Shown piece by piece: positions 1 to 64,000 of a stretch of DNA of 64,000 nt; the first letter of the stretch is position 1; each line of letters starts with the position of its first letter. Where the stretch lies: positions 124,001 through 188,000 of the forward strand of contig NZ_FOWC01000013.1 in the NCBI RefSeq assembly GCF_900115345.1, in the 5' to 3' direction. The position numbers were made by a program, and so were the translations under genes. A model generated the notes under the pieces. That model did no database searches and was not told the DNA's origin. It saw nothing but the letters and a program-made list of their open reading frames with translations. Source of the stretch: Amycolatopsis rubida (GTDB lineage Bacteria > Actinomycetota > Actinomycetes > Mycobacteriales > Pseudonocardiaceae).

Positions 1-106
1 CCGGAACGGTCTCGGCGTCGCGTTCCGGCTCGGCCGCGCTGGCGGTTTCCGGGCGCTCGAAGTGTTCCCGGCACTGCCGCCCGAACCGGCGTGCGTGTGC
101 GGTCAT
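1..106 (-). CDS. 5' end of an unidentified protein, cut by the window edge
   Basis: An open frame on the minus strand starts at an ATG (104-106) and stays open to the left edge, giving 35 residues (begins MTAHARRFGRQ). A strong ribosome site, GGAGGGGG, lies about 6 nt upstream of the ATG, which is the main reason to believe this start. The visible N-terminus is charged and hydrophilic, with no signal peptide or membrane segment, and I do not recognise the family. It is followed upstream, on the same strand, by the Ser/Thr kinase gene, whose stop is about 100 nt away, so the two could be co-transcribed. Confidence 0.5.
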   Translation of the reverse strand, partial: MTAHARRFGRQCREHFERPETASAAEPERDAETVP

Positions 107-203
107 CGCCTTCCCCCTCCCCGCCTCGCCACCAGGATCGCGCGCCGGGACGGAGTTCGCCACCGAATTGCGCCGCGTCAGCCGGCCGGGTGGTCCGGTC
201 TGT

Positions 204-1475
204 CTAATGTGGAGGCCTGCCGCGCGGCGGCCCGTTGCCCGGAGCACGGGGCTTTTTCGGGTGTCCCGGCGGCTTTTTCGGCGGTTTCCGGTCCGGACGG
301 TTCGCTTTGCCCGGGGGCGCGGTGACGGTGCGAGTCGTCGTGCTGGGCGGGGGAGCCGTGGTGTGCGCGGGCCCCCTCCCCGAACGGACCGGCGGATGCC
401 AGGGAGCCGGGTCCGGTGAATCGGCCGCGGCGGAAGAAGGCGGCGAAACCGGAGCCGGTCCGGGGACGGGCGCGGACTCGGTGCCCGGCCGCAGCGGAGC
501 CGTGAGCAGAAGCGTCCCCGCGGCGACCAGCGCCACCGGCAGACCCGCGGCGAGCACCGCGCGCCGCCGTGAGACCCGGTGGTGGCGGCCGAAGACCGCC
601 AGCCGCGTTTTGAGCGGAAGCCGCAACGTTTCCGTGCCGCGCAACGCACGCGCCACAGCGGCCGCGGAGGGTCTTTCTTCCGGATTGCGCATGGTCATCG
701 CGCGCAGAGTTCTCGCCAGCGGTTCCGGCGCGTCCGACGGCACTCGCGGTGCCCGATGCAGCCGCACCACCGCGGTTTCCGCTGCCGTGCCCGGGTATTC
801 GCGGACGCCGGTCAGGCATTCCAGGAGGACGAGCCCGAGCGCGTACACGTCGGAAGCCGGGCCCGGGTGCTCGCCGAGCACCTGCTCCGGGGAGAGGTAG
901 GCCGCCGTCCCGACGACCGCGCCGGTGTCGGTCACGCGGGTCGCGTCGACGATGCGCGCGACGCCGAAGTCGGCGATCCGCGGGCCCTCGCCGGACATGA
1001 GGATGTTGGCGGGCTTGAGATCGCGGTGGGTCACCTCGTGCGCGTGGACGTGGGCGAGCGCCTCGGCCAGCTGTGCGCCCAGTTCGACGACCTGGTCGGC
1101 GGGCAGCGGCCCGGAGCGCAGCCATTCGGACAGGTTGGGCCCGTGCACGCAGTCCATGACGAGGTAGGCGTACCCCTCGTCGACCCCGGCGTCGACGAAC
1201 CCGACCAATCCCGGATGCCGCACCGCGCGCAGTGCCGCGATCTCCTGGTCCCGGCGGTTGCGGCCCAGTTCGACCGCCCCGGCGTGGAACAGCTTGACCG
1301 CGACCGCGGCTCCGGTTTCGCGGTCCTCGGCGCGATGCACGCAGGCTGTCGCGCCTTCGCCGATCCGCTCGCCCACCTCGTACCGGCCGGCCAGGACCGG
1401 CGGCACGGGCCCATGCCGGCCCAGCGCGAACCGTCTCGCGGTCGTGCCCGCGTCCGAATCGCCGGTGCCGGTCAT
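204..1475 (-). CDS. Transmembrane serine/threonine protein kinase (PknB-like)
   Basis: A 423-residue Hanks-type kinase that would phosphorylate Ser/Thr on target proteins at the membrane. The glycine-rich loop GEGATACV is at about residues 39-46, the ATP-binding Lys in AVAVK at about 61, the catalytic loop HRDLKPANI at 150-158 and DFG at 169-171; the activation segment ends in SPE. A single hydrophobic segment at about 306-326 follows the kinase domain, then a Pro/Ser/Thr-rich, Lys-rich external tail of about 95 residues with no PASTA repeats. The start has GGGGGAAAGG upstream. It is divergent from the marR gene at 1676. Substrates cannot be inferred from the sequence. Confidence 0.9.
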   Translation of the reverse strand: MTGTGDSDAGTTARRFALGRHGPVPPVLAGRYEVGERIGEGATACVHRAEDRETGAAVAVKLFHAGAVELGRNRRDQEIAALRAVRHPGLVGFVDAGVDEGYAYLVMDCVHGPNLSEWLRSGPLPADQVVELGAQLAEALAHVHAHEVTHRDLKPANILMSGEGPRIADFGVARIVDATRVTDTGAVVGTAAYLSPEQVLGEHPGPASDVYALGLVLLECLTGVREYPGTAAETAVVRLHRAPRVPSDAPEPLARTLRAMTMRNPEERPSAAAVARALRGTETLRLPLKTRLAVFGRHHRVSRRRAVLAAGLPVALVAAGTLLLTAPLRPGTESAPVPGPAPVSPPSSAAADSPDPAPWHPPVRSGRGPAHTTAPPPSTTTRTVTAPPGKANRPDRKPPKKPPGHPKKPRAPGNGPPRGRPPH

Positions 1476-1675
1476 CTGCCGATCGCCTTTCCCCCGAGTA
1501 GCGGGACAACTTACTCGCCGGCGGGCGAGCGCAAAAGCGGAGCCGGTCGGTTTCGCGAGTACAGTGGCGGCTGGGTACTACCGGCGCGCGCAATACTTGC
1601 AGTGGCATTGAGCCGCGCTCATGCTGCCCGGGGCCGCGGCCGCCCGCAACCGGGGCCGTCTGGAGGAGGTGCACC

Positions 1676-2128
1676 ATGTCGGTGTCGGACGACGCCGTCG
1701 AGGCGCGCGCGCAAGGCTGGCGGACGCTGGCGGCGCTGCACGCGCGGATCGAAGACCGGCTGAACCGCGCGCTGGAAAGCGAGCACGAGCTGTCGGTGAG
1801 CGAGTACACCGTGCTCGACGTGCTCGGCCGCCAGGACGGCTTCCACCTGCGGATGAGCCAGCTGGCCAACGCGGTGGTGCTGAGCCAGTCGGCGACGACC
1901 CGGCTGGTCACGCGGCTGGAAGAGCGCGGCCTGCTGTCGCGCTACCTGTGCCAGGACGACCGGCGCGGCATCTACACCGAGGTCACGCCGTCCGGGCAGA
2001 AGCTGCTGGCCGCCGCCCGCCCGACGCACGACACGGCGCTTTCCGCCGCGCTCGCCGAGGCGGAGGAACTGCCGGAGCTGGCCCCCTTGGTCACCGCGCT
2101 GGGGTCGCTCACCTTCGCTGCCAAGTGA
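1676..2128 (+). CDS. MarR-family transcriptional regulator
   Basis: This 150-residue protein has the MarR winged-helix layout: an N-terminal dimerisation helix, then LRMSQLANAVVLSQSATTRL as helix-turn-helix, then an RLEERGLLSR wing region and DDRRG beta-hairpin. The start ATG sits 6 nt after GGAGGAGG. It is transcribed away from the kinase gene, with 200 bp between them, and shares a bidirectional terminator with aspS. The ligand and targets are unknown; no obvious enzyme or pump partner is adjacent, so it may act on itself or on a distant gene. Confidence 0.85.
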   Translation: MSVSDDAVEARAQGWRTLAALHARIEDRLNRALESEHELSVSEYTVLDVLGRQDGFHLRMSQLANAVVLSQSATTRLVTRLEERGLLSRYLCQDDRRGIYTEVTPSGQKLLAAARPTHDTALSAALAEAEELPELAPLVTALGSLTFAAK

Positions 2129-2129
2129 C

Positions 2130-2177
2130 GTGAGGGAAACCCTGCGGGAATCTTGGTTCCCGCAGGGTTCCCCTCAC
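2130..2177. terminator. Bidirectional rho-independent-type hairpin between marR and aspS
   Basis: Two 21-nt arms (2130-2150 and 2157-2177) pair with one mismatch around a 6-nt loop. The element starts two bases after the marR stop and ends six bases before the aspS stop, so it can terminate both converging transcripts. There is no long T-run, as is usual in high-GC actinobacteria. Confidence 0.8.
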
Positions 2178-2183
2178 CGACGG

Positions 2184-3428
2184 TCAGGGCCGCAGGCGGT
2201 GCAGGTCCCGGGGGAAGAGCGTCGCCCCGCGCACGTTCGCCACGCCGAGTACGCGCGCGACCCAGCGCTCCAGCCCGATCGCGAACCCGCCGTGCGGCGG
2301 CATGCCGTACGCGAACGCGTCGAGGTAGTCCGAGTACTGCCCGGCCGCCTCGCCGAGCACGGCAAGGTAGTCCGCGTGCCGATGGAGCCGCTGGCCGCCG
2401 GTCACCAGTTCCAGGCCGCGGAAAAGCAGGTCGAAACTGTTCGACCGGACCGGGTTCGCCGGGTCCGGATGGGTGTAGAACGGCCGTTTCGCCATCGGGT
2501 ATCCGGTGACGAACAGGAATTCCGACCCGTGCTCCCGCGCGGCCCATTCGCACAGCCACCGTTCGTGCGCGGGCGCGAGGTCCGGTTCGCCGCGCGGGTC
2601 CTCGCCGGTGTTCCGGGCCAGAAGTTCTTGCGCCACGGCGAAATCGATCGACGGGATCTCTGCCGGCACCGCTGGCGCGTCCGGCCTGGCCGCAGCGGCC
2701 ATCTCCGCTACGACGTCGCGCAGCACGGCCATCACGTCACGGTGGTCGGCGATGAAGCCCAGTTCCGCGTCGAGACTCGTGTACTGAGCCAGATGCCGTG
2801 CGGTGTCATGTGGTTCAGCCCGGAAGACCGGCCCCGCCTCATACACCCGCTCGAACACCCCGACCATGGCCTGCTTGAAAAACTGCGGCGACTGTGCGAG
2901 GTAAGCGGGACGGCCGAAGTAGTCGAGCTGGAACACATTCGCCCCGGATTCCGTCGCGGTGGCAACGATCTTAGGCGTATGGATCTCAGTGAATCCCTGC
3001 CTGTCCAACACTCGCCGAAACGCCGCGACACTGGCCGCGGCTACCTCGAATCGCCGCCGCAGCACCGGATGCCGCAACGCGACCGCGGCATTGTCCAGCA
3101 CCACCGGCAAACCAGCGGCCGCTTCAGGCCGGTAAAGAGCAAACGGCGGGCGCTTTTCCGGCGCGGACAGCACTTCTATCGCGGGTTCCCGCAGCTCGGC
3201 TCCTTGCGGGGCCTGCGGATTGGCGACCACCTGCCCGGTGAGCCGCACAACGGTCTCCTCGGCGACCTCCGGCGGCTCGGCGAACACCGCCTGCGCGGTG
3301 CCGGACCGGTCGCGAACGACCAGGAACGCCACGGATTTCAGCACGCGCCGGCGGTGCACCCAGCCGGCGATCGTCACGGTGGAGCCTACGCGGTCACGCA
3401 GGCAGGCCACCGGGGTGCGGGTACTCAT
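2184..3428 (-). CDS. aspS: Archaeal-type aspartyl-tRNA synthetase (probably non-discriminating, Asp-tRNA(Asp/Asn))
   Basis: A 414-residue class II synthetase. An OB-fold anticodon-binding domain (GWVHRRR, about residues 22-28) occupies the first 100 residues; motif 2 reads FRAEPHDTARHL near 202-213 and motif 3 GFAIGLERW near 381-389. The large GAD insertion of the usual bacterial AspRS (about 590 aa) is absent, so this is the short archaeal/eukaryal type, which often also charges tRNA-Asn for the amidotransferase route; that second activity is inferred. I chose the ATG at 3426-3428 because AGGAGAAGGA lies directly upstream; a longer frame upstream is the leader RNA. Expression is predicted to be controlled by the T-box leader at 3430-3670. 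Confidence 0.88.
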   Translation of the reverse strand: MSTRTPVACLRDRVGSTVTIAGWVHRRRVLKSVAFLVVRDRSGTAQAVFAEPPEVAEETVVRLTGQVVANPQAPQGAELREPAIEVLSAPEKRPPFALYRPEAAAGLPVVLDNAAVALRHPVLRRRFEVAAASVAAFRRVLDRQGFTEIHTPKIVATATESGANVFQLDYFGRPAYLAQSPQFFKQAMVGVFERVYEAGPVFRAEPHDTARHLAQYTSLDAELGFIADHRDVMAVLRDVVAEMAAAARPDAPAVPAEIPSIDFAVAQELLARNTGEDPRGEPDLAPAHERWLCEWAAREHGSEFLFVTGYPMAKRPFYTHPDPANPVRSNSFDLLFRGLELVTGGQRLHRHADYLAVLGEAAGQYSDYLDAFAYGMPPHGGFAIGLERWVARVLGVANVRGATLFPRDLHRLRP

Positions 3429-3429
3429 T

Positions 3430-3670
3430 CCTTCTCCTGAGCGCACTCGGCGACCCCTTGGGGGTGCGGGCGAGAAGGGACACTCGCGGTGCCACCGCAC
3501 CTTCGCCGCCGGAGGGGCGGCCTCGTTCTGGCCGGATGACGGCGGCCGGGCCGGCGGGGCATTTCCTCCCCGCACTCGGGAGTGTCTTCGCGCTGGGCCG
3601 CGACGCTGCCTTCGCACCGGCGGCAGCTCTCTGTCCCTCGCGGTGCCCTGCGCTACTTGTCTCCGTCAAC
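3430..3670 (-). promoter_or_regulatory. T-box riboswitch with translational (SD-sequestering) output, Asp specifier
   Basis: The leader of aspS carries the T-box core GGTGGCACCGCG (minus strand, 3496-3485), the conserved stem I start GACGGAGACAAGTA (about 3668-3655), the stem I distal part AGAGAGC...GGTGCGAAGGCAGC, and a specifier-loop strand GAAGACAC in which GAC (3586-3584) is an Asp codon, matching the downstream gene. Just after the T-box bulge, CCTTCTC (3478-3472) is exactly complementary to the ribosome site GAGAAGG (3436-3430) of aspS. The expected mechanism is that uncharged tRNA-Asp binding frees the ribosome site. No terminator U-run is seen, which fits the translational class known in actinobacteria. 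Confidence 0.85.
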
Positions 3671-3815
3671 GTGTTGCCCGCAACGGTAAAACACCGCCGC
3701 CGCCCGCGTCGCCTGATTTACTGATCCGGCCACGAGCAGGCCGACCTCGTCCGGCACGTAACTGCTGCTGCGAAGCCATTGGGCCGTGGCTGTGGTCGGA
3801 TCAGAAACGATCGGC
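3671..3815. other. Spacer between xylA stop and the T-box leader
   Basis: No gene was identified. An imperfect inverted repeat (3722-3733 with 3792-3803, 12 bp with one G-T pair) encloses about 58 nt and could help end xylA transcription. The aspS promoter should lie here or in the first bases of the leader, but no clear -35/-10 pair can be named. Confidence 0.4.
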
Positions 3816-4967
3816 TCAGTGCCGCACGCCCAGCAGATGCTCCAGCGCCAGCTGGTTGAGCCGGGTGAAATGGTACCCGCGCCGACCGGCCGCCTCGACG
3901 TCGAACTCGTCGGCGGCCAGATCGTCCAGGGTTTCGCCCTCGGACAGCGTCGGCGTGGCCAGCTCCGGCACCCGCGAGGCGGCGAGCGCTTCGGCGACTT
4001 CCGGATCGGCACGGAACGCGCGGGCTTTCTCGCGCAGGATCAGGTAGGTGCGCATGTTCGCCGCCGCGGAAACCCAGACGTCCTCGGGATCCTCGGTGCG
4101 CAGCGGTTTGTAGTCGAAGTGCCGCGGGCCGTCGTAGCCGCCGTGTTCCAGGAGGTCGACGAGGAAGAACGCGCTGGTGAGATCGCCGTGCCCGAAGATC
4201 AGGTCCTGGTCGTACTTCGGGCCGTGCTGGCCGTTGAGGTCGAGGTGGAACAGCTTGCCCTGCCACAGCGCCTGCGCGATGCCGTGCACGAAGTTGAGCC
4301 CGGCCATCTGCTCGTGGCCGACCTCCGGATTCAGCCCGAACAACTCGGGCCGCTCCAGGTGGGAGATGAACCCGAGCGCGTGGCCGATCGTCGGCAGGAG
4401 GATGTCGCCGCGCGGTTCGTTCGGCTTCGGCTCCAGCGCGAACCGCAGGTCGTAGCCCTGCGAAACGGCGTAGTCGGCGAGGACGTCGAGACCTTCCTTG
4501 TACCGGGCGAGTGCGGCGCGGACGTCTTTCGCCGCATCGGATTCCGCGCCTTCGCGGCCGCCCCACAGGACGTAGGTCTGCGCGCCGAGTTCCGCGGCGA
4601 GGTCGAGATTGCGCCGGACCTTGGTCAGCGCATACCGCCGGATGTCGCGGTCGTTGCTGGTCAGGCCGCCGTCCTTGAAGACGGGATGGCTGAACAGGTT
4701 CGTCGTCGCCATCGGCACGCGCAGGCCGGTTTCCGCCAGCGCTCGCTGGAACCTGGCGATCGCGGTGTCGCGGTCCGGTTCGGTGGCGAGCAGATCGTCG
4801 TCGTGGAAGGTCACGCCGTATGCGCCAAGGCCGGCCAGCCGGTGCACGCTCTCGACCGGGTCGAGCGGCGGCCGGGTGGCGACGCCGAACGGGTCGGCCG
4901 CGGGCCAGCCGACGGTCCACAATCCGAACGAGAATTTGTCCTCCGGCGCGGGGGCGTAGTCGGCCAT
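3816..4967 (-). CDS. xylA: Xylose isomerase
   Basis: A 383-residue class I (Streptomyces-type) xylose isomerase converting D-xylose to D-xylulose in the cytoplasm. Family residues are visible: FHDDDL (His55, Asp58), the metal/proton-relay stretch [11 protein letters not shown] (Glu179, Lys181), [13 protein letters not shown] (Glu215, His218) and HLDLNGQ (Asp243). The length matches the short class I enzymes (about 385-390 aa). The start ATG at 4965-4967 has GAAGGGACGG upstream and begins [20 protein letters not shown], the usual N-terminus. It is divergent from a ROK repressor with a palindromic operator in between. No xylulokinase gene is adjacent, so the pathway is completed elsewhere. Confidence 0.95.
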
Positions 4968-4980
4968 GCCCGTCCCTTCA

Positions 4981-5003
4981 TTTAGTTCACGTTGTAGACT
5001 AAA
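4981..5003. promoter_or_regulatory. Probable ROK/XylR operator between xylA and xylR
   Basis: A dyad TTTAGT-N11-ACTAAA, with an additional matching AC/GT pair inside the spacer, lies midway between the two divergent starts. AT-rich dyads of this type are typical operators for ROK-family sugar repressors. It is positioned to block both promoters and release them when xylose is present (inference). Confidence 0.7.
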
Positions 5004-5046
5004 TACTGCGCTACGGTCGTCCCGGCCGTCAAGAGCGGAGGTGTGG

Positions 5047-6180
5047 ATGGAACCGGTCCGGCACGACGCGATGCGGGCGCGGAACCTCGAACTGGTGCTC
5101 GGCGAGATCAGCCGCGGCGGCCCGCTGACCCGCGCCGCGCTGGCGGAGCTGACCGGGCTGACCAAGTCGACCGTGTCCACTTTGGTCGGCTCGCTGCTGG
5201 AGGCGGGCTTCCTGTCCGAGACCGCCGCCGTGCGGGCGGGGGAGCGCGGCCGGCCCGGGGTCGAGGTTTCGCTGAGCGGCGCGCGGATGGCTTCGCTGGG
5301 GCTTGAGGCCAATGTGGACTATCTCGCCGCGTGCGTACTGGACTTGACCGGCGCGGTCCGCCGGTCGGTCCGCGTCGAGCGGGACAACCGCGGCGTGTCG
5401 GCGGAAACTGTGCTGAAGGCGGTGCGGGAGCTGGCTTCCGCGGAGTTGGCGCAGGCGCGCGAGCTGGGTTTGACGGTCGCTGGCGCGGTGCTCGCGGTGT
5501 CCGGCCCGGTGCGGGACGGCGTGGTGCTGAGCGCGCCGAACCTCGGTTGGCGGAACGTTCCGGTCGAGTTGGAGCTGCCGGTCCCGGTTTCGGTGGACAA
5601 CGAGGCGAATCTCGGTGCGCTGGGCGAGCTGTGGTTCGGTGCCGGGACGGCGGATTTCCTTTACGTGTCAGGCGAGATCGGCATCGGCGCGGGGCTGGTC
5701 GTGGACTCGCGGCTGTTCCGCGGCACCGGCGGCGAGCTGGGCCACGTCCTGGTGTCCCGATCCGGATCGTCCTGTCGCTGCGGTGCGGCCGGTTGCCTGG
5801 AGACCTACGCCGGGCAGGAAGCGATGCTGACCGCGGCCGGAGTATCCACAGTGGACGCGCTGTCTGCTGCCTTGACGACGGGCGACGACGCGGCGTTGTC
5901 GGCCGTCTCGGCGGCAGGGGAGGCGTTGGGGCTGGCGCTGGCGTCGGCGGTCAATCTGGTGGATGTGGACCGGGTGGTGCTCGGCGGCGTGTTCGGGCCG
6001 CTGTTTCCCTGGCTGGCTCCCGCCGCGGAGGCCGTGCTGCGGACGCGCTTGACCGGCCTCCGCGGTTCGGTGCCGGTGCTGAGCCCGTCCGCACTCGGCG
6101 AATCCGCCGCGACACTGGGTGCCGCGGGCCGCACCATCCACGGCGTTGTGGCCGATCCGGGACCGTTTCTCGCCCGCTAG
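5047..6180 (+). CDS. xylR: ROK-family transcriptional repressor, probable XylR
   Basis: This 377-residue protein has an N-terminal winged helix-turn-helix ([20 protein letters not shown], about residues 34-53) and a C-terminal ROK sugar-kinase-like domain with the zinc motif [10 protein letters not shown] near residues 243-252. Its position, divergent from xylA across a palindromic operator, supports a role as xylose-responsive repressor. The ATG at 5047 was chosen because GGAGGTG stands just upstream; a longer frame upstream overlaps xylA and is unlikely. Its stop codon overlaps the stop of the convergent hydrolase in a shared CTAG. Confidence 0.85.
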
Positions 6181-6899
6181 CCCAGGTTCTCGGCCAGCAG
6201 AGCCACGACGTCGCGCCAGGCCCGCTCGGCCTGCACCGGCTGATAGCCGACGCCGGGGAGGAGCCGCTGCTCTGGGCCGACCGGCGGGTGGTGGAAAGCG
6301 TGCTGGGCGCCGCCGTAGACGGTGAGCCGCCAGTCGACGCCCGCCGCCTGCATCTCGGCGGCGAACGCGTCCCGTTGCGCGGGCGGCATGATCGGGTCCT
6401 CCGAGCCGACGCCCGCCCACACCGGGCAGCGGATGTTCGCGGCCTCGCCCGGACGGCCGGTGACCAGTCCGTTGACCGTGCCGATCGCGCGCAGCTCGAC
6501 GCCCGCGCGGCCGAGTTCCAGCACGATCGCGCCGCCGGTGCCGTAGCCGATTCCGGCGATCCGGCTCGGGTCGGTCCGCGGTTCGGCGAGCAGGACGTCG
6601 AGCGCCGCGTGGCCGATGTCGCGCATCCGGTCCGGGTCGTCGAGCAGCGGCAGGCAGCGGGCCAGCATCTCGTCGGGATCGGTGAACCAGCGGCCGCCGT
6701 GGATGTCGAACGCGAGTGCCGCGTAGCCCAGTTCGGCCAGCGCGTCGGCCCGTGCGCGTTGAAAGTCGTTGAGGCCGGTGCCCTCGGGCCCGATCAGGAC
6801 CGCGGGCCGAGGGCCGGTGCCTGCGGGGAGCGCGAGGCGTCCGACCATGGTGAGGCCGTCTGCCGGGTACTCGACGGTGCGCGTCGTGACGGTCTCCAT
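6177..6899 (-). CDS. Dienelactone hydrolase-family alpha/beta hydrolase, atypical nucleophile
   Basis: A 240-residue alpha/beta hydrolase of the DLH family. Fold motifs include a GPEGTGLND oxyanion region, an acid in GSEDPIMP and a catalytic-type His in GGAQHAFHHP. The nucleophile elbow reads GYGTGG, where the family normally has G-x-C-x-G-G, so the catalytic Cys is replaced; the protein may use another residue or be catalytically altered. The start ATG at 6897-6899 yields the conventional METVTTRTVEY N-terminus. It converges on xylR and shares CTAG as the overlapping stop. The substrate is unknown. Confidence 0.75.
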   Translation of the reverse strand: METVTTRTVEYPADGLTMVGRLALPAGTGPRPAVLIGPEGTGLNDFQRARADALAELGYAALAFDIHGGRWFTDPDEMLARCLPLLDDPDRMRDIGHAALDVLLAEPRTDPSRIAGIGYGTGGAIVLELGRAGVELRAIGTVNGLVTGRPGEAANIRCPVWAGVGSEDPIMPPAQRDAFAAEMQAAGVDWRLTVYGGAQHAFHHPPVGPEQRLLPGVGYQPVQAERAWRDVVALLAENLG

Positions 6900-6999
6900 G
6901 AGAACCCACCGTAGTGAGCACCGAGACCCGGCGGGGTGCTGTTCACCGTCGGCGGACACGTCCATTCAGGTGACCCTCTCGCAGCGCTCCGGGAAACAT

Positions 7000-7018
7000 G
7001 TTAGGAAAGCTTCCTAAC
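7000..7018. promoter_or_regulatory. Perfect dyad upstream of alkaline phosphatase (TTAGGAAA-type operator)
   Basis: GTTAGGAA and TTCCTAAC form perfect 8-bp arms around AGC, ending 4 nt before the AAGGAGG ribosome site of the phosphatase gene. The half-site AGGAAA/TTTCCT resembles the operator described for the ROK-family chitosanase repressor CsnR in Streptomyces. A repressor bound here would lie in the 5' untranslated region or across the start of transcription. Confidence 0.6.
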
Positions 7019-7033
7019 TAAAGGAGGATCCGG

Positions 7034-8260
7034 ATGCGCAAGACGATGGTGCTCACCGCGGCCGTGCTCGCAGTGGCCGGGGCGGTGCCCGCGGTCGCGA
7101 CGGCGGGAGACAGTCCCTCGGCGGCCTCCGGCGGCTGGCATCCGAAGGCGCGCAACATCGTCTACATCCAGGGCGACGGCATGGGCGCGGCGCAGCGGGA
7201 GTTCGTCCGGCTCGCGACGACCGGCCGCACCGGCGACCTGGTCATGAACCGGCTCCCGGTCACCGGCATGGTGCACACCGACCCCGGCGACCCGGACGAA
7301 CTCGTCACCGACTCGGCCGCGGCGGCGACCGCGCTGGCCACCGGGCACAAGACGCGCAATGGCGCGGTCGGCCAGGACGCACAGGGCCGTCGCCTGCTGA
7401 CGGTGCTCGAACAGGCGAAACGCGCTGGGAAGTCGACTGGCCTGGTCACCACCGCGCAGGTCACCGGCGCGTCGCCGGCCGCGTTCGCCTCCCACGTGCC
7501 TTCGCGGGATCTGCAGAGCGACATCGCGCAGCAGTACCTCACCGAAAGCCGTCCGGAAGTTCTCCTCGGCGGCGGCGAAGACTGGTGGCTGCCGAAGGGC
7601 GATCCGGGCGCGTGGCCGGACAAGCCGGGAGAGGAAAGCCGCAGCACGCACGGCAACCTCATCGAGCAGGCGAAGCGCTCCGGCTACACCTACGTGCGGA
7701 ACGCCGGCGAGCTCGCCGCGACTCGCGCGCCGCGGCTGCTCGGACTGTTCGCGAACGAGGACATGGTCGACTACGGCCCGGATGGCAAGGGCGCGTACCA
7801 GCCGAAGGTCGCGCTGCCGGTGATGGCGAAGAAGGCGCTCGACACGCTTTCCGCCAACCCGCGCGGCTTCTTCCTGTTCCTGGAAGAAGAAGGCATCGAC
7901 GGAATGTCCCACGAAAACAACGCGCACGGCGTCCTCGACGCGGGCCGGGCACTCGACGCGGCTGTCGCCGAGGTGCTTCGCTTCACCCGCTCGCATCCGG
8001 ACACCCTGGTGATCGTCGGCGGCGACCACGAGACCGGCGGACTGGCCATTGAGGACACTGACGGTGCTCCCGAGGGCGATGAGGACGGTCTGTTTCCCGT
8101 TCCCGGCACCAAACTTTCGCTGACCGTCGACTGGACGACCGGCGACCACAGCGGGGTGCCGACCCCGGTCACCGCGACCGGCCCCGGCGCGGACCGCCTC
8201 GACGGGACGGTGGACAACACCGACGTCTACCGCGCGATGGTCTCCGCCGCCCGCCTGTGA
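7034..8260 (+). CDS. Secreted alkaline phosphatase (PhoA family)
   Basis: A 408-residue exported phosphomonoesterase. An N-terminal Sec-type signal peptide (MRKTMVLTAAVLAVAGAVPA, cleavage likely after ATA near residue 24) precedes the alkaline phosphatase domain. Metal- and phosphate-binding motifs are present: YIQGDGMG (Asp48), the nucleophile in TDSAAAATA (Ser94), and the metal-binding VGGDHETGGL late in the protein. The start follows AAGGAGGATCC. It is monocistronic and preceded by a perfect 19-bp dyad. It would scavenge phosphate from organic phosphoesters outside the cell; no PHO box was recognised. Confidence 0.92.
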   Translation: MRKTMVLTAAVLAVAGAVPAVATAGDSPSAASGGWHPKARNIVYIQGDGMGAAQREFVRLATTGRTGDLVMNRLPVTGMVHTDPGDPDELVTDSAAAATALATGHKTRNGAVGQDAQGRRLLTVLEQAKRAGKSTGLVTTAQVTGASPAAFASHVPSRDLQSDIAQQYLTESRPEVLLGGGEDWWLPKGDPGAWPDKPGEESRSTHGNLIEQAKRSGYTYVRNAGELAATRAPRLLGLFANEDMVDYGPDGKGAYQPKVALPVMAKKALDTLSANPRGFFLFLEEEGIDGMSHENNAHGVLDAGRALDAAVAEVLRFTRSHPDTLVIVGGDHETGGLAIEDTDGAPEGDEDGLFPVPGTKLSLTVDWTTGDHSGVPTPVTATGPGADRLDGTVDNTDVYRAMVSAARL

Positions 8261-8280
8261 TGCTCGTGAGCCCCCGATCG

Positions 8281-8465
8281 CGGGCCAGCCCTTGGCGAAC
8301 GACGTGTACGTGCGACGGCCGAAGAGCAACCCGTCAGCCACTCCGGCGCCCGCTGGACGAAGACCTGGTCGAGATGCGGAACGAACCCGCGAACTGGTCG
8401 CTGGTGTCCACTGTGGACGATCCGGGCCCTTGGCCTGCCCCGTCGAGAGTGCCGAACGCGGTCAT
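8281..8465 (-). pseudogene. Remnant of a RibD_C/DHFR-like reductase
   Basis: Reading the minus strand from the ATG at 8463-8465 gives MTAFGTLDGAGQGPGS followed by VDTSDQFAG, recalling the DHFR-like (RibD C-terminal) N-terminus (TLDGVMQAPGGPDEDTS), then a stop. In another frame, ADGLLFGRRTYTSFAKGWP matches the next conserved block (GADALLLGRRTYE-FA--WP). The rest of the gene is gone. The fragment lies directly after the SRPBCC gene; ArsR-SRPBCC-DHFR-like trios are common in actinobacteria, so this is probably the decayed third member of that operon. Confidence 0.6.
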
Positions 8466-8476
8466 CGAGATCTGTG

Positions 8477-8947
8477 TCAGGCCCCGCTTTCCGCGACCCG
8501 GGCGAGCTGAGCCGTGACCGTGCCCCAGCCGTCAGCGAACCCGAGGCCGGCGTGCCGTTCCCGGGCCGCCGGGTCCCCGTGCCGGACGACGACACGGTAG
8601 TCCGTGCCGTCCGGATGGTCCCGAAGGAGCACCTCCGCCGTCATCGCGACCGGCAGCGGGTTCGCCGGCCGCCACGCCCTGTCGAGCGCATTCGTGAAAA
8701 CAATCCGCTCGCAGTCTTCCACGACGAGGAAACACGCGTCGAGATGCGGGACGAAGGTGTCGCCGTCCTCGCTCATCCGCGTGACGAACGCACCCCCAGC
8801 GCGCACGTCTAGTTCCTCGACGCGGCACCGCAGCGGGGCGGGAATCCACCACCGGGCGAGGCTGGCCGGGTCGGTCCAGGCGTCCCAGACGCGCTTGCGG
8901 GGCGCGCGGATGACGCGGTCGATGGCGAGATCGAGGTCGGGGTTCAC
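8477..8947 (-). CDS. SRPBCC/AHSA1-domain protein
   Basis: A 156-residue START-like/AHSA1 domain protein. It opens with the typical VIRAPRKRVWDAWTDPASLARWW and ends with GWGTVTAQLARV, which fits the family helix that closes the ligand cavity. The GTG start at 8945-8947 overlaps the ArsR stop in GTGA and has CCAGGAGG upstream, so the two genes are translationally coupled. Such proteins are usually encoded beside an ArsR regulator; the ligand is unknown. Confidence 0.85.
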   Translation of the reverse strand: MNPDLDLAIDRVIRAPRKRVWDAWTDPASLARWWIPAPLRCRVEELDVRAGGAFVTRMSEDGDTFVPHLDACFLVVEDCERIVFTNALDRAWRPANPLPVAMTAEVLLRDHPDGTDYRVVVRHGDPAARERHAGLGFADGWGTVTAQLARVAESGA

Positions 8948-9279
8948 GGCTGGTCCTCCTGGCTGGTGACGAACTGTTCGAGCCGGTCGGTGCGCCCGGC
9001 CCAGACGCGCCGCTGCTCGGCGAGCCAGTCCTCGACGAGCGCGAACCGGTCGCGGTTGAGGACGCACGTCCGCACCCGGCCGGACTTCTCGGTGCGGATC
9101 AGCCCGTGCGACTCAAGCATCCGCACGTGCTTCATGAAGGACGGCAACGTCATCGGCGCGTCGCCCGCCAGATCCCCGACGCTCGCCGGCCCCTGCCCGA
9201 GCCGCCGCACGACAGCTCGCCGGGTCGGATCGGCGAGGGCGGCGAAGACCCCGTCGAGCGTGGTCGAATACTGAGCCAT
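8944..9279 (-). CDS. ArsR-family winged-helix regulator
   Basis: A 111-residue ArsR-type regulator (FAALADPTRRAVVRRLGQGP start, then VGDLAGDAPMTLPSFMKHVR as helix-turn-helix, LESHGLIRTEKSGRVRTC as wing). No metal-binding Cys pair is evident, as is normal for the SRPBCC-linked subfamily. A possible -10 box AATACT ends 7 nt before the ATG and no ribosome site is visible, so the transcript is probably leaderless. First gene of the arsR-SRPBCC operon. Confidence 0.87.
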   Translation of the reverse strand: MAQYSTTLDGVFAALADPTRRAVVRRLGQGPASVGDLAGDAPMTLPSFMKHVRMLESHGLIRTEKSGRVRTCVLNRDRFALVEDWLAEQRRVWAGRTDRLEQFVTSQEDQP

Positions 9280-9283
9280 GAGG

Positions 9284-9481
9284 CTAAGTATTGCGGGCGG
9301 GAACGGTGAGCGCTAAGTGTTTCGAAGGCCGGCCTGACGGGCTGCGGCAGCCGGGGCAGGACGGCGCCTGGCTGCTGAAGCGGGACCCGCACTCCGCGCA
9401 CAGTCGGAGTTCGAAGCGTTCCCGAGGCCCTATCGGCTGCCTGATGCGGCTTCCGCTGCGCGCCCGGACCAGGGCGGGCAA
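9284..9481 (-). CDS. Possible small zinc-ribbon protein or remnant
   Basis: A 65-residue frame with a TTG start at 9479-9481 contains C-x2-C-x10-C-x2-C (CAECGSRF...SCPGC, about residues 28-45), a credible zinc ribbon. There is no good start or ribosome site, and the upstream frame runs into a tandem repeat, so this may be the end of a decayed gene. The 598-bp stretch 9280-9877 holds only this, the tandem repeat at 9511 and the tRNA-like sequence at 9708. Confidence 0.3.
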   Translation of the reverse strand: MPALVRARSGSRIRQPIGPRERFELRLCAECGSRFSSQAPSCPGCRSPSGRPSKHLALTVPARNT

Positions 9482-9510
9482 CCGGTCCCGCCGCTCAAGC
9501 CGGTCGTGGC

Positions 9511-9603
9511 GCGGTAGCTGACGTGGAGACGACGTCGGTGCGCGGTAGCTGACGTGGAGACGACGTCGGTGCGCGGTAGCTGACGTGGAGACGACGTCGG
9601 TGC
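9511..9603. repeat. Three perfect tandem copies of a 31-bp unit
   Basis: The unit at 9511-9541 is repeated without change at 9542-9572 and 9573-9603. It starts gcggtagctgacgtgg and contains a local dyad GACGTGGAGACGACGTC. The unit length is not a multiple of three, and the identity is perfect at DNA level, so it is a recent minisatellite-type amplification and not a coding repeat. Confidence 0.95.
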
Positions 9604-9707
9604 GTAAAGTCCAGCCTGCGCGAGGGGCCGGCCGGTCAACGGCCACCCGCCCGCATCCGCGAGCCAGGGTGATCCGCACCGACCCGCGCGGGTCGGCGAA
9701 AAGAAGC

Positions 9708-9791
9708 GGCAACCGAGGGAGTCGAACCCTGCGCGGCTTGTGAAGGCGGCGCTCCTGACCGGCCCTGACCCTTCGGCGGGCGACGGCTGCC
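9708..9791 (-). other. tRNA-like sequence, degenerate (T-arm and acceptor stem only)
   Basis: On the minus strand the ends GGCAGCC (9791-9785) and GGTTGCC (9714-9708) form a 7-bp acceptor-like stem with one G-U pair, and a T-arm-like CAGGG-TTCGACT-CCCTC precedes the 3' strand with 4 of 5 pairs. No acceptable D-arm or anticodon arm can be drawn in the 84 nt, so this is more likely a tRNA remnant or an old attachment-site fragment than a working tRNA. Confidence 0.35.
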
Positions 9792-9877
9792 ATGCATTGC
9801 GAGTACCCGTTCCAACGCCCGCCCCAGCACGAGAATTCCCGCTTCACCCGAACGGGGCTGACTGGCAGGCTGGGCAC

Positions 9878-11332
9878 ATGGACGATCTTCTCCTCCGCCG
9901 CGTCCGGGTCGGGCTGCGGGGACCGCTCGCCGACGTTCGGGTGCGCGACGGTGTCGTGTCGGCTGTCGAGGAACCGGGCGCTGGAACCGGGTTCGCGGCC
10001 CGCGTGCTCGACGGACACGGCGGCACGCTCCTGCCTGGCCTGGTCGACGCGCACGCGCACCTCGTTCAGTGGGCCGGTTTCCGCAGGCGCATCCCGCTGG
10101 ACGGGGCGCGATCCGCAGTGGGCGCGGTCGAATTGCTGATGGAGAAGCTGCTCGACGCTCCGGCTGGGGAACTCGTCGTCGGCGCCGGGTTTCGGGACGG
10201 GCTCTGGCCGGATCGGCCGCACAAGGATCTGCTGCAGCGCGCGCTGCCGGGCCGCGCGGTGGCGCTGTTCAGCGCGGATCTGCATACGTTGTGGCTCAGC
10301 CCGGCCGCGTTGAAGCTGATCGGCCGCGAGCATCCGACCGGCGTCCTGCTGGAGAACGACTGCATGAGCGCCACGGCCGCGTTGCCGTCCGCGCCGGTCG
10401 AGGTCCAGGACGCTTGGGTTGCCGATGCGTTGGCGGCCGCGGCGAAGCGGGGCGTGACGTCGGTGGTCGACTACGAATACGCGGACACGGTCGCGGATTG
10501 GACTCGGCGGGCGGCCGCGGCCAAACCAGCGACGAGGGTTTCCTGTGTGATCGCCCGGTACTTGCTGGACGAGACCATCCAAAGAGGACACCGGACCGGT
10601 GATGTTCTCGCCGCGGGCGAAGGGTTGCTCACAGTCGGCCCGTTCAAGCTGTTCGTCGACGGCTCGCTCAACACCCGCACCGCTTACTGCCACGATTCGT
10701 ACCCGGGATCCGGCGAAAACGGGCTGCTGGAGCTGCCGCCGGAGGAATTGGTGCCGTTGCTGCGCCGCGCGCACGAACACGGGCTGATTCCGGCGGTGCA
10801 CGCGATCGGCGACCACGCCAACACCATCGCGCTGGACGCGTTCGCCGAGGTCGGCTGCCCGGGCCGGATCGAGCACGCGCAGTTGCTGCGGCCCGAGGAC
10901 GTGCCGAGGTTCGCCGCGCTCGGGCTGGTCGCGAGTGTGCAGCCCGCGCACCAGCCCGACGACCGCGACGTCGCCGACCGGCATTGGCACGGCCGCACCG
11001 ATCGCGCGTACGCCTACCGCGCCCTGCTGGAATCCGGCGCCCGGCTGGAACTCGGCTCGGACGCGCCGGTCGCGCCGCTCGATCCGTGGGACGGGATCGC
11101 CGCCGCGGTCGGGCGGACCGACGACGAGCGGCCGCCATGGCATCCGGAGCAGGCCATCCCGCTCGCCGACGCGCTGGCCGCGTCCTCGGGCGGCCGCCGC
11201 GGCGTCCAGGTCGGCGACGTGGCCGACCTGGTGCTGACGGCGGCCGACCCGAGCGGACTGTCGGCAACGGAACTTCGGGAAATGCCGGTGTCCGCGACGA
11301 TCGTGGCGGGATGGCCGACGTACCTGGCGTAG
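9878..11332 (+). CDS. Amidohydrolase family 3 (YtcJ-like) metal-dependent hydrolase
   Basis: A 484-residue amidohydrolase. The composite beta domain at the N-terminus (VLDGHGGTLLPGLVDAHAHL) supplies the HAH metal ligands near residues 60-62; later motifs are KLFVDGSLNTRTA, the metal-binding AVHAIGDHAN, GRIEHAQLL and the terminal acidic ligand region LGSDAPVAPLDPW. These match the YtcJ-like exoenzyme group, which acts on N-substituted amides or lactams; the actual substrate is unknown. The ATG at 9878 was chosen as the start of the domain. The stop is one base away from the stop of the convergent SDR gene. Confidence 0.85.
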   Translation: MDDLLLRRVRVGLRGPLADVRVRDGVVSAVEEPGAGTGFAARVLDGHGGTLLPGLVDAHAHLVQWAGFRRRIPLDGARSAVGAVELLMEKLLDAPAGELVVGAGFRDGLWPDRPHKDLLQRALPGRAVALFSADLHTLWLSPAALKLIGREHPTGVLLENDCMSATAALPSAPVEVQDAWVADALAAAAKRGVTSVVDYEYADTVADWTRRAAAAKPATRVSCVIARYLLDETIQRGHRTGDVLAAGEGLLTVGPFKLFVDGSLNTRTAYCHDSYPGSGENGLLELPPEELVPLLRRAHEHGLIPAVHAIGDHANTIALDAFAEVGCPGRIEHAQLLRPEDVPRFAALGLVASVQPAHQPDDRDVADRHWHGRTDRAYAYRALLESGARLELGSDAPVAPLDPWDGIAAAVGRTDDERPPWHPEQAIPLADALAASSGGRRGVQVGDVADLVLTAADPSGLSATELREMPVSATIVAGWPTYLA

Positions 11333-11333
11333 T

Positions 11334-12098
11334 TCACTTTCCGTGCGGGTCCGCGGCGTTGAGCATCGCCACCACCTCGTGGTAGTCGCCGCGGGCCTCG
11401 CCGTGGCGGAGGAATTTGACGTTCTCGACCTGGATTTCGGTCGCGTCCGGCTGCGTTTCGAGCAACGTCATGACCTCGCTGACGAAGGCGTCCAGCGGCA
11501 TCGCGAACTCGCTTTCCTCCTGGCCGGGCAGGAGCGCGGTGCGCACGGACGGCGGCTCCAGTTCGACGACCTTCACCGAGGTGTCGGCCAGCTGCAGCCG
11601 CAGCGATTCGCTGAGCAGGTGGATCGCGGCCTTGGACGCGTTGTAGCTCGGCGTCGCTTTCAGCGGCGCGAAGGCGAGGCCGGACGAAACGGTCAGGATG
11701 GTGGCGTCCGGACGGGTTTGCAGGTGCTCGACGAACGCGGCGATGAGCCGGATCGGGCCGAGGACGTTGGTGGTCAGGGTCGCTTCCGCGCTGTCCAAAA
11801 AGGACTCCGGGCGGTGCCAGTCCTCGACGCGCATGATGCCCGCCATCGGGACGAGCACGTTGAGATCCGGATGCTTCGCGAGCACCTCCTCGGCCGCGGT
11901 TTCGATGCTCGCCGGATCGGTGGTGTCGATCTGGACGGTGTCGAGACCGGGGTGGTCGGCGGCGATCCGCGCGAGCAGTTCGGTGCGTCGCCCGCCGACG
12001 ATGACGGTGTTGCCCTTCGCCCGCAGTTCGAGGGCGAGAGCGAGGCCGATGCCGCTGGTCGAGCCGGGGATGAAGACGGTGTTTCCGGTGATGTCCAT
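11334..12098 (-). CDS. Short-chain dehydrogenase/reductase (DltE-like)
   Basis: A 254-residue classical SDR: the NAD(P)-binding motif TSGIGLALAL (about residues 14-23), an NNAG-like site replaced by VPMAG, catalytic Ser in TVSSGLAF and YNASK for Tyr-x-x-x-Lys. The product would be an NAD(P)H-dependent oxidoreductase of unknown substrate. It is divergent from the XRE regulator at 12200 with 101 bp between; regulators of that subfamily commonly sit next to an SDR they control. Confidence 0.88.
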   Translation of the reverse strand: MDITGNTVFIPGSTSGIGLALALELRAKGNTVIVGGRRTELLARIAADHPGLDTVQIDTTDPASIETAAEEVLAKHPDLNVLVPMAGIMRVEDWHRPESFLDSAEATLTTNVLGPIRLIAAFVEHLQTRPDATILTVSSGLAFAPLKATPSYNASKAAIHLLSESLRLQLADTSVKVVELEPPSVRTALLPGQEESEFAMPLDAFVSEVMTLLETQPDATEIQVENVKFLRHGEARGDYHEVVAMLNAADPHGK

Positions 12099-12199
12099 GC
12101 CACTGAGTCTCGGCCGCCCGGCGGCGCGGCGGCAGAGACCGCAGATCGGGGGACCGGCGATCCCTGGCTGGCGCGGCGGGCCGAGCCGATACTGGAGCC

Positions 12200-13039
12200 A
12201 TGGATCGAGCTGAGCTGGCTGCCTTCCTCCGCAGCCGTCGCGAGGGATTGCGGCCCGAGGACGTCGGGCTGCCCGCGGGCGCGCGGCGGCGGGCGGCGGG
12301 ACTGAGGCGGGAGGAGGTCGCGGCGCTGGCGGCGATGTCCACCGACTATTACACGCGGCTGGAGCAGCAACGCGGACCGCAGCCGAGCGAGCAGATGCTG
12401 GCCGCGCTGGCCAGGGCATTGCGGCTCACCGACGACGAGCGCGACTACCTGTTCCGCCTCGCCGGCCGCACCGCGCCGTCACCGATCGTCGCGGCGACGC
12501 ACGTCGCGCCGGCGCTGATGCGGGTCCTCGACCGGCTGTCCGACACGCCCGCGCTCATCCTGTCGAACCTCGGTGAGGTGCTGGTGCAGAACCGGTTCGC
12601 GGACGCGTTGTACGGCGACCGATCGCAGTACACCGGACTGGCGCGCAGCGAGATCTACCGGTGGTTCACTAACCCGGGCGAGCGGCTCGTCTACCCGGCG
12701 CACGACCGGGACCGGCAAAGCCGCGCGTTGGTGGCGAATCTGCGGGTGGTGCACGGGTCGATGGGTCCGCGTTCGCGGGCGGGCGAACTGGTGCGCGCGT
12801 TGACCCGGGAGAGCCCCGAGTTCGCGCGGTTGTGGGAAGAACGCCAAGTGGCCAAACGGTTCGAGGACCACAAGGTGCTCGTGCATCCGCAGCTGGGCGA
12901 GATCGAGGTGGACTGCCAGGTGCTGTTCACCGAGGACCAGTCGCAGGCGTTGCTCGTGCTGACCGCGCCGCCGCGCAGCGAGGCGTTCGAGAAGATCCAG
13001 CTGCTCGGCGTGCTGGGGAACGAGCAGTTCGCCGGGTAG
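12200..13039 (+). CDS. XRE-family regulator with MmyB-like ligand-binding domain
   Basis: A 279-residue protein: an N-terminal helix-turn-helix (RRRAAGLRREEVAALAAMSTDYYTRLEQ region, residues about 30-60) followed by the MmyB-like PAS-related domain (ALILSNLGEVLVQNRFADALYGD onward). It is divergent from the SDR gene and probably controls it. GATACT lies 6 nt before the ATG, compatible with a leaderless message, though GGAG at -6 could also serve as a ribosome site. Confidence 0.88.
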   Translation: MDRAELAAFLRSRREGLRPEDVGLPAGARRRAAGLRREEVAALAAMSTDYYTRLEQQRGPQPSEQMLAALARALRLTDDERDYLFRLAGRTAPSPIVAATHVAPALMRVLDRLSDTPALILSNLGEVLVQNRFADALYGDRSQYTGLARSEIYRWFTNPGERLVYPAHDRDRQSRALVANLRVVHGSMGPRSRAGELVRALTRESPEFARLWEERQVAKRFEDHKVLVHPQLGEIEVDCQVLFTEDQSQALLVLTAPPRSEAFEKIQLLGVLGNEQFAG

Positions 13040-13042
13040 CTG

Positions 13043-13097
13043 AGGTGTCGTGAGTGTTTATGCCGGTGAGAACCGGGTGCCAGCACTCACGACACCT
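13043..13097. terminator. Bidirectional terminator, member 1 of a palindrome family
   Basis: Perfect 14-bp arms (13043-13056 and 13084-13097), including TCGTGAGTG/CACTCACGA, enclose a shorter inner stem CCGGT-gaga-ACCGG. It lies between the converging XRE and HxlR genes and contains the last bases of the HxlR stop codon. The outer and inner motifs recur at 35286-35329 and 46368-46413. Confidence 0.85.
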
Positions 13098-13473
13098 AAC
13101 GCGGCAGCCGCCCCGCATACGCGTCGCGAGCCTTCTCGACCGCTGGCAGATGCTTGTCGGTCCAGTCGGCGAGTGCGGCGAAGACCGGTGACAGGCTCCG
13201 GCCGAGTTCGGTGATCTCGTACTCGACGCGGGGCGGCACCTCGGCGTAGGAGCGCCGCTCCACCAAGCCGTCGCGTTCAAGCTGGCGGAGCCGCTGCGTC
13301 AGAACTTTCCCCGTCGCGCCGAGCCGCCGCTCCAGTTCGACGAACCGCACCGGCCCGGACTGGCTGAGCGTCCACAGGATCGGGGTCGTCCACCGGCTGA
13401 ACAGCAGGTCGACGGCCGGGCTGATCCGGCACGCGGCGAGCGGATCGGCGCCGGTCTGCGCGGTGGTGGTCAT
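13096..13473 (-). CDS. HxlR-family transcriptional regulator
   Basis: This 125-residue protein carries the HxlR domain (LLFSRWTTPILWTLSQSGPVRFVELERRLGATGKVLTQRLRQLERDGLVERR region), with a Cys at residue 15 near the N-terminus as in many redox- or aldehyde-sensing members. It is divergent from an NmrA-like oxidoreductase gene, the usual target arrangement. A dyad TTCCC-TG-GGGAA at 13488-13499 in the shared 89-bp spacer is a candidate operator. Confidence 0.87.
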   Translation of the reverse strand: MTTTAQTGADPLAACRISPAVDLLFSRWTTPILWTLSQSGPVRFVELERRLGATGKVLTQRLRQLERDGLVERRSYAEVPPRVEYEITELGRSLSPVFAALADWTDKHLPAVEKARDAYAGRLPR

Positions 13474-13562
13474 GCGGCTCCAATACTTTCCCTGGGGAAC
13501 CTACTGTACGGCGGCTTTTAGCCTCGCTGTGTCGCTTTCGACCCCTAGCTGAGGAGCAAGTC

Positions 13563-14405
13563 ATGATCGTCGTCACTGGCGCCACGGGCAACGTCGGCCG
13601 CCTGCTTGCCGAGTCCCTGACCGAAGCCGGGCACGCCGTGACCGCCGTTTCCCGCGGCGTGACTTCCCCGCCGCCGTCGAGGCCCGGGGTGACCCCGATG
13701 GTCGCGGACCTGGCCGACCCGGAAAGCCTGGTTCCGGCGCTGAAGGGCGCGGACGCACTGTTTCTGCTGGTCTCCGGCGCGGGAGCGCACGTCGACGGGG
13801 AAGCTGTCCTGCGCGCGGCGGCCGACGCTGGCGTCTCGCGGGTCGTCCTGCAGTCGTCCCAGGCCGCGGGGACCCGGCCGGACGCGGTTTCGCACGCGCC
13901 GCTCGCCGCGCTGGAAGAGGCGGTGCGGTCGTCCGGTCTGGAGTGGACAGTCCTGCGGCCCGGCGGGTTCACGACCAATACCTTCGCGTGGATCCCGTCG
14001 ATTCGATCCCAGCGCACGGTTTTCTCGCCGTTTGCCGACGTCGCGCTCCCGGCCGTGGACCCGCTCGACATCGCCGAAGTCGCCGCCGCCGCACTGACCG
14101 AGGGCGGCCATGCCGGACAGGCTTATGTCCTCACCGGACCGGAGGCGACGAGCCCGCGACAGCGTGCGGAGATCCTCGGTGCTGCCCTCGGCGAGCCGCT
14201 GGAAGTCGTCGAGCTTGGCCGCGCGCAGGCACGAGAGCAGATGCTGCGGCAGATGCCGGAACCGGTCGCCGACGGAACGCTCGACATCCTTGGCCAGCCG
14301 CTTGCGGAGGAGATTCGCAGCAGCCCTGACGTCGAGAAGGTGCTCGGCCGTCCGGCGACCTCGTTCGCTTCCTGGGCCGGGCGCAGCATCGACGCGTTCC
14401 GGTGA
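13563..14405 (+). CDS. NmrA/SDR-a atypical NAD(P)-binding oxidoreductase
   Basis: A 280-residue protein with the Rossmann motif TGATGNVGRLL (residues 5-15), an ADLADPESL acidic/NADP region and VLQSSQAAGT in the third strand. It belongs to the NmrA-like extended/atypical SDRs related to quinone oxidoreductase QorB. The ATG follows TGAGGAGCAAGTC. It is probably controlled by the divergent HxlR regulator, which would make it a redox-stress gene (inference). The stop abuts the stop of the convergent phosphoribosyltransferase in a TGATCA palindrome. Confidence 0.85.
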   Translation: MIVVTGATGNVGRLLAESLTEAGHAVTAVSRGVTSPPPSRPGVTPMVADLADPESLVPALKGADALFLLVSGAGAHVDGEAVLRAAADAGVSRVVLQSSQAAGTRPDAVSHAPLAALEEAVRSSGLEWTVLRPGGFTTNTFAWIPSIRSQRTVFSPFADVALPAVDPLDIAEVAAAALTEGGHAGQAYVLTGPEATSPRQRAEILGAALGEPLEVVELGRAQAREQMLRQMPEPVADGTLDILGQPLAEEIRSSPDVEKVLGRPATSFASWAGRSIDAFR

Positions 14406-14954
14406 TCAGAAGTCGCGCGAGTGCAGGAGCGAGCGCACGCGGAGCCGCCGCCGGGGCTCGTGGCGACGCAGCCCGTCGACAATCACCGCGACGCCGATCC
14501 ACGTCGCCCCGGCGTCGGCGACCAGGGCTTGCGCGGCGAAGGCTTGGCCGCCGGTGTCGATCCAGTCGTCCACCAGCAGCGCGCGATCGCCTGCCCGCAG
14601 CAGACGGCGGCTGAAGCCGAGCCGCAGGTGCCGGTCCTGGTAGTCCGGCGGCGAGGTGCGCTGGAGCCACCGGTCGGAATCGCAGGCCGGGTACCGGTTC
14701 TTGCGCACCTCGACGAAGCCCGCGCCGAGTTCCACCGCGACCAGCGGACCCAGCAGCGACCCGCGGGATTCGGGGCCCAGCACGACATTCGGCCGCTCGC
14801 CGGCGAACAGCCCGGCGAGCGCCGGACCGAGTTCGCGCAGCAGTTCGGGCGCACGCCACCATCCCGTCGGGTCGGGGTAGCGGCCCTCGTCCGTCCGGTC
14901 CCCGAGCACGACGGTGGCTTCGCGGATCCGGTCCGCCACGGTGCTCGTGCGCAT
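14406..14954 (-). CDS. Phosphoribosyltransferase family protein (Apt-like)
   Basis: A 182-residue type I phosphoribosyltransferase domain. The PRPP loop reads ALLVDDWIDTGGQA (about residues 124-137), and VVLGPESRGSLLG provides the upstream flexible loop. Base specificity cannot be told; adenine phosphoribosyltransferase-like proteins of this type are frequent in actinobacteria outside the purine operon. It converges with the NmrA gene without any spacer. Confidence 0.8.
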   Translation of the reverse strand: MRTSTVADRIREATVVLGDRTDEGRYPDPTGWWRAPELLRELGPALAGLFAGERPNVVLGPESRGSLLGPLVAVELGAGFVEVRKNRYPACDSDRWLQRTSPPDYQDRHLRLGFSRRLLRAGDRALLVDDWIDTGGQAFAAQALVADAGATWIGVAVIVDGLRRHEPRRRLRVRSLLHSRDF

Positions 14955-14994
14955 GGGTCGATGGTCGCAGCGGCGCCCGCGCGAGGCGAGCGAA

Positions 14995-15864
14995 TTACGG
15001 TTTCCGCGCGGCTCCGGCGAGGATCACCGAATGCGCCGGCGTCGGGAACTCCACCTGCGGCGCGCCCTCGCCGGATTCCTCCGGATGCCACGACGGCGTC
15101 CAGGTGAGCCCCGGTTCGAGCATCTCGAACGACCCGAACAGCGCCTGGATCTCCTCGCGCGACCGGAAGATCACCGGGCTGCTCGATCGGTCGTAGGCCG
15201 CTTTCAGCTCGGCCAGCCGCGCACCGACGTCGGACGGGATATCCCGGTCGGTGACGTGCGAGATCCCCAGGAAGGAGCCCGAGGGCAGGAGATCCCGGTA
15301 CTGCGCGGCGAGGGAGGGGCCGAGATCCTCGGTGCCGCCGCTCTCCTCGGCGGGCGGCTGCTGAACGTGCAGGACCGCGATCAGCAGCAACGCGAGCGGC
15401 TTCTCGACGTCGATCACGTCGGTGGCGGCGATCTGCTCCCACATCCGTTTCGGATCGCGCATGTCGGCGTGGATCACCGCGTGCCTGCCGAGGTCGCCCG
15501 ACTCGCGGAGCAGGGTTTCCGAATGCGCGACGGCGACCGGTTCGTAGTCGACGTAGCAGACGTGGCTCTCGCCCGGCGCGAGTTCGTCGGCGACCTGGTG
15601 CGCGTGGCCCATGGTCGGCACGCCGGAGCCGATGTCGACGAACTGCCGCACGCCCTTTTTCACCAGGTGCCGCACGAGCCGGTGCAGGAACAGCCGGTTG
15701 GCCTTCGCGATCGGGCGGATCAGCGGGAACTCGCGGATCACCTCGTCGGCGAACTCCCGGTCGATCGTCCAGTTCGTGGTGCCGCCGAGGTAGTAGTCAT
15801 ACACCCGCGCGACGCTCGGGTGGTCGAGGTCGACCCCGGGAGGCGGGAAGGGTTCGTCGGCCAC
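14995..15864 (-). CDS. DUF574 SAM-dependent methyltransferase
   Basis: A 289-residue actinobacterial SAM methyltransferase of the DUF574 family. Hallmarks are PSVARVYDYYLGGTTNW near residues 16-32, the SAM-binding FVDIGSGVPT, and YVDYEPVAVAHS. The GTG start at 15862-15864 follows AAAGGAA by 10 nt. DUF574 genes usually sit beside XRE-DUF5753/DUF397 genes, as here; the methyl acceptor is unknown. Confidence 0.88.
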   Translation of the reverse strand: MADEPFPPPGVDLDHPSVARVYDYYLGGTTNWTIDREFADEVIREFPLIRPIAKANRLFLHRLVRHLVKKGVRQFVDIGSGVPTMGHAHQVADELAPGESHVCYVDYEPVAVAHSETLLRESGDLGRHAVIHADMRDPKRMWEQIAATDVIDVEKPLALLLIAVLHVQQPPAEESGGTEDLGPSLAAQYRDLLPSGSFLGISHVTDRDIPSDVGARLAELKAAYDRSSSPVIFRSREEIQALFGSFEMLEPGLTWTPSWHPEESGEGAPQVEFPTPAHSVILAGAARKP

Positions 15865-15896
15865 CGGTGGCTGTTCCTTTCGTTCGGGACTGCTGG

Positions 15897-16790
15897 TCAG
15901 CGGGCGGGCGTCGCGCAGCGGCTGGCCCATTCCTTCAGGTATTGCAGGGACTGGTCGCGCGAGAGGGTGGCGGCGAGCTGGGCTTCCCACGACTCCTCGT
16001 AGGAGGCGAACTCGTCCTGGCCCCGCGGCACGGTGATGAGCTTGACTTTGCTTTCCTGGTACGCGAAATCGGGCAGGTCGGGATGGTCGAAGCGGAGGAT
16101 GGTGAAGTCCTCGTCCGGATAGGCGGCCGCGTCGCGCGGGAGGATCCGGACCTCGGCGAAGGGATGCGTCTCGACGATCCGGATCATGTGCTCGAGCTGA
16201 TCGGTGGCGATGCTGGCCTTGGTGCCGCAGACGAGTTTCTCGATGCAGCTGTACTCCAGCATGAAGACCGCCCGCGGAGCCGGGCAGGCGTCGAAAAGCC
16301 GTTGCCGCGCCTTGCGCTCGGCGACCCGGTCGGTGACCCGCTCCTGGCGGCTGGCCTGGAACTGCGCGAGCATGTAATACTCCGATTGGAGCAGTCCCGG
16401 GATGCGGTTCCCGGTCCAGCTCAGGATTTCCGCCGCCGCTTGTTCGCGTTCCAGGATCTCGCGGAACCACTGCGGCGTGATCATCCTCCGCTCGGCCCGG
16501 CGTGCGGAAGGATCGTTGGCCTGGTTGAGCTCCCGCAGCTGATCGGCGTCGGCGGGCGGGATGTCCAGCACCTCGATGATCCGTTCGAGGTCGTCGGGCC
16601 GGGTGCCTGCCTTGCCGGACTCGATTTTCTGGATCTTGGGCTGTTTGCAGCCGATCCCGTCGGCGAGGTCGACCTGGGTCAGCCCGCGCGCGGTGCGCCA
16701 CGTGAGGATCCGGGAACCCAGCCGGGAACGCTGGGTCCGCAGAGACGGCGGCGGTTGCCGGATCGGGGAGGTCACCAGGGGCTCCGTCAT
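15897..16790 (-). CDS. XRE-family regulator with DUF5753 (SCO-type HTH protein)
   Basis: A 297-residue protein with an N-terminal helix-turn-helix (ARGLTQVDLADGIGCKQPKI, about residues 33-52) and a DUF5753 C-terminal domain starting near YFREILEREQ-like ITPQWFREIL. It forms the characteristic actinobacterial pair with the DUF397 gene just upstream on the same strand; this pairing is often described as a DNA-binding/antagonist switch in developmental control. The ATG at 16788-16790 is taken because it precedes the conserved region; an upstream ATG would add 19 residues. Confidence 0.87.
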   Translation of the reverse strand: MTEPLVTSPIRQPPPSLRTQRSRLGSRILTWRTARGLTQVDLADGIGCKQPKIQKIESGKAGTRPDDLERIIEVLDIPPADADQLRELNQANDPSARRAERRMITPQWFREILEREQAAAEILSWTGNRIPGLLQSEYYMLAQFQASRQERVTDRVAERKARQRLFDACPAPRAVFMLEYSCIEKLVCGTKASIATDQLEHMIRIVETHPFAEVRILPRDAAAYPDEDFTILRFDHPDLPDFAYQESKVKLITVPRGQDEFASYEESWEAQLAATLSRDQSLQYLKEWASRCATPAR

Positions 16791-16916
16791 TTCGTCCAGG
16801 GGCCGATGTGAGAACCTCCGATGATAATGCGCCGACCCGGCGGGCAATAGGCCGGGTCGGCGCCTTTTTCGCGAGGTTCACGTTGCTTTCGGCGGGCACC
16901 GCGGTGTCGTGCCTGG

Positions 16917-17186
16917 TCAGCCGTCGAATTCCCCGCGTCGCACGGCCTCGACGAAACTCGCCCACTCGCCCCGGTCGAAGACCAGGACGGGGGAGCTGCC
17001 GATCTTGCTGTCCCGCACCCCGACCAGCCCGTGCTCGGCCAGGTTGACCTCGACGCAGTTGCCGGAATTCGGCCCGCAGGCGGAGGGTTTCCGCCAGGCG
17101 TGGTCCGGGAAGCGCGCCGCCAGCCCGGCCGCCGGGGCGTGGGTCGGGTGCGCGTGCTGCTGCTCGTGCGGGTCGTAGGCGTCCAC
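16917..17186 (-). CDS. DUF397 domain protein
   Basis: An 89-residue small acidic protein with the DUF397 core: WRKPSACGPNSGNCVEVNLAE, then VGVRDSKIGSSPVLVFDRGEWASFVEAVRRGEFD. It is encoded just upstream of its usual partner, the XRE-DUF5753 regulator, on the same strand. AGGGG lies 8 nt before the ATG. Two GGAATATTCC palindromes 30 bp apart stand 36-76 bp upstream and are likely operators. Confidence 0.9.
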   Translation of the reverse strand: MDAYDPHEQQHAHPTHAPAAGLAARFPDHAWRKPSACGPNSGNCVEVNLAEHGLVGVRDSKIGSSPVLVFDRGEWASFVEAVRRGEFDG

Positions 17187-17222
17187 TGCAACCCCTCGTT
17201 TTCTCGGTTTCGGTCAGTGAAT

Positions 17223-17262
17223 GGAATATTCCGCGAAGTACGGAATGTGTCCGGAATATTCC
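17223..17262. promoter_or_regulatory. Two GGAATATTCC palindromes, 30 bp apart, upstream of DUF397
   Basis: The 10-bp perfect palindrome occurs at 17223-17232 and 17253-17262, with a GGAAT half-site at 17242-17246 between them. Spacing of 30 bp puts the sites close to the same face of the helix. The same palindrome appears once more at 18694-18703 upstream of the small membrane-protein gene. Confidence 0.6.
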
Positions 17263-17602
17263 TGAGGGTAGTGGGCTGGTGGATCATTCGCGCCGCGGGG
17301 CGGGGATTTCACCTGAATGGACACTTCTCGTGCATTCGGTGATGCTTTCGCACGTGCAATTTCGGATTGGTGATGTGGATTTCGTTGTTGAGGTGGGGCG
17401 GTGGTGCTTTTTTCGTGGTTTTTTGACGGGTGGAGGGGTTGGGGTGTCCTGCCGTCGAGAACACCTGTCGAGCGGTTGATCAGCTGAGCTGTTCGGCGCA
17501 GTCCCGTTTGCGCCGCTCCGTGAGGCGGCTGCCTGGGCGCGAAGGGCGGGCCCGCGGGATCGGGGTCATGGCTCGGGAGACTGGGCTCTGGGGCTTTCGG
17601 CT

Positions 17603-17647
17603 GAGGGTTGCGGATCCGGGTTGCGGCCGAGGGTTGCGGATCCGGGT
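17603..17647. repeat. Direct repeat of a 19-mer
   Basis: The 19-mer gagggttgcggatccgggt occurs at 17603-17621 and again at 17629-17647, 26 bp apart. It lies just before the pentanucleotide tract. Confidence 0.9.
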
Positions 17648-17664
17648 CGGCGGGCCGACTCTCT

Positions 17665-17743
17665 CCGAGCCGAGCCGAGCCGAGCCGAGCCGAGCCGAGC
17701 CGAGCCGAGCCGAGCCGAGCAGGTGAGCCGAGCCGAGCCGAGC
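17665..17743. repeat. CCGAG pentanucleotide microsatellite in two blocks
   Basis: Eleven uninterrupted CCGAG units (17665-17719) are followed by a short break (aggt) and three to four more units (17725-17743). The tract is outside any credible gene. Such tracts are prone to slippage, so copy number may vary between isolates or be affected by assembly. Confidence 0.95.
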
Positions 17744-18073
17744 AGGTGAGCCGGGAGGGGCCGTGGTCGAGCGGGGAGGGGCGGGCCCAGTCCCCGCGAG
17801 CCGCATGAGCTTGATCCGAGTCTGCGCCCGGCCGTGCGGGGTCGGGCGGGCCGGTTAGGCGAGGTTGTCCGCGCCGTGTCGGGGGATCGAGTCATGCCGG
17901 GCCGAGTCACGCCAAGCGGGGTCGGCCGAGAGCGTGGGGCGGGCCGCCGAGTCAGGCGAAGCCGCGTCGAGCAGGCGTGCCGTACTCGCGCAGGTCCGAT
18001 GGAGCAGCGCGCTCCGGCCTTCCCTCCCGCCGTCACCCGTCGCCAGCACTCGGCGCGGGAACGGCAACCTCGT

Positions 18074-18111
18074 CTCCCGGTGCCCGGCCCTGCCCGGCCG
18101 GGCACCGGGAG
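18074..18111 (-). terminator. Strong hairpin downstream of the small membrane-protein gene
   Basis: Perfect 16-bp arms (18074-18089 and 18096-18111) with a 6-nt loop. It lies 50 bp beyond the stop of the minus-strand gene at 18163, so it is the likely terminator of that transcript. Confidence 0.7.
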
Positions 18112-18162
18112 CGCAGAACGCGGGCGGCTGCGAGCCGCCGCCGGCGTCCGCTTCGAGGGTGG

Positions 18163-18591
18163 TCAGGCGTCCCGGTTCGCGGCGTGCCGCTTGCGCAGCA
18201 CGGCGCCGGTGACATTGACGAGGGCGACTCCGCTCGCGGTGGCCAGACCAGCCAGGACGCCGGCGGTCGCGAAGACGATCGCGGTCGCCCCGGCGAGCAG
18301 GATCAGCAGGAGCGCGATCAGCTGCCACGGCTGAGTCCCGCCGTCCGGCCGCTGCGCGGCCAGCTCGACCGACGTCCACGCGGTCTTCCACGACGGATAG
18401 GCCGGTCTGGTGCTCGGCCGCGGCGAGGGCGCGACCGGAGCCGGCGGGGGCATGCCCGGTTCGTGAAACGTCACTGTCACCCGGCCGGGGCGTTGACTCA
18501 CGGCGACGGCATACGGTCTGTCGTCGCCAATGTCCGGTTCTTCTGCCTGGCGGCACGCCTGGCCTGCATTTTCCGCGCCAGGAACGGTCAT
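18163..18591 (-). CDS. Small membrane protein of unknown function
   Basis: A 142-residue protein I do not recognise. The first 85 residues are soluble, with a short beta-like stretch (PGRVTVTFHEPGMPP) and a Pro-rich linker; two adjacent hydrophobic segments (about residues 90-107 and 108-133) end in a basic tail RKRHAANRD. The ATG at 18589-18591 follows AAAGGATGCGCA. It is monocistronic. A GGAATATTCC palindrome about 105 bp upstream links it to the DUF397 gene, which carries two such sites, suggesting shared control by the nearby XRE regulator (inference). Confidence 0.65.
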   Translation of the reverse strand: MTVPGAENAGQACRQAEEPDIGDDRPYAVAVSQRPGRVTVTFHEPGMPPPAPVAPSPRPSTRPAYPSWKTAWTSVELAAQRPDGGTQPWQLIALLLILLAGATAIVFATAGVLAGLATASGVALVNVTGAVLRKRHAANRDA

Positions 18592-18987
18592 TGCGCATCC
18601 TTTCTTGTCCGCCGGAAAAAGTGCCGGAACACAGTTCCCGGCCCGCCCCCGAGGGGAACTGGTCCCGGCGGCCGCGGCGGGCGTCCGGGGAATGGAATAT
18701 TCCACCCTTTTAATCCCTCCTGCCTGCGGCAACGCTATCTTTGCACGCCCGCTGCCGATAGCGCTAACCCGGTGCGGAAAATTCTTCGCCGAAGCCGTGC
18801 GCACTGGTGTTCCCGGAACGGGTGTTCACGATCTGCCGGACTATTCCAGGTGTTATCCATCCGTGCGTATTCGACCCGATCGGATGAATGTGTGCAGAGG
18901 TCCACTTTGGAGTTCCCCTCCTGACCAACCCGGCGAACGCGACGGCTGCGCTGCTACGGTGAGTGTCCGCCGCAGACGGGGGAGGGC
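18592..18987. other. Divergent intergenic region
   Basis: No gene is seen in these 396 bp. They hold the GGAATATTCC site (18694-18703) and presumably the two divergent promoters; CTACGGT at about 18954-18960 is a possible -10 for the gene at 18988. Confidence 0.4.
18694..18703. promoter_or_regulatory. GGAATATTCC palindrome upstream of the membrane-protein gene
   Basis: Extended to the 12-bp perfect palindrome TGGAATATTCCA, this is the third copy of the motif found twice upstream of DUF397. Confidence 0.5.
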
Positions 18988-19614
18988 ATGGACGTACGGA
19001 CGCTGGCTCGCGAGGAGCGCGCCGACTTCGCGGACTTCCTGGAGACGCTCACGCCGGAACAGTGGGACCAGCCGACGCTGTGCACCGGCTGGAACGTTCG
19101 CTCGGTCGTCGCCCACGTCGTGAGCTACGACGAACTGAGCGGACGCCAGCTGGCGCGACGGCTGGCCCGAGCGAGGCTCTCGCTGAGCCGGGCCAACGAA
19201 ACCGGCCTCGCCGAATATCGCGTGCGCGCGCCGGAGGAGCTGATCGGCGTCATGCGCCGGCACCCGCAGCCGGGCCGGATCCTGGGCAGGTTCGGCGGGA
19301 TGATCGGGTTTCTCGACGGCCTGATCCACCAACAGGACATCCGCCGCCCGCTCGGGCTGCCGAGGACGATCCCGGCGGTGCGGCTGCGCCGGGCGCTGGA
19401 GCTGTCGCTGCGCGCTCCGCCGATCGGGGTGTCGCGCCGGCTGACCGGTCTGCGTGCGGTCGCGACCGACCTGGACTGGGCGTCCGGGAACGGCGTCGAA
19501 GTCAGCGGCCCGGCGGAGGCCTTGCTGCTCGCATTGGCGGGCCGACGCGCGGCGGCGGACGATCTGACCGGCCCCGGCCTCGACGTGCTGATCAGTCGTA
19601 CCACCGTGCCGTGA
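18988..19614 (+). CDS. Maleylpyruvate isomerase/DinB-family mycothiol-dependent enzyme
   Basis: A 208-residue member of the DinB-like MDMPI superfamily. It starts with the typical ERADFADFLETLTPEQWDQPTLCTGWNVRSVVAHV, in which the CxGWxVRxVVAH signature includes the first His of the metal triad; IHQQDIRRPLG supplies the second His/Asp region. Such proteins use mycothiol or act as metal-dependent transferases. GGGGGAGG precedes the ATG. The true substrate is unknown. Confidence 0.85.
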   Translation: MDVRTLAREERADFADFLETLTPEQWDQPTLCTGWNVRSVVAHVVSYDELSGRQLARRLARARLSLSRANETGLAEYRVRAPEELIGVMRRHPQPGRILGRFGGMIGFLDGLIHQQDIRRPLGLPRTIPAVRLRRALELSLRAPPIGVSRRLTGLRAVATDLDWASGNGVEVSGPAEALLLALAGRRAAADDLTGPGLDVLISRTTVP

Positions 19615-19671
19615 CCCGGCTCGTTGCTGAGCAAGGCGCGTGTCGGGCCCGCATTGCATAACCATGAGGCC

Positions 19672-19710
19672 GGTGTGCTGATCAGCCGCACCGTTGTCGA
19701 CCCGGCCTGA
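19672..19710 (+). pseudogene. Second copy of the 3' end of the preceding gene
   Basis: The last codons of the gene at 18988 (VLISRTTVP-stop) recur about 90 bp downstream as GVLISRTVVDPA-stop. This looks like the tail of a tandem paralogue whose body has been deleted, or a 3'-end exchange. Confidence 0.4.
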
Positions 19711-20208
19711 CGCGGTGCAACGCCCGCTGCGCCGCGACCCGTGGCTGTGGTGACCGCACTGCGTGACTCGGACGCGGCGTGCCCGCCATCGTGGCGTGAT
19801 CGAGCCCGCGCTGGCGATTCGCGCCACTGTCGTGTGACAACCCTCGTGCGGGGTTGCGTATGCGCTCGGCGACAGCAGTCATTGCCGCGACCGCACTCCA
19901 GAAAGCGAGGTGATGTCCCCGCGGACGTCCGCCGCCTTCCCCCTCGCGGCACCCGTGGCTGCTGCCGCGCTTCGCATCGCTGAGGCAGCACGGGCACCGT
20001 AACGCTCGCGGCGGCGTCCGCCCTCCGGGGTGTCACCATCTGGTGACAGCTTACTCGGCGGTAACCCGTGCTCAGCCCCCGGCGCGCGGGGAAAGTGCTT
20101 GTGGCTACGGGAAAATCCCGGTTCTGATGATCACCCGGAACGGGGGCTTGCGTTACGCGGCGGCGACATCCGAAATGGGACTCCACGCACCACAAGGGGA
20201 GGAGCCCG
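19711..20208. other. Intergenic region with a TGTCACCA operator-like dyad
   Basis: No gene was recognised. TGTCACCA-TC-TGGTGACA, a perfect 18-bp dyad, lies at 20031-20048, 160 bp before the downstream operon. A weaker TGCTGCC/GGCAGCA inverted repeat lies near 19961-19990. Confidence 0.5.
20031..20048. promoter_or_regulatory. Perfect dyad TGTCACCA-N2-TGGTGACA
   Basis: Eight-base perfect arms around TC. Its position upstream of the three-gene Cys-protein operon suggests a regulator-binding site. The regulator is not identified. Confidence 0.5.
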
Positions 20209-20439
20209 GTGTTCAGATGGCAACAGGCGGAGGGGAAACGGCACGCGCTGGACGAGCCGTTCGCGCCGCGACCTGGGGAAACATTCACCGCGCTGTGCGG
20301 AGCCGAAGTCACGGTCGCGCGCAGTGACGTGCCGCAGCTCGGCGGCCATTGGTTCGATCCGACGTGCACTGACTGCGCGGACGAATGGCTCCGCCGGGAG
20401 GGACGGGCGCGCTCGAGCGATGGACGGTGCCTGGCGTGA
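20209..20439 (+). CDS. Small zinc-finger protein
   Basis: A 76-residue protein starting at GTG 20209, 5 nt after GGGGAGGAG. It contains TALCGAEVTVA and HWFDPTCTDCADEW, a Cys-x(n)-His...Cys-x2-Cys arrangement likely to hold one zinc ion. Related short proteins are common in Pseudonocardiaceae but have no known role. Its stop overlaps the next start in GTGA, so it begins a coupled operon of three genes. Confidence 0.75.
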   Translation: MFRWQQAEGKRHALDEPFAPRPGETFTALCGAEVTVARSDVPQLGGHWFDPTCTDCADEWLRREGRARSSDGRCLA

Positions 20440-20627
20440 ACAGTGCGGTGACGGCTGTGCGTGCACGGGTCGCGGCGGGGCCGGATTCGGCGCGCATGGC
20501 GCGAAAGGCAGTGCCGTCGGGATCGGCCGGAGCATCGAGCGCGGGGTCGACGCGCAGGGACGCCGGCGTCCGGCGCGTGGTCGGTGCAGCACGGGGCCGC
20601 CGGGCGCGGACCGGGAACAGCGCATGA
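20436..20627 (+). CDS. Small basic Ala/Arg-rich protein, unknown
   Basis: A 63-residue frame starting at GTG 20436 (GTGA overlap with the gene before) and ending in the ATGA overlap with the gene after. The product is Ala/Arg/Gly/Ser-rich, basic and apparently disordered, with no known domain. The double four-base overlap is the main argument that it is translated; it could also be just a bridge between the two flanking genes. Confidence 0.45.
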   Translation: MNSAVTAVRARVAAGPDSARMARKAVPSGSAGASSAGSTRRDAGVRRVVGAARGRRARTGNSA

Positions 20628-21097
20628 CCGGCCGCTGGAGCAGGCTGCCCGAACAGCGCACGTCGGCAGTCGGGCTCACCGGCCCAGAGCTGGTTGCCTG
20701 GATTCGAGACCTGCAAGCCACCCTGGCACTGGATCTCGCGTTCCTGACTCGTGCGCTCGACGAACGATGCCCGCGGCCGGACGCGGTGCGGGATCTCGGC
20801 GAGCGTCTCCTCGACCTCGGCCGGGCGTTGGTCCGGCGGGCCGATCACCTGAACGAGGTCGTCCTGGCAAGCCTGCCCGCGCACGGCTGGCTGCCGCAGG
20901 CGGGCGCGCCGGAGAACGCGGCGCGGCTCGCGCATCAAGTCGGGCGCCGTCCGCTGCGCTGCGGGCCGGTGTATCTCGGATTGTGCGGAGCCGCGTGTTA
21001 TCCGGCGTTCGGGCAGGATCCGCACAATCACACGAAACGGTATCCGCGCTGCGCGGATTGCCAGAGCAAGGGCGGTGTGGCAATGCTCCGCGACTGA
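20624..21097 (+). CDS. Cys-rich protein with C-terminal zinc-finger-like motif
   Basis: A 157-residue protein starting in ATGA. The N-terminal two-thirds is helical (LVAWIRDLQATLALDLAFLTRALDE, then DLGRALVRRADHLNEVVLASL). The C-terminus carries CGPVYLGLCGAACYPAFG and HTKRYPRCADCQS, with C-x5-C-x3-C-x17-C-x2-C spacing suited to zinc. The C-terminal part resembles the finger of the first gene of the operon (TCTDCADEW). The function is unknown. Confidence 0.65.
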   Translation: MTGRWSRLPEQRTSAVGLTGPELVAWIRDLQATLALDLAFLTRALDERCPRPDAVRDLGERLLDLGRALVRRADHLNEVVLASLPAHGWLPQAGAPENAARLAHQVGRRPLRCGPVYLGLCGAACYPAFGQDPHNHTKRYPRCADCQSKGGVAMLRD

Positions 21098-21260
21098 AGG
21101 AAGCCGCGCGGTGAGGCGCCGGAGCGGGGCACTGACCCACCGCGTGCGCGAACCGAAACACCCGTCCCACGGCCAAGTCGCAGTGACGCAAACCGGATCA
21201 CCTGTTCGAAAACCGGCTAGCAACCCAGCACCCGCGGGCCTTTTCCGGTTTCCTGTACCG

Positions 21261-21746
21261 ATGAGCGAGGAGACCTCCACCCGTTCCACCGAGCGGCTGT
21301 TCAAGATCGCGATCACGCTGAAGGGTCTCGACGGAGCCCTTCAGCTGATCGGGGCGCTGATCCTGGCGTTCATCCCCGCGACGGTCGTCACCGGGTTCGT
21401 CAACGCGGTCATCACCCGCGACCTGCTTGGCGACCCCTCCGGCACGCTTGCGCGGCATCTGGAAACCGCTGCCGAGCATTTCGCCGGAGGGGGCACCAAG
21501 ACGTTCGCCGTCGTGTACCTGCTGGCGCACGGGTTGCTCAAGCTCGGCCTCGTGTGGGCGCTCGCGCGCAAGTGGGTCCGCGCGTATCCGGTCGCGATGG
21601 TCGTGCTCGCGGCGTTCGTCGTGTACGAGATCTACCGCGCCTGCGAAACGCACTCCATCGCGCTGCCGTTCTTCGCGGCGCTCGACGCGGTGATCATCGT
21701 GCTCGTCTACCGCGAGTACCGAAACCTCAAACGCGAGCGCGCCTAG
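21261..21746 (+). CDS. DUF2127 family membrane protein
   Basis: A 161-residue integral membrane protein with four hydrophobic segments (about residues 24-46, 74-98, 104-123, 130-148). The opening RLFKIAITLKGLDGALQLIGALIL and the AHGLLKLGLVWALARK block are typical of DUF2127. No ribosome site is obvious before the ATG. The stop is shared as CTAG with the convergent phosphatase gene. Role unknown. Confidence 0.82.
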   Translation: MSEETSTRSTERLFKIAITLKGLDGALQLIGALILAFIPATVVTGFVNAVITRDLLGDPSGTLARHLETAAEHFAGGGTKTFAVVYLLAHGLLKLGLVWALARKWVRAYPVAMVVLAAFVVYEIYRACETHSIALPFFAALDAVIIVLVYREYRNLKRERA

Positions 21747-22444
21747 GCGGCCGTCGGAAACCTCTCGGTGACCAGCGCGGCCACGTCCGGAGCTTCCACG
21801 AACAGCGCCGTCGCGTTGTCGCGGCCGCCCAGGGCGATGGCGGTGGCGACCAGAGCTGAGGCGCCGCGGGCTGGGTCGGCGAGGATTTCGTCGATCGTGG
21901 CGGGCGTCAGGACCTTGTGCACGCCGTCGCTGGTGAGCAGGAGGCCGCCGCTCGGGGTTTCCGTCGTGCCGATCTCCTCGGGCCTCGCCGTGCGGACGCT
22001 CGTGGTGACCAGGTGCTCCATTCGCGGCGAGTACGGCTGGTGCCGCGAGCGGAAGTACTCCGCCATCGTGTGGTCCCGCGTCAGTTTGTGGATCATCGAC
22101 CCGTCCCACGAGTACGCTCGCGCGTCGCCGACCCAGGCGATCCGGTATCCGCCGGCGAAGGGCATGGCCACCACGAGGACTGCGTCTCCGGTGCCGCCCA
22201 ACCGGTGAACTGCTTGCTGGGCAGCCAAAATCGCCCGGACCGGACCGGATTCGACGGGAGTGCGTGCGGCGGCCGCGGCTGCGACCTGTGCGGCTCGCCC
22301 GGCGCCGGGGTCGTCCCCGACGCCGTCGGCGAGCGCGAAGGTGATTCCGCGTGCCCCGGCGGCCGCGTAGGCGCTCACCGCGTCCGCGTTGCGTTCGCGC
22401 GGTCCCTGCTCGCTCGCGGTGTGCCAGCGTGGGTATGCGGCCAT
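21743..22444 (-). CDS. PP2C-family protein phosphatase
   Basis: A 233-residue short PP2C (PPM) phosphatase. Metal-binding motifs are ALADGVGDD (about residues 37-45), AWVGDARAY, LTSDGVHK and GRDNATAL. It would remove phosphate from Ser/Thr and could oppose a PknB-type kinase such as the one at 204-1475, though they are not linked. GGGAGG precedes the ATG at 22442-22444. It follows the glycosyltransferase operon on the same strand by 88 bp. Confidence 0.88.
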   Translation of the reverse strand: MAAYPRWHTASEQGPRERNADAVSAYAAAGARGITFALADGVGDDPGAGRAAQVAAAAAARTPVESGPVRAILAAQQAVHRLGGTGDAVLVVAMPFAGGYRIAWVGDARAYSWDGSMIHKLTRDHTMAEYFRSRHQPYSPRMEHLVTTSVRTARPEEIGTTETPSGGLLLTSDGVHKVLTPATIDEILADPARGASALVATAIALGGRDNATALFVEAPDVAALVTERFPTAA

Positions 22445-22532
22445 CGTGACCTCCCGGACGTTCGCGGCGGATGACTCTCCGTGCTTTCCAGAATGCGCCT
22501 CCTTCCTGGGAGGAGGCTGAGGATTTCCGGAC

Positions 22533-24365
22533 TTACCGGGTGAGCTGGTAAACAGTTTCGCCACCGACCGTGGTCGCGGTGAAGTTCGCGGCCACCCACT
22601 CGGAGATGTCGTTCGACCCGCCGCCGGGACCGCCGCCCCGGCCGCCGTCCACGTAGTACGCCACTTCGCCCGCCGCGACGTACTGTTGGAACTGCTCCAG
22701 CGTCGGGGCCGGATCGCTGCCGTCCCAGCCGCCGATGCCGATCACCGGCTTGCCGCTCGCCAGCTCCAGGCTCGCCGCCGACTGCGATCCGGTCGTCGCG
22801 GCGGCCCACTTCGTCGTCGTGCCGCCCAAAAGCTGCCCGACAGAGCCGCTGGTCTCGTCCATTCCGCCGCCGAAACCGCCCATGCCGTTGCTACGCGGAC
22901 CCGAAGTCGGGATAGAACCGCTGTGCGGCACGGAAACCGTCTCGACGGCGTACCCGGCGGTACCGATCCCGAGCGTCAGGACGACCGCCGCCGCCAAGCC
23001 GATCACGACGGTGCGCACTCGCGGCACCCCGACCGCCACCAGGGTGCTCACGAGCAACCCCAGCACCACGATCACCCAGCGCAGCGCGGGAAACCAGTCC
23101 GGCGTCCGGTCGAGCAGGATGAAGTCCCACACCGCGGTCGCCGCGATCATCCCGCCCAGCACCGTCCGCGGCGCGGTGTGCGCCCGGCCGCGCCACAGCG
23201 CGTGCCCGGAAATCGCGACCAGCGCGGCGATCGCGGGCGCGAGCTGCACCGCGTAGTACGGGTGCACGGTGCCGCCCATGAAGCTGAACACCAACCCGGT
23301 CACGAGCAGCCACCCGCCCCAGACCAGCAGCGACGCCCGGGTCCGGTCGGTGCGTGCGGCCCGCCGGGTGAACCACAACCCGGCCGCCAGGCCGGTCAGC
23401 GCGGCCGGCAGCAGCCACGAGACCTCGGTGCCGAAGCTCGCGCCGAACATCCGCCCGAGACCGGAGCTGCCGCCGAACGCGGTGTTCCCGCCGCCCATCC
23501 CGCCTCCGGCGCCACCGCCGAAGCCGTTGCCCTGCCCGCCGAAGATCCGCCCGAGCCCGTTGTACCCGAGCGCCAGCTCCAGCAGGCTGTTCCCGGTCGA
23601 CCCGCCGATGTAGGGCCGCGAAGCCGAAGGCCAGATCTCCACCAGCGCCACGAACCAGCCAGCCGACACGATCACCGCGACCCCGGCGTAAACCAAGTGC
23701 AGCAACCGTTTCCCGAGCCCGGCCGGCGCGGCGATGAGGTACGCCAGCGCGAACGCGGGGAGCACGAGGAACGCCTGCATCATCTTCGTCAGGAAACCGA
23801 AACCGATTGCCACGCCGGCGAACACAAGCCACCGAGGGCTGGCCTTCTCGACCGCCCGCACCGTGCAGTACGCGCCGGCGATCAGGAGCAGCGTGAGCAA
23901 TGCGTCCGGGTTGTTGAACCGGAACATCAGCGCGGCGACCGGCGTCAGCGCGAGCATCGCACCGGCCAGCAACCCGGGCAGCGGCCCGGAAACCCGGCGA
24001 ACTGTCAGGTACAGCAACCCGACCGAGCCGACGCCCATCAACGCCTGCGGGGCGAGCACGGTGAAGCTGGAGAACCCGAAGACCCGCGCGAAAGCCGTCC
24101 CCGCCCACAGCGCGGCAGGCGGTTTGTCGACAGTGATCACGTTTCCGGCGTCCAGCGAGCCGAACAGCCACGCCTTCAAGCTCTGTGTGCCCGATTGCAC
24201 GGCCGCGGCGTAGAACGAGTTGCCGAACCCGGAAGCGGTCAGGTCCCAGAAGTACAGGACTGCGGTGAACGCCAGGAGGCCGGACACCGACGGACGGATC
24301 CAGCGAGGCTTCGCGCGATCCGGCGCGTCCGGGGCGGCGGGCCGGGCGGACAGGACAGCGCTCAA
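22533..24365 (-). CDS. GT39/ArnT-like membrane glycosyltransferase (second copy)
   Basis: A 610-residue polytopic glycosyltransferase of the PMT/ArnT family that would transfer a sugar from a polyprenyl-phosphate donor to a cell-envelope acceptor. The first external loop has VITVDKPPAALW with the catalytic-type Asp, followed by RFNNPDALL and MGGTVHPYY. A Gly-rich extracytoplasmic loop (FGGGAGGGMGGG) and a soluble C-terminal domain end the protein. I infer a TTG start at 24363-24365, overlapping the stop of the GT2 gene in TTGA with GAGGAG upstream. It is a diverged paralogue of the gene at 25698. Confidence 0.87.
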   Translation of the reverse strand: MSAVLSARPAAPDAPDRAKPRWIRPSVSGLLAFTAVLYFWDLTASGFGNSFYAAAVQSGTQSLKAWLFGSLDAGNVITVDKPPAALWAGTAFARVFGFSSFTVLAPQALMGVGSVGLLYLTVRRVSGPLPGLLAGAMLALTPVAALMFRFNNPDALLTLLLIAGAYCTVRAVEKASPRWLVFAGVAIGFGFLTKMMQAFLVLPAFALAYLIAAPAGLGKRLLHLVYAGVAVIVSAGWFVALVEIWPSASRPYIGGSTGNSLLELALGYNGLGRIFGGQGNGFGGGAGGGMGGGNTAFGGSSGLGRMFGASFGTEVSWLLPAALTGLAAGLWFTRRAARTDRTRASLLVWGGWLLVTGLVFSFMGGTVHPYYAVQLAPAIAALVAISGHALWRGRAHTAPRTVLGGMIAATAVWDFILLDRTPDWFPALRWVIVVLGLLVSTLVAVGVPRVRTVVIGLAAAVVLTLGIGTAGYAVETVSVPHSGSIPTSGPRSNGMGGFGGGMDETSGSVGQLLGGTTTKWAAATTGSQSAASLELASGKPVIGIGGWDGSDPAPTLEQFQQYVAAGEVAYYVDGGRGGGPGGGSNDISEWVAANFTATTVGGETVYQLTR

Positions 24366-25627
24366 GACGACTCCTCGACAGCGGTACGGCGCGGATTGAA
24401 GACCCAGCCCCGCAGCAGCAGGAAACGGAGCACCGTGGCGGCGAGGTTCGCCAGCACGAGCACGGTCGTCTCCAGGGCGAGGCCGGGATGGGTGGTGTGG
24501 TTGAGCAGGGCGAGCGAACCGCTGGTCAGCGCCAGGCCGAGGCCGAACACGATCAGCCCTTCGAACTGGTGCCGGCCGGCTCCGGCCCGGCCGCGGACGC
24601 CGAACGTCACCCGCCGGTTCACCGCGGTGTTCGCGATCGCGGTGACGAGCAGCGCGGTGAAGTTGGCCGCCTGCGCGCCGACCATGGTCCGCAGCAGCAG
24701 GAAAAGCAGCAGGTACGCGACGGTGCTGGCGACGCCGACCGCGGCGAACCGCACGAGTTGTTTGACCAGGCTCGGGGACACTCCGGGGGCCTGGACGCCG
24801 ATCGGTTCGCGGCCGAGCTGTGCGCGCAGCCGGTGCACGGGGATCTCGCCGGTGAAGGTCGCCCGGGTGACCCTGGCGATGCCTTTGAGGTCGGCGGTGG
24901 CGGTCGCGACGAGGTCGACCGACGAGTCCGGGTCGTCGACCCAGTCCACCGGCACCTCGTGGATCCGCAGCCCGGCGCGCTGGGCGAGCACGAGCAGTTC
25001 GGTGTCGAAGAACCATCCGGTGTCGCGCACGTGGGGGAGCAGCGCGCGGGCGACGTCGGCGCGGATCGCCTTGAACCCGCATTGCGCGTCGGAGAATCTC
25101 GCCGCGAGCGTGCCGCGGAGGAGCAGGTTGTAGCAGCGGGAGATGAACTCGCGCTTCGGCCCGCGGACCACGCGGGCGCCGCGGGCGAGGCGGCTGCCGA
25201 TCGCGACGTCCGAATGTCCGGACAGCAACGGCGCGACGAGCGGGTCCAGCGCGGCCAGATCGGTGGACAGGTCCACGTCCATGTAGGCCAGCACGGCGGC
25301 GTCCGAGACGGACCAGACGGCCTGCAGCGCGCGGCCGCGGCCCTTCTCGTCCAGGTGGCGCACCTCGACCTCGGGGAACTCACGGGCCAGTTCCCCGGCC
25401 ACGGCACGGGTTTTGTCGGTGCTCGCGTTGTCCGCGACGGTGATCCGGTACGGGTAGCCGGCCCGTTCGGCGAGGTGCGCCCGCAGTCTGCGGATGCACG
25501 GTTCGAGGTCGGCTTCCTCGTTGTAGACCGGGATGACGACGTCGAGCACGGGATGCGGGCCGCCGAGGCCGACCGGAGTCGTCCCGGGCCGCGGGGCGCC
25601 GCTGCGGGAGGGGGCGGTGGCGTTCAT
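24362..25627 (-). CDS. GT2 glycosyltransferase fused to GtrA-like membrane domain
   Basis: A 421-residue two-domain protein. Residues about 25-265 are a dolichyl-phosphate mannose/glucose synthase-like GT2 domain (VVIPVYNEEADLEPC, the DVDLSTD metal site, QCGFKAIRADVA); residues about 285-405 are four hydrophobic segments of the GtrA type, ending in RGWVFNPRR. It would make a polyprenyl-phosphate sugar and move it across the membrane, which is the donor for the two flanking ArnT-like transferases. Translationally coupled to the next gene (TTGA). Confidence 0.9.
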   Translation of the reverse strand: MNATAPSRSGAPRPGTTPVGLGGPHPVLDVVIPVYNEEADLEPCIRRLRAHLAERAGYPYRITVADNASTDKTRAVAGELAREFPEVEVRHLDEKGRGRALQAVWSVSDAAVLAYMDVDLSTDLAALDPLVAPLLSGHSDVAIGSRLARGARVVRGPKREFISRCYNLLLRGTLAARFSDAQCGFKAIRADVARALLPHVRDTGWFFDTELLVLAQRAGLRIHEVPVDWVDDPDSSVDLVATATADLKGIARVTRATFTGEIPVHRLRAQLGREPIGVQAPGVSPSLVKQLVRFAAVGVASTVAYLLLFLLLRTMVGAQAANFTALLVTAIANTAVNRRVTFGVRGRAGAGRHQFEGLIVFGLGLALTSGSLALLNHTTHPGLALETTVLVLANLAATVLRFLLLRGWVFNPRRTAVEESS

Positions 25628-25697
25628 GATTTCACTGTCGGCCGCCGGGCTTTGGCCACGTTGTGGTGTTCCTGTGCCTGCGCTGTGCGACGCGGAA

Positions 25698-27509
25698 TCA
25701 GGCAGTCAGGTCATAGACGGCGACACCGTCCACTGTGGTCATTTGGTAGTTCTCGGCTACCCACTGCGCGATCTGTTCGGCGGCGTCGCTCCCGCTGCGG
25801 GAGCCGCGCATGGTCATGCCGTCGCCGAGGAAGTAACGGATCTGTCCCTGCCGGAGGTATTGCTGGAACTGCGCGAGCGTCGGATACGGGTCGGTACCGT
25901 TGAATCCGCCCACCGCGAGCACTGGTTTGCCGCTGCCGAGCTGGTAACCGGCGGCATTGTTGGACCCGACGGTCGCCGCGGCCCACCGGTGGTCGCCGGA
26001 CTTCTGCAGCAGTGCGGTCAGATTCGCGCCGGGCAGGGTGGTGCCGAGCAATCCGCCGCCGCCGAACATTTGCCGCGTATTCGGTCCGGCGGACGGGATC
26101 GCGCCGCTGTGCGGGGTCGCCGCGGTGGCGAGGCTGTACGCGCCGGTTCCGGTGAGCAGCACGACCAGCCCCAGCACCGCGGCGATCCGGCCGAAGTGCT
26201 GAACGAAAAACAGTGCGATAGCCGCCAAAAGCCCGAGAACGAGCACGGCCGGGGCCAGCCACGGTTGCCAGGAACTGTTCAGCAGCAGATAGCTCGTCAC
26301 CGTCGTCAGCGCGACTCCGCCGCTCAACAGCCCGACGGCGGCCGGATCGGTGCGGATCCGCCACAACTGGACGGCTGCGGTCCCGACGAGCGCGGCGATC
26401 GCCGGGGCGAGCGCGACGGTGTAGTACGGATGGATGATCCCGCCCATGAAGCTGAACACCGCGGCGGTCACGATGAGCCAGCCGCCCCAGAGCGGCAGCG
26501 AAGCGCGGCTGCGGTCGGTGCGGGGCGCGTAACGGGTGAACCAGAGGCCGGCGCCGAGCGCGAGCACCGCCGCGGGCAGCAGCCACGCGATACCGCCCGC
26601 CATCTCGCTGCCGAACAACCGGAACAGCCCGGTGCTGCCCCAGCCGCCGCCCGGACTTCCGCCGACACTGCCGGTCTCGTCGCCGGTGATGCGGCCGAAA
26701 CCGTTGTAGCCCAAGGTAAGTTCGAGCAGACTGTTGTTCTGCGATCCGCCGATGTACGGTCGGTCCGCGACCGGCCACAACGCCACGACGGCGAGGTACC
26801 AGCCTGCCGAAACCACCACCGCGGCGAGCCCGGCGAGCAAATGCAGCAGACGCTTGCCCAGGGCGATCGGTGCGGCGACGAGGTAGGCGAGGGCGAAAGC
26901 GGGCAGCACGAGGAACGCCTGCAACATCTTGGCGAGGAAGCCGAATCCGATTGCCACACCGGCGAAAACGAGCCATCGAGGGCTGGCCTTCTCGATCGCC
27001 CGCACCGTGCCGTAGGCGGCGGCGATCAGCACCAGCACCAGCAACGCGTCCGGGTTGTTGAAGCGGAAGATCAGCGCCGCCGCCGGGGTGAGGGTGAGCA
27101 CCGCGCCAGCGAGCAATCCCGCAGCCGCACCGGAAGTGCGCCGCACAGTCGCATACAGCAGCCACGTGGAGCCGACACCCAGCAACGCTTGCGGCACCAG
27201 GATGCTCCACGCGTTCACCCCGAACAGCCGCGCGGACAGGCTCATCACCCAGAGCGCGGCTGGCGTCTTGTCCACGGTGATGCCGTTGGCCGCGTCGGTG
27301 GAGCCGAAGAACAACGCTTTCCAGCTCTGCGATCCCGCTTGTGCGGCGGCGGAGTAGAACGCGTTGGCCCAGCCGGAAGCGCTGAGCTCCCACAGATACA
27401 GGGCAGCGGTGGCGACGAGCAGCAGCCCGAGGGACGGGCGCACCCACCTCGGCTCGGCGCGCCGCACTGGCGCGGCGGGAACGGCTGAAGGAGTCGCGAC
27501 TGCGGTCAT
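25698..27509 (-). CDS. GT39/ArnT-like membrane glycosyltransferase (first copy)
   Basis: A 603-residue PMT/ArnT-family protein with about 11-13 hydrophobic segments. Motifs include ITVDKTPAALW in the first loop, RFNNPDALL, FGFLAKMLQAF and MGGIIHPYYTVALAP. The soluble C-terminal region (GSGKPVLAVGGFNGTDPYP...) is shared with the paralogue at 22533, and such regions are normal for the mycobacterial/actinobacterial subgroup. It lies 39 bp after the histidine kinase stop, so the whole set is one operon. Confidence 0.9.
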   Translation of the reverse strand: MTAVATPSAVPAAPVRRAEPRWVRPSLGLLLVATAALYLWELSASGWANAFYSAAAQAGSQSWKALFFGSTDAANGITVDKTPAALWVMSLSARLFGVNAWSILVPQALLGVGSTWLLYATVRRTSGAAAGLLAGAVLTLTPAAALIFRFNNPDALLVLVLIAAAYGTVRAIEKASPRWLVFAGVAIGFGFLAKMLQAFLVLPAFALAYLVAAPIALGKRLLHLLAGLAAVVVSAGWYLAVVALWPVADRPYIGGSQNNSLLELTLGYNGFGRITGDETGSVGGSPGGGWGSTGLFRLFGSEMAGGIAWLLPAAVLALGAGLWFTRYAPRTDRSRASLPLWGGWLIVTAAVFSFMGGIIHPYYTVALAPAIAALVGTAAVQLWRIRTDPAAVGLLSGGVALTTVTSYLLLNSSWQPWLAPAVLVLGLLAAIALFFVQHFGRIAAVLGLVVLLTGTGAYSLATAATPHSGAIPSAGPNTRQMFGGGGLLGTTLPGANLTALLQKSGDHRWAAATVGSNNAAGYQLGSGKPVLAVGGFNGTDPYPTLAQFQQYLRQGQIRYFLGDGMTMRGSRSGSDAAEQIAQWVAENYQMTTVDGVAVYDLTA

Positions 27510-27548
27510 GCGGCCAGCCTCGCGGGATGACCTGGGGCCGGGTTGTGC

Positions 27549-29069
27549 CTACCCTGTGTGCCCGCTGTGGGACTTGCGGTCATTCACGAGCGGCGTCCGC
27601 TGGGCCGGGACCGCGATCGGCAGCCGCACCTCGAATTCCGTCCGGCCTTGGCGGCTGCGCATCGCGATGGCGCCGTGGTGGGCGGTCACCACGGCGGACG
27701 CGATCGCCAGGCCGAGCCCGGTCGAACCGGCTGCCCGCGACCGTGAGGAGTCGCCGCGGGCGAAGCGTTCGAACACCGCTGGCTGCAACTGCGGCGGGAT
27801 GCCCGGGCCGTTGTCGGTCACGGTCACTACGGCGCTTCCGTCCGCGGATCGGGTGAGTGCGGTGACGACCGTGCTGCCGGGCGGCGTGTGGACGCGGGCG
27901 TTCGCGAGCAGGTTCGCCAGAACCTGGTGCAGCCGTTGGACATCGCCCAGGACGAGGATCGGTTCGTCCGGCATCGCGAGCTGCCAGACGTGGTGCGGGC
28001 CGGCCACATGCGCGTCGCCGACCGCGTCCGCGACCAACCGGGTCAGGTCGACTTCGGCGACGTCCAGCGGACGGCCGGCGTCCAGGCGGGCGAGCAGGAG
28101 GAGGTCTTCGACGAGCGCGGTCATCCGGTCCGCTTCGGACTCGATCCGGGTCATCGAATGCGCGACATCCGGTGGGGCGTGGCTGCCGGACCGTCCGGCG
28201 AGTTCGGCGTAACCGCGGATGGCGGCGAGCGGCGTGCGCAGTTCGTGGCTGGCGTCGGCGACGAAGCGGCGGACGCGCAGTTCGCTGGCGTGCCGGGCTT
28301 CGAGGGCGGAGGAGATGTGGCCGAGCATGTGGTTCAGCGCCGCGCCGACCTGGCCGACTTCAGTGCGGGGGTCGGTGTCCTGGGCGGGGACTCGGACGGA
28401 CAGGTCGACGTCGCCTCGGTCCAGCGGGAGTTCGGAGACTCGGGAGGCGGTTTCCGCGACGCGTTCCAGCGGGCGGAGGGTTCGGCGGACGGCGAAGGCG
28501 CCCAGGAACGCTGCGCCGGTTACTCCGGCGGCGGCTACTCCGAAGAGGATCAGGCCGACGGTCAGGAGCGTTTGCTGCATCGGTGCCAGGGGGACGCCGG
28601 TGATGACTACGCCGTCGGAGACCGGGAACGCGGTGAGGCGGTAGTCGCCGAGGGTGCTGATGGTGCGGGTGTAGGGACGGCCGTTGGCGGGGAGATCTCG
28701 CAGGGCGGCCAGTTCGTCGGGGTTCAGTGCGACGCGTTGGCCGTGCGGGGACAGCCAGCCGCCGGTGCCGTTCGTGCCGTCCGGGGAGAAGCGGGCGGTG
28801 ACTGTGCCCGCGCCTTGTCCCGGGGCGTCCAGGAGGTTGCGTTCGCTGCCGGGAGGGCCGGGGTGGGTGGCGAAGTCCAGGGCGCGGGCGGTGGCTGCGG
28901 AGAGCTGGGTGTCGGTTTGGGTCATCAGGAAGGCGCGGAGGGCGAATTCGCTGATTACGCCGATAGTCAGGCAGACCAGGGAGAGGAGGATTACTACGGA
29001 GACGGTCAGTTTGGTGCGCAGGGATTGCCGGGCCGGGTGGGCGGCGGCGAACCTTGCGCGGAAGCTCAT
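27549..29069 (-). CDS. Orphan sensor histidine kinase
   Basis: A 506-residue membrane kinase. TM1 spans about residues 21-42, an external sensor region follows to about 165, TM2 about 166-192, HAMP to about 250, then the dimerisation/phosphoacceptor helix FVADASHELRTPLA with His275, and the ATPase domain (N-box LANLLANARVHTP, DNGPGIPP, TGLGLAIA). OmpR-type response regulator genes normally stand directly upstream; here none is found, and a repeat element lies there instead. It heads the GT39-GT2-GT39 operon. Confidence 0.9.
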   Translation of the reverse strand: MSFRARFAAAHPARQSLRTKLTVSVVILLSLVCLTIGVISEFALRAFLMTQTDTQLSAATARALDFATHPGPPGSERNLLDAPGQGAGTVTARFSPDGTNGTGGWLSPHGQRVALNPDELAALRDLPANGRPYTRTISTLGDYRLTAFPVSDGVVITGVPLAPMQQTLLTVGLILFGVAAAGVTGAAFLGAFAVRRTLRPLERVAETASRVSELPLDRGDVDLSVRVPAQDTDPRTEVGQVGAALNHMLGHISSALEARHASELRVRRFVADASHELRTPLAAIRGYAELAGRSGSHAPPDVAHSMTRIESEADRMTALVEDLLLLARLDAGRPLDVAEVDLTRLVADAVGDAHVAGPHHVWQLAMPDEPILVLGDVQRLHQVLANLLANARVHTPPGSTVVTALTRSADGSAVVTVTDNGPGIPPQLQPAVFERFARGDSSRSRAAGSTGLGLAIASAVVTAHHGAIAMRSRQGRTEFEVRLPIAVPAQRTPLVNDRKSHSGHTG

Positions 29070-29137
29070 GTCTTGAGCGTGCGGTTCGTCGGTGTGGGGG
29101 CGATGTGTGCTCGCTGTGAGTGGGCTGTGCGGGGGGC

Positions 29138-29321
29138 GGCTCGTCGCCTGGGGGCGACATTGCCGTGGTCGCTGGCGTGGGGCACCCCGAAGCTTGATTG
29201 TGCTGACGGGCGGCGGGTGCTTGTCAAGGCGGGAAAGATGCCTTGACAAGCACCCGCCGCCCGCAGGGGGGCTTCGTATCGGGGTGCGGGGGTGGTGTGG
29301 GTGCCTCGATGGTTGGGTGCG
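29138..29321. repeat. Structured intergenic repeat element, copy A
   Basis: About 180 bp share strong similarity with 53772-53944. In order: a small hairpin GTCGCC-tggg-GGCGAC; GGCACCCCGAAGCTTGA; a 23-bp perfect stem (29208-29230 with 29240-29262) with loop gggaaagat; then GGCTTCG-ATCGGGGTGC, which can pair back with GCACCCCGA to enclose the central hairpin. Compared with copy B, the outer half of the main stem has different bases on both arms that still pair. It sits upstream of the kinase operon where a response regulator would be expected. Confidence 0.85.
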
Positions 29322-29396
29322 TCGGGCTGCGGTGGGTGATGGGTGTGGGCGGGGGTTCGCACGTGGAGCGTGCAGGGGGCTGGTGGCGGTGGGGGG

Positions 29397-29433
29397 CGTG
29401 AGGGAAGCAGGGTCAATGAGGGTGGCCCTCACG
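29397..29433 (-). terminator. CGTGAGGG/CCCTCACG hairpin
   Basis: Eight-base perfect arms (29397-29404, 29426-29433) lie 18 bp past the stop of the minus-strand phosphotransferase gene, so it is its likely terminator. A like hairpin follows repeat copy B at 53963. Confidence 0.55.
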
Positions 29434-29451
29434 GACAGCAAAGCGCGGGGG

Positions 29452-30300
29452 TCAGCCCAGTGAGCGTGCGGCGGCGGTTGCTTGTCCGGCGTAGGACCGT
29501 CCGAACAGGACTGTGTGCACCAGAAGCGGGAAAAGCTGGTGCAGTGCGATCCGCTCCCGGTAACCGTCGGCCAGTGGCGCGACCTCGTCGTAGGCGGCCA
29601 TGATCCGTTCTAACTGCGGGCAGCCGAATAGGTGCAGCATCGCGAGATCGGTCTCCCGGTGTCCGCCGTGCGCGGCGGGGTCGATCAGCACCGCTCCGCC
29701 GGAGTCCCACAGGACATTGCCGCTCCACAAATCACCGTGCAGCCGGGCAGGCGGTTCCGCTGGGCCAGTCACCGACGGGATTCGCGTGCAGGCTCGCTCG
29801 AAGACCGCCGGGTCGAGGATCTCGGAGGCCATCCGTACGTAGGGGAGGATTCGGTACTCCGCGTACCACTCTGGCCACGACTCGCCCGGGGCATTGCGCA
29901 TCGGCGCGGTGCCGATCCAGGCGTCGGTCAAGCCGTCCGGGGGAGGCGCACCGAACGCTGGGGCTCCGGCCGCGTGCAACCGCGCAAGGTTTCGGCCGAA
30001 CTCCTCCGCGTGTGCCGGGGTGCTCTCAGCCACCCGGTCCAGCACCAGCCACGTGTCGTCCGCGCCGTGCACCCGGGGGATCCGTACTGCGTCCGCCTCG
30101 GCGAGCCAGCGCAGTCCGGCCGCCTCGGCTCGGGTCGCGCCGGGAGCGTGGCCGCGTTTCACCACCGTCTCGAACCGGTGGGCGCCATCGGTTAACGCGA
30201 TCTCACTCAGGGCGCCTGAAGCGCCGTGGGAGACCGTCTCGCACCCGGTGAGCCGCGCCGCCGCAGCGGCCGGACCTTCGTTCTGCTGCCCGGAAACCAC
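29452..30300 (-). CDS. Fructosamine kinase/aminoglycoside phosphotransferase-like protein
   Basis: A 282-residue kinase-fold protein. The catalytic loop LHGDLWSGNVLW (about residues 189-200) and the metal-binding LIDPAAHGGHRETDLAML fit the fructosamine kinase family, which phosphorylates ketoamines formed by protein glycation. Residues 44-50 (TVVKRGH) would provide the ATP Lys. Translation starts at GTG 30298-30300. It is monocistronic and divergent from tig. Confidence 0.85.
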   Translation of the reverse strand: MVSGQQNEGPAAAAARLTGCETVSHGASGALSEIALTDGAHRFETVVKRGHAPGATRAEAAGLRWLAEADAVRIPRVHGADDTWLVLDRVAESTPAHAEEFGRNLARLHAAGAPAFGAPPPDGLTDAWIGTAPMRNAPGESWPEWYAEYRILPYVRMASEILDPAVFERACTRIPSVTGPAEPPARLHGDLWSGNVLWDSGGAVLIDPAAHGGHRETDLAMLHLFGCPQLERIMAAYDEVAPLADGYRERIALHQLFPLLVHTVLFGRSYAGQATAAARSLG

Positions 30301-30474
30301 GTCCCGACGCTACGGGCGCGCTGCGACGGCCGCTGATCGGCGCGGATGCGGCAGGTGACCCGCGGCCAGTCTTGTCAACCCTCTGGCCTAGACTCGGATA
30401 TCCCGGTCAGCAGGTGACCGGGGCGGTCCCGAGGGACTGTCCGCCCCCATCGTTTACCGCTCGAGGAGAAGACC

Positions 30475-31866
30475 TTGAAGAGCACCGTCGAGCAGCTCAG
30501 CCCGACGCGAGTGAAGATCAATGTCGAGGTGCCGTTCGACGAGCTCAAGCCGAACTTCGACGCCGCGTACCGGAAGATCGCCCAGCAGGTGCGGGTCCCC
30601 GGTTTCCGTCCCGGCAAGGTCCCCGCTCGCGTCCTGGAAAGCCGGATCGGCCGCGCGCCGGTGCTCGACGAGGTCGTCAACGAGGCCATCCCGGCCAAGT
30701 ACATCGAGGCCGTCCGCGCGGGCGAGGTCCGGACGCTCGGCCAGCCCGAGTTCGAGGTGACCAAGCTCGAGGACCGCGAGGTGCTGGAGTTCAGCGCCGA
30801 GGTCGACGTGCGGCCGGAGATCGAGCTGCCCGACCTCGCCGGCATCGAGATCAGCGTCGACGACGTCGAGACCACCGACGAAGAGGTCGCCGAGCAGCTC
30901 GACGAGCTGCGCGCCCGCTTCGGCACCCTGACCGGCGTCGAGCGCCCGGCCCAGACCGGCGACTTCGTCTCGATCGACCTCTCGGCCTCGGTCGAGGGCA
31001 AGACCGTCGAAGAGGCCTCCACCACCGGCCTGTCCTACGAGATCGGCTCCGGCCAGCTCGTGGACGGCATCGACGAGGCCATCGTCGGCGCGAACGCCGG
31101 CGAGACCAAGGTGTTCACCACCAAGCTGGTCGCGGGCGAGTTCGCCGGCCAGGACGCCGAGGTCACCGTCACCGTGCAGTCGGTCAAGGAGCGCGAGCTG
31201 CCCGAGGCCGACGACGAGTTCGCCCAGCTGGCGAGCGAGTTCGACACGATCGACGAGCTGCGCGAGGACCTGCGCACCCGCCTCGGCCGCGTCAAGACGA
31301 TGCAGCAGGGCGTCCAGGCGCGCGACAAGGTCCTCGAGATCCTCCTGGAGCGCACCGAGGTGCCGTTGCCGGAGAAGGTCGTCGAGGCCGAGATCGAGAA
31401 CCGCAAGCACGACGCGATTCACCCGTTCGACCACGACGAGGAGCAGTTCGCCAAGGCGCTCGAGGCCGAGGGCCGCACCCTCGACGAGTTCAACGCCGAG
31501 GTCAAGGAGGAGTCGGAGAAGGCCGTCCGCACGCAGCTGCTGCTGGACACCATCGCCGACAAGGAGCAGACGTCGGTCAACGACGGCGAGCTCACCGAGC
31601 GGATCATCTACCAGGCGCAGCGCTTCGGCGTCAGCCCGGACGAGTACGTGCAGCGGGCCCAGCAGTCCGGCCAGCTGACCGCGATCTTCGCCGACGTGCG
31701 CCGCGGCAAGGCGCTCGCCTCGGTCGTGCGCGGCACCACGGTGAAGAACGAGTCCGGGTCCGAGGTCGACCTGAGCGAGCTGTTCGGCGCTGACGAGCCG
31801 GACACCGCGGCCTCCGAAGAGGAGACCCAGGTCACCGAAGAAGCGGCGGCGACCCCCGCGGAGTAA
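30475..31866 (+). CDS. tig: Trigger factor (ribosome-associated chaperone, PPIase)
   Basis: A 463-residue trigger factor. The N-terminal ribosome-binding domain includes the signature [14 protein letters not shown] (about residues 42-55); the FKBP-like prolyl isomerase domain follows ([10 protein letters not shown] ... [10 protein letters not shown]), then the helical C-terminal chaperone domain and an acidic Glu/Ala tail. It starts at TTG 30475, 4 nt after GGAGAAG, with the expected [15 protein letters not shown] opening. It leads the conserved tig-clpP1-clpP2-clpX block. A GGGGCGG/CCGCCCC hairpin lies in the leader at about 30419-30450. Confidence 0.96.
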
Positions 31867-31875
31867 AGCTCTGAG

Positions 31876-31917
31876 CGAACTTGGGCGGTGTCAGGCATTC
31901 TGCACCGCCCAAGTTCG
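31876..31917 (+). terminator. Hairpin after tig
   Basis: Perfect 15-bp arms (31876-31890, 31903-31917) with a 12-nt loop start 10 bp past the tig stop. It would separate or attenuate tig from clpP1 transcription. Confidence 0.8.
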
Positions 31918-32009
31918 TTAGGGTCGGTTGCAAGATCTCAAGCATCTGAACACGACAGCGGCGGCGCGGCCCTCCGGCCGGCCCGCCGCCGGTGAAAAGG
32001 CAGGCAGAC

Positions 32010-32615
32010 GTGAAGCAGCACATGCCCGAGGGGCGGACCGGCACCGCGGGGCTCAACCTCACCGACTCGGTGTTCGAGCGGTTGCTCCAGGAGCGCATCG
32101 TCGTTCTCGGCTCCGAGGTCAACGACGAGGTCGCCAACCGGCTCACCGCGCAGCTTCTGCTGCTCGACGCGGACGACTCCGAATCCGACATCCGGTTCTA
32201 CATCAACTCGCCGGGCGGCTCGGTGACCGCCGGGTTCGCGATCTACGACACCATGCAGCTGATCAAGCCGGACGTGGCCACCTACGCGATGGGCATGGCG
32301 GCCTCGATGGGGCAGTTCCTGCTCTCCTCGGGCACCCCCGGCAAGCGCTACGCGCTCCCGCACGCGCGCATCCTGATGCACCAGCCGTCCGCGGGCGTCG
32401 GCGGCACCGCCTCCGACATCGCGATCCAGGCGGACCTGTTCAACAAGTGGAAGCAGGAGCTCGCGAAGATCACCGCCGAGCAGACCGGGCAGACCACCGA
32501 GCAGATCATCAAGGACGGCGACCGCGACCGCTGGTTCACCGCGCAGGAGGCGAAGGACTACGGCTTCGTCGACCACGTGCTGACCCGCGACAGCGGCCTG
32601 ACGTCGAGCAACTGA
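32010..32615 (+). CDS. clpP1: ATP-dependent Clp protease proteolytic subunit ClpP1
   Basis: A 201-residue ClpP. The catalytic triad is visible: Ser99 in GMAASMGQF, His124 in LMHQP and an Asp in the handle-end helix. I prefer GTG at 32010 because AAAAGG lies at a suitable distance upstream; an in-frame GTG at 31992 would add six residues and overlaps that site. It is followed 25 bp later by clpP2; the two subunits form the mixed ClpP1P2 barrel known in actinobacteria, fed by ClpX encoded just downstream. Confidence 0.95.
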
Positions 32616-32640
32616 GCCCCGAAGCACACAGGAGAGCATC

Positions 32641-33303
32641 ATGAGCAACTTCCGGCTCCCGGGTGACTTCCGGGCTCCGAATTCCGCACTGTCTCCTCAG
32701 TCGCGGTACATCCTCCCGTCCTACGTCGAGCGCACCAGCTACGGCGTGAAAGAGTCCAACCCGTACAACAAGCTGTACGAGGAGCGGACGATCTTCCTCG
32801 GCGTGCAGGTGGACGACGCGTCGGCCAACGACGTGATGGCCCAGCTGCTGCACCTCGAGCACGAGGACCCGGACCGCGACATCAGCATCTACATCAACAG
32901 CCCGGGCGGGTCGTTCACGTCGCTGATGGCGATCTACGACACCATGCAGTACATCCGCCCGGACATCTCCACCGTGTGCCTCGGCCAGGCCGCTTCGGCC
33001 GCCGCGGTGCTGCTGGCGGCGGGCACGCCGGGCAAGCGCATGGCGCTGCCGAACGCGCGCGTGCTGATCCACCAGCCGGCCACCGAGGGCACCTACGGGC
33101 AGGTCTCGGACCTGGAGATCCAGGCCAACGAGATCCAGCGCGTGCGCCGCCAGATGGAGGTCATCCTGGCGAAGCACACGAACAAGGAACCGGACGAGAT
33201 CAAGGCCGACATCGAGCGGGACAAGATCCTCACCGCCGAAGAGGCCAAGGCCTACGGCCTGATCGACGAGGTGCTCCCGTACCGGAAGGCCTCGGCGAAC
33301 TGA
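32641..33303 (+). CDS. clpP2: ATP-dependent Clp protease proteolytic subunit ClpP2
   Basis: A 220-residue ClpP with the N-terminal propeptide-like extension (residues 1-28) usual for ClpP2. Catalytic Ser119 is in GQAASAAA and His144 in LIHQP. AGGAGAGC precedes the ATG. In operon with clpP1; co-assembly into a ClpP1P2 tetradecamer is established for related species. Confidence 0.95.
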
Positions 33304-33309
33304 CCGCGA

Positions 33310-33349
33310 CGGGCCGGTGCGCGGCGAATCCGCGACGCGCACCGGCCCG
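33310..33349 (+). terminator. Hairpin after clpP2
   Basis: Perfect 14-bp arms (33310-33323, 33336-33349) with a 12-nt loop, starting 7 bp after the clpP2 stop. Confidence 0.8.
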
Positions 33350-33440
33350 CTGGTCTAGTGTCGGTCGTCGACGTGCCCGAAGACGGTCGGGTGTTCCCGG
33401 CCGCGCCTTCGGACGGGTACCGTCGATGGCAATGCGTGTT

Positions 33441-33471
33441 GGTCCCGGGAACGGCTGGCAGTCCCGGGACC
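33441..33471 (+). promoter_or_regulatory. Hairpin in the clpX leader
   Basis: GGTCCCGGGA (33441-33450) pairs perfectly with TCCCGGGACC (33462-33471) about 55 bp before the clpX start. It may be a leader structure or partial attenuator; the clpX promoter must lie between here and the clpP2 terminator. Confidence 0.45.
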
Positions 33472-33526
33472 GCCAGACAGTGGTGCAGGTGCGTCTCGCG
33501 CACCGGAGGGGACGAGGTCAACGGCC

Positions 33527-34822
33527 ATGGCACGGATCGGTGACGGCGGCGACCTGCTGAAGTGTTCTTTCTGCGGCAAGAGCCAGAAGCAGGTGAAGAA
33601 GCTCATTGCCGGGCCAGGGGTCTACATCTGCGATGAGTGCATCGACCTCTGCAACGAGATCATCGAAGAGGAGCTGGCCGAAGCCGGCGACGTGAAGCTC
33701 GACGAGCTGCCGAAGCCCGCCGACATCCACGAGTTCCTCGAGCAGTACATCATCGGCCAGGACGACGCGAAGAAGACGCTCGCGGTCGCGGTGTACAACC
33801 ACTACAAGCGGATCCAGGCCGACGACAAGTCCGGCCCGAAGGACTCCAAGGACGAGCCGGTCGAGCTGGCCAAGTCCAACATCCTGATGCTCGGCCCCAC
33901 CGGCTGCGGCAAGACCTACCTCGCGCAGACGCTGGCGAAGCTGCTGAACGTGCCGTTCGCGATCGCCGACGCCACCGCGCTCACCGAGGCGGGCTACGTC
34001 GGCGAGGACGTCGAGAACATCCTGCTGAAGCTGATCCAGGCGGCCGACTACGACGTCAAGCGCGCCGAGACCGGCATCATCTACATCGACGAGGTCGACA
34101 AGATCGCCCGCAAGAGCGAGAACCCGTCGATCACCCGCGACGTGTCCGGCGAGGGCGTGCAGCAGGCGCTGCTGAAGATCCTCGAGGGCACCACCGCGTC
34201 GGTGCCGCCCCAGGGCGGGCGCAAGCACCCGCACCAGGAATTCATCCAGATCGACACCACGAACGTGCTGTTCATCGTCGCGGGCGCGTTCGCCGGGCTG
34301 GAAAAGATCATCAACGAGCGGGTCGGCAAGCGCGGTCTCGGGTTCGGCGCGGAGATCCGCACCAAGGCCGAGATCGAGGGCAGCGACGTGTTCTCCGACA
34401 CCATGCCGGAGGACCTGATCAAGTTCGGGCTGATCCCGGAGTTCATCGGCAGGCTCCCGGTCGTGGCGACGGTGAACCACCTGGACAAGGAATCGCTCGT
34501 CTCGATCTTGACGCAGCCGCGCAACGCGCTGGTGAAGCAGTACAAGAAGCTCTTCGAGATGGACAACGTCGAGCTGGAGTTCACCAAGACCGCGCTTGAG
34601 GCCATCGCCGATCAGGCCGTCCTGCGCGGCACCGGCGCCCGCGGCCTGCGCGCGATCATGGAGGAAGTCCTCCAGCCGGTCATGTACGACATCCCGAGCC
34701 GCGAGGACGTGGCGAAGGTCGTGATCACCGAGCAGACCGTGCGGGAGAACGTCAACCCCACGATCGTGGCTCGCCAGCCGTCGCGCCGCACTCGCAGCGA
34801 ACGCGGCGAGAAGTCGGCCTGA
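33527..34822 (+). CDS. clpX: ClpX, ATPase subunit of the Clp protease
   Basis: A 431-residue AAA+ unfoldase. The N-terminal zinc-binding domain has [11 protein letters not shown] ... [10 protein letters not shown] (residues about 11-44). Walker A is GPTGCGKT, Walker [11 protein letters not shown], and a [14 protein letters not shown] sensor-2 region follows. It delivers substrates to ClpP1P2. GGAGGGGACGAGG stands 11 nt before the ATG. Its separation from clpP2 by a terminator means it can be expressed independently. Confidence 0.96.
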
Positions 34823-34892
34823 CCCGGCCGCCGCCGGGCGTTAGCAGGAGTCGGCTGTCCGGGTGCCGGCGGCAGGCGCGATAATGGACAGG

Positions 34893-35291
34893 ATGACAAC
34901 CGTGCCGCTGACCGCACCCCGGGGGGACGAGACTGCCGACCCCGGCGAAGCGGTGCCTGCCGATACCGAGCCTTCCGCAGCGCCGGTAGCCGGCCTTGTC
35001 GAGCTGAGCGAACGGGTCGCCGCGTCCGTCCTGACGCGGTGCCCGTGGCTGACCCGCGCGTCCGAGGTCCTGCTCGCGCTGTGCACGCTGGTGTGCCTGG
35101 TCGCGGTCGGCACCCGGTTGTCGGCGCTGCCGCTGCTGCCGATCCCGCTGTTCGTGGTGTCGTGGCTGTTCCTGCGTCGCTTGCGCGGCTCGGAGACCCG
35201 GGCACAGCAGTTGCGGTGGTCGCTGCTGATGGCGCTGGCGGCGATGGTCGGGTTCTGGGTGATGTCCGTCGTGGCCCGCTGGGTCTCGTGA
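34893..35291 (+). CDS. Small membrane protein, unknown
   Basis: A 132-residue protein with a disordered acidic N-terminal 45 residues and three hydrophobic segments (about residues 56-75, 78-94 and 107-127). I do not recognise the family. GATAAT (34879-34884) ends 8 nt before the ATG at 34893, a geometry typical of leaderless transcripts; an ATG at 34884 would add three residues. Its stop lies inside the terminator palindrome at 35286-35329. Confidence 0.65.
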   Translation: MTTVPLTAPRGDETADPGEAVPADTEPSAAPVAGLVELSERVAASVLTRCPWLTRASEVLLALCTLVCLVAVGTRLSALPLLPIPLFVVSWLFLRRLRGSETRAQQLRWSLLMALAAMVGFWVMSVVARWVS

Positions 35292-35329
35292 GTGCTGATC
35301 CCGGTCAGAACCGTGATCAGCACTCACGA
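35286..35329. terminator. Terminator, member 2 of the palindrome family
   Basis: Perfect 15-bp arms (35286-35300, 35315-35329) beginning TCGTGAGTG and ending CACTCACGA, with inner CCGGT-CAGAA-CCG. The loop sequence and the outer nine bases match the elements at 13043 and 46368. Confidence 0.85.
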
Positions 35330-35399
35330 CCTCGGCTCAGGCGCAGCCGCCGCCTTCCCGCGGTGCCGGGGGTGTGCGGCGGCGTGCACAAGCCCGCAC

Positions 35400-36311
35400 T
35401 CACGCTTTCTGCCGCAGATGCTTCCCCAGAAACCCCACCATGCTCGGCACCGCAGTGCGGAAGAACGTGTCGCTGTGCTTCCCGTGCGCCGTGTACCCGA
35501 TGGTCGGACGCGTTTCCGCGATATACCGCCGCACGCCGGTGATGAACGGATCCTCCGTACCGCAGTAAACCGCCGTCGGAATGCCCCGCAGCGCTGACTG
35601 GTGGCGCAGCGGGTCCAGCGACGTCCAGTCGGTCAGCCCGGTGAAAATGCGGCGTTTCGCCATTTCCGGCCACGACGTGATCAGCGCCGGGGCGATCGCG
35701 GCGACCGCGGCGGGCGGCTGGCGGCGTTCGGCTCGGCGGCGGGCGTACAGCAGTGCCCCGAATCCGCCCATCGACACTCCGGCGCACGCGAACGGCTGGC
35801 CGTCCGTGCCGCCGAAGCCACGGGCGCGCAGCCATTGCGGGACTTCTTCCAGCAGCATCGCCATCGGGTCGTCGCCGGGGCGGACCTGGTGCCAGTAGTT
35901 GTCGCCGCCGTCGACCGCGACGAAGCCGTACGCCGGCACGGCTTTGCGGGCGACGTCGCTGCCGAGCTGTTTGAGCAGGCCGCTCGGGGCGGCGGAGCGG
36001 GCGGAACCGTGCAGGCCGTGCAGCATCAGCGACATCGGCAGACCTGCTGGCGGCTTCTTGCTCGGCAGCAGGAAAACAAGGTCCACCTCCCGGCCGCGGG
36101 CGTGCGAATAGACGCGTTCCACCCGCATGCTGCCGAGCTGAGTGACGGGCGTCGACGACGTGACCCCCAGCGCCCGCTGCATGGCCTGGTTGAACGGCAC
36201 GACGCCGGTCGCGCTCCCCACCGCGAGCCCGGCGATGCCGAGGCCCGAGGCACCCGCGATCAGCATGGACCGGCGGCTCACCCGCCTTCGGCCCTCAGTC
36301 TCCTCGGTCAC
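35400..36311 (-). CDS. Tat-exported esterase (PHB depolymerase/esterase D-like alpha/beta hydrolase)
   Basis: A 303-residue secreted hydrolase. A twin-arginine signal (RRVSRRSMLIAGASGLGIAG) opens the protein. The nucleophile is in AGVSMGGFGA; acid and base lie in GTEDPF and AHGKHSDTFF. I chose GTG at 36309-36311, which follows GAGGGGGA, over an upstream ATG lacking a ribosome site. The family includes esterases and mycolyltransferase-like proteins; the substrate is unknown. Confidence 0.8.
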   Translation of the reverse strand: MTEETEGRRRVSRRSMLIAGASGLGIAGLAVGSATGVVPFNQAMQRALGVTSSTPVTQLGSMRVERVYSHARGREVDLVFLLPSKKPPAGLPMSLMLHGLHGSARSAAPSGLLKQLGSDVARKAVPAYGFVAVDGGDNYWHQVRPGDDPMAMLLEEVPQWLRARGFGGTDGQPFACAGVSMGGFGALLYARRRAERRQPPAAVAAIAPALITSWPEMAKRRIFTGLTDWTSLDPLRHQSALRGIPTAVYCGTEDPFITGVRRYIAETRPTIGYTAHGKHSDTFFRTAVPSMVGFLGKHLRQKA

Positions 36312-36377
36312 CCGATCCCCCTCACCCATATAGCGTAAGACGTGAGGAAGGGACGAAACGTTGCCTTCTGAAGATCT

Positions 36378-37028
36378 TCACTCGGTTGTTGTGACCAGCC
36401 CCACGGACGCCCGGGCGGCGGCAGGGCGGTCTCCGAGCCCGACGACCAGCGTCACGCAGAGTGGCGCGAGCACCTCGGTCACCCCGCGGTCGTCCCGGCC
36501 GAAGTGGCCCAGCAACTCAAGGGTGACATAGCCGTGCACCGCGCTCCACACCTGTGCGGCGACGGCGAGCGGGTCGCCTTGCAGCCGTCCGCAGTCGATA
36601 GTGCGGCTGACGGCGGCGACCACGCCCCGGAACGACGATGCCGCCTCGCTGTCCTGTTTGTCCTTCAGCAGGTCGCCGACCGGCTGGCCGTGGGCGCCCG
36701 CCTCGCGGAACATGAGCGTGAACAGCTCCGGGTGCTCGACCGCGGTGCGGCGGTAGGCGAGCGCCAGCTGGTACAGGTCGGCGACCGGGTCGTCGGAGCG
36801 CCCGACCGTCGCCATGTTCGCGATCAGCCGCCGGAACCCTTCTCGCGCAACGGCATCCATGAGCGCGGCCATCCCGCCGAAGTGCGTGTAGACCGCCATC
36901 GTGGACGCGCCGATCTCGGCCGCCAGCTTGCGGGCCTGCAGTGCTTCGGCGCCGCCGTCGGCCAGCAGCCGGATCGCCGCCTCGACCAGTTGCGTCCGCG
37001 CGTGTTCGCCCCGAGTCCGCTCGCTCAT
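36378..37028 (-). CDS. TetR-family repressor next to the carotenoid oxygenase gene
   Basis: A 216-residue TetR regulator: helix-turn-helix ARKLAAEIGASTMAVYTHFGG (about residues 32-52) and a C-terminal TetR_C-type ligand domain (WSAVHGYVTLELLGHFG). It is divergent from the carotenoid oxygenase gene, and two CATAAC-N3-GTTAT(G/A) dyads fill the spacer, one next to its own probable -10 (GATACT, 7 nt before the ATG). It very likely represses both genes. The transcript is probably leaderless. Confidence 0.9.
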   Translation of the reverse strand: MSERTRGEHARTQLVEAAIRLLADGGAEALQARKLAAEIGASTMAVYTHFGGMAALMDAVAREGFRRLIANMATVGRSDDPVADLYQLALAYRRTAVEHPELFTLMFREAGAHGQPVGDLLKDKQDSEAASSFRGVVAAVSRTIDCGRLQGDPLAVAAQVWSAVHGYVTLELLGHFGRDDRGVTEVLAPLCVTLVVGLGDRPAAARASVGLVTTTE

Positions 37029-37042
37029 GCTTGCCAGTATCC

Positions 37043-37080
37043 CATAACCCTGTTATACCGATGGTCATAACCACGTTATG
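37043..37080. promoter_or_regulatory. Two TetR operators, CATAAC-N3-GTTATG
   Basis: Site 1 is at 37043-37057 (last base A instead of G) and site 2 at 37066-37080 (perfect). Their centres are 23 bp apart. They cover the promoter region between the divergent repressor and oxygenase starts. Confidence 0.85.
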
Positions 37081-37093
37081 GACGGAGCGGGTC

Positions 37094-38407
37094 ATGGGAA
37101 ATCACTTCCTCGAAGGCAACTTCGCACCGGTCGAGCGCGAGTACACGAGCACCCGGCTGACGGTCACCGGACAGCTGCCCGGCTACCTCGACGGCCGCTA
37201 CCTGCGGAACGGGCCGAACCCGGCCGACCCGGATCCCGAAACACACCACTGGTTCCTCGGCCGCGGCATGGTGCACGGCGTACGGCTGCGCGAGGGCCGG
37301 GCGGAGTGGTACCGCAGCCGCCGGGTGGGCACCGACGAGGGCGGGGCGAACACGAACGTCATCGGGCACGCCGGGCGCACGATCGCGCTGGTCGAGGGCG
37401 GGCTGCCGCAGTGGGAGCTCAGCGAGGAGCTGGACACGCTGGGCGTCTGCGACTTCGGCGGCACCCTCTCCGGGTACACCGCACACCCGAAGCGCGACCC
37501 GCGGACCGGCGAGCTGCACGCCGTCTCGTACCAATTCGGACTCGGGAACCGGGTGCAGTACTCGGTGGTCGGCACCGACGGCCGGGCGCGGCGGACGGTC
37601 GACATCGAGGTCACCGGGGCACCCATGATGCACGATTTCTCGCTCACCGAACGGTATGTCGTGTTCTACGACCTGCCGGTCACCTTCGATCCGGACCAGG
37701 CGCCGGTGCCGATCGACGTGCCCGACCCGCTGACCGCGCGCACCGGCCGCGGCGTGAGTTCCTTGCCGTACCGGTGGAATCCGGATTATCCGGCGCGCAT
37801 CGGCGTGATGCCGCGCGAGGGGGACACCAGCGACGTCCGCTGGTTCGATGTCGGCCAGTGCTACGTCTTCCACCCGCTCAACGCCTACGACGAGGACGAC
37901 CGGATCGTGCTCGACGTGGTCCGGCACCCGAAGATGTTCGACCGCGCGCTGCACGGCCCGGCCGAGGGCGAGCCGACGCTCGACCGCTGGACCGTAGACC
38001 TCGCGCTCGGGAAGGTCGTCGAAGACCGGATCGACGAGCACGGCCAGGAGTTCCCCCGGGTGGACGAGCGGTTGGTCGGCCTGCCGCACCGGTACGGCTA
38101 CGCGACGGCGCTCGACGATCGGTCGCGCAGCGTCGGCACGGTGTACAAACACGACCTGCGCAAGGGTTCGGTCGACGCGCACCGCTTCGGTCCCGGACGC
38201 GAACCGGGGGAGTTCGTGTTCGTTCCGTCCAGTGCGGACGCGGGCGAGGACGAGGGCGTGCTGATGGGTTACGTCTACGACGCGGCGGAGGCGCGCAGCG
38301 ATCTGGTCCTGCTCGACGCGGGCACCCTCGAAACCGTTGCCGCCGTGCACCTTCCGGACCGGGTCCCGCACGGCTTCCACGGCAACTGGGTGCCCGCCGA
38401 AGCGTGA
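37094..38407 (+). CDS. Carotenoid cleavage oxygenase (RPE65/CCD family)
   Basis: A 437-residue seven-bladed beta-propeller dioxygenase that uses non-haem Fe(II) to cleave a carotenoid or stilbene-like double bond. The four iron-binding His are visible at 131 (TAHPKRD), 180 (MMHDFSLTE), 260 (VFHPLNAY) and 429 (HGFHGNW). YLRNGPNP near the N-terminus is typical. The ATG at 37094 follows GGAGCGGG. It is controlled by the divergent TetR. No carotenoid biosynthesis gene is nearby, so a lignin-type stilbene substrate is equally possible. Confidence 0.92.
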   Translation: MGNHFLEGNFAPVEREYTSTRLTVTGQLPGYLDGRYLRNGPNPADPDPETHHWFLGRGMVHGVRLREGRAEWYRSRRVGTDEGGANTNVIGHAGRTIALVEGGLPQWELSEELDTLGVCDFGGTLSGYTAHPKRDPRTGELHAVSYQFGLGNRVQYSVVGTDGRARRTVDIEVTGAPMMHDFSLTERYVVFYDLPVTFDPDQAPVPIDVPDPLTARTGRGVSSLPYRWNPDYPARIGVMPREGDTSDVRWFDVGQCYVFHPLNAYDEDDRIVLDVVRHPKMFDRALHGPAEGEPTLDRWTVDLALGKVVEDRIDEHGQEFPRVDERLVGLPHRYGYATALDDRSRSVGTVYKHDLRKGSVDAHRFGPGREPGEFVFVPSSADAGEDEGVLMGYVYDAAEARSDLVLLDAGTLETVAAVHLPDRVPHGFHGNWVPAEA

Positions 38408-39232
38408 TCAGGTGAGCAGACGCTGGTCTCCGGTGTAGAGGTTCATGCTGTCGCCGCGGAGGAACCCGATCAGCGTCATGCCGTTCTCCTCGGCCAGTTC
38501 GGCCGCGAGCGACGACGGCGCGGACACCGCGGCGAGCAGTCCGATGCCCGCCATCGCGGCCTTCTGCACGAGTTCGAACGAGGCGCGGCCGGAGACCAGC
38601 AGCCCCAGGTCCGGGGCGGGGATCCGGCCCGCCTGCAACGCCCAGCCGAGCACTTTGTCGACCGCGTTGTGCCGTCCGACGTCCTCGCGCACGACGACGA
38701 GCTGACCGTCCGAAGTGAACAGTCCGGCAGCATGCAGGCCGCCGGTCGACGAGAACACCTTTTGCTGTTCCCGCAACCGATCCGGCAGCTGCGAGAGGAT
38801 GTCGGTCTTCACGGTGAATTCCGACGCGCCGGGGGAGAACCGGCTGCGCAGCTTCACCGCGTCGAGCGCGGCCTTGCCGCAGACGCCGCACGACGAGGTG
38901 GTGTAGAAGTTCCGCTCGACGCCGGTGTCCGGCGGGGCGACTCCCTCGGCGAGTGCGATGTCGAGCACGTTGTAGGTGTTGCGGCCCTGGTCGTCGACAC
39001 CGTCGCAGTAACGCGCCACGGCCACGTCCTCACGGGACCCCAGCACGCCCTCCGAAAGCAGGAAGCCGTGCGCGAGTTCGACGTCGTGGCCGGGCGTGCG
39101 CATCGTCACCGCCAGCGCCTTGCCGCCGACCCGCAGTTCCAGGGGCTCCTCGGCGGCCAGCGAGTCCGGCCGGCGCCGCTCGCCGGCCGCGGAGATCCGC
39201 CGTACCGGCCGCCGCACCGTCACTCTGCCCAT
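38408..39232 (-). CDS. fdhD: FdhD, sulfurtransferase for formate dehydrogenase
   Basis: A 274-residue FdhD that passes sulfur from a cysteine desulfurase to the Mo-bis-MGD cofactor of formate dehydrogenases. The required SCGVCGK loop is at residues 114-120 (Cys115, Cys118), with [13 protein letters not shown] and [13 protein letters not shown] downstream. GGAG is 9 nt before the ATG at 39230-39232. A likely client is the FdhF/YdeP-type oxidoreductase at 46407-48725. It is divergent from the OFA-type transporter and abuts the carotenoid oxygenase stop in TGATCA. Confidence 0.95.
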
Positions 39233-39371
39233 CAGTCCGCTCCACTCGATTTGTCGTCTTTGGCGCTGTCTTTTGGTGTCATCGACAAGACATTCGACAG
39301 TCATCCGGCGCAACGCCGAGGATCTGGTAAACCATTCCCAGCACCTCGTCACTGTTGGGAGGAGACCGCCG

Positions 39372-40724
39372 ATGGCTGTCCCCGGCTTCCTTGCCCGTTC
39401 CCGCATCGTCGCACCGCCTGGCTGGACCCGCTGGCTCGTGCCGCCCGCCGCGCTGTCCATCCACCTGTCGATCGGCCAAGCCTACGCGTGGAGCGTCTTC
39501 AAGACGCCGCTGGAGAAGACCCTGGGGCTGTCCGGCACGCAGTCCGGGCTGCCGTTCCAGCTCGGCATCGTGATGCTGGGCCTGTCCGCCGCGTTCGGCG
39601 GCACCCTCGTGGAGAAGAACGGTCCGCGCTGGGCCATGGCCGTCGCCACAGTCTGTTTTTCCGCCGGGTTCCTGCTCGCCGCGCTCGGCGTCGCGACCGG
39701 GCAGTTCTGGCTCGTGGTGGCCGGCTACGGCGGGGTCGGCGGGATCGGCCTCGGCATCGGCTACATCTCGCCGGTGTCGACGCTGATCAAATGGTTCCCG
39801 GACCGGCCGGGCATGGCCACCGGGATCGCGATCATGGGCTTCGGCGGCGGCGCGCTGATCGCGTCGCCGTGGTCGTCGGCGATGCTCGGCTCCTCGCCCG
39901 CCACCGGCGACATCGCGACCGCGTTCCTGATCCACGGGATCGTGTACGCGGTGTTCATGACCATGGGCGTGCTGATCGTCCGCGTCCCGGCCGACGACTG
40001 GCGTCCGGCGGGCGCGGTGAAGCAGGCCGCGGTGAAGCCGATGATCTCCACGGCGAACGTCTCGGCGGCGAACGCGCTGAAGACGCCGCAGTTCTGGTGT
40101 CTCTGGATCGTCTTGTGCCTCAACGTGACCGCGGGCATCGGCATCCTGGAGAAGGCCGCGCCGATGATCACCGACTTCTTCAAGGGCACCTCCGCGCCGG
40201 TCGGCGCCGCGTCCGCCGCCGGGTTCGTCGCGCTGCTCTCGCTGACCAACATGCTGGGCCGGTTCGTCTGGTCGTCCGCCTCGGATCTGGTGGGGCGCAA
40301 GAACATCTACCGGTTCTACCTCGGCGTCGGCGCGCTGCTGTACCTGGTGATCGCGGTGACCACCAACTCCTCGAAGCTCGTGTTCGTGCTGTGCGCGATG
40401 CTGATCCTGTCCTTCTACGGCGGCGGATTCGCCACGCTTCCGGCCTACCTCAAGGACCTGTTCGGCACCTACCAGGTCGGCGCGATCCACGGCAGGCTGC
40501 TGACCGCGTGGTCGGCGGCGGGCGTGCTCGGGCCGCTCATCGTGGACGGGATCGCGGACAGCCAGAAGGCGGCGGGCAAGACCGGGCCGGACCTCTACCA
40601 GCTGTCCTTCTGGATCATGATCGGCCTGCTGGTGGTCGGGTTCGTCGCGAACGAATGCGTGCGCCCGGTGAAGGAGAAATTCCACGAACCGGCCGGTGCG
40701 GCCGCGGTGGGGAGCGAGGCGTGA
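39372..40724 (+). CDS. OFA-type MFS transporter (oxalate/formate antiporter-like)
   Basis: A 450-residue, 12-helix MFS protein. [19 protein letters not shown] in helix 1 and [19 protein letters not shown] between helices 8 and 9 are typical of the oxalate/formate antiporter branch. GGGAGGAGACC precedes the ATG. Location beside fdhD suggests a role in formate or oxalate exchange. Its stop overlaps the next small gene by one base (TGATG). Confidence 0.9.
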
Positions 40725-40855
40725 TGACGAGTGCCGAGGGCCGTTCCGGCGGCCGGACCCTGCTGCTGGTGATCGCCTGGCTGTGGGTGCTCGCCCCGTT
40801 CGCCTACGGCGTGGTCGAGCTGATCCAGAAGGTGGTCGGGCTGTTCGGCGGCTGA
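40724..40855 (+). CDS. Small membrane subunit of the OFA-type transporter
   Basis: A 43-residue protein with one hydrophobic helix (LLLVIAWLWVLAPFAYGVVEL, about residues 15-35) and a short soluble N-terminus. The ATG shares a base with the stop of the transporter gene, so translation is coupled. Short single-helix companions in this position follow OFA-type MFS genes in other bacteria and are annotated as small subunits; no function is established to my knowledge. Confidence 0.75.
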   Translation: MTSAEGRSGGRTLLLVIAWLWVLAPFAYGVVELIQKVVGLFGG

Positions 40856-40880
40856 GCACGGCCGGAAAAATACCCACTGG

Positions 40881-40909
40881 ACAAATGGTCAAGAGTCGTT
40901 GACCATTGT
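40881..40909. promoter_or_regulatory. ArsR-type operator overlapping the regulator's own start region
   Basis: TGGTCAA (40886-40892) and TTGACCA (40899-40905) are perfect arms around six bases, extended by ACAA/TTGT with one extra base on the left. It ends 5-9 nt before the GTG start of the regulator, so binding would block transcription start directly (autorepression). Confidence 0.8.
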
Positions 40910-40913
40910 CCCT

Positions 40914-41456
40914 GTGACTGGGGACGATCAAGCGGGCTATCGCCCGCCGCAGGACACTGTCGAGGTCGAGACGACCGACCAGCTGCGCGCCGTGAGCAAC
41001 GTCGTGCGGCACCGCGTGCTCGCGGTGCTGCGCGACGGGCCCGCGACGATCACGCAGGTCGCCGAGCGGCTGGGGATCGCGAAAGGCAGCTCCAGCTACC
41101 ACATGCGGGTGCTGGAGCGGGCCGGGATCGTGCACGTCGTGCGCACCCGGAAGGTGCGCGGCGTGCTGGAGCGCTACTACGCGCATGTCGGGCGGGCCAT
41201 CCAGTTGCCCGAACCGGCCGCGGGGCAGCGGGACGTGCTGCTGCAGCACGCGCTCGACGACCTCGCGACCGCGCCCGAGGGCTCGCACCGGTTCGTCCGG
41301 ATGCAGCACACGCGGATCAGCGAGTCGCAGTTCGAGGAGTTCGAGCGGCGGCTGGCCGGACTGCTCGACGAGCTGCGGGACGCGCGCGACGCCGACGAGG
41401 CCGCCGCCACCGTCGCGGTCGCGTTCTTCCGCCCGGGGCCGGGAGCGGCCCGATGA
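40914..41456 (+). CDS. ArsR/HTH_20-family regulator with C-terminal extension
   Basis: A 180-residue winged-helix protein (VSNVVRHRVLAVLRDGPATI ... ITQVAERLGIAKGSSSYHMR ... LERAGIVHVVRTRKVRGVLERYY) with an 80-residue C-terminal helical part. GTG at 40914 is preferred to a TTG at 40899 because the TTG lies inside the operator. Its stop overlaps the next start in ATGA, so it is co-translated with the MFS exporter, which it presumably controls. Confidence 0.85.
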   Translation: MTGDDQAGYRPPQDTVEVETTDQLRAVSNVVRHRVLAVLRDGPATITQVAERLGIAKGSSSYHMRVLERAGIVHVVRTRKVRGVLERYYAHVGRAIQLPEPAAGQRDVLLQHALDDLATAPEGSHRFVRMQHTRISESQFEEFERRLAGLLDELRDARDADEAAATVAVAFFRPGPGAAR

Positions 41457-42697
41457 CCAAGACGAAGATGCCTCCCGCGTTCAGTCGCTTGTGGACGGCC
41501 GCGACGGTCAGTTCCCTCGGCGACGGCGCGTATTCCGCGGCGTTGCCCCTGCTGGCGGTGCTGCTGGACAGCGATCCGCTGGTGGTCAGCCTGGTGACAG
41601 TGGCGGTGCTCGCGCCGTATCCGGTGGCCGGGCTGTTCGCCGGCGCGCTGGTCGACCGCTGGGACCGGCGGCGCACGATGTGGATCGCGGACCTGGCGCG
41701 GGCGGTGTTGCTGGCGCTGACGGTGGCCGCGGGCGCGTTCGGCTGGCTCAGCATTCCCGTCCTGCTCGCAGTGGCGTTCCTGCTCGGCACCGGCACGCTG
41801 TTCTTCGACACCGCCGCGCAGGCGTACCTGCCGGATCTGCTCGCTCGGGACCAGACCTTGCTCCGCCGCGCCAACGGCTACTTGCGCGGGGCGTCCACCG
41901 CGGCCGGGCAGTTCACCGGACCGCCGGTCGGGAGTTTCCTCTTCGCCGTAGGGAGAACGCTGCCGTTCGCGGTGAACGCGCTGACCTATGCGGCCAGCGC
42001 GGTGCTGATCCGGACGCTGCCGCCGGCACCGGTGCCGAAACGCGAGCCGGGCCGTTCGGTGTGGGCGGACGCGAAGGAGGGTTTCGCCTACGTAGTCAAG
42101 GATCGGCTGCTGCTCGGCCTCGCTTTGCGACCCGCGGTCGGGAACCTGGCGTTCGGCGCGTTCGGGGCTGTTCTGGTGGTGTTCGCGAAGGACGCGCTGG
42201 GACTGCACTCGGCCGGGTACGGTTTCCTGCTCGCCGCGGAAGCCGCCGGCGGACTGGCCGGCGCGATGGTGCTCGCCGGGCCGTTGGAGAAACGGCTGGG
42301 CACCGGCACGGCCCTCACCGTCACCGCGGTGGTCGAGGGCGGCGCGGTACTGGCATTCGGCCTGGCCCGGGACCCGTGGCTCGCCGGGGCGATGTTCGCG
42401 CTGTGCGGCTGCGCCATGGCGACGACCATGGTGCTCGGCGGATCGCTGCGCCAGGTCGTGGTCCCGGCGCGGTTGATGGGCCGGGTCGCCGCGGCGTCGC
42501 GCCTGGTCGCGGCCTCGGCCGCACCGGCAGGCGCCGTACTGGGCGGCTGGCTCGCCGCGACGGCCGGGGTGCGAGTGCCCTACGTGGCCGCGGCGGGGGT
42601 GCTCGTGTCGATGACTTTGGTGACGATGAGCATGACCAGCAACAAGAAGATCGAGGAGGCGCTCGCGCGGGCGAAAGCGGTTGCCCCAGTCGCGTAG
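41453..42697 (+). CDS. MFS transporter (multidrug/enterobactin exporter-like)
   Basis: A 414-residue MFS protein of the MdfA/EntS-like group (LWTAATVSSLGDGAYSAALPLLA in helix 1, GALVDRWDRRRTMWIADLARA in the 2-3 loop). The ATGA overlap couples it to the ArsR regulator. It is probably an exporter of a toxic compound; no substrate can be named. Confidence 0.87.
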   Translation: MTKTKMPPAFSRLWTAATVSSLGDGAYSAALPLLAVLLDSDPLVVSLVTVAVLAPYPVAGLFAGALVDRWDRRRTMWIADLARAVLLALTVAAGAFGWLSIPVLLAVAFLLGTGTLFFDTAAQAYLPDLLARDQTLLRRANGYLRGASTAAGQFTGPPVGSFLFAVGRTLPFAVNALTYAASAVLIRTLPPAPVPKREPGRSVWADAKEGFAYVVKDRLLLGLALRPAVGNLAFGAFGAVLVVFAKDALGLHSAGYGFLLAAEAAGGLAGAMVLAGPLEKRLGTGTALTVTAVVEGGAVLAFGLARDPWLAGAMFALCGCAMATTMVLGGSLRQVVVPARLMGRVAAASRLVAASAAPAGAVLGGWLAATAGVRVPYVAAAGVLVSMTLVTMSMTSNKKIEEALARAKAVAPVA

Positions 42698-42699
42698 TC

Positions 42700-42925
42700 G
42701 CCGCGATGAAGCCGATCGGGACCACCACGGCCAGCGCGGAAACGGTGATCCACAGGCGGCGCGCTGCTCGGCCCAGCGAGGCGATCAGCGCGCCGGCTCC
42801 GGCTGCGACCGGCAGGCTCAGCACCTGCGAGCCTGCCGCCAGCACGGCCGCGATCACGCACGGCACGAGGGCGGAGACCCGGAAAGCGCTGGTGCCGTGC
42901 AGCCCGCCGGGTACTCGGCTCGGTG
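42700..42925 (-). other. Possible remnant of a membrane protein
   Basis: The minus frame gives a coherent hydrophobic stretch (LVPCVIAAVLAAGSQVL, GAGALIASLGRAARRLWITV, SALAVVVPIGFIAATTRLG) with two or three membrane-like segments, but it has no good start and runs into the MFS gene. It could be a truncated gene or chance. No other gene is seen in 42698-42973. Confidence 0.25.
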
Positions 42926-42973
42926 TCCGCCTGACGAGCTCGCCAGTCCGGCGCGGCGGGCGGATGCGGGGAA

Positions 42974-43651
42974 CTACCCGGTTCGGATGCGGCCGAGCAG
43001 ACTTTCCCTCGCGGACTCGACGTGGTGCTCGGCGAGCCGGGCGAGCCGCTCCCGGCCACCGCTGCGCAACAGTTCCGCCAGTTCGCGATGCTCGTCGACC
43101 ACCCGGGCCCGGTAATGCTCATGTCCGAGCGAAACCCGTTGCAGCTGAAACAGAAACACCTGCGACCGCACCGCGTGCCACGCCTCGGTCAAGCGGCCGT
43201 TGCCCGCGGCGGCGTACACGCGGTCGTGGAACGCGATGTCCAGCGCCAGCAACTGTGGTCCGGGGGCGTTGATCCGGACTGTCTTCGCCAGGTCGGCGAC
43301 CAGCGCGTCCAGTGCGTCGAGATCCGCCGCGGTCGCGTTGGCGCGCGCGGTGACCGCGGCCAGCCGGTCGAGCGCGGCCCGGACCGAGTAGACCTCGTCG
43401 ACGTCCTCGGCGGTCACGTCGACCACCGTGGTCGGGCGATGCCAGCCGCACCGGACCAGGCCTTCCCTGGCGAGCTGGGAGATGCCTTCGCGGACTGAAC
43501 CGCGGCTGATCTCCAGCGACGCGGCCAGTTCGACCTCGCGCAAAGGCGCGCCAGGCCGGAAATGCCCGGCGAAGATCGCTTCGCGCACCCGGTCGGCGGC
43601 CTCGTCGGCGAGCCCGCGGCGCGCCGCCTTCCTCAGGGGGGTGACTTCCAC
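42974..43651 (-). CDS. GntR-family (FadR/FCD) regulator
   Basis: A 225-residue GntR regulator: N-terminal winged helix ([40 protein letters not shown] region) and an FCD ligand domain with metal-type residues ([25 protein letters not shown]). It starts at GTG 43649-43651. It is divergent from the VOC-SDR gene pair and likely controls it; an ATGT-N10-ACAT dyad lies at 43658-43675. Confidence 0.88.
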
Positions 43652-43657
43652 GTCCTA

Positions 43658-43675
43658 ATGTTGACATTCAGACAT
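43658..43675. promoter_or_regulatory. Candidate GntR operator
   Basis: ATGT...ACAT with TTGAC inside, 7 bp upstream of the GntR start. A larger GTTGAC...GTCAAC arrangement (to 43687) overlaps it. This is a weak but well-placed dyad. Confidence 0.4.
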
Positions 43676-43723
43676 CAGCCAGTCAACGTGAAGATGCCGA
43701 TTTCCGCGCCGAAGGAGTGCCTC

Positions 43724-44146
43724 ATGGCCGTCCGTCCCGCCTTCCACCTGGCCATACCGGTCGACGACCTGCCGAAGGCCCGCGAGTTCTACGGCGGCGT
43801 GCTCGGGCTGGCGGAGGGACGCTCGGCGGACGCGTGGGTCGACTGGAACTTCCACGGCCACCAGGTCGTCACGCACGTGGTCCCGGGCGCCCGCGCGGAA
43901 GCGGGCCGCAATCCGGTCGACGGGCACGACGTGCCGGTGCCGCACTTCGGGCTGGTGCTGGACGTCGGCACCTTCCACGAGCTGGCCGGACGGTTGCGCG
44001 CGGCGGGCGCCGAGTTCGTGATCGAGCCGTACCGGCGGTTCGCCGGCGAGCCGGGGGAGCAGTGGACGATGTTCCTGCACGACCCGGCCGGGAACGCGCT
44101 GGAGTTCAAGGCTTTCCGCGACGAGACGCAGTTGTTCGCGAAATGA
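43724..44146 (+). CDS. VOC (glyoxalase/dioxygenase superfamily) protein
   Basis: A 140-residue VOC protein with metal-binding positions at FHLAIPVDD (His6), HFGLVLD and a terminal Glu in ALEFKAF. It is similar to the dioxygenase-like VOC proteins that act on small hydroxy-aromatic or carbonyl compounds. GAAGGAG is 7 nt before the ATG. Its stop overlaps the SDR start in ATGA. Confidence 0.87.
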
Positions 44147-44886
44147 ACGTCCTCGTCACCGGAGCCTCGCGCGGGATCGGCCGCGCCATCGCCGTCGCCT
44201 TCGCCACCAGGGGCGACCGGATCGCTGTCCACTGTGGATCCAACCGGGAGGCCGCGCGCGAAACGCTGGAGGCGCTGCCCGGCTCCGGGCACGTGCTCGT
44301 GTCCGGCGACCTCGGCAACCCCGACGCCGCGCAGTGGATCGCCGACGTGGCCGAGGAACAGCTCGGCGGGGTCGACGTGCTGGTCAACAACGCCGCGGTC
44401 GGCACGACTCCGGCCACCCGCACGCCGATCGCCGAAACGTCCTACGCGGACTGGCAGGACGCGTGGCGGCGCACGCTGGAGGTCAACCTCCTCGGCGCGG
44501 CGAACGTGTCCTTCCACGTCGCGCGTCACCTCATCGCCCGCGGCGTGCCCGGCCGGATTGTGAACATCGGATCGCGCGGAGCGTTCCGCGGCGAGCCCGA
44601 ATTCCTGCCCTACGGGGCGAGCAAGGCCGCGCTGCATTCGTTCGGCCAGTCGCTGGCGGTCCAGCTGGCCCCGCACGGCATTTCGGTCACCTCGGTGGCC
44701 CCGGGCTTCACCGCGACCGAGCGTGTCGCCGACCGGGTCACCGACCAGGTGCGCGAGCAGAGCCCGTTCGGGCGGGTCGCCGAACCGGAGGAGATCGCCG
44801 AAGCGGTGGTGTTCCTGGCCTCGTCGGAGACGCCATGGGCGTCCGGTTCGATCCTGGATCTGAACGGAGCCTCGCACCTGCGCTGA
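44143..44886 (+). CDS. SDR family oxidoreductase (FabG-like)
   Basis: A 247-residue classical [14 protein letters not shown] (cofactor), [15 protein letters not shown] with the catalytic Ser, and YGASK. Coupled to the VOC gene by ATGA; the two probably work in one catabolic step series under the divergent GntR regulator. Substrate unknown. Confidence 0.9.
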
Positions 44887-44942
44887 GCTGTGAGCTGCGT
44901 CACGAATGCAGCACATCGCGCCCGCCGGGCGTCCAGAGAGGC

Positions 44943-46364
44943 GTGCGGATCGCAGGAAAAGTCATCGCCGGAGCGCTGTCGACGGTGGTGTTCGCCGGCA
45001 CGGCTTACGGGTTCTCGACCCTGAGCGCGCTCGACGACATCACGCGCAGCGACGTCATCGGCGGCGGATCGGTGGACGAAGGCCAAAAGCACGCCGACGG
45101 GGCGCTGGACATCCTGATGGTCGGCCGGGACTCGCGCAAGGGACCGGACGGGCAGATGCTGCCGCAGAGCGTCCTGGACGAACTGCGCGCGGGCGCGAAC
45201 GGCGACGACCTGACCGACACGTTGATCGTGCTGCGGATCCCGGACGGGCAGCAGGAGGTCAAGGCCTTCTCCATCCCGCGCGACTCGTATGTCTCCATGC
45301 CCGGCGGAAAGGGCAAGATCAACGCCGCGTTCGGCCGGGGCAAGGCGGCCGAGGCTTCGAAACTGCGCGCGGCCGGGGAGACCGACAAGGACAAGATCGA
45401 GCAGGAGTCGATGACCGCGGCGCGCAAGGCGACGCGACAGGCGGTCGAGGACCTCACCGGCGTCACCATCGACCACTACGCCGAGGTCAACCTGCTGAGC
45501 TTCTCCGAGATCAGCAAGGCCGTCGGCGGGGTCGAGGTGTGCTTGAAGCGCGCCACCAAGGACGAGAACTCGGGCGCGGACTTCCCGGCGGGCAAGCAGC
45601 GGCTTTCCGGCGGTGCCGCCCTGGCTTTCGTGCGGCAGCGCGACAACCTGCCCGGCACCGACTTCGGCCGGATGCGGCGGCAGCAGGTCTTTCTCGCCTC
45701 GATGGCGCACGAGGTGCTTTCGGCCGGGACGCTCGCCGACCCGGGCAAGCTGAACGGCCTCATCGACGCGGTGAAGAACACGGTGGTGCTGGACCAGTCC
45801 TGGGACATCCTGGACTTCGTCAACAAAATGCGCGGGGTGTCCGGCGGCGGCATCCAGTTCACGACGGTCCCGGTGCTGAACCCGGACTACCGCTATGACA
45901 AGTCCCATCCCGCGGCGACCGCGGTACAGGTGGATCCGGCGCAGGTGAAAGCGTTTGCGGCCGGGTTGGCCGGAGCCGCATCGCCCGCCGCGCGGCCGGG
46001 CGAGCCCAAGGCGGCGGTGGAGATCTCCAACGCCGGGGAATCCGCAGGCCTGGCGGCACGGGTCGCGGATGTGTTGAAGGGCAAGGGGTTCGCCGCCACC
46101 GCCGCGGGCAACGCCCCGGCGCAGCGGACGTCGATCGTGCGCTACCCGGCCGCGCTCGCCGCCGAGGGCGCGGAGGTGGCGAAGGAACTGGGCGGACTGT
46201 CCACCAAGGAATCGGCAGACGTTCCGGCCGGGCACATCCAGGTGGTGCTCGGGAAGGTCTACTCAGGACCGGGGGTGTCGGACGGCGGGTCCGCGGCCGG
46301 CGGGCCGGTGAAGGCCGACCAGCCGCCGCCCGTCACGTCAGACGGTGACAACTGCATCGACTGA
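44943..46364 (+). CDS. LytR-CpsA-Psr (LCP) family protein
   Basis: A 473-residue membrane-anchored LCP protein that would attach arabinogalactan or other polymers to peptidoglycan. One N-terminal hydrophobic segment (residues about 4-22) is followed by the LCP domain with DILMVGRDSR, FSIPRDSYV, INAAFGRGK and FVRQRDNLPGTDFGRMRRQQ, then a LytR_C domain (residues about 360-440) and a disordered tail. The GTG start at 44943 follows AGAGAGG by 4 nt. It ends at a member of the palindrome terminator family. Confidence 0.92.
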   Translation: MRIAGKVIAGALSTVVFAGTAYGFSTLSALDDITRSDVIGGGSVDEGQKHADGALDILMVGRDSRKGPDGQMLPQSVLDELRAGANGDDLTDTLIVLRIPDGQQEVKAFSIPRDSYVSMPGGKGKINAAFGRGKAAEASKLRAAGETDKDKIEQESMTAARKATRQAVEDLTGVTIDHYAEVNLLSFSEISKAVGGVEVCLKRATKDENSGADFPAGKQRLSGGAALAFVRQRDNLPGTDFGRMRRQQVFLASMAHEVLSAGTLADPGKLNGLIDAVKNTVVLDQSWDILDFVNKMRGVSGGGIQFTTVPVLNPDYRYDKSHPAATAVQVDPAQVKAFAAGLAGAASPAARPGEPKAAVEISNAGESAGLAARVADVLKGKGFAATAAGNAPAQRTSIVRYPAALAAEGAEVAKELGGLSTKESADVPAGHIQVVLGKVYSGPGVSDGGSAAGGPVKADQPPPVTSDGDNCID

Positions 46365-46367
46365 CGC

Positions 46368-46413
46368 CTCGTGAGTGGCGATCCCGGGCAGAACCGGGAT
46401 CGCCACTCACGAG
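46368..46413. terminator. Terminator, member 3 of the palindrome family
   Basis: Perfect 20-bp arms (46368-46387, 46394-46413) with a 6-nt loop. It shares TCGTGAGTG/CACTCACGA and CCGG-gcagaa-CCGG with the other members. It serves the converging LCP and FdhF/YdeP genes and includes the stop codon of the latter. Confidence 0.9.
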
Positions 46414-48725
46414 TGGTGGTGCCGCTCCAGCCGAACCACCACGGCCTTCGACACCGGCGTATTGGACTTCTCCGCCACGGAATCCAGCGGCACCAACGCA
46501 TTCGCCTCCGGGAAGTACGCCGCCGCACACCCCCGCGCCGTCGGATACGCCACCGCGCGGAAGCTGGCCGCCCGCCGATCCCCGTCCCGCCATTCCGAGA
46601 CCAGATCCACGATCTCCCCGTCCGCGACCCCCAGCGCGGCCAGGTCGTCCGGGTGCACGAAGACCACCCGGCGCCCGTCCTCGATCCCGCGATAGCGGTC
46701 GGACAGCCCGTAAATCGTCGTGTTGTACTGGTCGTGGCTGCGCAGCGTCTGCAGCAGCAACCGGCCCTCGGGCACCTCGGGATATTCCAGCTCAGACACG
46801 GTGAACGTGCCCTTGCCGGTCGCCGTGCCGGTGAACTCCCGCGAGTCGCGCGGGGCGTGCGGCAGCACGAAACCGTCCGGTTCGCGGACGCGCCGGTTGT
46901 AGTCGTGGCAGCCCGGCACCACTGCGGCGATGCGGTCGCGGATCAGGTCGTAGTTCTTCTCGAACGACCGCCACGGCACCGAGTGGTCAGCACCGAGCAG
47001 CCGCTCCGCCAGCCGGCACACGATGGCGACCTCGGACAGCAACTCGTCGCTCGCGGGAGCCAGCCGGCCGCGCGAAGCGTGCACCTGCGACATCGAGTCC
47101 TCGACCGTCACGAACTGGCGGCCGGATTCCTGCTCGTCGCGTTCGGTGCGGCCGAGCGTCGGCAGGATCAGCGCGGTGCGGCCGGGCACGACGTGCGAAC
47201 GGTTGAGCTTCGTCGACACGTGCACGGTCAGCGAGCACGCCCGCAGCGCGTCCGCGGTCCGGTCCGAATCCGGGGTGGCGGAGGCGAAATTGCCGCCCAT
47301 CGCGAAGAACACCTTGCCGCGTCCGTCCAGCATCGCGCGGATCGAGTCGACGGTGTCCCAGCCGTGGTTGCGCGGCACGGTGATGCCGAACTCGCGGTCG
47401 AGGGCGTCCATGAACGGCTCGGGCATCTTCTCCCACACGCCCATGGTGCGGTCGCCTTGCACGTTCGAGTGGCCGCGCACCGGGCACAGGCCCGCGCCCG
47501 GCTTGCCGATCATCCCGCGCACCAGCGCCAGGTTCACGACCTCGGCGATCGTCGGCACCGCGTGCTTGTGCTGGGTCAGTCCCATCGCCCAGCAGTAGAT
47601 CGTGCGCTCGGACGTCGCGATCATCCGCGCGAGGTGCTCGATCTGCTCGCGCTCCAGGCCGGTCGCCTTCTCCGTTTCCGGCCAGTCGATCTCGCGCAGC
47701 TGCTTGGCCCAGTCCTCGAAGCCGTACGTGGACTTCTCCACGAACTCGCGGTCCACAACGGACCCCGGCGCGGCGTCCTCCCACTCCAGCAGCAGATGCC
47801 CGATCGCCTGGAACAGCGCGAGGTCGCCGCCGAGCCGGATCTGCGCGAACTCGTCGGCCAGCGGCGTGCCCTTGCCGACCACGCCGCGCACGTTCTGCGG
47901 GTTCTTGAACCGCATCAGCCCGGCCTCGGGCAACGGGTTGACCGCGACGACCTTGGCGCCGTGGCCCTTCGCCTGCTCCAGCGCGGACAGCATCCGCGGG
48001 TGGTTCGTGCCCGGATTCTGCCCGACGACCACGATCAGGTCGGCCTGGTGGATGTCGGCCAGCGACACCGAACCCTTGCCGATGCCGGTGGTCGCCGACA
48101 GCGCCGCGCCCGACGATTCGTGGCACATGTTCGAGCAGTCCGGCAGATTGTTCGTGCCGTACGCGCGCACCAGCAGCTGGTACACGAACGCGGCCTCGTT
48201 GCTGGTGCGGCCGGAGGTGTAGAAGATCGCCTCGTCCGGGCTCGCCAGGCCGCGCAGTTCGTCAGCGATCAGGCCGAATGCGTCGTCCCAGGAGATCGGC
48301 TCGTAGTGCGAAGCGCCTTCGCGCAACACCATCGGCTCAGTCAGCCGGCCCTGCTGGCCCAGCCAGTAGTCGGTGCGCTCGTTCAGCTCGGAGACCGGAT
48401 GCGCGGCGAAGAACTCCCGGCCGACACGGCGTTTCGTCGCCTCCTCGGCGACCGCCTTCGCGCCGTTCTCGCAGAACTCCGCCATCTTGCGCTTCTCGCC
48501 GTCGACCTGCCGCGGCTCGGGCCACGCGCAGCCCGGGCAGTCGAAGCCGTCCCGCTGGTTCAGCAGCCGCAGCGTGCGTGCGGTGCGGACCGGGCCCATC
48601 TGCTCCACCCCGCGCGCGAGCGAAACCGCGACTCCCGGGATTCCGGCCGCCCAGCCTTTGGGCTTGCCCACTTCGAGGCGGGCTTCGTCCACGTCACCAG
48701 TCGGAGCTTCGCGAGTCATGGGCAC
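46407..48725 (-). CDS. FdhF/YdeP-type molybdopterin oxidoreductase
   Basis: A 772-residue molybdopterin oxidoreductase of the YdeP/formate dehydrogenase-H-like type. Near the N-terminus, DCPGCAWP (Cys63, Cys66) is characteristic; the Mo-cofactor region has YTSGRTSNEAAF, PDCSNMCHESS (Cys201) and VGQNPGTNHPRML; the C-terminal molydopterin-binding domain begins near LLLQTLRSHDQYN. It lacks an N-terminal ferredoxin domain. The GTG at 48723-48725 lies at good distance from AAAGGCGG; an in-frame ATG at 48717-48719 is also possible. It probably depends on FdhD encoded at 38408. Confidence 0.9.
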   Translation of the reverse strand: MPMTREAPTGDVDEARLEVGKPKGWAAGIPGVAVSLARGVEQMGPVRTARTLRLLNQRDGFDCPGCAWPEPRQVDGEKRKMAEFCENGAKAVAEEATKRRVGREFFAAHPVSELNERTDYWLGQQGRLTEPMVLREGASHYEPISWDDAFGLIADELRGLASPDEAIFYTSGRTSNEAAFVYQLLVRAYGTNNLPDCSNMCHESSGAALSATTGIGKGSVSLADIHQADLIVVVGQNPGTNHPRMLSALEQAKGHGAKVVAVNPLPEAGLMRFKNPQNVRGVVGKGTPLADEFAQIRLGGDLALFQAIGHLLLEWEDAAPGSVVDREFVEKSTYGFEDWAKQLREIDWPETEKATGLEREQIEHLARMIATSERTIYCWAMGLTQHKHAVPTIAEVVNLALVRGMIGKPGAGLCPVRGHSNVQGDRTMGVWEKMPEPFMDALDREFGITVPRNHGWDTVDSIRAMLDGRGKVFFAMGGNFASATPDSDRTADALRACSLTVHVSTKLNRSHVVPGRTALILPTLGRTERDEQESGRQFVTVEDSMSQVHASRGRLAPASDELLSEVAIVCRLAERLLGADHSVPWRSFEKNYDLIRDRIAAVVPGCHDYNRRVREPDGFVLPHAPRDSREFTGTATGKGTFTVSELEYPEVPEGRLLLQTLRSHDQYNTTIYGLSDRYRGIEDGRRVVFVHPDDLAALGVADGEIVDLVSEWRDGDRRAASFRAVAYPTARGCAAAYFPEANALVPLDSVAEKSNTPVSKAVVVRLERHHHS

Positions 48726-48765
48726 ATCGTCCGCCTTTGCGGCGCGGAACCCAAGACGGGGGTCG

Positions 48766-50109
48766 TCACACCGCCTCCCGCCGGTCCCGTTCGCGGCGTT
48801 CGGCGCGCACCAGCGCGCGGTCCGCGGCGGTCACGATCAGCAGCAAGCCGCTGGTCACGATCAGCACGACGGCCAGCCGGTGCAGTCCGCCGGAGTCGGC
48901 GTGCCCGCCATAGCACTGGGCGATGACCGTGGCCGCGACTATCGCGCCGAGGTATTGCGCGGTCCGGAAGAGCCCGCTCGCGGTGCCCATCGTCTCGGCC
49001 GGGGTTTCGCGGTAGAGCGTCGTCTGGTTGGCGACGCTGGTGAGCCCCTGGGCCAGACCGAACAACGCGGCGAGCACGAGCAGCCAGATCAGCGCGGTGC
49101 CGTCGTTCACGAACAGCAGCGCGACGGATCCGGCCAGGAGCGCGGCGCCGACCAGCAGCAGCCGCAGCCGGACGCCGGTGGGCCGTCCGGACAGCGCGGC
49201 CGCGCCCACCGCTATCCCGGACATCGGCAGGAGCAGGAGCCCCGCGGCGGATTCGGCGAACCCGCGCGCCTCCTCAAGCCACTGCACGTAGCCGAACATG
49301 ATCGTGTAGATCGCCAGAAAACTCAGTGCCTGCCGCGAATACGTGCGCAGCACCGGGCCGTTCGCGGCGAGCATCCGCAGGTCGATGAACGGCTTCCGGG
49401 CACGCAGTTCGACCCTCGCGAACAGCCCGCCGAGCACGATCGCCGCGGCCAGCAGCCACAGATCGCCGATGCCGGGCTCCATCAGGTAGCACAGCAACAC
49501 CAGCAGCGCGGCGGAAAACAGCGCGATCCCGGCGACGTCGATCCGCTCCGCCGGCTTCTCGGCCGGGGTGTCCTTGGGCACCCACAGGAGAGTCAGCACG
49601 AGGGAAATCCCGGCCAGCGGCAGGTTCACCGCGAAGATCGCCGGCCAGCCGAAGAGCGCGATGAGCACGCCGCCGAGCGTCGGGCCGATGACCATGACTG
49701 TCTGCGAGGACATCGCCAGCACGGACAGCACCCGAGCCGGAACGCCCTCGCCGATCTCGTCAGCGCGCCGCCGCAGGACCGCCATCGCGGCCGGGAACCC
49801 GGCGCAGGTGCCGATGCCGAGCACCGCTCGGACGCCGGTGAGCCATTCGACGGAGATCGGGATCATCCCGGCGACCCCGGCCACCATCACGACGGACGCG
49901 CCGCCGAGCAGCACGCGCCGCGCGCCGTAGCGGTCGACGAGCAGTCCGACGACCGGCTGCCCGATCGCGGTGGCCAGGTACAACGAGGAAATCAGCCAGG
50001 CCGTGCGGCCCGGTCCGGCGCCGAAGGCCTGCCCGATCGGGACGAGCGCGACGGCGATGAGCGTGGAGTTGATCGGGTTCAGCACGGCGCTCGCGACCAG
50101 CGGGGTCAC
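48766..50109 (-). CDS. MFS transporter (DHA2-like drug exporter)
   Basis: An MFS protein of at least 447 residues with 12 or more hydrophobic segments; LVDRYGARRVLLGGA is the 2-3 loop motif. The start is uncertain: GTG at 50109 lacks a ribosome site and leaves almost no cytoplasmic N-terminus, while the frame continues upstream to CTG at 50160 (about 17 more residues, MTNTATAPAKSRFGARL if used), preceded closely by GAGGAG. It follows the MarR gene in the same direction, so the MarR probably controls it. Confidence 0.85.
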   Translation of the reverse strand: MTPLVASAVLNPINSTLIAVALVPIGQAFGAGPGRTAWLISSLYLATAIGQPVVGLLVDRYGARRVLLGGASVVMVAGVAGMIPISVEWLTGVRAVLGIGTCAGFPAAMAVLRRRADEIGEGVPARVLSVLAMSSQTVMVIGPTLGGVLIALFGWPAIFAVNLPLAGISLVLTLLWVPKDTPAEKPAERIDVAGIALFSAALLVLLCYLMEPGIGDLWLLAAAIVLGGLFARVELRARKPFIDLRMLAANGPVLRTYSRQALSFLAIYTIMFGYVQWLEEARGFAESAAGLLLLPMSGIAVGAAALSGRPTGVRLRLLLVGAALLAGSVALLFVNDGTALIWLLVLAALFGLAQGLTSVANQTTLYRETPAETMGTASGLFRTAQYLGAIVAATVIAQCYGGHADSGGLHRLAVVLIVTSGLLLIVTAADRALVRAERRERDRREAV

Positions 50110-50181
50110 CAGGCGCGCGCCGAACCGGGATTTCGCGGGGGCGGTCGCGGTGTTCGTCAGTGCTCCTCGGGTTGGACAGGG

Positions 50182-50628
50182 TCAGCGCTGGGCGATCCGC
50201 TGCAGCAAGGGCAGCGCGCGCCGGACCGTTTCGAGTTCGTCTTCGGTCAGCTCGCCGGTCAGCGCGGCGGCGAGCCATTCGTCGCGGTGCTGCCGGATCC
50301 CGATGACGGTCTTCGCGCCGAGATCGGAGAGCGAAATCACCACGCGCCTGCCGTCGGCCGGGTCGCGCGTGCGGTTCAGGTAGCCGAGCGAGTCGAGCAC
50401 GCCGAGCGTCGCGGCCATCGACTGCTGCCGCACGTGCTCCGCGGCGGCCAGTTCGGCCTGAGTCCCGGGCCCTTCGCGATGCAGCCGGTTGAGCACGGCG
50501 GTCTGCGTCGGCGTGAGGATCTCGGCGTTGTCGACCTGGCGCAGCCTGCGGTGCAGCTGGCCGACGACGCCGCGGATCCAGCCTGCGGACTCGGCGACGC
50601 GCGGGGGGACGAGCGGGTCATCGGACAT
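50182..50628 (-). CDS. MarR-family regulator of the adjacent exporter
   Basis: A 148-residue MarR regulator (TQTAVLNRLHREGPGTQAEL, then AEHVRQQSMAATLGVLDSLGYL and the wing DPADGRRVVISL). No ribosome site precedes the ATG at 50626-50628, but TAGACT ends 6 nt upstream, so the message is probably leaderless. GTTGA-GT-TCAAC at 50645-50656 overlaps the promoter and is a likely autoregulatory site. It is in operon with the downstream MFS exporter. Confidence 0.88.
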   Translation of the reverse strand: MSDDPLVPPRVAESAGWIRGVVGQLHRRLRQVDNAEILTPTQTAVLNRLHREGPGTQAELAAAEHVRQQSMAATLGVLDSLGYLNRTRDPADGRRVVISLSDLGAKTVIGIRQHRDEWLAAALTGELTEDELETVRRALPLLQRIAQR

Positions 50629-50644
50629 AAGCACAGTCTAGCCT

Positions 50645-50656
50645 GTTGAGTTCAAC
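50645..50656. promoter_or_regulatory. Candidate MarR operator
   Basis: Five-base perfect arms GTTGA/TCAAC around GT, located just upstream of the -10-like TAGACT of the marR gene. Confidence 0.5.
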
Positions 50657-50682
50657 CTGTGCATCAGTGGCCGGAAAGACGT

Positions 50683-50725
50683 GAAGGGCTCCGTGCGGGA
50701 ATCAGATTCCGGCACGGAGCCCTTC
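50683..50725 (-). terminator. Hairpin after the small membrane-protein gene
   Basis: Twenty-base arms (50683-50702, 50706-50725) with one mismatch and a 3-nt loop lie 13 bp beyond the stop of the minus-strand gene at 50738. Confidence 0.8.
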
Positions 50726-50737
50726 GCGGACGTGTGG

Positions 50738-51079
50738 CTAGAGCGGCTGGCCGCTGGTCCCGGCCGGGGAGCCGAGCCCGACGATGTACCCGATGTTCTC
50801 GTCGTTCACCCCGATCGGCTGAACCTGGTGCACCACGATCGCCGCGGCGATCAGCAGGACCAGGCCGGCGATCGCCGCGATCCCGGGCCAGCGGCTCGGC
50901 GCCGCGCCGCCGCGGCCGTACACCGGTGACGGGGCGCTGCGGCGTTCGCGTTTGCGCCGCTTCTTCATGTCCTTCTTGGCGCCGAGCCACGCGTCCCGCT
51001 GGGCGTGCTTGCGCCACTCCGGGTCCATGAGGTCCGGATGGGTTTCCATCCGGTCGTCCGGATCCTCCGGCCGAGTCAT
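50738..51079 (-). CDS. Small single-pass membrane protein, unknown
   Basis: A 113-residue protein: an acidic then strongly basic cytoplasmic part (KKDMKKRRKRERR, about residues 34-46), one hydrophobic helix (AAIAGLVLLIAAAIVVHQV, about 68-86) and a short outer tail ending GSPAGTSGQPL. AAAGGCGG precedes the ATG at 51077-51079. It is divergent from valS with 60 bp between. Not recognised beyond this. Confidence 0.75.
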   Translation of the reverse strand: MTRPEDPDDRMETHPDLMDPEWRKHAQRDAWLGAKKDMKKRRKRERRSAPSPVYGRGGAAPSRWPGIAAIAGLVLLIAAAIVVHQVQPIGVNDENIGYIVGLGSPAGTSGQPL

Positions 51080-51139
51080 CGGCGCACCGCCTTTCCCCCT
51101 GCGTAACCCCGCCGCGGCGGGTTCGTAGACTTGTCCATT

Positions 51140-53767
51140 GTGACCGAGAACGCTCCGCAGCAGAAAACCGACCTTCCGGGTGCCTGGGACCCGGCCGCCG
51201 AGGAAGCCCCGATGTACGACCGCTGGGTAGCGGCCGGGTACTTCACGGCCGACGCTTCGTCGGAGAAGCCGCCGTTCTCGATCGTACTGCCGCCGCCGAA
51301 CGTCACCGGCAGCCTGCACATGGGCCACGCGCTCAACCACACCCTGATGGACGCGATGAGCCGCCGCCGCCGGATGCAGGGCTACGAGGTGCTCTGGCTG
51401 CCGGGCATGGACCACGCGGGCATCGCGACGCAGAACGTCGTCGAGCGCCAGCTGGCCGGCGAGGGCCGGTCGCGCCACGACCTGGGCCGCGAGAAGTTCG
51501 TCGAGCGAGTCTGGGAGTGGAAGGCCGAGTACGGCGGCAAGATCCTCGGCCAGATGAAGCGGCTCGGCGACGGCGTCGACTGGTCGCGCGAGCGCTTCAC
51601 CATGGACGAGAACCTGTCCAAGGCCGTCCAGACGGTGTTCAAGAACTTCTACGAGGCCGGCCTCATCTACCGCGCCGAGCGGATCATCAACTGGTGCCCG
51701 CGCTGCCAGACGGCGCTGTCGGACATCGAGGTCGACCACAGCGACGACGACGGCGAACTCGTGTCGATCCGCTACGGCGACGGCGACGCCTCGATCGTCG
51801 TGGCCACCACCCGCGCGGAGACGATGCTCGGCGACACCGCGGTCGCCGTCCACCCGGACGACGAGCGCTACACGCACCTGGTCGGCACCGAGATCGAGCT
51901 GCCGCTGACCGGCCGGAAGATCCCGGTGGTCGCCGACCGGCACGTCGACCCGGAGTTCGGCACCGGCGCGGTGAAGGTGACCCCGGCGCACGACCCGAAC
52001 GACTTCGAGATCGGCCGCCGTCACGACCTGCCGATGCTGACCGTGATGAACGAGCGCGCCGAGGTCACCGTGCCCGGTCCGTTCGAGGGTCTCGACCGCT
52101 TCGAGGCACGTCCCGCGGTGGTCGCCGCGCTGCGCGAGCAGGGCCGGATCGTCGCGGAGAAGCGGCCGTACGTGCACGCGGTCGGGCACTGCTCCCGCTG
52201 CGACACGGTCGTCGAGCCGCGGCTGTCGCTGCAGTGGTGGGTCAAGGTCGCCGAGCTGGCCCAGGCCGCGGGCGACGCGGTGCGCGACGGGCGGACGAAG
52301 ATCCACCCGGCCGAGCTGGAGAAGCGGTACTTCGACTGGGTCGACAACATGCACGACTGGACGATTTCCCGCCAGCTGTGGTGGGGGCACCGGATCCCGG
52401 TCTGGTACGGGCCCGACGGCGAGGTCGTGTGCGTGGGTCCGGACGAGCAGCCGCCCTCCGGCGAGGGCTGGACGCAGGATCCGGACGTGCTCGACACGTG
52501 GTTCTCGTCGGGGCTGTGGCCGATGTCGACCATGGGGTGGCCCGGGGAGACCGCGGATCTGGCGAAGTTCTATCCGACCAGTGTGCTGTCCACCGGATAC
52601 GACATCCTCTTCTTCTGGGTTGTCCGGATGATGATGTTCGGCGTGCAGGAGATGGACGGGCGGCAGCCCTTCGACCATGTTTACCTGCACGGGCTGATTC
52701 GCGACGCGCACGGCAAGAAGATGTCCAAGTCGCGCGGGAATGTCCTCGATCCGCTGGAGTGGATGGACGCTTACGGGGCGGATGCCACCCGGTTCACGCT
52801 CGCTCGCGGGGCCAACCCGGGTGCGGATATGGCGCTTGCCGACGAATGGGCCGCCGGATCGCGGAATTTCTGCACGAAGCTGTGGAATGCCAGCAAGTTC
52901 GCGATGATGAACGGGGCGACCGCCGAGGGTGCGCTGCCGCCCGCTTCCGAGCTGACCGAGCCGGACCGGTGGATTCTCGGGCGGCTCGCGGCGCTGGTGT
53001 CCGAAGTGGACGGGTTGTTCGAGGACTTCCAGTTCGCCAAGGTCGCCAATGCGCTGTACCAGTTCACCTGGAACGAGTTGTGCGACTGGTACCTGGAGCT
53101 GGCCAAGGTTCAGTTGTACCAAGGGGATTCCGCGCGGGTCGAGGCTACCCGGAAGGTGCTCGGGCAGGTGCTGGACACTGTCCTCCGGTTGCTGCACCCG
53201 TTCGTTCCGTTCGTGACGGAGAAGCTGTGGACGGCGTTGACGGGTGGCGAGTCGCTGGTGATCGCTGCTTGGCCCACGGCGGTCGAGGGGTATGCGGATC
53301 CGGTTGCCGACGCCCGGGTCGCCGACGTGCGGAAGCTGATTACCGAGATCCGGCGGTTCCGGGCCGATCAGGGGTTGAAGCCGGGGCAGAAGGTCGCGGC
53401 CCGGTTGACGGGGGAGGCGTTCCCCGATGGGCATTCTGGCGCGATCCGGTCGCTGGTGCGGCTGACCGAGCCGGAGGACGGGTTCTCGGCCAGTGCTTCC
53501 GTGGAGGTCGCGCTGGCCGGCGGCGTGGTGACGGTGGAGTTGGATACCTCCGGGACCATCGACGTCGCTGCTGAGCGGAAGCGGTTGGAGAAGGACCTCG
53601 GGGCCGCGCGGAAGGAATTGGCGCAGACTGAGGGGAAGCTGGGGAATGAGGCGTTTATCGCCAAGGCTCCGGAGCAGGTGATCGAGAAGATCAAGCTGCG
53701 GCGGGAGACTGCGGTGGCCGATATTGGGCGGATCGAGGCTCGGTTGGGGGCGTTGCCTGCTTCCTGA
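51140..53767 (+). CDS. valS: Valyl-tRNA synthetase
   Basis: An 875-residue class I synthetase. HIGH is present as [16 protein letters not shown] (about residues 53-68), the editing domain spans about 190-350, KMSKS is in [10 protein letters not shown], and a C-terminal coiled-coil ([21 protein letters not shown]) contacts tRNA. GTG at 51140 is preferred: TAGACT (51126-51131) ends 8 nt upstream and no ribosome site exists, so the transcript is likely leaderless. No T-box precedes it. From about 52.5 kb to the end, codon choice changes from C-ending to G/T-ending. Confidence 0.96.
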
Positions 53768-53771
53768 GTGT

Positions 53772-53944
53772 GGCTCGTCGCCTGGGGCGACATCGCTTGG
53801 GGGGCACCCCGAAGCTTGAGTGTGCTGACGGTTCGGGGGTGCTTGTCAAGGCGGGAAAGATGCCTTGACAAGCACCCCCGAACCGCAGGGAGGCTTCGGA
53901 TCGGGGTGCGGGGGAGGGGCTGGGTGCCTCGGCTGTTGGGTGCG
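53772..53944. repeat. Structured intergenic repeat element, copy B
   Basis: Same architecture and orientation as copy A at 29138: GTCGCC...GGCGAC hairpin, GGCACCCCGAAGCTTGA, a 24-bp perfect central stem (53829-53852 with 53862-53885) with the identical loop gggaaagat, and a closing GGCTTCG-ATCGGGGTGC. The inner 15 bases of the stem (GGTGCTTGTCAAGGC) are identical to copy A while the outer 8-9 base pairs differ on both arms and still pair. It starts 5 bp after the valS stop. Confidence 0.85.
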
Positions 53945-53962
53945 CTGGTGCGGTTTTAGAGA

Positions 53963-53981
53963 CGTGAGGGTTCCCCTCACG
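53963..53981. terminator. CGTGAGGG/CCCTCACG hairpin
   Basis: Eight-base perfect arms with a 3-nt loop, 5 bp beyond the stop of the minus-strand SGNH hydrolase gene. It lies next to repeat copy B, as the like hairpin at 29397 lies near copy A. Confidence 0.6.
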
Positions 53982-53986
53982 GCGTT

Positions 53987-54862
53987 TTAGCGGAGTTGTT
54001 GGCGGATGACTTTTGCTTCGCCTGCCATTCCTGCGTAGAGCGGGTGGTAGGAGGCTGCGGCCAGCAGGTTGAGGTCTTTGCCGTTGATCCAGGCGACGCC
54101 GGGGCCCTTGCAGGCGTCGTGGCCAAGGGACGGGGTGTAGGTGTCCACATAGGACGACTGGCCGTCTGCTTCGACTGCGTTGCTTACTGCCGCGTTCAGG
54201 GCTTCTTCAACGCTGGAGAGCCAGGCGTAGTCGCCGTTCGCGAAGGGCAGGACGTCGGGGCAGTAGCCTTCTTCGGGGGCGATGCGCGGGTAGCCGATGG
54301 CCAGCACCTTGGCGTGGGGCGAGCGGGCGTGGATTCCGGCCAGTACCTGCTGGATAGCTGCTTGCGTCTTGGAGAGCAGCGCCTTCATCGTGTCTACGCC
54401 GTCAACGGTGAAGTGCTGCTGGCACGGGTTTCCGGTCGGGTCCGAGGCGCGCAAGGTGGGGCAGGTGTCCACCAGCTTGCCGAACAGGCCCGAATCATTG
54501 CCGCCGATGCCGACGGTCACCAGGTCGGTGTCGGGGCGCAGTGCGGAGAACTGCGGGGCGTTCTGGCCCAGCGGCACGCTTTGCGCGCTGGTCATGTCCG
54601 ACGTGTCCGCGCCGCCGCAGCTGACGTCGGTGAAGCGGTCCACGTCCAGGGAGTCCGCGACCATCGACGGGTAGTTGGACGTCGAGCGGAAGCAGCCGAA
54701 CGGATCCAGCCGGGGCAGCGGGATGAGCGGGCCCGACGTGTACGAGTCGCCCAAGGCGACGTAGTGGCGGTAGTGCCGGGGCGCGGCGCTCGCGGCCGCC
54801 GCCGCCGACAGAAGCAGTGCGATTGCCGCGATCGCGGCCAGCACGATTCGGATGGTGCGCAT
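53987..54862 (-). CDS. Secreted SGNH/GDSL hydrolase (lipase-like)
   Basis: A 291-residue exported esterase/lipase. A Sec signal peptide (MRTIRIVLAAIAAIALLLSA, cleavage near ASA residue 26) is followed by the SGNH blocks: GDSYTSG (nucleophile Ser), GIGGNDSG (Gly/Asn oxyanion), and YHPLYAGM with the catalytic His. Paired Cys residues suggest disulfides as in Streptomyces rimosus and S. coelicolor lipases of this family. It converges on valS. Confidence 0.9.
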   Translation of the reverse strand: MRTIRIVLAAIAAIALLLSAAAAASAAPRHYRHYVALGDSYTSGPLIPLPRLDPFGCFRSTSNYPSMVADSLDVDRFTDVSCGGADTSDMTSAQSVPLGQNAPQFSALRPDTDLVTVGIGGNDSGLFGKLVDTCPTLRASDPTGNPCQQHFTVDGVDTMKALLSKTQAAIQQVLAGIHARSPHAKVLAIGYPRIAPEEGYCPDVLPFANGDYAWLSSVEEALNAAVSNAVEADGQSSYVDTYTPSLGHDACKGPGVAWINGKDLNLLAAASYHPLYAGMAGEAKVIRQQLR

Positions 54863-54955
54863 GCGAAACCCGTCCTCCCTAGCGGTCGACCCGCTTTACC
54901 TTTCGGCAAGCGGGGCGCGAGCGCTCTCCGCCGATCGGGTGGTCGGGGCGGGTTT

Positions 54956-55588
54956 TCACCCGGCTGCGGGGTGATCCACGGGTTTCCGCCAGATCAGCAG
55001 GTGCCGCCAGAACACCAGCGGACGGACTGTGCTGCCGGGAAGCAGGCGCGCGGCGTCGCGGCGGACGTCGTTCAGCGGCGGGAATTTCATGTGCACTGGG
55101 GCCTTGGCGACCGGGTCCGGGCCGCCGTTGAGGCGGTCTCCGGCGAAGACGATCAGCCTGGCCGCGACGTTCGCGGGGACGGCGACGAGTTCGCGGGCGT
55201 AGTCGCCGGGGCGGCTGGGGCGGGCACAGCCGAGGACCGCGAGGACGCCGCCGGGGGCGAGCGCGTCGCGCAGTCTCGTGACGGTGTCGAACGGGACGTG
55301 GTGCAGGGAAGCCAAGCAGGAGATGTAGGCGTAGGCATCGGGTTCCAGCTGCTCGGTCGTCACGTCTGCGCGGCGGTACTCCACTGTGCCTGGTCCTGGC
55401 GAACCGGCGGACGTCGCGCGGGTGATCATTTCGGCCGACGTGTCGATGCCTTCGACGGTCATCCCGGCGGCGGCCAGCTTGCGGGCGAACCGGCCGTCGC
55501 CGCAGCCGACGTCCAGGGCACGGCCGGGGCCCGGCGGCAGGAGCCGGAGCAAGGCCGGGTGATAGTGATGGTTGTGGTCGAAGGGCAT
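54956..55588 (-). CDS. Class I SAM-dependent methyltransferase
   Basis: A 210-residue methyltransferase with motif I ALDVGCGDGRFARKLA (residues about 24-39), acidic motif EGIDTSAEMI, and YAYISCLASLHHVPF as motif post-I. Family members act on small molecules; the substrate is unknown. It is divergent from folC with about 170 bp between. Confidence 0.88.
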   Translation of the reverse strand: MPFDHNHHYHPALLRLLPPGPGRALDVGCGDGRFARKLAAAGMTVEGIDTSAEMITRATSAGSPGPGTVEYRRADVTTEQLEPDAYAYISCLASLHHVPFDTVTRLRDALAPGGVLAVLGCARPSRPGDYARELVAVPANVAARLIVFAGDRLNGGPDPVAKAPVHMKFPPLNDVRRDAARLLPGSTVRPLVFWRHLLIWRKPVDHPAAG

Positions 55589-55756
55589 GTGCCCGACCTT
55601 GCCACGGATCGCTGCGGGCGTGATCGCGCCGAGGCCCCGGGGCCGCTGGGCGCGCGGCGGCCCCGGGTACGCTCGACGGTGTGCCGGGCCGAACCTTTCG
55701 CCTGGTCTTCCCGGTCGCGCGACCGCGCCGGGACAGCGACTTCAAGGAGTGCACGA

Positions 55757-57433
55757 GTGCCGCGCGGTGAGGAGCCCGAGGAGACCCGGCGGCCGGATCT
55801 CGCCGATCCGGACAGTTTCGCGGGGGTCGACGAACTGGGCGCGCTCGCGCACAGCGACGACGACGATCCCGGCGACGAACTGGAACCGGACCTCGACGCG
55901 CCGGACGCGGCCTACACCGTCGGCGGCGGTTCGCGCGGCGGGATCGGCGGCATCGGCCAGCTCGGCGACAACCTGGCGCTCGGCCCGGTGCCGGACCTGC
56001 ACGCCGAAGAGGGCACTGAGCTGCACGAACTCGACGACGAGGGCGCGCCCGCCGAGTTCGGCGACGAGAACGGCCCGGAGGCCCGCCGCGACCTGATGGC
56101 CGCCGAGGCCGAGCTGAACCAGCGCTGGCCGGAGACGAAGCTCGAACCGTCGCTCACCCGGATCCAGGCGCTGATGACGCTGCTCGGCGAGCCCAGCCAG
56201 GGCTACCCGGTGGTGCACGTCGCGGGCACCAACGGCAAGGGCTCGGTCGCGCGGATGGTCGATTCGCTGCTGACCCGCATGGGCCTGCGCTCGGGCCGCT
56301 ACACGAGCCCGCACCTGCAACTGGTCACCGAGCGGATCGCGCTCGACGGCCGTCCGATCTCCGCCGCCCGCTACGCCGAGCTGTACCAGGACATCGCGCC
56401 GTACGTGGCGATGGTGGACGGCGCGAGCGAGGACGGCGTGCCGATGAGCAAGTTCGAGGTGCTCACCGGGATGGCGTTCGCGGCGTTCTCCGACGCGCCG
56501 GTCGAGGCCGCGGTGGTCGAGGCGGGCATGGGCGGTGCGTGGGACGCGACGAACGTCGCCGATGCCCAGGTCGCGGTCATCACGCCGATCGGGCTGGACC
56601 ACACCGAATACCTCGGCCCGACCGCGGTCGACGCGGCCGCGGAGAAGGCCGGGATCATCAAGCCGGGGTCGGTCGCGGTGATCGGCGAGCAGGACCCCGA
56701 GGTACTGAACGTCCTGCTGAAGCGGACGGTCGAGGTCGACGCCGCGGTGGCGCGCGCGGGCAGCGAGTTCGGCGTGCTGGAACGCGAGGTCGCGGTCGGC
56801 GGGCAAATGCTGAAGCTGCAGGGCCTCGGCGGCGTCTACGACGAGATCTTCCTGCCGCTGCACGGCGCGCACCAGGCGGCGAACGCGGCCCTCGCGCTGG
56901 CCGCGGTCGAGGCGTTTTTCGGGGCGGGCAAAGACAAACAGCTCGTGGTCGAGGCGGTGCGCGAGGCGTTCGCCGAGGTCGAGAACCCGGGCAGGCTCGA
57001 ACGCGTGCGGGCCGCCCCGGCGGTGCTGGTCGACGCCGCGCACAACCCGATGGGCGCGCGGGCGCTTGCCACGACGATCACCGACGAGTTCAACTTCCGC
57101 CGGCTCGTCGCGGTCGTCGGCGTGCTGGCCGACAAGGACGCGCGCGGCATCCTGGACGCGCTGGAGCCGGTGGTCTCCGACATCGTGGTCACGCGCGGTT
57201 CGTCGCCGCGGTCGCTGCCGGTCGAGGACCTGGCCGAACTGGCCGCGTCGATCTTCGGCGAGGACCGCGTGCTCGCCGAAGGCGACCTGGAGACCGCGAT
57301 CGAGACCGCGATCGGCCTCGTGGAGCAGAACGACGACCCGGAGGAACCGCTCGCGGGCGGCGGCGTGCTGGTGACCGGCTCGGTGGTCACCGCGGGCGAC
57401 GCGCGCACGCTGTTCGGGAAGGAGCCGGCATGA
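55757..57433 (+). CDS. folC: Folylpolyglutamate/dihydrofolate synthase with acidic N-terminal extension
   Basis: A 558-residue FolC that glutamylates folates (and may make dihydrofolate). The P-loop GTNGKGS is at residues 157-163, followed by SGRYTSPHL, the Mg/ATP region VVEAGMGG, and LVDAAHNPMGARAL in the ligase C-domain. The first ~110 residues are an acidic, low-complexity extension not part of the enzyme fold. The GTG at 55757 follows AAGGAG by 7 nt, supporting that the extension is translated. Overlaps the next gene in ATGA. Confidence 0.94.
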   Translation: MPRGEEPEETRRPDLADPDSFAGVDELGALAHSDDDDPGDELEPDLDAPDAAYTVGGGSRGGIGGIGQLGDNLALGPVPDLHAEEGTELHELDDEGAPAEFGDENGPEARRDLMAAEAELNQRWPETKLEPSLTRIQALMTLLGEPSQGYPVVHVAGTNGKGSVARMVDSLLTRMGLRSGRYTSPHLQLVTERIALDGRPISAARYAELYQDIAPYVAMVDGASEDGVPMSKFEVLTGMAFAAFSDAPVEAAVVEAGMGGAWDATNVADAQVAVITPIGLDHTEYLGPTAVDAAAEKAGIIKPGSVAVIGEQDPEVLNVLLKRTVEVDAAVARAGSEFGVLEREVAVGGQMLKLQGLGGVYDEIFLPLHGAHQAANAALALAAVEAFFGAGKDKQLVVEAVREAFAEVENPGRLERVRAAPAVLVDAAHNPMGARALATTITDEFNFRRLVAVVGVLADKDARGILDALEPVVSDIVVTRGSSPRSLPVEDLAELAASIFGEDRVLAEGDLETAIETAIGLVEQNDDPEEPLAGGGVLVTGSVVTAGDARTLFGKEPA

Positions 57434-57831
57434 GCGAGGAAACCCCGGTCAAGCGGCCCGCGAAGGACCCGATGAAGGGCTTCCGCGGCGTCCTGGCGGG
57501 CACGCTGATCATGGAGGCGATCACCGTCGCGCTGGCGCTGCCCGTCGTCGCGAAACTCGGCGGCGGCATCACCAGCTTCACCGGCTGGACGGTCATCGCG
57601 CTGGCCGTGGTGCTGATCGTGCTGTGCGGAATGCTGAAGCACGTCTGGGCGGTGCCGGTGATCCTGCTGCTGCAGCTGGCGATCATCGGGATCGGCGTCA
57701 CCCAGCCCGCGATCGCGATCATCGGCATCATCTTCCTGGCCGCGTTCCTGTGGTTCCTGTGGCTGCGCCGCGACGTCGCGCGCCGGATGGCCGCGGGCAC
57801 GCTGCCGAGCCAGCAGCAGCCGCAGGCTTGA
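57430..57831 (+). CDS. DUF4233 membrane protein
   Basis: A 133-residue protein with four hydrophobic segments (about residues 20-44, 51-68, 72-84, 87-110) and the DUF4233 opening KDPMKGFRGVLAGTLIMEAI. It always follows folC in actinobacteria and here overlaps it (ATGA). Its role is unknown; the linkage to folC and ndk is conserved in mycobacteria as well. Confidence 0.92.
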   Translation: MSEETPVKRPAKDPMKGFRGVLAGTLIMEAITVALALPVVAKLGGGITSFTGWTVIALAVVLIVLCGMLKHVWAVPVILLLQLAIIGIGVTQPAIAIIGIIFLAAFLWFLWLRRDVARRMAAGTLPSQQQPQA

Positions 57832-57982
57832 GCCCCGGGCGAGTCCAGCCAGGTCCCGGACGACGCGCTGAAGAACGGATCGCTCGAAGCCGGGGCCGAG
57901 GCGCCGGACGAACTCGACGCCCCGCTCCTCGAATGCTTTCCGGATCCCGGCACCGAGCCCGGGTGCTCCCGCGAGGCGCGGC

Positions 57983-58350
57983 TCAGCGGTAGACGCTGAC
58001 CTCGACCAGGTTCCGGTCCGGGTCGCGGAAGTACTCGCCGCGGATCGGCCCGGTCGCGCTCGTGCGGTCGACCGGGCCCTCCTCGACCGGCACCCCGTGC
58101 ACGGCGAGGTCTTCGACCACCCGCTCCAGCGAATCGGCCGTGATCAGGCACAGGTCCGCGCTGCCCGGCGTCGGCCGGTCCGCCTTGGGTTCGACCTCGT
58201 GCAGGTTGATCTTGCTGGCGCCGGACGCCAGCGCCTTGCGGCCCGCCCCGAACGTCACCTCGGTCATGCCGAGGACGCGGTGGAGAAATCGACTGTCGCA
58301 CCGAGGTCGGCGACGGTGAGGACGAGGTGGTCGAGCCGGTCGATCCGCAT
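57983..58350 (-). pseudogene. VOC family protein disrupted by a one-base frameshift
   Basis: From the ATG at 58348-58350 the minus strand reads [22 protein letters not shown] and then STASSA-stop. Shifting frame near 58284 restores HRVLGM followed by [20 protein letters not shown] and the rest of a normal VOC domain ending in VEVSVYR at 57983. The expected text is DFY-HRVLGM, so one base is missing in the Tyr codon. With the base restored the product would be about 122 residues, the usual length. This is either a real pseudogene, a programmed shift, or a sequencing error. Confidence 0.8.
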
Positions 58351-58403
58351 GGTTTCACCCTGTTCCGATGTAACGGCCGGGCCGCCACGGCGACGGTGCA
58401 AGT

Positions 58404-58880
58404 GTGATCGTGGTGCGCGAGCTGAGCGTGGACAACTGGGCGGAGTGGCGCGACCTCCGGCTGGCGGCGCTGAGCGAGGACCCGGAGGCGTTCAGCTCGA
58501 AACTCGCGGACTGGCAAGGCGAAGGCGACACCGAACCGCGCTGGCGGGCGCGGCTGCGCGACGTGTCGCTCAACGTCCTGGCCGACCTCGACGGCGTTCC
58601 GGCCGGGATGGTCAGCGCCAACCTGTCCGAACGCGGCGACAAAGCCGATCTGCTGTCGATGTGGGTCGCTCCGCCGGCGCGCGGCAGGGGAGTCGGGGAC
58701 GCGCTCGTCCGGGCCGTGGTGCGCTGGAGCGAAGGGCGCGGGGCCGCCGAGCTGGCGTTGCGCGTCGCGGGCGGCAACCAGCACGCCATGGCGCTGTACG
58801 AACGACACGGGTTTGTGACGCGTCCTGCCCAGGAAGGCCCCTGCGAGCACGAGATGGTCCGGGAAGCACACCGAGCGTGA
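58404..58880 (+). CDS. GNAT-family N-acetyltransferase
   Basis: A 158-residue GNAT: RDLRLAALSEDPEAFSS in motif C/D, LLSMWVAPPARGRGVGDALV with the acetyl-CoA loop RGRGVG (about residues 93-98), and NQHAMALYERHGFV in motif B. It resembles the small-molecule/peptide acetyltransferases with the DPEAF signature. GTG start at 58404; divergent from the damaged VOC gene. Confidence 0.87.
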   Translation: MIVVRELSVDNWAEWRDLRLAALSEDPEAFSSKLADWQGEGDTEPRWRARLRDVSLNVLADLDGVPAGMVSANLSERGDKADLLSMWVAPPARGRGVGDALVRAVVRWSEGRGAAELALRVAGGNQHAMALYERHGFVTRPAQEGPCEHEMVREAHRA

Positions 58881-58977
58881 CGACCGGCTGTGAGCTTCCT
58901 CCTGACGAGTGAGCCGTTCACCCGGCGGTCAGCCCGAGTTGGCCGCTTGGCCGTGGTCGCCGGATAGAACGGCCGCC

Positions 58978-60537
58978 ATGACCGAAACGACCCCTTCCCG
59001 GCGCTCCGTGCTCAAAGCCGGGATCGCCGTCCCCGCGCTCGCCGCGGCAGGCGGGCTGCTGCTGCCCGGCTCCGCCTCGGCGGCCCCGCTCGTCCGCCGC
59101 GACCGTCCGGTGCTCGCCCACGGCGTCGCGTCCGGGGACGTGACCACCGGTTCCGGCATCGTGTGGTCGCGGGCCGACCGCCCGGCGCGGCTGATGGTCG
59201 AGGTCGCGCGCGACCCGTCGTTCCGGCACGCCCGCCGGGTGCCCGGCCCGTTCGTCACCCCCGCCACCGGCGGCACCGGCAAGGTGCGCGTCGCCGGGCT
59301 GGCCCCGGGCACCGAGTACCACTACCGCGTCACCGCCGTGGACCTCGACGGCCGCGGCGCGAGCGAGCCGGTCGCGGGCCGGTTCGCCACCGCGCCGGTC
59401 GGCCGCGCGAACACCCGGATCCTGTGGAGCGGCGACGTCGTCGGCCAGAACTACGGCATCAACCCAGGCCTCGGCGGCATGACGATCTTCTCCGCGATGG
59501 CCGACCGCCGTCCGGACCTCTTCCTGCACAGCGGCGACACGGTGTACGCCGACGGCCCGCTCACCGAAACCGTGACGCTGCCCGGCGGCGGGGGCACCTG
59601 GCACAACATCGTGACGCCGGAGAAGTCGAAGGTCGCCGAAACCCTCGACGAGTACCGCGGCCAGCACGCCTACAACCGGCTCGACGCCAACTTCCGCCGG
59701 TTCGCCGCGGAGGTTCCGGCTTGTGTCCAGTGGGATGACCATGAAGTAGTCAATAACTGGTACCCCGGCGAAATCCTGCACGACCGCCCCGAATACACCG
59801 AAAAGCGGGCCGGCGTCCTCGCCCGGCGCGCGTTCCAGGCGTTCCACGAATGGCATCCGATCGACCGCCGCCAGGCCGTCGACGGCCGGGTGTACCGGAG
59901 CTTCCGCCACGGCAGCCGGGTCGAGGTGTTCGTCCTCGACATGCGCACTTACCGCGACGCCAACACCTCAGACCAGACCAAGCCCGGCCACATCCTCGGC
60001 GAGGCGCAGGCCCGCTGGCTGGCCGACGCGCTCCGGCGCAGCACCGCGACCTGGAAGATCGTCCAGGCGGACATGCCGATCGGCCTCGTCGTGCCGGACG
60101 GCAAGGACATCGAGGCGGTCGCCAACGGCCTGCCCGGCGCGCCCGGCGGCCGCGAGACCGAACTGGCCTGGGTGCTGCGGCAGATTTCGCGGCACCGCGT
60201 GCGCAATGTCGTGTGGCTGACCGCTGACGTGCACTACACCGCCGCGCACCATTATTCGCCCGAGCGCGCCGTGTTCCAGGACTTCGACCCGTTCTGGGAA
60301 TTCGTCTCCGGCCCGCTCAACGCGGGCGCGTTCGGCCCGAACGAACTCGACCCGACCTTCGGCCCGGAAGCGGTGTTCGTGCACGCCCCGCAGACGCAGA
60401 ATTCCTCGCCGGTGCAAGGTTTCCAGCACTTCGGGGAATTGAATGTGGACGGTGCCGGCGGCGCGCTGACGGTCGACCTGCGCGACGCGACCGGGGCCTC
60501 GCTGTGGTCCAAGACGCTGCAGCCGCAGCGGCGCTGA
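58978..60537 (+). CDS. Tat-secreted PhoD-like alkaline phosphatase
   Basis: A 519-residue PhoD-family phosphodiesterase/phosphatase. The Tat signal SRRSVLKAGIAVPALAAAGG is at residues 7-26. A fibronectin-like N-domain (VLAHGVASGDVTTGSGIVWSR) leads to the metallophosphatase core with LWSGDVVGQ, LHSGDTVYADG, QWDDHEVVNNW and LTADVHYTAAHHY. It would release phosphate from phosphodiesters or teichoic acids outside the cell, using Ca/Fe. TAGAAC ends 7 nt before the ATG at 58978 and no ribosome site is seen, so it is probably leaderless. Confidence 0.93.
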   Translation: MTETTPSRRSVLKAGIAVPALAAAGGLLLPGSASAAPLVRRDRPVLAHGVASGDVTTGSGIVWSRADRPARLMVEVARDPSFRHARRVPGPFVTPATGGTGKVRVAGLAPGTEYHYRVTAVDLDGRGASEPVAGRFATAPVGRANTRILWSGDVVGQNYGINPGLGGMTIFSAMADRRPDLFLHSGDTVYADGPLTETVTLPGGGGTWHNIVTPEKSKVAETLDEYRGQHAYNRLDANFRRFAAEVPACVQWDDHEVVNNWYPGEILHDRPEYTEKRAGVLARRAFQAFHEWHPIDRRQAVDGRVYRSFRHGSRVEVFVLDMRTYRDANTSDQTKPGHILGEAQARWLADALRRSTATWKIVQADMPIGLVVPDGKDIEAVANGLPGAPGGRETELAWVLRQISRHRVRNVVWLTADVHYTAAHHYSPERAVFQDFDPFWEFVSGPLNAGAFGPNELDPTFGPEAVFVHAPQTQNSSPVQGFQHFGELNVDGAGGALTVDLRDATGASLWSKTLQPQRR

Positions 60538-60607
60538 CCGGCCCGGCGGGCGCGTCGGATAGGCTCAGCGCCGAATAACACGAATCCGCACAAGGAGAAA
60601 TACCGTC

Positions 60608-61018
60608 GTGACTGAACGCACGCTGGTCCTCGTCAAGCCCGATGGCGTCGCGCGCGGCCTCGTCGGCGAGGTCGTCTCGCGCATCGAGCGCAAGGGCCTG
60701 AAGCTGGCCGCGCTGGAACTGCGCACCGTCGAGCGCTCCGTCGCCGAGGAGCACTACGCGGAGCACAAGGAGCGCCCGTTCTTCGGCGACCTGCTGGAGT
60801 TCATCACGTCCGGCCCGCTCGTCGCGCTGGCCGTCGAGGGCCCGCGCGCGATCGCCGCGTTCCGCCAGCTCGCCGGCGGCACCGACCCGGTCGAGAAGGC
60901 CACCCCGGGCACCCTGCGCGGCGACTTCGCGCTGGAGACCCAGTACAACCTGGTGCACGGTTCGGACTCGCCGGAGTCGGCCGAGCGCGAGCTGAAGCTG
61001 TGGTTCCCCGACCTGTGA
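60608..61018 (+). CDS. ndk: Nucleoside diphosphate kinase
   Basis: A 136-residue NDK that moves the gamma-phosphate between nucleoside triphosphates and diphosphates through phospho-His117 in NLVHGSDS. The N-terminal [18 protein letters not shown] is canonical. GTG start 11 nt after AAGGAG. It completes the conserved valS-folC-DUF4233-ndk order, here interrupted by the VOC remnant, GNAT and PhoD genes. Confidence 0.97.
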
Positions 61019-61048
61019 TCCGGCTGAACCGGCATTGACCCTCGCGGA

Positions 61049-61080
61049 CGCCGGGCCGGGACTTCGGTCCCGGCCCGGCG
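61049..61080 (+). terminator. UUCG-tetraloop hairpin after ndk
   Basis: Perfect 14-bp GC-rich arms (61049-61062, 61067-61080) closed by a ttcg tetraloop, 30 bp after the ndk stop. The remaining 230 bp to the next gene show no feature except the probable promoter TAGCCT. Confidence 0.9.
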
Positions 61081-61309
61081 TTCGTGCTTCCCGGGCCAGC
61101 TTGTTTCCGGTGCGAGGAACTCAAGGCGGTGCCGCGGTGTGTTTGAGGTGTCTTGCCCAGCCCGAAGGCACCGAGCCGGCTGTTGTCGCGGCCCGGACGC
61201 GGGAGTTTGCGGTCCCCCCGCGGGCGGGGATGAGCCGACGCAGCTTGAGCTCCTGGCGTCGGCGGGTAATTCCGGTGCCGGGACCCCGCGCATCGGTTAG
61301 CCTCCACCC

Positions 61310-62035
61310 GTGACCGCCCTGCCGCTGCCGCCGCGCGACTACCTGCCGCACCTCCGTTCGCTCACCGAAGCCTTCGCCGCGGAAGCCGCAGGCGATCTCG
61401 GCAACCCGGTCCCGTACTGCGGCGACTGGACCAAGCGCGACCTCGTCACGCATCTGGGCAACGTGCACCGGTGGGCCGCCGGGATCGTCCGGACCGGCGA
61501 GCTGAGCAACCAGGAATTCGACGTCTCGCCGGGCGCCGACCTCGTGCCCTGGTACGCCGAGAGCGCCGCCGAGCTGCTGGACGCGCTCGACGCGGCCGAT
61601 CCCGCCGACTCGTGCTGGGTTTTCGGTGCCGCGGAGAAGACCAAAGCGTTCTGGTTCCGCCGTCAGGCGCACGAAACTGCCGTGCATTTGGTCGACTTGT
61701 TCGGCGCACGCGGCGTAGCGGCGCGGCTTGATCCGCTGATCGCGGCCGACGGCGTCCACGAGGTGCTCGGCACGATGCTGCCGCGCGTCGCGCGCTGGAA
61801 GCACGAGGTTCCGCTGGCCGCGCCGATCACCTTGCGCACCACCGACACCGGGCACGCGTGGACCGTCGTGCCCGGCGAACCGCCCGAGCTGGGCGAGGGC
61901 GAAGCGGTGGCCACCGTCGCGGCGGCCGCGCAGGATTTGCTGGTGCTGCTGTGGAATCGCACCGACGCGCAGCCGGAGATCGCCGGAGACGAGGCCGTCG
62001 CGAAGGAGTTCCTCGCCGCGCGCATGACACCCTGA
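61310..62035 (+). CDS. Maleylpyruvate isomerase-family mycothiol-dependent protein
   Basis: A 241-residue MDMPI-superfamily protein. VPYCGDWTKRDLVTHLGNVHRW contains the CxxWxxxDLxxHL metal-binding start, and FWFRRQAHETAVHLVD gives the second cluster (RxxHExxVH), both typical of the actinobacterial mycothiol-dependent maleylpyruvate isomerase domain. The GTG start lacks a ribosome site and TAGCCT ends 6 nt upstream (leaderless). Substrate unknown. Confidence 0.87.
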   Translation: MTALPLPPRDYLPHLRSLTEAFAAEAAGDLGNPVPYCGDWTKRDLVTHLGNVHRWAAGIVRTGELSNQEFDVSPGADLVPWYAESAAELLDALDAADPADSCWVFGAAEKTKAFWFRRQAHETAVHLVDLFGARGVAARLDPLIAADGVHEVLGTMLPRVARWKHEVPLAAPITLRTTDTGHAWTVVPGEPPELGEGEAVATVAAAAQDLLVLLWNRTDAQPEIAGDEAVAKEFLAARMTP

Positions 62036-62141
62036 GCGGATAATCCTGCGCCATTCAGGTCCCGTTCACCGCAGGGCCTTCCGGCGGTCGCGCCGATGGA
62101 TTTGGCTGACCTGAGCCATTGTCGCGATCGTGGGGTACCTG

Positions 62142-64000
62142 GTGAAAAGATCAAGATCCGTGCTGCTCAGCGCCCTTCTGGTGCTGACGCTGGCCACACC
62201 GGCGCAGGCCGGCCCGCTCTCCGCTCCGCTCGGCCCGCCGCCGGTCGAGAGCGCCTCCGCCTTCTCCTCGGCCCGGGAGGCTCCGGCGATCGCCGCGGCG
62301 CCCGCCGCCGACGACGGCCTCGAAACCAGCAGCGCCACCAACGCGGTGGCACCTGGTCTGAACCTCACCCAGTTCGACCGCTTCGACCCGAAGGGCTGGA
62401 TCCGCGGCGACGCGCTGAGCGTCGACCTCACCAGCAAGGTCCTGAAGCCGGCTTACCTCAGCCCGGGCACCGTTTCCGCGCGCACCCCGCTGTCTCAGCA
62501 GGTCGCTCGCGCCGGTGCGGTCGCGGGCGTCAACGGCGATTTCTTCGACATCAACGCCTCCGGTGCGCCGCTCGGCGTCGGCATCGACAAGGGCGAGCTG
62601 CACAACGCACCCGCGTCCGGCCACAACACCACCGCGGCGATCACCGAGCAGGGTCGCGCGAAGCTCGCCGACATCTTCCTCGAAGCGTCGGTCACGTTGC
62701 CGGACGGCCGAGCTGTTCCTGCAACGAACTTCAACAGCCCGGTGCTCGGCAAGGACGCTCTCGGCGTCTACACGCCGCTCTGGGGCGCTTCGGCGCGCGC
62801 GACGTCGGTCGCCGGTGCGCAGAAGGTCGTCGAGATCGAGGTCCGCGACGGCGTCGTGACGCAGGTGCGTCCGAATCCCGCAGACGGCCCGATTCCGGCT
62901 GGCAGCACGCTGCTGCTCGGCCGGGAAGCTGGCGCGGACGCATTGTCGGCATTGCACATCGGTGACCGCGTGGGCGTTTCGTACGCGCCGCGGACCGACG
63001 CGGGCAAGATCGCCGTCGCGGTCGGCGGGAACAAGACGCTGCTGAAGGGCGGGCAGCTCCAGCAGCTCGACGACGTCACCCTCGCCCCGCGTACCGGCGT
63101 CGGCTTTTCCGCTGACGGCAAGCGGATGTGGCTCGTCACGGTGGACGGCCGCCAGGCCGACAGCCGCGGGATGACCGAGCTGGAAATGGCCCGGCAGCTG
63201 AAGCGGCTCGGTGCCGACGACGCGATCAACCTCGATGGCGGCGGCTCCTCGACCCTGCTCGCGCGTAACGAAGGAGAAGCCGCACCGTCGGTGCGCAACT
63301 CGCCTTCGGACGGTGGGGAACGCCTGGTGCCCAACGGCATCGGCTTCGCAACGGTGGCCGGCAGCGGACGGCTGACTGGCTTCGCGCCCGCCCCCGCGCA
63401 AGAGGGCGACAACTCGACCCGCGTGCTGTCCGGCCTGAGCCGCGCACTCGTGCCGAACGGCCACGACGAGACAGGTGCCGCGGTGGCGTCGCGCCCGTTC
63501 TGGACCACGTCGAATCCGTTCCGCGGCACTGTCACGAAGAACGTTTTCACCGCGCAGCCCGACTTCCTGCATCCGGACGCGCGAGCCGACGTGACGGTGA
63601 CCGCGCACCAGAACTTCGTGAACGGCCGCACGAAGCTGACCGTGCTGGGCGAGCCGGTCCGCCTTGGCGCGAGCACGAAGCAGGTCGCGCTGTCGGGTGC
63701 GGATGCGCGCGGCGAGTTCCAGGTCTACGGCTACGACGCGGACGGTTATGGCGCCTGGATCGAACCGTCGGACGTGAAGCTCGAATACGACCCCGCCGTG
63801 GTGAAGATCGAGCCGTCGGGCAAGGGTTTCGCAGTCACCGCGAAGACCGCGTCCGGGGCCACGGCGATCACCGTGCACGCAGGCGGGAAGACCATGCACC
63901 TGGCGGCTTCGGTGGGCACCGAAGCCACGGTCGCGGCGCCGCTGGCCGGTCCGGAAGGCTGGTCCGCAACGGTGTATCCGGCCGTCGTCGGCGCCGCGCT
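62142..64000 (+). CDS. Secreted phosphodiester glycosidase-family protein, cut by the window edge
   Basis: At least 619 residues from GTG 62142 to the right edge. A Sec signal peptide (VLLSALLVLTLATPAQAG, cleavage near residue 24) precedes a NAGPA/phosphodiester glycosidase domain: GVNGDFFDINASGAPLG near residues 128-144, VDGRQADSRGMT, and the catalytic-type NLDGGGSSTL. An Ig-like/PDZ-free C-terminal region follows (FQVYGYDADGYG, ITVHAGGKTMHL). It would remove sugar-phosphate from cell-surface polymers. GGGG at about -14 is the only ribosome-site candidate. The 3' end is outside the window. Confidence 0.85.
   Translation, partial: MKRSRSVLLSALLVLTLATPAQAGPLSAPLGPPPVESASAFSSAREAPAIAAAPAADDGLETSSATNAVAPGLNLTQFDRFDPKGWIRGDALSVDLTSKVLKPAYLSPGTVSARTPLSQQVARAGAVAGVNGDFFDINASGAPLGVGIDKGELHNAPASGHNTTAAITEQGRAKLADIFLEASVTLPDGRAVPATNFNSPVLGKDALGVYTPLWGASARATSVAGAQKVVEIEVRDGVVTQVRPNPADGPIPAGSTLLLGREAGADALSALHIGDRVGVSYAPRTDAGKIAVAVGGNKTLLKGGQLQQLDDVTLAPRTGVGFSADGKRMWLVTVDGRQADSRGMTELEMARQLKRLGADDAINLDGGGSSTLLARNEGEAAPSVRNSPSDGGERLVPNGIGFATVAGSGRLTGFAPAPAQEGDNSTRVLSGLSRALVPNGHDETGAAVASRPFWTTSNPFRGTVTKNVFTAQPDFLHPDARADVTVTAHQNFVNGRTKLTVLGEPVRLGASTKQVALSGADARGEFQVYGYDADGYGAWIEPSDVKLEYDPAVVKIEPSGKGFAVTAKTASGATAITVHAGGKTMHLAASVGTEATVAAPLAGPEGWSATVYPAVVGAA

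Follow-up and report, generated by a model that had tools for sequence, protein, structure and literature searches.

A hairpin repeat family with a covarying stem, common to Pseudonocardiaceae chromosomes and a group of AICEs

Introduction

The stretch of DNA analysed here, referred to below as the window, comprises 64,000 nucleotides of an Amycolatopsis rubida contig. Two unlinked intergenic sites in it, copies A and B, carry the same element, dominated by a long hairpin with an identical loop; its outer base pairs differ between the two copies on both arms and still pair perfectly. This raises the question of how a fold is kept while the sequence forming it is free to change, and of what such a fold may do. 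The original prediction, made from the letters of the window, considered a structured RNA, a non-autonomous mobile element and a site for a nucleoid or topology protein.

Results

Anatomy of copies A and B

Both copies were found at the predicted places and consist of the same parts, as follows.

29138..29321, + strand: copy A, whole element
29143..29158, + strand: copy A, mini-hairpin GTCGCC/GGCGAC, clade-specific
29182..29189, + strand: copy A, base helix, 5′ strand, GCACCCCG
29197..29202, − strand: copy A, putative −10-like CACAAT in the predicted internal loop
29207..29220, + strand: copy A, variable arm, 5′ side
29221..29249, + strand: copy A, near-invariant tip and loop, TTGTCAAGGC-GGGAAAGAT-GCCTTGACAA
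29221..29230: copy A, 5′ arm of the tip, TTGTCAAGGC, followed by the loop GGGAAAGAT at 29231..29239
29240..29249, + strand: copy A, 3′ arm of the tip
29222..29227, − strand: copy A, putative −35-like TTGACA within the tip
29250..29263, + strand: copy A, variable arm, 3′ side
29280..29287, + strand: copy A, base helix, 3′ strand, CGGGGTGC
53772..53944, + strand: copy B, whole element
53804..53811, + strand: copy B, base helix, 5′ strand
53819..53824, − strand: copy B, putative −10-like CACACT
53829..53842, + strand: copy B, variable arm, 5′ side, CGGTTCGGGGGTGC
53843..53871, + strand: copy B, near-invariant tip and loop
53872..53885, + strand: copy B, variable arm, 3′ side, GCACCCCCGAACCG
53902..53909, + strand: copy B, base helix, 3′ strand
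53910..53916, + strand: copy B, GGGGGAG motif, strongly biased to the leading strand in the sister genome G048; absent from copy A

The core of the element measures about 105–130 bp. Copy B begins with GGCTCG, 4 bases past the stop codon (53765–53767) of valS, the gene for valine–tRNA ligase. Folded as single-stranded DNA, the minus strands of both copies form a single long hairpin closed by the base helix (z −11.2 for A and −11.3 for B; 0 of 200 shuffles were equally stable). The plus strand of copy B folds as well as its minus strand (z −10.2, again 0 of 200 shuffles), so that folding does not pick the active strand.

Two details of the predicted anatomy were narrowed by the comparison of many copies. 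The inner part of the stem is indeed constant, but what is invariant across the family is a 10-bp tip with its loop rather than 15 identical base pairs. The GTCGCC hairpin is present in copy A, but is an extra of the Amycolatopsis clade and not a family-wide part: it is absent from copies L022, L075 and L093 and was not seen in the Umezawaea and Actinokineospora copies inspected. A flanking sequence, GGGTGCCTCGATGGTNGGGTGC, is tandemly repeated behind the 3′ side of several copies (window 29297–29330, L004 and L022, for example).

Pairing of the stem

Pairing was analyzed in an alignment of 50 of 153 pattern matches, chosen as one per left arm with complete flanks and an identifiable loop (L041 and L085 are missing from it through mis-parsing), and covariation was scored by counting structure pairs against shuffles in place of R-scape. 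The long helix was paired at 98.4% and the base helix, which is weaker, at 88.5%. Each of the 14 outer pairs has changed on both sides and occurs as three to five pair types; nine of the ten tip pairs never vary. Double changes occupied 248 cells as against 63.8 in shuffles, a value reached by 0 of 500 shuffles, and when the partner was shifted by 1–3 columns pairing fell from 95.9% to 33–47%. These data strongly support the proposal that selection or a copying mechanism keeps the fold and not the sequence.

The outer 14 bp were also counted in 240 copies, 7 of 247 having been set aside. Among 3360 pairs there were 3327 Watson-Crick, 6 G-T, 13 A-C and 14 other combinations; 217 copies were perfectly paired, and 78 distinct left arms were present. 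If the helix were formed by RNA, G-U would be expected to outnumber A-C on the strand that is transcribed. The outer pairs are almost all Watson-Crick, with neither G-T nor A-C clearly favoured, which points to maintenance of the pairing at the DNA rather than the RNA level, and the structured RNA considered in the original prediction is accordingly disfavoured. One of the 240 copies has arms of two different types and is likely a recombination footprint. Template switching is a published route by which perfect hairpins are made and mended, as described in the available part of the source (PMC8794818).

Size and spread of the family

Copies A and B are members of a real and large hairpin repeat family, with dozens of copies per genome in some genomes. 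At least 41 copies in the own genome and many in relatives remove the possibility that only these two exist. The exact tip hairpin occurs at 41 places in the own genome (9.87 Mb, 45 contigs), where 40 of 107 candidates were scored and all 40 matched copy A strongly. With up to three mismatches allowed in the pattern, the sister species G048 has 87 copies and G071 has 78. The tip pattern is present in 36 of 80 genus genomes, the own genome included, and nine others have at least 28 copies each. Among the matches listed, at least 110 stretches of named genomes, the exact 29-mer was found in six Amycolatopsis species, Umezawaea endophytica and Actinokineospora sp. NBRC 105648.

A covariance model built on 50 distinct elements detected the family in 79 of 297 Pseudonocardiaceae genomes, representing 15 of 46 genera. 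Among 393 genomes sampled from the rest of the class it gave a match in 2. One of these two matches appears real (G425, 68.9 bits) and the other is doubtful (G707, 46.6 bits). No match was found in plasmids with two query sequences or in phages with one (blastn, settings used), nor in viral contigs with one pattern.

The family is unnamed as far as Rfam 15 and the literature were searched, and, in agreement with the original prediction, no Rfam 15 family reached its gathering score in the window. A weak likeness to Rfam g2, which we take to be a mycobacterial sRNA, is seen on the minus strand at 29205–29262. As an identity of the element it was rejected: the best match scored 35.1 bits against a gathering score of 70 and was treated as chance, and the similarity was not seen at four other loci.

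Fixed sites with changing stems

The element is found behind valS in seven of the eight nearest species; in the eighth the contig ends. Four of these sites have the stem GGTTCGGGGG, one has GGTCTTGGGG with a 10-nt loop, and two have GGCGCGGGGG. In the other 22 species the element was not found in the first 330 nt past valS. This stretch, counted from the stop codon of valS in the element-free species (L149–L170), often contains other GC-rich hairpins, for example GGCGGCACTTTC..GAAAGTGCCGCC and AAGCCCGGTGCTCC..GGAGTGCCGGGCTT, which are perhaps clade-specific repeat families.

Twenty-four of 31 own copies share place and orientation with a G048 copy (the shared site L004 rests on a 134-bp match). 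Stem types at these sites were compared by the left arm, which differs in 16 of the 24, by one base in five and by more in 11. G000, with 9 arm pairs among 31 copies, and G048, with 18 among 86, have a single arm pair in common. Since sites are conserved between the species and stem types differ, we read the chromosomal elements as evolving in concert.

A second sequence class in AICEs

In many genomes the covariance model gave no more than one to a few matches. A second class, with an imperfect GGCCGG-type sequence, comprises 29 loci, which were read in windows of 12–16 kb and grouped after their sequences had been inspected. The first 20 loci examined gave nine in this class and 11 outside it; the other 20 were chosen as best matches from 20 of 35 few-copy genomes. 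The genomes of the class loci have 1 to 3 model matches each, and among the low-scoring few-copy matches L337, L347, L350 and L352 look least typical. A sub-class in which GGGAAAGCGT is replaced by a longer apical loop with an additional small hairpin (GCGC..GCGCGATCTACGAC) was also seen (L334, L336, L338, L340, L341, L344, L346, L348 and L358).

AICEs are conjugative elements that replicate by rolling circle. At least one AICE marker was found in 26 of the 29 class loci and at least two in 18; once the four genomes that supplied the markers were removed, 22 of 25 loci had one or more. A marker was present in only one of the 11 loci outside the class in the same set, in none of 80 G048 windows and, in shorter stretches among the matches listed, in none of 110 named multicopy loci. 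RepSA itself was matched in five of the marker-bearing class windows.

Four AICEs were extended to their ends. Direct repeats of at least 40 bp bound all four, tRNA genes are present at three, and the order is integrase, excisionase-like gene, repSA, traB, small genes, regulators, cargo, element and attR, with the element starting 253–297 bp from the attR repeat. Pfam searches detected RepSA (PF20199, 342 bits) with REP_ORF2-G2P in the G014 AICE, whose integrase was called only as an 89-aa fragment, FtsK/TraB (PF01580) in G205, integrase in G117 and G205 and just below the cut-off in G122, and HTH_17 in G122. The second class is thus part of RepSA-type AICEs, beside their cargo genes, and the hairpin family is common to chromosomes and a group of AICEs. 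RepSA is present in 235 of the 297 family genomes as against 79 with the element, so many RepSA elements are without the hairpin, which weighs against the working proposed below. RepSA scores fall into two groups (E about 1e-100 and about 1e-150), and the RepSA of the G014 AICE belongs to the lower-scoring one.

Cargo was scanned at 26 of the 29 loci (L361, L368 and L377 were left out). The cargo next to the element was highly variable and often defence-like (L311–L317, L319, L326, L359–L378). By our reading, 15 of the 26 nearest cargo genes have a defence-type domain or a PADLOC match, PADLOC having been applied to ten proteins only. The domains are GmrSD_N (two), TIR, ThsB-TIR, C5 methylase, HEPN ApeA, LmuA, type IIG, AAA_21 (two), Fic, UG22 reverse transcriptase and ABC-3C CTD10 (two); Abi_alpha, below its cut-off, adjoins a Schlafen AlbA_2 gene.

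Placement and strand polarity of chromosomal copies

Multicopy elements lie mostly at gene 3′ ends and mostly on the leading strand. Genes were called with a purpose-made codon-model ORF caller, in G048 in element-centred windows plus nine extra; the caller misses genes (29452–30300 in the window, for example) and context counts are therefore approximate. The 87 G048 copies comprise 36 convergent, 20 tandem-sense, 24 tandem-antisense and 7 divergent contexts. The same four contexts, in this order, account for 8, 3, 6 and 0 of 17 Umezawaea copies, 4, 1, 4 and 0 of nine in A. jejuensis, and 0, 2, 2 and 1 of five in A. orientalis.

Replichore borders located by GC skew lie near 4.15 and 8.43 Mb in G048. 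Of the 87 copies, 66 have the leading strand as their printed strand, which exceeds both an even split (p 1.4e-6) and the 58% share of leading genes (p 7e-4). This polarity is not explained by gene direction: beside lagging tandem genes 13 of 14 G048 elements are antisense, and beside leading ones 11 of 30 (p 8e-4). Tandem-antisense G048 copies taken alone showed no strand bias (13 of 24). In G071, 54 of the 63 places used (of 78) fit two arcs, and 0 of 2000 shuffles were as good. Among the matches listed, 86 of 105 named copies are oriented with the local GC skew (p 2e-11).

A proposed working of the element

We tentatively propose, at somewhat below even confidence, that the element is a folded single-strand promoter or single-strand origin. 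It would act when the minus strand, as printed, is single-stranded. The folded strand would then be a pre-opened promoter, with the invariant tip supplying a duplex −35 box, TTGACA, and the variable stem serving as a mere duplex spacer of fixed length. A −10-like nAnnnT box would lie already unpaired in the internal loop, with the base helix as the downstream duplex. A primer made at this site by host RNA polymerase would start synthesis of the second strand, in the manner of F plasmid Frpo or an sso. Such a promoter fold would explain the free stem sequence, the fixed stem length, the fixed tip and the intolerance of G-U pairs.

Minus-strand TTGACA is present in 50 of 50 distinct chromosomal types, and nAnnnT follows it at 19 nt in 37, at 18 nt in 11 and at neither distance in two. 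All 87 G048 copies fit the pattern, 86 of them at 19 nt. In the AICE class the tip is mostly TTGACG, and nAnnnT lies at 19 nt in 22 of 29 loci. These are raw counts and, as the copies are related, they are not independent. The spacer of 19 nt is longer than the usual 17, and the −10-like boxes begin with C or G and are imperfect. The box opens a predicted unpaired stretch that is closed by the base helix; in the G048 copies this predicted bubble of about 12 nt holds the −10-like box, with a mean unpaired value of 0.82–0.97 over 11 positions. It is less pronounced in Umezawaea (16 copies) and in the AICE class (18 short-loop copies of 29).

The F plasmid promoter Frpo has its −35 in duplex and its −10 at an unpaired region. 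The element would resemble Frpo and ssi in its putative duplex −35 and unpaired −10, and differs from them in host bacteria and in sequence. Promoters of the Frpo type are described, in the available parts of two papers, as being read only in single strands and as priming the second strand (PMC7736820, PMC10085688). Transfer of AICEs by TraB is double-stranded according to the available part of one source (PMC4170104), so a Frpo-like use of the element would be in replication rather than in entry.

In each of the four delimited AICEs the minus strand of the element coincides with the sense strand of repSA, which is consistent with the orientation of an sso; the repSA sense strand is presumably, judging from related replicons, the strand displaced in rolling-circle replication. 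The element is folded and non-coding with a conserved structure, as covariation, pairing and fold z values indicate, and it lies within a rolling-circle element, given RepSA in the G014 AICE and a marker at 26 of 29 loci. Non-coding character, a strong fold and a rolling-circle initiator in the same element are shared with ICEBs1 sso1 (PMC4595007) and pIJ101 sti (PMC4170104), as far as the available parts of these papers describe them; there, sso are active only when single-stranded, are orientation-specific, and depend on structure more than on sequence. Unlike sso, the element has dozens of chromosomal copies, and the likeness is one of fold and context. We therefore class it as sso-like in its working and not as a proven sso.

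The chromosomal copies would be relatives of the AICE element that became dispersed and are kept alike through gene conversion or template switching. In most of them the orientation would be one in which the active strand does not serve as template for the lagging strand. A bolder form of this proposal, which we consider rather improbable, is that a single-strand origin or promoter of a conjugative element was domesticated into some 40–90 chromosome-wide sites that sense single strands. Such sites would be silent in duplex DNA and read by RNA polymerase at single-stranded gaps, mostly off the lagging-strand template; gene conversion would homogenise them, so that the stem drifts and pairing is never lost.

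Alternative explanations

The strongest alternative, possible though doubtful in our judgement, is a selfish REP- or MITE-like repeat: a transposase or recombinase would recognise the single-stranded DNA hairpin and insert it behind genes, and the fold would serve mobilisation and not the host. Copy number is high and uneven among related genomes (0 to 86 across the 80 genus genomes), copies sit behind stop codons, and a leading-strand polarity independent of gene direction is expected for insertion via single-stranded DNA. Dispersed extragenic palindromes mostly at gene 3′ ends are also what the family shares with the REP/BIME repeats that have RAYT transposases. The element is, however, longer than these and combines an invariant tip with a freely covarying stem and AICE relatives. 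The mobile connection suspected in the original prediction thus exists, to AICEs, but the RAYT-like mobiliser does not appear: Y1_Tnp (PF01797) was found in 0 of 9 genomes while control genomes were positive, and mobilisation by RAYT/Y1 was rejected. An autonomous parent gene was rejected as well, because no gene is repeated beside the G048 copies in the gaps examined, where only one 37-aa match recurred among the ORFs. Most own copies (24 of 31) have a G048 counterpart at the same site, so recent movement is limited, and neither an empty site nor a target duplication could be shown.

A transcription terminator or 3′-UTR hairpin acting as an insulator would account for the placement, since divergent contexts are depleted (7 of 87 copies in G048, compared with 131 of 423 background gaps no shorter than 150 bp; Fisher p 2.5e-6), 29 of 56 sense stops in G048 lie 85–105 bp before the tip, and many element-free species have other hairpins at the valS site. 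Other features speak against it. A run of four T behind the stem is present in only 13 of 50 distinct types (counted by eye), a terminator needs no sequence-invariant tip and loop, G-U is tolerated no better than A-C, and in AICEs the element sits between a mostly divergent cargo gene and attR instead of behind a gene. We consider this reading unlikely.

An equally unlikely reading is a loading or orienting site for a translocase of the FtsK family. This would be chromosomal FtsK or, acting at clt-like sites on the chromosome, the TraB of an AICE. These AICEs have a TraB that belongs to the FtsK family (PF01580), and binding of TraB to clt-like chromosomal sites is reported in the available parts of two papers (PMC3218068, PMC4170104). 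The GGGGGAG motif of copy B also speaks for this reading. Of 9806 octamers in G048, counted outside the elements, none is more polarised than CGGGGGAG (146:5), and the density of its core GGGGGAG rises towards the terminus (Spearman −0.62). The motif is present in 63 of 66 leading and 13 of 21 lagging G048 elements (p 3.6e-4), and wrongly oriented elements are more often without it (8 of 21 against 3 of 66). As a candidate FtsK-orienting or AIMS motif of Amycolatopsis, GGGGGAG shares with AIMS, as the available part of the source describes them (PMC5993296), the leading-strand bias and the rise towards the terminus. This applies to the motif in G048 only and not to the hairpin itself: AIMS are octamers, and the element merely carries one in part of its copies and species. 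The window has 11 GGGGGAG on the plus strand (349, 5238, 16989, 18978, 25033, 29939, 38206, 38831, 44053, 53410 and 53910) and none on the minus strand.

Among the matches listed, in eight other species sets, GGGGGAG occurs in only 38 of 105 named elements, yet in 86 of the 105 the orientation follows GC skew. By set, again among the matches listed, the counts are 0 of 14 in jejuensis, 0 of 7 in orientalis, 0 of 2 in Actinokineospora, 6 of 20 in Umezawaea, 3 of 13 in circi, 8 of 18 in echigonensis, 15 of 23 in nivea and 6 of 8 in dendrobii. The motif was therefore rejected as a general cause of polarity; it fits G048 and is contradicted by other species. The sequence GACCCGGA, which we take to be an 8-bp TraB recognition repeat though it may not be that of the TraB of these AICEs, had no strand bias in G048 (165:149). 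Moreover, a motor that binds duplex DNA leaves the compensating stem unexplained.

It is very improbable that the element began as a regulatory leader or a duplex promoter serving the cargo genes of AICEs and was dispersed afterwards: the nearest 5′ gene is divergent at 24 of the 26 scanned class loci, so that the minus-strand −35/−10 pair points at it, but chromosomal copies are mostly not aimed at a gene start (31 of 87 are in G048).

Discussion

If the element does act as a folded single-strand promoter or origin, its stem would be free in sequence and intolerant of mismatch because it is the spacer of a promoter that exists only in single-stranded DNA. The family would then supply a cis element for a group of AICEs that carry variable and often defence-like genes, and would tie conjugative elements to dispersed chromosomal repeats. 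It would also offer a clear case of hairpins at fixed sites evolving in concert. Even if the proposed function is wrong, there remains a repeat family with very clear covariation and strand polarity, which may serve as a warning that covariation can be maintained at the DNA level.
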